In this document: positions 1-21,080 of the stretch, piece after piece
Layout of the letters: the number at the start of each line of letters is the position of its first letter
Position numbering within the stretch: the stretch's first letter is position 1
Origin: a virus
Length of the DNA: 21,080 bases
Reading direction: 5' to 3' (one strand)
IMG/VR virus record: IMGVR_UViG_3300025138_000463
Span: 1-21,080 of that record
The notes under the pieces: model-generated
The model's input: only the letters and a program-made list of their open reading frames with translations
Databases searched by the model: none
Told to the model about the DNA's origin: nothing
Translations under genes and position numbers: made by a program

Positions 1-368
1 TTTACACCACTCTTGTGCCGCGTCCACTTAGCGGCGTTTATATGCGTTTGTATGGCTTGTCCTCTGCTACGAGCATTCTCTAATGTAGTTTGATTAGCAG
101 GTTTAATCTCTATAAGTTCTACATGTTCTGTACCGTCTTTGTCTTGATATTGTATCATAAAGTCTGGAACATAGTTGTGATACTTACCATCAACAGGACT
201 TCTATAAGGTATCTTTACATTTTCACTTGCCCATTTAAGTATATTAGGATGACTATCACACATACGCATAAATGCCAACTCCCAACTACTTCTGTACTTA
301 GGTGGCTTTGAGCCTACAAATTTACTAGTATTGGCGACTTCATACAAACCTTGTTGATATTTGGCCAT
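1..368 (-). CDS. 4: Head completion protein, T4 gp4-like (C-terminus cut by window edge)
   Basis: The reading frame opens with ATG at 368 and runs off the left edge, so only about 122 N-terminal residues are present. The protein starts MAKYQQGLYEVANTSKF, followed by a KYRSSWELAFMRMCDSHPNI segment, a later YVPDFMIQY strand and then ELIEIKP. This matches the layout of T4 gp4 (also called gp50/4): a YRSNWE-like helix, then a nuclease-fold core with D and E-x-K (here D in PDF and E-I-K), as in TnsA/restriction-type folds. gp4 acts late in head maturation, after DNA packaging, at the portal/neck. The start is one base beyond the stop of the upstream 144-residue gene (TAA-C-ATG), so it is probably translationally coupled. 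The family call is by eye and fairly secure; nuclease activity is not implied. Confidence 0.8.
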   Translation of the reverse strand, partial: MAKYQQGLYEVANTSKFVGSKPPKYRSSWELAFMRMCDSHPNILKWASENVKIPYRSPVDGKYHNYVPDFMIQYQDKDGTEHVELIEIKPANQTTLENARSRGQAIQTHINAAKWTRHKSGV

Positions 369-369
369 G

Positions 370-804
370 TTAAGACTTTATTAGTTTACTTACAGGACTC
401 TTGGAATTGTTTTTAGGTGTAACTAAATTAACTCTGTTGCCATTAGGTCTAAGAGCATTAATGGCATCGTATGCCTGTTTGGTAATGTTAAGTGTATTTT
501 CATTTATACTAAAGAAATCTATTGGTGATATATTTTGTTGCTCTGCAACTTTTATTAAAACTATAGCAAGAGCTCTTGCATTTGCTTCTTTAAACCCTAG
601 TTTTTCTAACCTTAAATTAATTTGTTCTAACATAGGACCATCTATATGTTGTACAGAATTTTCTGCAAAGTCGCCTAATATTTGAGAACTTGCTTGAGGT
701 AAAGGAAATTTTATTGTTGCATTTTCTAAAAATGTTGTTAGAGTGGATTGCAATACTTTGTATTCAATTTGGTTACCAAATGTATCGTATAAAGAAGTAC
801 TCAT
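370..804 (-). CDS. Small protein of the tail/head structural cluster, function unknown
   Basis: This 144-residue protein is not one I recognise. It is soluble-looking, with no signal peptide or membrane segment. It has a helical middle (about residues 45-100, rich in Leu, Ala, Asn and Lys) and a basic, serine-rich tail ending SKLIKS. Its ATG overlaps the stop of the upstream baseplate tube gene in a TAATG junction, and its stop lies one base before the gp4 start. It is therefore co-translated with virion genes from the gp19 promoter. Position and coupling suggest a low-copy virion or assembly protein; this is inference from context only. Confidence 0.6.
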   Translation of the reverse strand: MSTSLYDTFGNQIEYKVLQSTLTTFLENATIKFPLPQASSQILGDFAENSVQHIDGPMLEQINLRLEKLGFKEANARALAIVLIKVAEQQNISPIDFFSINENTLNITKQAYDAINALRPNGNRVNLVTPKNNSKSPVSKLIKS

Positions 805-2108
805 TATGTGCCTCCTCCGCCAGCAGTGGCACCTGCGTTACTGTTACCGGAATCACTTTGCTTATCGCTTTCACTTCCTTTTTCAACTTTATTAAATAAG
901 AATGTATCATTTTCAGGATCATTAATGGCATTATTAAATTCGTCTGTTAATGCACCTTTTAAAACATCTCCTAAGTCTTGACCGTTTACTGCACCTGATA
1001 ACCCTCTATCTATTATTCTTCCAAAAGGATTATTTTCTAAAAAGTCGGATACTCCATCCATAAAACCTGTCTCACCTTCATCTTCTGCAGGCTTAGATGC
1101 AGTATATAATTTATTTACTTTAGAATCTGTAGAAAGTTCTGAAACCATAATACTTGAACCGTCGTACAGTTTATCTGTATTTAAATAACTATCCACACCA
1201 GTTTCACCACCTGTTTTAGGTTGGCTTGTTCTGCCTCTACCTGAATTTGATCCTTCTTCTTCGTTTGCTTCGCCACTTAAAATATTTAAAGTCTGCGGTT
1301 GTAAAGCAATAGGTTTTTTATTTGCCACCATTCCTGGTAATTTTACACCTTCCATATTTTCAAATCTGGCTTTATCTTGTTCACTAAGATCAAAGTTATA
1401 AACATTTGTAGTTGTAAAGTTCTCATATTCAAAATCTAATTTAAAATCCATTAATTCACTGGCACTATAATCTATTTCACTTGGTGAGAATCCTGTCATC
1501 ATAGGATTAAATAAAGAATATTGTACACCTTGATTACCATGATAAAGTATCATGTCTATTCTTTCAAAAAAGTTTTTAGTTACTCCTAAGTCCATTCCAA
1601 AATCATTACTGCTCCATTGATATCCTTTAGTTGCTCCTGCTTCTCCTTGGTTACCAAATTTGGATTTCTGATATCCGCCATGTGTGTCACCACCCATAAA
1701 AGAAGTATCACGTTCATTATCATTAAATTTATTTCTAGGATTCATGTAATGATAACTGTAGTATTTCATAAACAATGTAAGCCATTCGTTTTGAATAGTA
1801 TCCATAACCGTTACACTAATAGGCGTATGCTCAACACCAGTTTGTATTATTTTTTTACGGTTAAATGAATTTTTAACTTCTGTATTAAAACTAACTTCAG
1901 GTAAAGTTGCAGTTCTAACTAATGAGGATATTCTAGTTCTAAAAGATGCTGAATCAGGTAGCATTCCTATAAGACGCCTGTTAATAATAAAATTTACATA
2001 GCCTTGAAACTTCTGCCTTGGTGGAGCAATATCCGGTTTGTAATGTTCGGCGTTACGGAAGTCCTTAAGAAAGAACTTCCGATGATTGCCTGATTTGAAA
2101 AACTCCAT
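804..2108 (-). CDS. Tail-tube-fold baseplate protein (gp54/gp48 class) with disordered C-terminal extension
   Basis: The 434-residue protein has an N-terminal part (about 30-245) that resembles tail-tube-fold proteins. It has a strand-rich stretch with LPEVSFNTE, then RKKIIQTGVEHTPISVTVMD, then a helix with WLTLFMKYYSYHY, a pattern shared by baseplate tube-initiation proteins of T4-like marine phages. From about residue 250 it becomes low-complexity and acidic/Gly-Ser rich, ending in AGGGGT, which is probably disordered. T4 has two such proteins, gp54 (tube initiator) and gp48 (tube cap). I cannot tell which this is. It follows gp19 with only a short gap, and its ribosome site lies inside a hairpin (separate entry). 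Expected to be present in about six copies at the base of the tube. Confidence 0.65.
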   Translation of the reverse strand: MEFFKSGNHRKFFLKDFRNAEHYKPDIAPPRQKFQGYVNFIINRRLIGMLPDSASFRTRISSLVRTATLPEVSFNTEVKNSFNRKKIIQTGVEHTPISVTVMDTIQNEWLTLFMKYYSYHYMNPRNKFNDNERDTSFMGGDTHGGYQKSKFGNQGEAGATKGYQWSSNDFGMDLGVTKNFFERIDMILYHGNQGVQYSLFNPMMTGFSPSEIDYSASELMDFKLDFEYENFTTTNVYNFDLSEQDKARFENMEGVKLPGMVANKKPIALQPQTLNILSGEANEEEGSNSGRGRTSQPKTGGETGVDSYLNTDKLYDGSSIMVSELSTDSKVNKLYTASKPAEDEGETGFMDGVSDFLENNPFGRIIDRGLSGAVNGQDLGDVLKGALTDEFNNAINDPENDTFLFNKVEKGSESDKQSDSGNSNAGATAGGGGT

Positions 2109-2126
2109 TAAGGATTAACTCCTTAA
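2108..2126 (-). promoter_or_regulatory. Hairpin enclosing the Shine-Dalgarno of the baseplate tube gene
   Basis: On the minus strand, TTAAGGA (2126-2120), a 5-nt loop GTTAA and TCCTTAA (2114-2108) form a perfect 7-bp stem. The stem contains AAGGA of the AAGGAG ribosome site and, in its other arm, the A of the ATG at 2108. The gp19 stop codon (2125-2123) lies in the 5' arm, so ribosomes finishing gp19 would melt the structure. This predicts that the low-copy baseplate protein is translated only by coupling to the abundant tube protein. Confidence 0.55.
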
Positions 2127-2761
2127 CCTAATGTTCCTGCGCCTGTGCTCACTGTTTCAGGGAATGGGTTTCCACTTACAGTTCTACCGTTAATGTCATT
2201 GTCACCTTCAAAGTGAATTGCATTATCGTATCTAACTTGTAAGATAACTTGTACAGGGTCACCTGCACTATAGTCGCCATCACTGTAATCTACGTTAGTT
2301 AAGAAACATCCTTCAAGGAACCAAACTTCAGTAGCACCTGCATTAACACCGTCAAGTATTTCTACTTGCATGTCAAATTTATAGTCGCTACCAGATGCTG
2401 GTGTTGATTGTTGGAAATGATTTAACTGTCTTTGCACTTGGGCACCAACTTGTTTTGCTACCTGGTTAGTGATATCATCACGTATAGTAACATTGATTTG
2501 TTCCCAGGTATGTTTACCTTGAACATAAACTTTCGAGTTGTAACTGTCTATAACCTGTTCTTCATAAGAAATTTTAGGTCTAGTTACTGATTGGATGTTC
2601 TGCGTTAAAACTTTAGTTTCTGCATTGCCTCCAAAATTGTTTAAAAAACTAACTCTAAATCTATATTTTAGTTTAGGCATTAAAACACCTGAACCTGTAT
2701 TACCCGTTACCGGAACACCAAATTTACTTTTAGTCTCTGTTGTTGCACTTGATACTGCCAT
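2123..2761 (-). CDS. 19: Tail tube protein, T4 gp19-like
   Basis: This 212-residue protein builds the inner tube of the contractile tail. Its order of elements fits gp19: a short variable N-terminus, the MPKLKYRFRVSFLNNFGG strand region, a SVTRPKISYEEQ segment with the VQGKHTWEQINVTIRDD strand pair, a helix (about 98-116), and then VWFLEGCFLTNVDYSDGDYSAGD and VILQVRYDNAIHFEGDN near the end, typical of tube subunits of T4-like marine phages (T4 gp19 is 163 aa; this one is longer at both ends). It has its own late promoter, and an AGGAG ribosome site exactly 6 nt before ATG, fitting very high expression. It is separated from the sheath gene by a terminator. The unusual order is sheath first, tube second, each as its own transcript. 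Confidence 0.93.
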   Translation of the reverse strand: MAVSSATTETKSKFGVPVTGNTGSGVLMPKLKYRFRVSFLNNFGGNAETKVLTQNIQSVTRPKISYEEQVIDSYNSKVYVQGKHTWEQINVTIRDDITNQVAKQVGAQVQRQLNHFQQSTPASGSDYKFDMQVEILDGVNAGATEVWFLEGCFLTNVDYSDGDYSAGDPVQVILQVRYDNAIHFEGDNDINGRTVSGNPFPETVSTGAGTLG

Positions 2762-2790
2762 ATTGTTCTCCTAGAACTTTTATATACGAA

Positions 2791-2798
2791 TATTTATC
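2791..2798 (-). promoter_or_regulatory. T4-type late promoter of gp19
   Basis: GATAAATA on the minus strand (2798-2791), preceded by GT. By T4 late-promoter spacing, +1 falls near 2785 (an A), giving a leader of about 24 nt that carries AGGAG (2772-2768) 6 nt before the ATG at 2761. Confidence 0.75.
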
Positions 2799-2841
2799 AC
2801 TTTGACCCCAAAAAGGTTAACTGCGTATATAATTCATTCAC

Positions 2842-2870
2842 AAAAAAGGGCAGTAAGAACCGCCCTTTTT
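2842..2870 (-). terminator. Rho-independent terminator after the sheath gene
   Basis: The arms AAAAAGGGC and GCCCTTTTT pair perfectly around a 10-nt loop. Read on the minus strand, the stem is followed by a run of U. It lies 18 nt past the gp18 stop and upstream of the gp19 promoter. Because both arms carry A/T runs it could also work on the other strand. It is the only clear intrinsic terminator I found in the window. Confidence 0.85.
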
Positions 2871-2887
2871 ATAGTTTAAGTTAAAAC

Positions 2888-5689
2888 TTATCCTGTTTGA
2901 CCCAAAGTATTTTGGATTCTTATTGGAATGTATATAAACTCAACTGCTTTAACAGGCTGTATCGCTATGTCAATGTGCAATTCGTTTCTATCAATTCTTG
3001 CCGCTGTGTTATTTGTTGTGTCACAAACTGTAACAAAGTCAAATAATCCACGTTGAGAAACAAGTTCACCAAGTAGTCTATCAACAACTACTTTAGCATT
3101 TGATCTTGTAACTTCATCGTTTGGCTCGAATAAGAATGGTTTCACTGCGTCATCTAATTGCTCACGTAAGTAAACAACTAGTCTTGCAACATTAACTCTA
3201 TCCAAAGCACTTGATACTGGGTTTAAAGTTTTCTGTCCAAATACTGCAATTCCACGTCCAGGGAAGTTTCCAATTGGATTAATCTTATTACTGTAAAGAC
3301 TATCTCTTTGTCCTTCACTTAAAGCAACTGCTGTAAATTCGCTTGATGTTGCGTTTAAGTAACCAGTTCCAGAAGCATTACTTACTAATCCTCTTTGGAA
3401 TCCTGCTGGTGCAAACCATGGGAATGCCACCTGGTCGTTAAATGCTAAAGTTCTTAAAGCCATATGACTTGCAGGAACCATAACACTTGAACCGTCTAGG
3501 TTAGTAGATAATCCGTGTGGGTAGTAAACAGCCGCATATGGTGAATTAGTTACTAAACCATCTTCGCCATTTTCAGTTGTTACTGCATTGTTATTAATCC
3601 AGTTAGAAGTACTAGTTGCATCTGCGGCCAGTCTTAATGGCGCATCAATAATACTGAATACTGTATTCTTACGATCTGTTCCAAGAGAAATCATTTCGTC
3701 TGCTAGTTCAGGATATCCTGGAACTGCAATAATATTGAAACGGTTAGTTTCGTTTCTAATATCTTGATTTGCTGTTAGAGCCGATTGTAAAGAAGTAACA
3801 ATAACTTTTCTCTGAGCCTTTCTCAACATGTGAGGAGCACCGTTTGCCTTGTTACCACTAAAGTCTTTCCATAATCCTGAAGTACTATCATATTGCTTAA
3901 CGTTACCGCCACTTGCCATCTTGTTCCATGCTAAAATATTACTAGGATATTTTGTAGGTGATGGAAGACCGTTTGCTTCACTAATTAATGCACTTGTTTT
4001 TGTTGATCTAAAATCACCAAATACAACACCTGCTGGTGTTAGTTGGTCTGTATTATCTACTAGTACCCAAGCACCTGCTGAACTATATTTGTAAATTTTA
4101 GGATAGTTTTCTAAGTCACTTCCGTCAACCCAGATATCACTAGTTTGTAATGCACCTGCGTCACTTTGTGTTGTAGGTTGTGTAGACTTAACTTGTACAT
4201 CACCTGTATAAGTTGCCCATGAACCTGCATTATTATATAGTAAATCAACTGTTGCTGTGCTTACTGTTGCATCATACCATAAAGTTTTGTCTGCTAAAGT
4301 TCCTGTTAATTCAGTTGCTTTTGCTGTAAAACTTAATGCTTCATAGTTACTGTAAGGAACATCTGCTGTAAGGTTAAGTTGTGTCGGGGCAAACCCTGAT
4401 ACGTTACCAGCCATTAATAGAATATCTTTACCATCACTATTAGTAATGTTAAGTTTTCCACTGTTGTTTGTTGCTATAACATTTGCTGTATGAGATAATG
4501 TTGCGTTAGCGGCCGATATTGCTGTATTAATATCTATAACCATATCGTCTACACTTGAATTACCGTTTGCATCTGCATCAGTACTAAATGTTACATTAAC
4601 ATTTGAACCGTCATTAACTTGCATAATCATACTAACTTTACTTGCATGTGCTGAAATAACAACTTCTGAACCAACTAATGCCGCAGTACTTTCTGCTGTT
4701 ACACTTGTAGTTCCATTATGTCTTTTAGGCGTAAACCATGCTTGTTCGTTGTCTTGTCCAACACCAGCAACATCAACAAAGATATCGCCAACTACTGGAT
4801 TAGCACCGTGATAACTTGTACCCCAAGCATCAGACATAGCCTTTCTTGCGTATGCTGTTTGCTCTGTGAAGAGTCCAGTACTGCTGTTATATAATTTAAT
4901 TTTTAAATCTGTACCATTACTTAATACATTCTGTTGTAAGAATACATCGCCTGATACTAGTGAACCACCACCTTGTCTTGTGGAAGGTAAATCACTGTGA
5001 TCACCAATTTGAAAATCTGCTGAAGATGTATTTGTTCCCCAACCTGAGCTTCCAATTACGTCCCATACTGTATCAGTTGTCTTTTGGTAAATTTTAATTG
5101 TGTCTTTAGTAGCACCTGCTGTTGTAAAATATACAGCCGCATAGTCATTTTTAATACCGTATGATGTTTTAGGAACATCTCCAGTAGTTAAATTTGTACT
5201 TGCTGGTACTTTAACTGTTTGTTTAATCCAATTAGATCCGTCCCATTTCTTCACACCGATTACAGATGATGTAGTATCCAACCAGTAAGAACCGTTTGCA
5301 GGTTTAGTAGTTGGTGCTATTGCAGTTGCTGAAAGATCATTTAAATCAACATCCGCTCTTAGAACGTAAGCACTATTGGCTATTCCTAAGAAACTATATG
5401 CTGATAATAATCCAAATTCATTTTGCTCATTACCGTGTAATTGTGTAAGTCCACTTGCTTTAAAAGTTGGATTTCCATAATTTTGTAATAATTCTCTTTG
5501 GCTAGAAATCTTGTAAAGTTTTCCAGCAGTTGCTGAAGTTGTATAAGCAGATGTGCCTGAACCGTCTGGACTTGTTTTGTCCTGTGCTGTCGCTACGACG
5601 ATTAAAGGAACACTACCAGAACCAGCGGGAGCATAAAAACTCTCATCTGATACTGTTACACTTACTCCAGGTGATGTTAATGTTGCCAT
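2888..5689 (-). CDS. 18: Tail sheath protein, T4 gp18-like, enlarged
   Basis: This is the contractile sheath subunit. The N-terminus has the sheath signature (SPGVSVTVSDESFY near residues 6-19), followed by the RELLQNYGNP element. The C-terminal third holds the conserved assembly domain: NPIGNFPGRGIAVFGQKTL, the VARLVVYLREQLDDAVKPFLFEPND region, and an end with VEFIYIPIRIQNTLGQTG. At 933 residues it is far longer than T4 gp18 (659). The extra length lies in about residues 120-610, which carry several copies of a strand-rich module of the type GSYWLDT...KKWDGSNW or DIWVDGSD...KIYKYSSAGAW. Such protruding-domain expansion is known in sheaths of marine T4-like phages. The gene has its own late promoter, an AGGAG site 6 nt before ATG, a palindrome in its leader, and a terminator behind it, all consistent with a high-copy product. 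Confidence 0.95.
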   Translation of the reverse strand: MATLTSPGVSVTVSDESFYAPAGSGSVPLIVVATAQDKTSPDGSGTSAYTTSATAGKLYKISSQRELLQNYGNPTFKASGLTQLHGNEQNEFGLLSAYSFLGIANSAYVLRADVDLNDLSATAIAPTTKPANGSYWLDTTSSVIGVKKWDGSNWIKQTVKVPASTNLTTGDVPKTSYGIKNDYAAVYFTTAGATKDTIKIYQKTTDTVWDVIGSSGWGTNTSSADFQIGDHSDLPSTRQGGGSLVSGDVFLQQNVLSNGTDLKIKLYNSSTGLFTEQTAYARKAMSDAWGTSYHGANPVVGDIFVDVAGVGQDNEQAWFTPKRHNGTTSVTAESTAALVGSEVVISAHASKVSMIMQVNDGSNVNVTFSTDADANGNSSVDDMVIDINTAISAANATLSHTANVIATNNSGKLNITNSDGKDILLMAGNVSGFAPTQLNLTADVPYSNYEALSFTAKATELTGTLADKTLWYDATVSTATVDLLYNNAGSWATYTGDVQVKSTQPTTQSDAGALQTSDIWVDGSDLENYPKIYKYSSAGAWVLVDNTDQLTPAGVVFGDFRSTKTSALISEANGLPSPTKYPSNILAWNKMASGGNVKQYDSTSGLWKDFSGNKANGAPHMLRKAQRKVIVTSLQSALTANQDIRNETNRFNIIAVPGYPELADEMISLGTDRKNTVFSIIDAPLRLAADATSTSNWINNNAVTTENGEDGLVTNSPYAAVYYPHGLSTNLDGSSVMVPASHMALRTLAFNDQVAFPWFAPAGFQRGLVSNASGTGYLNATSSEFTAVALSEGQRDSLYSNKINPIGNFPGRGIAVFGQKTLNPVSSALDRVNVARLVVYLREQLDDAVKPFLFEPNDEVTRSNAKVVVDRLLGELVSQRGLFDFVTVCDTTNNTAARIDRNELHIDIAIQPVKAVEFIYIPIRIQNTLGQTG

Positions 5690-5695
5690 TTTCTT

Positions 5696-5700
5696 CTCCT
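5696..5700 (-). promoter_or_regulatory. Shine-Dalgarno of gp18
   Basis: AGGAG on the minus strand (5700-5696), 6 nt from the ATG at 5689. The same AGGAG-N6-ATG arrangement is found at gp19 (2772-2768) and at the amidinotransferase gene (11731-11727), the three genes whose late promoters leave a real leader. Confidence 0.8.
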
Positions 5701-5704
5701 ATTT

Positions 5705-5718
5705 GTATTGATCAATAC
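5705..5718 (-). repeat. 14-bp perfect palindrome in the gp18 leader
   Basis: GTATTGATCAATAC reads the same on both strands. It lies between the predicted late transcription start (about 5727) and the AGGAG ribosome site (5700-5696). It could be a protein-binding site (operator-like) or a weak mRNA structure or dimerisation element. Nothing in the window identifies a ligand. Confidence 0.5.
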
Positions 5719-5732
5719 TATTGTATTAATCT

Positions 5733-5740
5733 TATTTATC
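5733..5740 (-). promoter_or_regulatory. T4-type late promoter of gp18
   Basis: GATAAATA on the minus strand (5740-5733), preceded by CT. The predicted +1 is near 5727 (A), with a leader of about 38 nt. Confidence 0.75.
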
Positions 5741-5790
5741 AGATATTTAAATTATTGTGTATTTAAGGAATTATGAGGTATTAACTGGTA

Positions 5791-6453
5791 TTAAACTATT
5801 TTAAGTGTAGTTTTAAATTCGCCTGTTTTCCAATCTCTAATTTCTTCTACTTGCTTGGCTAGGTCTTCGAGGGTGCCATTATTATTAATAATGTAATCAA
5901 CTGGGTAGCCTGCCCAATTCCATTCACTCTCATGAATGTCTCTGTATTTTGTTGTCATAATTTTTCTACTTACAACATTTTTATGAGCCTCACTTGCTGT
6001 TTCAAACCATTCAGGCAACTCTCCACGTTGTACCCAAATAACTTTGCCACCCATATTTCTTATTAAATCTAACTCATTTCTAAAACGTGCATCACTTATA
6101 ACTGTACAAGGTGCATTTTCTGTTTGTTTTAGTATTCTGTATTCTAAACTATTAAGCCAAATGTCTTGATCAAAGTGATTTCTAAGTACTTCTGTACCTA
6201 ATAATTGTAATGCTAGTCTGGGGGTAAAGTTAGGGACACCTAATTTTTTAGTCCAAAACATATCAGGCGTTTCTCTGAAATTTCTACTTTCTAATGTATC
6301 ACCTTCCAACATAGATCTTTCCCAGCCAAAAATACTGGAACATAGATCTTTAAGAGGGGAGGCAAAACTGTCATGAACACAACCACGTTCTACAAACATA
6401 TTGGCTACTGTATCTTTGCCACTGCCTATAAAACCGGTTATTCCTATTAACAT
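5791..6453 (-). CDS. 1: Deoxynucleoside monophosphate kinase, T4 gp1-like
   Basis: This enzyme phosphorylates dNMPs to dNDPs for phage DNA synthesis in the cytoplasm. The N-terminus has a P-loop GFIGSGKDT (residues 7-15, K13 and T15 contact phosphate) in the form typical of phage dNMP kinases, where SGKDT is characteristic. Further along are a substrate-lid region (about 60-75), LQLLGTEVLRNHFDQDIW (about 83-100), and a DARFRNELDLIR motif (about 120-131), all shared with T4 gp1-type kinases. At 220 residues it is slightly shorter than T4 gp1 (241). Its ATG overlaps the gp13 stop (TAATG), so it is translationally coupled to a structural gene. This is odd for a metabolic enzyme needed early, and the sigma70 promoter at 8643-8670 may supply early read-through transcripts. 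Confidence 0.88.
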   Translation of the reverse strand: MLIGITGFIGSGKDTVANMFVERGCVHDSFASPLKDLCSSIFGWERSMLEGDTLESRNFRETPDMFWTKKLGVPNFTPRLALQLLGTEVLRNHFDQDIWLNSLEYRILKQTENAPCTVISDARFRNELDLIRNMGGKVIWVQRGELPEWFETASEAHKNVVSRKIMTTKYRDIHESEWNWAGYPVDYIINNNGTLEDLAKQVEEIRDWKTGEFKTTLKIV

Positions 6454-7211
6454 TAGCCTATTACAAATCCTAGAGGGGTGTTACCTTCTTCGTATGCATG
6501 TACACTATCTTTAAGTGCCTGCATTTCTGCGAGGGCTTCACCTTTTAGAGCATCACCATTTAACTGAATGGCTCCACCTGCTCCTGGTAGTCCTGATGTA
6601 TATTTACTTCTTGCTTCACCTAACATCATTTTACTCATTGCCAAAGCATATGATCCTAACCAATTGCTTGAATAAACATCTCTTAATAATATACTTTCTG
6701 GAATGAAGTTATATACGCCAACTGCAATTTCTTCTTCGTGTCTTACGTTTCTTAAAATTTTAAGTTGCTTTGTGTTTCTATTCCATAAAAAGTTATATTC
6801 GCTACCAAATATACGCCCTAATGTTTCTTTGTATTGTGAGAAAGCATCAAATACTGCTAGTCCGCCTATTTGTCCTGCTTGTAACATATACATATTATTA
6901 AAAGCAACATCAAATGGGTCAAAGTTTGTACCGCCACTATTGGTACCAATACCTCTACGATACATTCTTCTAACTTCCATTACTTCATCTGGTAAGATAT
7001 ATTCAGTTACATCTTTTTCTGTATTGAAAAATATAATACTTTCTTCTACAGACCCAGAACTTAATTGTCTGTAAATACCTACCGCTTTATCTATTGCTAC
7101 GTCATAGTGTTCTCTGTCTAATTCAACATCAACCATGCCGTCAGCCAAACGAAGTTGTACTTCAGAAATTAATTCTTCTCTACTTTTATATCCTATTTGA
7201 TCTTGTGCCAT
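6453..7211 (-). CDS. 13: Neck protein, T4 gp13-like
   Basis: The 252-residue protein matches the gp13 pattern. It starts with a helical segment SREELISEVQLRLADGMVDVELDREHYDVAIDKAVGIY, which parallels the T4 opening (a 'rRLGaPiinvEltpdqiydci.rALelY' pattern). It ends with an ALAMSKMMLGEARSKY...LPGAGGAIQLNGDAL helix-loop and closes on PLGFVIG, just as T4 gp13 closes on PFGILVG. gp13 forms the neck collar under the portal together with gp14. The ATG at 7211 lies exactly 5 nt after a GATAAATA late promoter, with no Shine-Dalgarno, so the mRNA is predicted to be leaderless. Its usual partner gp14 is on the other strand, about 6.6 kb away. Confidence 0.87.
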   Translation of the reverse strand: MAQDQIGYKSREELISEVQLRLADGMVDVELDREHYDVAIDKAVGIYRQLSSGSVEESIIFFNTEKDVTEYILPDEVMEVRRMYRRGIGTNSGGTNFDPFDVAFNNMYMLQAGQIGGLAVFDAFSQYKETLGRIFGSEYNFLWNRNTKQLKILRNVRHEEEIAVGVYNFIPESILLRDVYSSNWLGSYALAMSKMMLGEARSKYTSGLPGAGGAIQLNGDALKGEALAEMQALKDSVHAYEEGNTPLGFVIG

Positions 7212-7216
7212 ACTAC

Positions 7217-7224
7217 TATTTATC
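7217..7224 (-). promoter_or_regulatory. Late promoter of gp13, 5 nt from the ATG
   Basis: GATAAATA (7224-7217 on the minus strand), then GTAGT, then ATG at 7211. With T4-like spacing, +1 is the A of ATG. The same GATAAATA-GTAG-N-ATG arrangement occurs at gp14 (13775-13790). Confidence 0.75.
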
Positions 7225-7234
7225 TAAATTTGCC

Positions 7235-8383
7235 TTAAAAAGCCTTTAGAATGATAATAGTATCGCTTATTCGCCCAGTAAGTTTAATTTCTGTTGCTTT
7301 TATACTACTAAATGCAGTATTCATTTTAGTCTTAGCGGCACCTTTAAACTCTTTTAATTGTGCTGATGGTTTTCTTAATGTTTTCTGTACACTTGTGCCT
7401 TCCTCATAATCGTATATAGAGGTACCTCTAACTGTTAAACCAGTTCTTAACTCGCCTTTTTTGTAAACACCTATTTTACGAGTCTTAGTATTATATACCC
7501 AAACTTCTGTAGCATCAATGATTTCTGCTGGATTTATACTTGCAATTCCTAAATCACTGTCGTTGACTTGATATTTTATTTTAGATACTTGTTTTTCCCT
7601 ACTAACAATTTTAGGCTTACGAGGTTTGCGTTTTGCTTTACCAGTTTCTATATATGTATCACATGCAATATCTATCTTTTGATAGAATTCCAAAAACTGT
7701 TTACGCATCTTTAAAGTCATATGCCCATATGCTTCTTTTATATCTTCATCCTTCCATGCCAAGACTTCTTCTGCTTCTTTTATATATGGTTCTATACTAG
7801 TTTTAATAATTTTTGCATGAGCAGGTTTTATTACACCACCTTTATAAACTTGCATATCTTTATACGGGTCAAAGTTATTTAAATCCATATCGCCTTTTTC
7901 TACAAATATATCTATTAAGTATTCCCATTCTCCAATACATTCAGAAACTTGCTCTGCCATTCTTTCTTGAATACTTATAACCGGCTTTGCATTTTTTTCT
8001 TCTACTTTTTCTTTCTGTTCTTTATAATATTTTTGACCTAATTTAACAAATTCTTCTTTTCTGCTACCATGTAAGTGACTCAGACAGTTTTCAGGCATGT
8101 AGCCGACTTTATAAAATACCCAAGCATATTTGCCTGACATTTGTAACCAAGGATCTAGAGCTGTGATTGTTGTTAATTTAATTTCTTCTTGAGTCCAACC
8201 ACTATTCTCTGTAATCCATTTCCTCATTGCCTTAGATTTGGCTTTGGAATCAATTTCTGAATGAACAAAATATTCAACCTTCTTAAAGGAGTCAATTCTA
8301 TCTTGTTCTTGTGTTAATGTTGAAAGCTCTTGCCAGTTTGGTTCTGGTATTAAAAATAAACTTTTCTTTTTTCGTTTTGCCAT
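7235..8383 (-). CDS. Conserved-looking protein of unknown function, 382 aa
   Basis: I do not recognise the family. The start is a lysine-rich MAKRKKKSLF tail followed by a mostly helical protein. Features include many Trp and charged residues (PEPNWQELSTL, MRKWITENSGWTQEE), a long charged helix around residues 110-140 (YYKEQKEKVEEKNAK), a basic linker KAKRKPRKPK near 251-260, and a strand-rich segment (about 285-330) with the AEIIDATEVWVYNTKTRKIGVYKKGEL pattern. The basic patches suggest nucleic-acid or nucleoprotein contact, but that is a guess. It follows the 74-residue membrane gene by 8 nt and probably shares the sigma70 promoter upstream of that gene, which would make it early rather than late. 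No late promoter motif precedes it. Confidence 0.7.
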   Translation of the reverse strand: MAKRKKKSLFLIPEPNWQELSTLTQEQDRIDSFKKVEYFVHSEIDSKAKSKAMRKWITENSGWTQEEIKLTTITALDPWLQMSGKYAWVFYKVGYMPENCLSHLHGSRKEEFVKLGQKYYKEQKEKVEEKNAKPVISIQERMAEQVSECIGEWEYLIDIFVEKGDMDLNNFDPYKDMQVYKGGVIKPAHAKIIKTSIEPYIKEAEEVLAWKDEDIKEAYGHMTLKMRKQFLEFYQKIDIACDTYIETGKAKRKPRKPKIVSREKQVSKIKYQVNDSDLGIASINPAEIIDATEVWVYNTKTRKIGVYKKGELRTGLTVRGTSIYDYEEGTSVQKTLRKPSAQLKEFKGAAKTKMNTAFSSIKATEIKLTGRISDTIIILKAF

Positions 8384-8391
8384 GTAGTGTC

Positions 8392-8616
8392 TCAGTCTTC
8401 AAATAAATCTGGATCTGGTGTGGTATAAAGTATCTTTATCGCTTCAGGCCACTTTTTAAATCCTGTTATATCTTTTTTATCTTTAAGGACTCTTTTTTCC
8501 TTCAAGAACTGAACAATACTTATCATTCCGACAAATTTTCCTGCTTTTTCGCCTGCTTTGAACGAAAAATAACTATTTACGATAATAAACAGTAAAAAAA
8601 TTAAATATGGTTCCAT
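8392..8616 (-). CDS. Small single-pass membrane protein, unknown
   Basis: The 74 residues start with a hydrophobic segment (about 4-18, MEPYLIFLLFIIVNSYFSF), then a Gly-containing stretch AGEKAGKFVG that may continue the membrane helix. After that comes a basic cytoplasm-like tail (about 38-55, EKRVLKDKKDITGFKKW) and an acidic end DPDLFED. It has a clear AGGAGT ribosome site (8626-8621) and is the first gene behind a near-consensus host promoter, so it is likely made early in infection. Possible roles include a host-membrane-targeting or takeover peptide, but the sequence gives no family. Confidence 0.65.
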   Translation of the reverse strand: MEPYLIFLLFIIVNSYFSFKAGEKAGKFVGMISIVQFLKEKRVLKDKKDITGFKKWPEAIKILYTTPDPDLFED

Positions 8617-8642
8617 TGTTACTCCTAGTAAAAATTATCACT

Positions 8643-8670
8643 AGTATAGCAAATTTTAGAATTTTGTCAA
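8643..8670 (-). promoter_or_regulatory. Host sigma70-type promoter
   Basis: On the minus strand: TTGACA (8670-8665, perfect -35), a 16-nt spacer, and TATACT (8648-8643, one mismatch to TATAAT) with an extended -10 TGC just before it. Predicted +1 is about 8636, about 20 nt before the ATG at 8616. It starts just past the stop of the epimerase gene (8675). It is the only promoter of this quality I found among otherwise late-type sites. Confidence 0.8.
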
Positions 8671-8674
8671 GAGC

Positions 8675-9640
8675 TTATTTTCCTTTAGAAAATTTCCTGT
8701 GAGGCATATCGTGATTGTGAGGTTTCTCATTTTCAATAATATCTTTCCAAACTGCAATAGTTTTATCTAATCCATCACTTAGTTCTACTTTAGGTTCCCA
8801 TCCTAATTTAGAAGTAATTTTTGCGTTTGTGCTATTAAGAATATAAATTTCACCTGGTCTTGGAGGTTTGGTATCCCAATTTACTGTACCCTTCCATTCC
8901 AGTTTTTCTGCAATCATATCTACATAATCTTTTATCTTAATTGCATTTTCTGGTCCAATACAGAATATTTCACCTTGACATTTATCTGGGTTTTCTATTA
9001 CTTGTTGCCATGCATCAAGTAAATCATCAATGTAAATAAAGTTTCTGTATGGTTCGCCATATCCTAAATTAATCTCATTAGGATCTTTTAACATTTGTGT
9101 AATAATTTGTTCAGTTACAAAGAAGTCGTTATCTTTTCTACCATATGCATTTGTCTGTCTAATAGCAGTAAATGGTAAACCTAAACTTCTATGTGCATAC
9201 TCTAAGTATTTTTCACAGCCATATTTTGCAACGGCGTAAGGGGCATTTGGATTTGGTTGTGTGTCTTCGTCAAATGCAATGATACCTTCTTCTAATCCAT
9301 CTCTAATTAAATCGCTAATTGGTTGCCATCCATATACTTCCATTGTACTTGCAAAAACAAAGTTTTTCAAGTTAGGCAATGTAGATGCAGATTCAATTAA
9401 GTTTACTGTACCAACATAGTTTACTTCTGAAAACACTATTTGCTCGTAAAAACTGTCTTGTACTTCTGTTCTAGCCGCTAAATGCACTATAACATCTGGA
9501 TTAAAGTCGTGTAGTTGTGCTTTTACTTGTTTATGATCTCTTAAATCATATTCTAAAAAACCTAGTTCGTGGTTATCTTTTAATCTGTCAACCATTGCTG
9601 AACCTATAAATCCGTCAGCACCTGTTATAAATATTCTCAT
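8675..9640 (-). CDS. NAD-dependent sugar epimerase/dehydratase (extended SDR)
   Basis: This is an extended short-chain dehydrogenase/reductase acting on nucleotide sugars. The Rossmann motif TGADGFIG is at residues 6-13, an HLAARTEV segment at about 53-60, the FAST active-site strand near 96-99, and the catalytic pair Y135-x3-K139 in APYAVAKYG. The C-terminal RPGEIYILNSTNAKITSKLGWEPKVELSDGL part is typical of UDP-glucose 4-epimerase/GDP-mannose-dehydratase-like enzymes. The exact reaction cannot be read. The tail (HNHDMPHRKFSKGK) is His- and Lys-rich and unlike the family core. It is the last gene of an overlapping operon: its ATG overlaps the end of the upstream oxygenase gene by 4 nt. The context suggests sugar modification together with the amidinotransferase and oxygenases. 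Confidence 0.85.
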   Translation of the reverse strand: MRIFITGADGFIGSAMVDRLKDNHELGFLEYDLRDHKQVKAQLHDFNPDVIVHLAARTEVQDSFYEQIVFSEVNYVGTVNLIESASTLPNLKNFVFASTMEVYGWQPISDLIRDGLEEGIIAFDEDTQPNPNAPYAVAKYGCEKYLEYAHRSLGLPFTAIRQTNAYGRKDNDFFVTEQIITQMLKDPNEINLGYGEPYRNFIYIDDLLDAWQQVIENPDKCQGEIFCIGPENAIKIKDYVDMIAEKLEWKGTVNWDTKPPRPGEIYILNSTNAKITSKLGWEPKVELSDGLDKTIAVWKDIIENEKPHNHDMPHRKFSKGK

Positions 9641-10179
9641 TGTATGTCCTTTGTGTTTGCGTACCCTGTTATTTGTAATGTATATCTGTTTATATTGCTA
9701 ACATTACTAACACAATGTACTTGGTTTTTTAAAATGTAAGTGTAATCGCCCTTACTATATTGTGGAAATGTGTAATCTGCTATTTCTAAAAAATGTCCCA
9801 TAATTTTATCTTGTAGGAAAACATTAACTCGTACAGGAATTTTTCCTTCTATATCCCATTTATTTAATTTTGCTAGATCATTAAGTCTAAAAAACTTATC
9901 TATGTGAGGTCCTATAAACCTACCTGGCTTTATACAATTCACTGTAACCATAGAATGTTCTATGTGTGGAAACTGTTCTCGTATTTTTTGTGCGTATGCA
10001 GGTGCATATTCATCATATGTTTGCAAAACAATAGGACCTTCTGTGGGATAATCCGGAATTGCCATATTGTTATCTTTCCAATACCCGCCTGACCAAATTG
10101 TATTTGTTTCTTCTACAAACTTTGTTAGATATAATTCTCTCTCATCTAACCAAGTAAGATCTACATGGCCTTTAATCAT
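9637..10179 (-). CDS. Fe(II)/2-oxoglutarate-type oxygenase, paralogue A
   Basis: The 180-residue protein has the facial-triad pattern of the aspartyl/asparaginyl hydroxylase-like cupin group: H92-I-D94 in PGRFIGPHIDKFF, distal H155 in QVHCVSN, and R165 ten residues after it, the usual 2-oxoglutarate carboxylate anchor. The strands between (VRVNVFLQD, GHFLEIADYTF, SKGDYTYIL) fit a double-stranded beta-helix. It could hydroxylate a protein side chain, a small molecule or a nucleotide; the substrate is not visible. The next upstream gene is a clear paralogue, and the two overlap by 8 nt. It overlaps the epimerase by 4 nt. It is part of the amidinotransferase operon. Confidence 0.75.
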   Translation of the reverse strand: MIKGHVDLTWLDERELYLTKFVEETNTIWSGGYWKDNNMAIPDYPTEGPIVLQTYDEYAPAYAQKIREQFPHIEHSMVTVNCIKPGRFIGPHIDKFFRLNDLAKLNKWDIEGKIPVRVNVFLQDKIMGHFLEIADYTFPQYSKGDYTYILKNQVHCVSNVSNINRYTLQITGYANTKDIQ

Positions 10180-10666
10180 TTTTTAGTACCGTTACCTGTG
10201 AGGAATAAAATGGTTCCTCTCCCATGTTTCCGGCAATATGCCAGTCGTCTATACCAAACTTAACCCAATCACCTGCTTTCCATTTAGTAAAAGGTTGATC
10301 GTGTACTTCATAATAGTGTCCACGTTTCCAATCTTCTAAAAATATTAAGTAACGATAACTTTCGCCCTCGCCATGTTCTTGTTTAAGTTTAAAATGTTTG
10401 TCAACATGATGTGGAATAGTTTGCCCTGGTGGAATATTAATTACACTTACAACATGATGATCAAAGTCTTGTGGTATCTTTTTTGCTAAATCATGTACCC
10501 ATTGTGGAGATTTTTCAAACATTTGCCATATGCTACTATTATGCTCTGTATAGTATTGTTCTATTGCAGGTGTTTGTTGATAACATTGAAAGTAGTCGTC
10601 AAAGTTTAATTGACTCATCTGGTCATTAGTGATTCCAAAGTTATCTATCTTTCCGTATTTAATCAC
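10172..10666 (-). CDS. Oxygenase-like paralogue B lacking the 2-oxoglutarate arginine
   Basis: The 164-residue protein aligns by eye with the downstream 180-residue oxygenase: PGQTIPHHVDKHFKL against PGRFIGPHIDKFFRL, and GHYYEVHDQPFTKWKAGD against GHFLEIADYTFPQYSKGD. The metal-binding triad is kept (H87-V-D89 and H143), but the position ten residues after the distal His, R165 in the paralogue, is F153 here. That loss suggests a different co-substrate or anchoring residue, or a non-catalytic partner subunit. Its stop region overlaps the next gene by 8 nt and its ATG overlaps the amidinotransferase end by 8 nt, so all are co-translated. The fold assignment is solid relative to its paralogue; activity is uncertain. 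Confidence 0.68.
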   Translation of the reverse strand: MIKYGKIDNFGITNDQMSQLNFDDYFQCYQQTPAIEQYYTEHNSSIWQMFEKSPQWVHDLAKKIPQDFDHHVVSVINIPPGQTIPHHVDKHFKLKQEHGEGESYRYLIFLEDWKRGHYYEVHDQPFTKWKAGDWVKFGIDDWHIAGNMGEEPFYSSQVTVLKND

Positions 10667-11720
10667 AGTAGTTCTCTAACGTACCTTTACGCCTAAGATC
10701 TAAAGTAGCACAATGTATACCGCCAGAGAGCGTCATAGAATGCCTAAACTGTACAGGTACACTATCTATACCGTACTTGTCAAGTTCTCGCATTAGAGGT
10801 TCTTGTGCTGAGTCTAATACAACTGTATTCTCGTCTACACTTAGTAAGTTCATTCCAATGTACGGTGAGCATGGAGGCATGAAGCCTTCGTCTGCTAATT
10901 TACTTCCTTGCACTACACAATCATCAAACCATATTTTATCCCATTTCTTAAACATTTCAGGACAATTATCAGGTGTTACCCTACTACTATTCATAAGTAC
11001 TAGTCCTGGTCTAAGTGGAACAATAGTGCTATCAAAATGTGCAAAACTATATAGTTCACTGTAATGCATTTTATAACCCATAGGCTCAACTAATCTTTTT
11101 AACCACTGATATCCTTTCATGTTTCCTGAATTAGAAACTTGATATAATAAATCTCTACCGACTCTAACAATATTAGGAGCATCAAAACATATCTCATGGT
11201 TAAGTAGTGTTGGTTTATCTGCAATGTCATCAAATTGGAACATGTCATCATGTAAGTTTGGCTTAGGTGCTTGTAGCCATAATGCTCCATCTTCAAATGC
11301 TTCATACATTATATCCTCATATAATTTTGTTTCAAAGTATCTTGCTCTTACTGGAGTAGGAGTTTCTATAAGCATATCGCCTAAAGGTAAAATTAAATCT
11401 CTTGGACACCAACTATACCAGCCTTTAGTATTCCATCCTTGGCCTATGTCGTAATTTACATTGTCCCAATCTATAATTTTAGGTCTGCGTACTTTAACAC
11501 CCATTTTTGTAAGTGCATCTGCAAGTCCGTCTGCATCTTCATTGGCTTCATCAATTACCCATTGTGGGTAAGTGCCTTCTAATTTTTCTACGTCTTCCTT
11601 TTTAAAGGGTGCATAACTAAAACTTCTTGCTGAAATATCAGTTGCTATTCTGCTATGGTGAGCATGTCCTACGATTATTTCCTCTAAAGGGTCCCAATCG
11701 TTGTGGGAGTTTACTATCAT
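10659..11720 (-). CDS. Amidinotransferase (glycine/inosamine amidinotransferase family)
   Basis: This enzyme moves the amidino group of arginine to an amine, as in L-arginine:glycine amidinotransferase or the streptomycin enzyme StrB. The catalytic triad is intact: D180 in CFDAPNIVRVGRD, H228 in SFAHFDSTIVPLRPG (H-x-D), and the nucleophile C337 in SGGIHCATLDLRRKGTL, with family-typical spacing to the C-terminus. Length (353) is close to StrB-type enzymes and shorter than human AGAT, which has a leader peptide. It is the first gene of a four-gene overlapping operon behind its own late promoter (about 26-nt leader, AGGAG 6 nt before ATG). The acceptor amine is unknown. The neighbouring aminotransferase-like and epimerase genes make an amino sugar or amino acid plausible. 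Confidence 0.9.
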   Translation of the reverse strand: MIVNSHNDWDPLEEIIVGHAHHSRIATDISARSFSYAPFKKEDVEKLEGTYPQWVIDEANEDADGLADALTKMGVKVRRPKIIDWDNVNYDIGQGWNTKGWYSWCPRDLILPLGDMLIETPTPVRARYFETKLYEDIMYEAFEDGALWLQAPKPNLHDDMFQFDDIADKPTLLNHEICFDAPNIVRVGRDLLYQVSNSGNMKGYQWLKRLVEPMGYKMHYSELYSFAHFDSTIVPLRPGLVLMNSSRVTPDNCPEMFKKWDKIWFDDCVVQGSKLADEGFMPPCSPYIGMNLLSVDENTVVLDSAQEPLMRELDKYGIDSVPVQFRHSMTLSGGIHCATLDLRRKGTLENYCD

Positions 11721-11751
11721 TGCTGTCTCCTGTGTAATGTAATCTTGCTAC

Positions 11752-11759
11752 TATTTATT
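11752..11759 (-). promoter_or_regulatory. Late promoter of the amidinotransferase operon
   Basis: AATAAATA (11759-11752 on the minus strand), followed by GTAGC and a predicted +1 at 11746 (A). It differs from the main motif in its first base. The site overlaps the last base of the TAA stop of the upstream gene (11761-11759). An AGGAG ribosome site (11731-11727) lies 6 nt before the ATG at 11720. Confidence 0.65.
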
Positions 11760-12637
11760 TAACAGTCGCTAAGATATTCCGAAATACAGACTCTATAATT
11801 GCCTTCTATTCCTCTATTAAATTCTTCGTGTCTTTCTGCATCTCCTAGAGCAAAAATAACACTATCACAATATACTAAATTTAATTGTGAACAAAGTTCT
11901 TCGTATCTACTACCATACTTTTCCCAATTATAGTCTGGGCTAAAGTGTCTCATGTATGCTACACCTAATGCCATACTGTATTCATTTTGCATTTTAACTT
12001 CGTTAAGCATACTAATACCGTCATCTACATAGTCTTTTGTAAATCTTATACCCACTCTATGGTTTTCTAATGTATGAAACGGCTTACTAAGACTGCATGT
12101 AACTTCTTTAATTGCTGGATAATTATCTAAGTCTATGTGTATATTTTTTGCAATTCCCCAATATGCTATATCCAAACATACAGGTATATCATGTACATTA
12201 CATATTTTCATTATGTATTCAAAATCAGGATGTATGCAACCAAAATCACTAAAAGGAGCACTAATTAATAATGCATGTAATCCAGGCCCCTTTAAAATTC
12301 CTTCTAAATGGTGTGGATAAGGTATATATTTAAATTCTACATGTTTTCCTAAACATGCATGGTATTGAAAATCTCCTTCTAACACAATTATTTCTCGGTC
12401 TTTACTATGCCTTAAAATAAAATTATCAAAAGTTTGACTAGTACCCTGTGTATAATCTGCATGAGAAAAACTTTCTAATCCTTTTAAACTTTTATTATTA
12501 CTAAAGTTTAACCACTCTCTCCATACTGTACTATATGTTTCTAGGGACGGAATAGAAATATCATTTTTATCTAAGTGAAAATGAAAATCAGATAGTTCTT
12601 TATTTCTTATAGGCCTTGCGCCTCTAACTGCTGTCAT
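11759..12637 (-). CDS. Compact PLP-dependent aminotransferase-like protein (fold type I)
   Basis: Of the two possible starts, ATG at 12637 (MTAVRGARPI, 292 aa) is preferred over 12706. A perfect TATAAATA lies 5 nt before it, and the extra N-terminus from 12706 is a low-quality hydrophobic run that would cross the promoter. The protein looks like a small fold-type-I PLP enzyme: an ADYTQGTSQTF loop (about 60-70), CLDIAYWGIA with D156 and Y159 (the D-x-A-Y pattern whose Asp holds the pyridine nitrogen), and SLSKPFHTLENHRVGIRF with K185 as the likely Schiff-base lysine and R194 or R198 as the phosphate/active-site Arg. It is about 100 residues shorter than normal class I/II aminotransferases, so the small domain is reduced. 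It is divergent from a radical SAM gene and lies upstream of the amidinotransferase, suggesting it makes the amine acceptor. The fold call is by eye. Confidence 0.65.
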   Translation of the reverse strand: MTAVRGARPIRNKELSDFHFHLDKNDISIPSLETYSTVWREWLNFSNNKSLKGLESFSHADYTQGTSQTFDNFILRHSKDREIIVLEGDFQYHACLGKHVEFKYIPYPHHLEGILKGPGLHALLISAPFSDFGCIHPDFEYIMKICNVHDIPVCLDIAYWGIAKNIHIDLDNYPAIKEVTCSLSKPFHTLENHRVGIRFTKDYVDDGISMLNEVKMQNEYSMALGVAYMRHFSPDYNWEKYGSRYEELCSQLNLVYCDSVIFALGDAERHEEFNRGIEGNYRVCISEYLSDC

Positions 12638-12642
12638 GTATC

Positions 12643-12650
12643 TATTTATA
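12643..12650 (-). promoter_or_regulatory. Consensus T4 late promoter of the PLP-enzyme gene
   Basis: TATAAATA (12650-12643 on the minus strand) is an exact T4 late octamer. GATAC follows, then ATG at 12637. The predicted +1 is the A of the start codon. Confidence 0.78.
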
Positions 12651-12670
12651 ATATATGTTAATAAAATTTT

Positions 12671-12678
12671 GATAAGTA
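12671..12678 (+). promoter_or_regulatory. Possible late promoter of the radical SAM gene
   Basis: GATAAGTA differs by one base from GATAAATA and lies exactly 5 nt before the ATG at 12684, the spacing seen at six other genes. It is the basis for preferring 12684 over the in-frame ATGs at 12678 and 12636. Confidence 0.45.
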
Positions 12679-12683
12679 TGAGT

Positions 12684-13769
12684 ATGTATTTGCCAATATT
12701 TAACAAGCCTAAATCTGTACATGTAGAACTTACAGATAAGTGTAATGCACAATGTCCTGTATGTGTAAGAAGGTTTAATGGAGGTGAATTGAATCCAATT
12801 ATAAAAAATATTGAACTTAATGTTAATTATTTTAAAACACAACTAGGCAGAGAATTTTGTAGTAATGTAATGCATTGGGAGTTTTGTGGTACAAAAGGTG
12901 ATCCAATATCATGTACAGAATTATATGAAATAATGGAATATTTAACTGAGTGTCAACCTTTCACTTATTTTTCTATACACACAAACGGTGGATTCAAATC
13001 TGTAGAATGGTGGAGCAAATTAGGCAAGTTCTTTAAAAATTCTAATTCGTATATAATGTGGGGCATAGATGGTTTAGAAGATACAAATCATATATACAGG
13101 AAAAATGTTAAATGGAATAAAGTCTGGAATAACTTAAAAGCATATAACGAAGCAGGCGGTCCAAGTGTCTGGCAATTTTTAGAGTTTGATCATAACAAAC
13201 ATCAAATACCAGAAGTACAACAAATATGTAATGATATGGGTATTAGATTAGATATCAAAGATCCAGTAGGATTTAATTATAGAACAGAACCAGGTGATAC
13301 ACATGTTTCTGTTAGTCCCATAGAAGTACTTGACATTGAAGGAGAATTATCTTATTCTATTTTACCTAAAGATGCAACACAAGAACATATTAAAATAGTC
13401 CCTGTAGATGAGTATGGCAGAATGCTGAGAAGAACTGGAACAAAAATACTTGCGGACTTAGAAGAACATTACGATATAGACTGTCGTGTGGGTGTACATA
13501 CATCTGATTTATATATAGATTGTACTGGTGCATTTATACCTTGTTGTTTTATAGGTGCCGGAATGCATGTTCATGGTGTTGACCCACAATTAAAAGAACA
13601 ATTTAAAGATATAGAAAGTTTAATACCCTCAGAAAGCAATCCTCCTGAGAAAATATTTGCTAGTAAGTATTTTGCAGAAACACTTCCTAAAGGAATAAAA
13701 GGTGAATTATCTGATGATAAAAAGTATACTGTTCAATGTGTAGAAACTTGTGGCAAGTGTTTAGAATAA
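12684..13769 (+). CDS. Radical SAM enzyme with C-terminal auxiliary cysteines (SPASM/twitch-like)
   Basis: The radical SAM cluster motif is CNAQCPVC (C-x3-C-x2-C at residues 20, 24 and 27 from this start), right after a VHVELTDKC strand, as in the MoaA/PqqE/SPASM group. Downstream are WEFCGTKGDP (the GGEP-like SAM-binding element in altered form), FSIHTNGG, and IMWGIDGLEDTNHIYR, typical of the TIM-barrel core. The C-terminal part has further Cys: DCRVGVHTSDLYIDCTGAFIPCCF, and QCVETCGKCLE at the end, consistent with one or two auxiliary iron-sulfur clusters. Such enzymes modify peptides, sugars or cofactors by radical chemistry. The substrate is unknown. It is divergent from the PLP-like gene and next to the amidinotransferase cassette. 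ATGs at 12678 and 12636 are alternatives. Confidence 0.85.
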   Translation: MYLPIFNKPKSVHVELTDKCNAQCPVCVRRFNGGELNPIIKNIELNVNYFKTQLGREFCSNVMHWEFCGTKGDPISCTELYEIMEYLTECQPFTYFSIHTNGGFKSVEWWSKLGKFFKNSNSYIMWGIDGLEDTNHIYRKNVKWNKVWNNLKAYNEAGGPSVWQFLEFDHNKHQIPEVQQICNDMGIRLDIKDPVGFNYRTEPGDTHVSVSPIEVLDIEGELSYSILPKDATQEHIKIVPVDEYGRMLRRTGTKILADLEEHYDIDCRVGVHTSDLYIDCTGAFIPCCFIGAGMHVHGVDPQLKEQFKDIESLIPSESNPPEKIFASKYFAETLPKGIKGELSDDKKYTVQCVETCGKCLE

Positions 13770-13774
13770 AAACT

Positions 13775-13782
13775 GATAAATA
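13775..13782 (+). promoter_or_regulatory. Late promoter of gp14, 5 nt from the ATG
   Basis: GATAAATA, then GTAGC, then ATG at 13788. No Shine-Dalgarno fits between, and the predicted +1 is the start codon. It starts 6 nt after the stop of the radical SAM gene. Confidence 0.75.
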
Positions 13783-13787
13783 GTAGC

Positions 13788-14855
13788 ATGCCAAGAATAA
13801 GTTTATGGAATCCGACAAAAACAAATGATTACACGTTCATAGATCGTGTTGTGGGTGAGCACATCTACGCAGGAGGTACTGGTGTACATATACACAAATA
13901 CCTAGGAATACATGAAACAGTAGATGAAAAAGACCCTACGAGACCTTCAAGTTCTGCTAACGATTCAGAAGTTTTCATACAGGACTTATTGTTCCTTGAA
14001 AACAGAGATAGAAAATATAGTGACGACATATATGAAATGCGAGGACAATATAATATAGGCGATAATGACGCCTTTGATTTAACACAATTTGGAATGTTCC
14101 TAGCAAATGATACGTTATTTATGAACTTCCACACAGAAAGTATGATAGAATCTATAGGTAGAAAACTTATGCCTGGTGATGTATTAGAATTGCCTCATTT
14201 AAGAGATGATCTATTATTAGGTAGTGAAGAGGCAATAAACAGATTTTATGTTGTAACTGACGGAAGTAGACCAGCAGAAGGATATGATCCACGTTGGTGG
14301 TCACATCTTTGGAGAGTTAAACTAGGTCCTATAACAGACTCACAAGAATACAGAGATATTCTTGGTACAGGAGAAGAGGAAGAAGATTTAAGAAACTTGA
14401 TAAGCACCTATGCTAACGAAATTAATATTAACGATAAAATATTAGCACAGGCAGAAAGAGATGTTCCTTACGACCCTCAATTTAGAAATACTGCACATTT
14501 ATATTTTGATGATACAGTTCCAGGTAAACCATCACCTACATTAGATTTTGCGGCTGGAGATGGTACACCTATTAACGGAATTAGTTTAGTAGGCAGTGGA
14601 GCAACATTCCCATCAAGTGGAACTAGTGATGGTGATTACTTCTTAAGAACTGACTTTAGTCCTAACAGATTATTTAAAAAATCTGGAACACGTTGGTTAA
14701 ATGTTGGTACAGATAGTAGAGGCGTATGGTCAGCGGCTAATAGAATTTTAACAGGATTTATTAATAACGACACTTTAACAAATACAAACGATGGTGAAGC
14801 CATACAAGAAAGACAAAATCTAAGTAAAGTATTAAAACCTAAAACGGATAATTAA
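13788..14855 (+). CDS. 14: Neck protein, T4 gp14-like
   Basis: The first two thirds fit gp14 of T4-like phages: an EVFIQDLLFLENRDRKY region (about 63-79), then DLTQFGMFLANDTLFMNFH (in T4 an 'FGmqvqDevtLsi' pattern), MPGDVLELPHLRDDLL (in T4 EGDLIYFPMDNSLF), and YDPRWWSHLWRVKLGPI (in T4 EPYDPFYQLGKN). gp14 joins gp13 in the neck that locks DNA in the head and receives the tail. At 355 residues it is about 100 longer than T4 gp14. The added C-terminus holds a strand module GDYFLRTDFSPNRLFKKSGTRW (about 285-306) similar to the modules in the sheath and gp15. It is the first gene of the plus-strand operon and is predicted to be leaderless. Confidence 0.85.
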   Translation: MPRISLWNPTKTNDYTFIDRVVGEHIYAGGTGVHIHKYLGIHETVDEKDPTRPSSSANDSEVFIQDLLFLENRDRKYSDDIYEMRGQYNIGDNDAFDLTQFGMFLANDTLFMNFHTESMIESIGRKLMPGDVLELPHLRDDLLLGSEEAINRFYVVTDGSRPAEGYDPRWWSHLWRVKLGPITDSQEYRDILGTGEEEEDLRNLISTYANEININDKILAQAERDVPYDPQFRNTAHLYFDDTVPGKPSPTLDFAAGDGTPINGISLVGSGATFPSSGTSDGDYFLRTDFSPNRLFKKSGTRWLNVGTDSRGVWSAANRILTGFINNDTLTNTNDGEAIQERQNLSKVLKPKTDN

Positions 14856-14857
14856 AA

Positions 14858-15181
14858 ATGAAATTTATAGAAATAAAGAAATTACAAGAAAATCAAGATG
14901 TAATTAATAAATTAGAAGATAAAAAATTCGATTTAGAAAGAGCGTTAGAAGATGCTAGAGCCATAACTAAAGATGTTAAATACGTAGATACTTATATTTC
15001 TATTCTTAGTAGACTGGATACACTTGCAGAAGAACACGGAATTAAGATAGACGAGTACCAAGAGCGTAAAGTATTTGAAGCAAAGAATAAATTAGAAAGC
15101 GAAGTGTACGAATTAGAAGAAGTATTCAAAGATGCAATAAGAAGTGTAGAATACAAAATAGACGAATTAGGCGAAGAGTAA
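14858..15181 (+). CDS. Small acidic coiled-coil protein between gp14 and gp15
   Basis: The 107-residue protein is almost entirely predicted helix and heavily charged (KKLQENQDVINKLEDKKF at the start, ESEVYELEEVFKDAIRS and YKIDELGEE at the end). Heptad-like spacing of Leu, Ile and Val suggests a two-helix coiled coil. It has no membrane segment or recognisable motif. It starts 2 nt after the gp14 stop and ends 1 nt before the gp15 start, so translation is coupled to both. A tail-assembly chaperone or neck-scaffold role is possible from context, but I recognise no family. Confidence 0.65.
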   Translation: MKFIEIKKLQENQDVINKLEDKKFDLERALEDARAITKDVKYVDTYISILSRLDTLAEEHGIKIDEYQERKVFEAKNKLESEVYELEEVFKDAIRSVEYKIDELGEE

Positions 15182-15182
15182 A

Positions 15183-16532
15183 ATGGCTGGTAAAAACTTA
15201 GATTATTGGTATGACGAACAGATAAAACGTTATCTTATTCAGCTCATAAGAATATTCTCAAATTTTAAAGTAAAAGAAAACACTAAAGATGGTATTAGAT
15301 ACAATCGTGTACCAGCAAGATATGGTGATGCACAACGAATGGTTGCTAGTATTTTGCGTAACAATTCAGAGAATGTTATTAATAGTGCTCCTTTTATAAG
15401 TGTTAATATATCTAGTATTCAACCTGCTAGAGATAGAACACATGAACCTTTCTTAGTTGATACCAATCAAGTAGCAGAAAGAGAATGGGATAACAAAGCA
15501 GGCTCATATACTTCTGAACAGGGAAACTTATTTACTACGCAAAGATACATGCCAGTTCCATATAACATGACATTACAAGTTGATTTATGGACTACAAATA
15601 CAGATACAAAATTACAGGTATTAGAACAAATATTTGTTTTATTTAATCCAAGTATACAGTTACAAAGCAATGATAATCCTTTAGATTGGTCAAGTGTATT
15701 TGAAGTTGAGCTTACAGATATTGCTTGGAGCAGTCGAGGAATACCTGCAGGTGTAGATGAAAATATTGATATATCAACATTAACATTTGCTATACCTATT
15801 TGGATTAGTCCTCCAGCAAAAATTAAAAGACAAAGTATTATTCAACGTATTATTGCAGATGTGCATTCAACACAAAATATAGAAACATTAGGCTTTAGTG
15901 AAGACTATGCAGACTTCTTTGGTAGTATAGATGATACTGCTGAAATAGTTGTTACACCCAATGATTATTATGTGCAAATTGTAGGTAGTGGTGCAACACT
16001 AGTAAATGCGGCAGGAGTGGTACAGAAATGGTCAGACGTTATAGACATGGTAGGTGAATTGACCGCAACTAGTTTACTAAAATTAAATATAGGTACAGAT
16101 AGCGATGATCTTTTAGGCGAAGTTATAGGTACAGTTGTTGCGAATCCTCTTAGTGAAACTTCATTAATATTTAATTTAGACACAGAAACACTACCCTCAA
16201 CAACATTAACAGCAGTAGATAAAATTATAGACCCTAGAGTATCGTATCCAGGAGATGGAACATTAGTCGCGGCGGCAATAGATCAAAGATATTTAATTAC
16301 AGAGTCCATTGACGACGTAGGCATGCCTAATTGGGCCGTAGACGCTTCTGCTAACGATATTATACAATATAACGGTACTAAGTGGACCGTAGTATTTGAT
16401 TCAAGTAATAACAGTGATATACAACAAGTTATTAATACATTTACTACCAGTCAGTACAAGTGGAGCGATGGAGCATGGATAAGTAGTTATGAAGGAGAAT
16501 ACAATCCAGGGTTCTGGAGACTAGCACTATAA
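15183..16532 (+). CDS. 15: Tail completion/sheath terminator protein, T4 gp15-like, enlarged
   Basis: The N-terminal 225 residues match the gp15 pattern: YWYDEQIKRYLIQLIRIFSNFKVK (in T4 a 'fRRYatLmgdLFsNiqik' pattern), a RVPARYGDAQRM segment (RVPITYAS in T4), MPVPYNMTLQVDLWTTNTDTKLQVLEQIFVLFNPSIQL, and TFAIPIWISPPAKIKR (in T4 WSLTFEVNGWMYPP). gp15 forms the ring on the top of the tail that binds the last sheath ring and docks to the neck. At 449 residues the protein is much longer than T4 gp15 (272). The extra C-terminus (about 240-449) is strand-rich and carries W-G/W-S modules such as NDIIQYNGTKWTVVFDSS and YKWSDGAWISS, like those in the sheath and gp14. Confidence 0.87.
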   Translation: MAGKNLDYWYDEQIKRYLIQLIRIFSNFKVKENTKDGIRYNRVPARYGDAQRMVASILRNNSENVINSAPFISVNISSIQPARDRTHEPFLVDTNQVAEREWDNKAGSYTSEQGNLFTTQRYMPVPYNMTLQVDLWTTNTDTKLQVLEQIFVLFNPSIQLQSNDNPLDWSSVFEVELTDIAWSSRGIPAGVDENIDISTLTFAIPIWISPPAKIKRQSIIQRIIADVHSTQNIETLGFSEDYADFFGSIDDTAEIVVTPNDYYVQIVGSGATLVNAAGVVQKWSDVIDMVGELTATSLLKLNIGTDSDDLLGEVIGTVVANPLSETSLIFNLDTETLPSTTLTAVDKIIDPRVSYPGDGTLVAAAIDQRYLITESIDDVGMPNWAVDASANDIIQYNGTKWTVVFDSSNNSDIQQVINTFTTSQYKWSDGAWISSYEGEYNPGFWRLAL

Positions 16533-16533
16533 T

Positions 16534-16962
16534 ATGAGTACAACAGCGGCAGGAGTAGTTTTCCTAGCCAAAGACACAGGAAGATGTATGTTGCAACTAC
16601 GAGAAGGCAACAAACGATTTAATCACACTTGGGGTTTTTGGGGAGGCATGATGGAGAAGAATGAAACTCCTTACCAGTGTATCACTAGAGAATTAGACGA
16701 AGAAATCGGGTTCGTTCCAGAACTACAAAAACTAAATCCTATAGATGTTTATCAAAGTAAAGATCAAAACTTTTATTACTACAGTTTTGTATATGTAGTT
16801 GATAAAGAATTTCAACCACCAAAACTTAATGGAGAAAGTGCCGGGTATGCCTGGGTTGACATAGGCCAATGGCCAAAGCCTTTACATAACGGTGCAAAAA
16901 TTACACTTACAAAGAACGGTGGAACACAGAAACTACATACTATACTTGATATTCATACCTGA
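16534..16962 (+). CDS. Nudix hydrolase
   Basis: The 142-residue protein contains a perfect Nudix box (G38-x5-E44-x7-R52-E53-L-x-E56-E57-x-G59; segment GMMEKNETPYQ through RELDEEIGF), whose glutamates bind the catalytic metal. Such enzymes hydrolyse nucleoside diphosphates linked to another group: oxidised dNTPs, ADP-ribose, NAD-type cofactors, dinucleoside polyphosphates or mRNA caps. The size and the WGFWGG lead-in resemble MutT/8-oxo-dGTPase-like and NDP-sugar hydrolase members, but the substrate cannot be read. It starts one base after the gp15 stop, so it is carried on a late structural operon. Its TGA stop overlaps the next gene's late promoter. Confidence 0.9.
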   Translation: MSTTAAGVVFLAKDTGRCMLQLREGNKRFNHTWGFWGGMMEKNETPYQCITRELDEEIGFVPELQKLNPIDVYQSKDQNFYYYSFVYVVDKEFQPPKLNGESAGYAWVDIGQWPKPLHNGAKITLTKNGGTQKLHTILDIHT

Positions 16963-16968
16963 TAAATA
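16961..16968 (+). promoter_or_regulatory. Late promoter overlapping the Nudix stop codon
   Basis: GATAAATA, then CTAAT, then ATG at 16974. The Nudix TGA stop occupies 16960-16962, so the promoter is built over the end of the upstream gene. The predicted +1 is the start codon A. Confidence 0.75.
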
Positions 16969-16973
16969 CTAAT

Positions 16974-17606
16974 ATGAGCAAAGGCGAGATTATCGATTTT
17001 GTTATTTTGCGGATAACTACCGAACTAGATAAGTTTCAAAGAACTAAAACAATCCCACATACACTATTAGAAGGTGCCATTGAAATAGATGACATACGGG
17101 AGACTTACTATGATCAGTTACCGGCAAAGTATCAGAAAATATTTAAAAAACTTTTAAAAGAGTATCGCCATAAGATTGGCGAAAATATAGACTCACTTAA
17201 AAAGGCGATGAAAAGTGACTATGCTCGTGTAATGAAGAACCAATCTACAAATCATGATAGTTTTAGATTTAAAGAAGTAATGAATTCTTACCGTCCTAGT
17301 ATGAATCCTATAAGAGCTCTTTACTACGAAACTAGAGAAGTTATAAGAAGATATAATCCAGATAATCCTTACCATTATTGGCTTGTGGATTTAGTAACCG
17401 ATAAAGAATTTAATAATATAGTTTTAGATGCCTTAGGTGCAGACACTAAAAAATTAGAACGAATTATAAAGAGATATTATTTTCCTTTAGTTGATCATGG
17501 AGATGGTATTCCGTTAGAAATGTTTCATGCGAAACAACAACTAAAAGACTTTAGACATTACTATATGTTTTTTAGGAATTTAAAAGATTGGGAGCCAGAC
17601 GAATAA
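16974..17606 (+). CDS. Unknown 210-residue helical protein
   Basis: I do not recognise this protein. It appears mostly alpha-helical and rich in aromatic and charged residues: YDQLPAKYQKIFKKLLKEYRHKIG near residues 43-66, a YETREVIRRYNP stretch at about 118-129, and an aromatic-rich end RHYYMFFRNLKDWEPDE. There is no signal peptide, membrane segment or catalytic motif. It has its own predicted leaderless late promoter, so it is probably a late product such as a minor virion or assembly protein. In T4-like genomes small tail-completion genes (for example gp3) lie near gp15, but I see no residue pattern that would support that name. Confidence 0.65.
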   Translation: MSKGEIIDFVILRITTELDKFQRTKTIPHTLLEGAIEIDDIRETYYDQLPAKYQKIFKKLLKEYRHKIGENIDSLKKAMKSDYARVMKNQSTNHDSFRFKEVMNSYRPSMNPIRALYYETREVIRRYNPDNPYHYWLVDLVTDKEFNNIVLDALGADTKKLERIIKRYYFPLVDHGDGIPLEMFHAKQQLKDFRHYYMFFRNLKDWEPDE

Positions 17607-17966
17607 TTAATATATTTTTCTTATTTGGTAATCAAAAGGTTCTACAGTTCTAATTTCAAATGCTCTATTATCCATATCTTTTCCTTTGATATGTTTAGGA
17701 GTTTTCTTAGTAATCTTCTTTAATAGATATCTTTTATGAGTTCTTGTAGTAACTATGTTTCCGTAACTATCTCTTTCAGAGTCTTTAAGATACCAAACCG
17801 TAAGTTCGTATTCTTCGTAAAATATTTTAAACCAAAGTCTAAGTATTGCTTTCCATAACTTTAATAACAGTGAGCCTGTAATTTTAGCAACAACTTTAGT
17901 TTTTTGCCATAGCCATGCTAGTGCAGATTTGCTTTTTTGTGATATGTTGTGTATAAACTTTTTCAT
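17607..17966 (-). CDS. Small basic protein with Trp-rich amphipathic N-terminus, unknown
   Basis: The 119-residue protein begins with a basic, tryptophan-containing helix region (about 1-50: SALAWLWQKTKVVAK, LLLKLWKAILRLWFKIFY). This could be a membrane-lying amphipathic segment rather than a true transmembrane helix, because Lys and Arg recur every few residues. The rest (about 51-119) is strand-like and polar (ELTVWYLKDSERDSYG, AFEIRTVEPFDYQIRKIY). I know no function for it. It has a predicted leaderless late promoter. Its stop codon directly abuts the stop of the convergent plus-strand gene at 17606 with no base between. Confidence 0.65.
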   Translation of the reverse strand: MKKFIHNISQKSKSALAWLWQKTKVVAKITGSLLLKLWKAILRLWFKIFYEEYELTVWYLKDSERDSYGNIVTTRTHKRYLLKKITKKTPKHIKGKDMDNRAFEIRTVEPFDYQIRKIY

Positions 17967-17971
17967 ACTAC

Positions 17972-17979
17972 TATTTAGT
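17972..17979 (-). promoter_or_regulatory. Late promoter, CTAAATA type, over an upstream stop codon
   Basis: ACTAAATA (17979-17972 on the minus strand), then GTAGT, then ATG at 17966. The TAA stop of the upstream oxygenase gene (17977-17975) is inside the octamer. The CTAAATA form resembles that described for late genes of marine T4-like phages. Confidence 0.7.
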
Positions 17980-18550
17980 CATTTATACTAAAATTAGTAT
18001 TTTCTTTTATTTCATTTACAAAAAACATATTTACAGTTATACGATCGCTACAATCTTCTTGTACCACAACTGTACTGTGCCAACTATCTTCTGATACTTT
18101 TATAAGTAGTAAGTCTCCAGGATTCCCGCCTATTTCCTTTAATGGATCAGAGTCGTCTGAAGTATGAATATTTGTACCAAACTTTTTAATAGGATTACAA
18201 TAAAGTATTCCCCTAACAGGTATTCTATCTATTTCGTGAAAATCATTATGTGGCCTTAATCCATGTCCTTTTTTATTAAAGGAATTTATGCCAATGTAAA
18301 TATCACATACATTTAAATCCCACATCTTGTTTACATTTTTTATTATAGATAATTTATTTACTTGCAGTTCATCTTCTATAGGATGTGATGAAAGACTTGA
18401 TAGCTCAGGATATTCATTTAATACATTATAATTTTGCATATATTCATCATATATACTTTGGTCTTGTATCATAGGTGCAAAATTTTCTATTAATAGATAA
18501 TCAAAAGGTTGTGTAACCGAATTGTTTTTATTAATTTCTAGTGTTTTCAT
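17975..18550 (-). CDS. Fe(II)/2-oxoglutarate oxygenase, prolyl-hydroxylase-like
   Basis: The 191-residue protein shows the double-stranded beta-helix pattern with metal ligands H101-N-D103 (LRPHNDFHEID) and distal H158 (EDSWHSTVVV). The probable 2-oxoglutarate-binding R170 lies 12 residues later (CSDRITVNMFF). GNPGDLLLIKV before the distal His is the usual turn into that strand. The N-terminal 70 residues are variable. It resembles the PhyH/prolyl-4-hydroxylase-like enzymes common in marine phages, whose substrates are mostly unknown. It is only distantly like the two oxygenases at 9.6-10.7 kb. It overlaps the adenylate cyclase gene by 4 nt (ATGA), so the two are produced together, which hints at a functional link or simply cargo packing. 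Confidence 0.78.
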   Translation of the reverse strand: MKTLEINKNNSVTQPFDYLLIENFAPMIQDQSIYDEYMQNYNVLNEYPELSSLSSHPIEDELQVNKLSIIKNVNKMWDLNVCDIYIGINSFNKKGHGLRPHNDFHEIDRIPVRGILYCNPIKKFGTNIHTSDDSDPLKEIGGNPGDLLLIKVSEDSWHSTVVVQEDCSDRITVNMFFVNEIKENTNFSIND

Positions 18551-20616
18551 TTTGATGTTTTTCTCATGACGCCGTCCCAGTCACCTATAGGCATAGGCTG
18601 TTTTATTCTTTCTGCATATAATTCTGCTAAAGTATCATTCCATCGATGATCTTTAATTATTTCTATTTGATTTGAGCATGTTGCCCACTCTCTGTTTTGA
18701 TATGCATCTACCATTCTATTTATAACTCTTGCATACTTGTGATCGTTTAGTATAGTATAAATTGTTACTGATGATGTTTGTCCTTTAACTGCAATTTTAT
18801 CTAGCATTACTAAATTTTCAGGTGATGCAATTTGTTTTAATGTATGTTCTGTAAACATAAAGAACACACCATACTCTTTTGTCTGTGCTTCTAAACGTGC
18901 CGCTAAGTTTACACTATCACCTAATACTGTATAATCAAAACGTTGATTACTTCCCATGTTACCTACAACTGCATCGCCTGTGTTAATACCTATACCAACA
19001 CCTAATTCCATTAAGCCATCTGCTTTAAGTTCTTTATTAAGATTTGCTAGTTCTACTTCCATTTCCATTGCTGTTTCTATAGCCAACTGAGCATGATTTT
19101 CTACATCGAGTGGAGCATTCCATATTGCCATTAAGGCATCTCCTATATACTTGTCTATTGTTCCTTCTTTACGCATAACTAAATCAGTCATTGGTGTCAT
19201 ATATCTGTTTATAAGTTTGCCTAAACCTTGTGGGTCTGTTTTAAACTGTTCTGATATAGGAGTGAATCCACGTATGTCTGAGAACAAGTAAGTCATTGTT
19301 CTTGTATCACCGCCTAATTTTAGTAGGCTTGGATCTTTTTGTAATTTTTTAACCATTGCTGGTGCAAGGTAATGCTCAAATTGTTTTTTAATTTGTTCAC
19401 GCAATTTAAACTGTTTATAAAAGTTATTAAATGCCGCCTGTGTGAACACTAAGAACCCTGCTATTACAGGGAAAGTAGCATCTAATAGTACTAGTTGACT
19501 TTGATACATATATACACTATAATAAGTATAACCGCCTAGTATAGTTAGACTCATAGGTGCTGTTAGCAGTAAAGGTAGTCTATACACCGCTAAAGATACT
19601 AAGAGCATTACTAGAAGGGCTGTAAGAAGCTCATAGAACGCACTCGTTTGACTTCTTGTTATATTGCTACCACTTATAAAGTTCTGTAGCATATGAGCTT
19701 GTATCTCTTGTGGATACAAGTTTCCACGTGGTGTTGGTACCGGATTAGCAATACCTTCTGCTGTTACTCCTACTATAACCGTTTTACCTGCTAAGTCTGG
19801 TATGCTATCAGCACCAGTATACTCTATTGTCTCAAAACTATTATTAAAACGTATATATGCTGTACCATCAGGTTGTGTTACTATTGGTTCGTAACCTTTT
19901 ACAGCAATCTCTTGTATTCCTATTTCACTTGTTTTAACTATATAACTTTTATTACCTGTTTTTACCCTAAGTAGTTCCACAGCAAAACTAGGATAAATTC
20001 TATCCTCTACTGTGATTGCTAATGGATATGTCCTTGTTTGATTATCTGGTTGTGGAGCAGATGCATTTACACCCTTGCCATTTACTACAGTCTCCAATAT
20101 TGCTACATTGGTAACAATGTTAGGCCATTTTAGTAAATAGTTTTTTGCAGGTACAGGTCCTATTGTTCCTGTTCCTATATGCGGTCCAGTTGTTTTTATA
20201 CCTTTTATGCTTGGTGTCTGGCTTAAGACATTATAATTAATTGGGTTACGCCTAGCACCTGGAACATTTACTTTGTTTTGCATTAGCATGTCAGCAAAGG
20301 AGGCATCGCCTTGAAACCTGTCTTCTTCAGGAAACATAATAGTCCAACCTAATACGCCACCATTTTTACTTGCAACATCAACAACTAATTGAGCATAGTA
20401 TTGTCTGGGAAAAGGGTATTGGCCGTATGTTGCTAAAGTGTTTTCACCGAAGTTTAGTAATACAATATCTTGACTTGGAATGATTTCATCAAGTTGTTGA
20501 TAACTATCAAATACTTGTCCACGTAAACTTTGTACTGGAGTCGGATCTGTCACTCTTAAAGCGAGTAAAAGTACTATAGATATGACAACCGCATATCCAC
20601 TATATAACCATTTCAT
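18547..20616 (-). CDS. Membrane adenylate cyclase with CHASE2 sensor domain (class III)
   Basis: The 689-residue protein is organised as: transmembrane helix 1 (about 7-21); a large extracytoplasmic CHASE2 domain (about 25-315, with IVLLNFGENTLATYGQYPFPR and GKTVIVGVTAEG-type motifs); three membrane helices (about 326-346, 350-368 and 375-396); then a class III cyclase domain (about 435-620). Catalytic residues appear intact: metal-binding D447 (LFSDIRGF) and D493 (IDKYIGDALMAIW), adenine-selecting K489, and transition-state N570 and R574 (LGDSVNLAARLE). T563 at the second base-selecting position fits class IIIb adenylate, not guanylate, cyclases. A TPR-like helical tail (about 628-675) follows. 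It would make cAMP in response to a periplasmic or extracellular cue. It has a predicted leaderless late promoter and overlaps an oxygenase gene. Phage-borne examples are rare. Confidence 0.93.
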   Translation of the reverse strand: MKWLYSGYAVVISIVLLLALRVTDPTPVQSLRGQVFDSYQQLDEIIPSQDIVLLNFGENTLATYGQYPFPRQYYAQLVVDVASKNGGVLGWTIMFPEEDRFQGDASFADMLMQNKVNVPGARRNPINYNVLSQTPSIKGIKTTGPHIGTGTIGPVPAKNYLLKWPNIVTNVAILETVVNGKGVNASAPQPDNQTRTYPLAITVEDRIYPSFAVELLRVKTGNKSYIVKTSEIGIQEIAVKGYEPIVTQPDGTAYIRFNNSFETIEYTGADSIPDLAGKTVIVGVTAEGIANPVPTPRGNLYPQEIQAHMLQNFISGSNITRSQTSAFYELLTALLVMLLVSLAVYRLPLLLTAPMSLTILGGYTYYSVYMYQSQLVLLDATFPVIAGFLVFTQAAFNNFYKQFKLREQIKKQFEHYLAPAMVKKLQKDPSLLKLGGDTRTMTYLFSDIRGFTPISEQFKTDPQGLGKLINRYMTPMTDLVMRKEGTIDKYIGDALMAIWNAPLDVENHAQLAIETAMEMEVELANLNKELKADGLMELGVGIGINTGDAVVGNMGSNQRFDYTVLGDSVNLAARLEAQTKEYGVFFMFTEHTLKQIASPENLVMLDKIAVKGQTSSVTIYTILNDHKYARVINRMVDAYQNREWATCSNQIEIIKDHRWNDTLAELYAERIKQPMPIGDWDGVMRKTSK

Positions 20617-20621
20617 AACTA

Positions 20622-20629
20622 TATTTAGT
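20622..20629 (-). promoter_or_regulatory. Late promoter of the adenylate cyclase gene
   Basis: ACTAAATA (20629-20622 on the minus strand), then TAGTT, then ATG at 20616. It lies 2 nt after the stop of the upstream coiled-coil gene. The predicted +1 is the start codon A, so the cyclase would be made late and from a leaderless mRNA. Confidence 0.65.
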
Positions 20630-20631
20630 TA

Positions 20632-21063
20632 TTATTCGACGTCGTTTAGTGGGTTTTCAAGTATAGTTGTGATCTTTTCTTCTAAGTCTTTTCTTAACTC
20701 TCTAGCATCAGAATCAATCTCTTTAAAACGTGCATTCATATCACGTTCCATAGCATACACATCATTTCTAATTTCTCGTTGTGTTTCTGCTGATGTTTTA
20801 TCTGTTGTTCTTGCTAAGTCCATCGCTATAGTAATATCATCTCTTAGATCTGTTTTGATAATATCAGTAAGTTCGCGAATATTTTCTAACTCTTGCTGAA
20901 TTGCTTCTGGTTCTAAACCTGCTAACTTTTCTTCTGCTTCAAGTAGTCTATTATACATTTCAAAGCCTCCCCAAAGTCCGCCTATTAAAGTACCCAGTAA
21001 AGGAAGTATAATGACTAGTTTGGAACCACTCATTTTAACACCTGCCATTTCTATCTCTGCCAT
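20632..21063 (-). CDS. Membrane-anchored coiled-coil protein, unknown (possibly virion or spanin-like)
   Basis: The 143-residue protein has a short N-terminus, one hydrophobic segment (about 15-33, KLVIILPLLGTLIGGLWGG) that could act as a signal anchor, and then a long, highly charged coiled coil from about 40 to the end (EAEEKLAGLEPEAIQQELEN, ERDMNARFKEIDSDARELRK). The topology of an N-terminal anchor plus a periplasmic coiled coil is like that of an inner-membrane spanin, but no partner outer-membrane lipoprotein is visible here. Similar coiled-coil proteins are also annotated as structural proteins in T4-like marine phages. It has a GGAG ribosome site (about 21071-21074) 7 nt before ATG. 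The promoter lies outside the window. Confidence 0.7.
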   Translation of the reverse strand: MAEIEMAGVKMSGSKLVIILPLLGTLIGGLWGGFEMYNRLLEAEEKLAGLEPEAIQQELENIRELTDIIKTDLRDDITIAMDLARTTDKTSAETQREIRNDVYAMERDMNARFKEIDSDARELRKDLEEKITTILENPLNDVE

Positions 21064-21080
21064 TTTATTTCTCCGTTTCT

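Follow-up and report, generated by a model that had tools for sequence, protein, structure and literature searches.

Curli (T8SS) gene clusters of pelagiphages, containing FecR and closed by an adenylate cyclase gene, were described in 2022 (PMC9599517). Curli genes were also discussed in PMC7029224 and in the paper on methylophage Melnitz (PMC9004378) with the cyclase left out, and the word 'adenylate' is absent from the main text of the latter. A literature phrase search on phage adenylate cyclase returned no match. Among bacteria, the CHASE2 adenylate cyclases of S. meliloti (CyaD1, CyaD2 and CyaK) combine CHASE2 with a class III cyclase domain, as does the phage protein, and together with the outer-membrane protein NsrA they raise cAMP for the CRP-family regulator Clr (PMC13001267). 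The Burkholderia BiofilmReg operon couples a LysM-FecR protein with a CHASE2 histidine kinase (PMC5192318). It is similar to the phage cluster in the pairing of a secreted FecR protein with CHASE2 and has a biofilm phenotype, but its output is a histidine kinase with a response regulator, not cAMP, and no curli genes are named in it.

The window analysed here, a stretch of 21,080 nucleotides of the virus record IMGVR_UViG_3300025138_000463, contains a complete ORF (ATG to stop) whose product starts with a single TM helix and a periplasmic CHASE2 domain and continues through three more TM helices into a class III cyclase domain (Table 1). The Pfam search detected CHASE2 (PF05226, 1.1e-31, aa 15–339) and Guanylate_cyc (PF00211, 1.1e-19, aa 440–622), and almost the entire protein matched PHROG 35576 (3.6e-170), a family with the function label 'unknown'. 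The AlphaFold2 model (mean pLDDT 86.9, pTM 0.64) comprised TM1 (~7–23), an alpha/beta CHASE2 domain (~26–315), TM helices at residues 325–346, 349–374 and 381–413, the last of which extended into the linker, and the cyclase fold (437–622). The sensor and the catalytic domain of a CHASE2 class III adenylate cyclase were thus both found (Pfam, residues), and the model placed one TM helix ahead of the sensor and three behind it. The cyclase fold was like that of P. aeruginosa CyaB (3r5g) and Spirulina CyaC (1wc1), with target TM-scores of ~0.9 and 32–35% identity, but these PDB entries aligned with the catalytic domain only and had no counterpart to the CHASE2 part. In BFVD, the entire protein matched another phage protein annotated as COG4252 (target TM-score 0.93). 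The Pfam, model and PDB matches bear out the original prediction of a phage-encoded CHASE2 transmembrane class III cyclase.

Table 1. Features of the cyclase gene and its neighbours (window coordinates).
Feature	Coordinates	Strand	Basis
CHASE2 transmembrane class III adenylate cyclase, 689 aa	18547..20616	-	Pfam, PHROG 35576, model, PDB matches
TM helix 1 (aa 7–23)	20548..20598	-	model; hydropathy
Periplasmic CHASE2 sensor domain (~aa 26–320)	19657..20541	-	Pfam PF05226; model
TM helices 2–4 (~aa 325–402)	19411..19644	-	hydropathy; model; pairwise comparisons
Linker/signalling helix (~aa 403–433), strongly conserved	19318..19410	-	83-copy alignment; model
Class III cyclase catalytic domain (aa 437–622)	18751..19308	-	Pfam; residues; PDB matches
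C-terminal helices (aa 626–672)	18601..18741	-	model
143-aa single-TM coiled-coil protein	20632..21063	-	15 bp upstream of cyclase
2OG-oxygenase-like protein	17975..18550	-	weak 2OG match
119-aa protein, final gene of same-strand run	17607..17966	-	ORF list; immediately downstream of cyclase in other loci

The residues D447, K489, D493, N570 and R574 were all located at the predicted positions. D447 and D493 correspond to metal ligands, K489 and T563 to base recognition, and N570 and R574 to the transition state. Position 563 is the second base-recognition position of class III cyclases. Among 83 phage copies, D447, K489, D493 and R574 were invariant, N570 was kept in 82, and position 563 was occupied by T (71 copies), S (11) or D (1). 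We read the K489/T563 pair as the purine, adenylate type, which fits ATP. The single copy without the Asn came from Melnitz (MZ577095–MZ577098, PMC9004378), in which a full-length homologue (33.4% identity; L002:10001–12052) is located in the same cluster and differs in the active site by N570S and T563D. Such substitutions may have weakened or altered the activity of the Melnitz cyclase.

Pairwise comparisons of the window gene with 15 relatives gave dN/dS values of 0.08–0.17, low in the sensor half and the catalytic half alike, and purifying selection is strong in both. In most of the pairwise comparisons, amino-acid divergence peaked in TM helices 2–4 (~aa 325–402). The selection, the conserved residues and the model agree with the earlier view of a gene that looks functional and has kept its sensor and membrane parts. 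The window protein is very probably an active cyclase, and its product would be cAMP. In one relative (L021:6001–8070), the DNA of the catalytic half, from ~codon 378 onwards, was near-identical to that of the window gene (pS 0.01), whereas the CHASE2 half was ~77% identical. This mosaic is either a metagenome chimera or the product of recombination with a breakpoint at TM4/linker, in which one effector received a different sensor.

The gene had been regarded as unusual, and a survey of related phages had been proposed together with assembly chimerism as a possible refutation. The scan of IMG/VR revealed at least 207 loci with relatives of the cyclase, and tblastn identified homologues in HTVC008M and in four Melnitz strains. 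The gene is therefore not singular, being present in hundreds of marine phage contigs as well as in HTVC008M, Melnitz and the published pelagiphage curli clusters. An assembly chimera is ruled out because so many loci carry relatives; in addition, the contig IMGVR_UViG_3300020360_000085 (250,519 b, GC 33.5%; the 250-kb contig) was collinear with nearly all of the window. In the cyclase tree, the phage copies formed one clade (98% SH-aLRT), within which the window cyclase fell together with those of the curli clusters, and the phage copies share common ancestry. The clade was divided into two deeply diverged sides, one with HTVC008M and Melnitz and the other with the window; the nearest bacterial row, from an alphaproteobacterial MAG, had a long branch. 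The cyclase of HTVC008M (KC465899) belongs to the same family and was 36.7% identical over 87% of the query.

In HTVC008M and Melnitz, the genes for CsgF, CsgG, curlin, FecR and curlin precede the cyclase, which closes the cluster on the same strand. In the 250-kb contig, this set follows two small TM genes and is separated by four inserted ORFs from the cyclase and the oxygenase-like gene, all on one strand. The gene order of the window's relatives thus corresponds to that of the pelagiphage clusters, but the window's lineage has ~1–3.3 kb of variable genes between curlin 2 and the cyclase. Wherever a phage locus extended at least 3.5 kb upstream of the cyclase (22 loci), it contained curlin and/or FecR genes. 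For the nearest relative (L005), 1.9 kb upstream was available and this stretch had no curli gene. The assignment of the window's own cyclase to such a cluster is based on relatives, since the window has just 464 bp ahead of the gene. Two small TM proteins (92–115 aa) were encoded ahead of CsgF in HTVC008M (L003:6860–7422), Melnitz (L002:5294–5932), L067 and the 250-kb contig. A 'histidine kinase' at this place was rejected for HTVC008M, Melnitz and L067, as the proteins are of this small TM type and gave no kinase match.

The link between curli and the cyclase was seen in phages only, because true alphaproteobacterial curli loci (six) had no FecR or cyclase gene within ~9 kb. Three loci filed in Rhodobacteraceae and Pirellulales MAGs (L085, L087 and L089) shared genes with the phage curli/FecR cluster, and their cyclases fell inside the phage clade. 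As bacterial FecR, curlin and cyclase loci they were rejected on account of this placement and of the small TM genes of phage clusters, and they are probably mis-binned phage contigs. These three aside, curli genes were absent at all other bacterial cyclase loci examined.

The immediate neighbours of the window cyclase were also found in other genomes. The 143-aa coiled-coil gene had a 99% identical copy at the same position in L005. The start of the 2OG-oxygenase-like gene and the stop of the cyclase share 4 bp (ATGA), and in many other phage loci a relative of this gene came right after the cyclase. The phage itself had been described as T4-like, which is not simply so: the tail sheath and a gp15-like protein (window 2888–5689 and 15183–16532) were nearest to those of Pseudomonas jumbo phages of the PA5oct group, in contrast to HTVC008M and the pelagiphages. 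The structural genes were nearest to this group and not to HTVC008M or cyanophages, which speaks against a pelagimyophage (Kyanoviridae) origin of the window, and the tail genes apparently point to a marine jumbo-like phage lineage. No cyclase match was obtained by tblastn in the PA5oct-group phages. The curli cluster with the cyclase therefore occurs in two or more separate lineages of myophages among those examined, in addition to the published podophages. The proposed late expression was unsupported, since the T4 late promoter motif TATAAATA was not detected upstream of the cyclase gene; the whole window contained three such sites versus five expected.

Elsewhere in the window, a radical-SAM-like gene (12636–13769; Pfam 1.8e-06, slightly below the cut-off) separates genes that adjoin each other in the 250-kb contig, and it was read as a variable insertion. 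A gene run at 8675–11720 resembled, in a by-eye reading, a sugar epimerase, two related oxygenase-like proteins and an amidinotransferase-like protein, and was kept in the 250-kb contig.

In a second alignment, CHASE2 was present in all 52 bacterial cyclases. Among the genes directly preceding bacterial CHASE2 cyclases, FecR was the most frequent family (9/38 vs 9/797 other ORFs with an HMM built here, Fisher p = 1e-8), with the p-value ignoring relatedness and overstating independence, as six of the nine FecR-adjacent cyclases were from Campylobacterota. Taken together with the alphaproteobacterial curli loci free of FecR and cyclase, these bacterial pairs make the phage cluster look like a FecR-CHASE2 pair fused to a curli secretion set. 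The best reading of the gene neighbourhoods is that FecR-CHASE2 is a bacterial envelope-sensing pair transplanted into phage.

The phage FecR protein had PF04773 as its sole domain, behind an N-terminal signal-like segment. The role of an iron-citrate regulator, suggested in PMC9599517, was rejected as unlikely because no cytoplasmic anti-sigma domain was found in it. In the structure comparison, with a moderate model (mean pLDDT 66.8), the first beta-domain of the phage FecR resembled the surface-anchoring module of the antifreeze adhesin 5ix9; at the sequence level the match was weak (profile positions 25–95, E 0.23). The C-terminal ending [IVL]x[IV]xQ, as in curlins, was present in 10 of 11 distinct phage FecR proteins, versus 5 of 1241 other ORFs and none of nine bacterial FecR partners, the pattern having been picked after it was noticed and Fisher p-values on such hand counts being descriptive. 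Curlin 1, FecR and curlin 2 were the only three of 25 ORFs with this ending in Melnitz and accounted for three of the five matches among 234 ORFs of the 250-kb contig. The FecR and curlin 2 genes overlap in HTVC008M and Melnitz, but they do not overlap in the 250-kb contig, so gene overlap fails to explain the curlin-like ending of FecR.

The phage curli-cluster cyclase as such is already known from HTVC008M, Melnitz and the published pelagiphage clusters. New here are the additional phage lineage, the bacterial FecR-CHASE2 linkage and the curlin-type C-terminal strand on the phage FecR.

A reading of the cyclase as a sensor linked to curli and FecR is favoured with moderate confidence. A sensor independent of curli, which is merely carried along with the cluster and adjusts the physiology of the host by way of its CRP-type regulators, appears rather unlikely. 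It would suit the variable genes between curlin 2 and the cyclase in the window's lineage, the 29 of 38 bacterial CHASE2 cyclases whose upstream neighbour was not FecR (none were found in curli loci), and the capacity of larger alphaproteobacterial genomes for many cNMP-binding proteins (12 in one of them). The linkage to curlin/FecR across two deeply diverged phage clades argues against it, as does the lack of CRP sites in the window; in the 250-kb contig relaxed matches alone were noticed, at two places. A search for two families, cNMP_binding and GAF, identified no cAMP receptor in HTVC008M, Melnitz-3 or the 250-kb contig, in contrast to the S. meliloti pathway with its NsrA and Clr. Among 15 small proteorhodopsin-bearing alphaproteobacterial genomes, 11 had neither cNMP_binding nor class III cyclase domains, and two of these carried the exact site of the SAR11-441R 16S probe and are referred to here as SAR11-signature genomes; this result bears on hosts of the HTVC008M type only. 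The two kinds of protein co-occurred perfectly in this set, both being present in G010, G144, G243 and G324. The reprogramming of CRP-type regulation put forward in the original prediction thus found no support in the window, the three phages or the two SAR11-signature genomes.

A role in lysis timing, with CsgG as a gated pore and a CHASE2 cyclase that signals or sets off the collapse of the membrane, would build on the proposal of the Melnitz authors that CsgGF is a secretin- or pinholin-like pore (PMC9004378) and on the co-clustering of the cyclase with csgG. It is improbable, as a simple pore would need neither the curlin-repeat proteins nor FecR, which are conserved alongside the cyclase, and no route from cAMP to lysis is known here. 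Still less credit is given to a nucleotide signal that disturbs cyclic-nucleotide anti-phage defence as a decoy or inhibitor, a competition considered in the original prediction. PADLOC PycC models did match the protein (best 5.7e-30), but the match was confined to the shared class III catalytic domain, and a sensor of 290 aa with four TM helices under selection would be superfluous for a decoy. This idea also leaves the linkage to FecR and curli unexplained, and positive evidence for it was not found. A Pycsar (PycC) cyclase was likewise rejected, given the purine-type K489/T563 and no recognisable effector gene beside the cyclase. Equally hard to credit is a passenger gene that does little or nothing for the phage: the lost transition-state Asn of the Melnitz copy and the lack of an identified cAMP receptor in the three phages and the SAR11-signature genomes would agree with it, but the low dN/dS across the gene and the catalytic residues invariant in all copies but Melnitz do not.

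In the favoured model of a curli/FecR-linked sensor, the cyclase would be an inner-membrane receptor whose periplasmic CHASE2 domain senses the state of the envelope. The three TM helices and the signalling helix would relay the signal to the class III catalytic domain, which would act as a homodimer and convert ATP to cAMP in the infected cell. The cyclase would be the output of a mobile cluster carried by phages, whose other products are CsgG as the outer-membrane curli pore, its partner CsgF, two curlin-repeat proteins and the secreted FecR-domain protein. Judging by the bacterial FecR-CHASE2 gene pairs, the FecR protein is the most likely periplasmic or surface partner of CHASE2 and may act as its ligand. 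The curlin-like C-terminal strand would link FecR to the amyloid, and the cyclase would therefore inform the cytoplasm of curli assembly or contact, with the state of curli as the signal. A more far-reaching and tentative idea is that marine phages carry a self-contained amyloid-sensing circuit, in which FecR couples the phage's own curli fibre to the CHASE2 cyclase and a not-yet-recognised receptor reads cAMP where a streamlined host has neither class III cyclases nor cNMP-binding proteins.

The window adds a member to the phage curli-cluster cyclases, in what is apparently a jumbo-phage lineage. The question of what phage curli are for becomes whether CsgG, FecR and curlin control the output of the cyclase, and what binds cAMP in hosts seemingly devoid of a canonical receptor. 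If the sensing model is true, these phages would install a complete second-messenger line from the envelope to the cytoplasm in their hosts.
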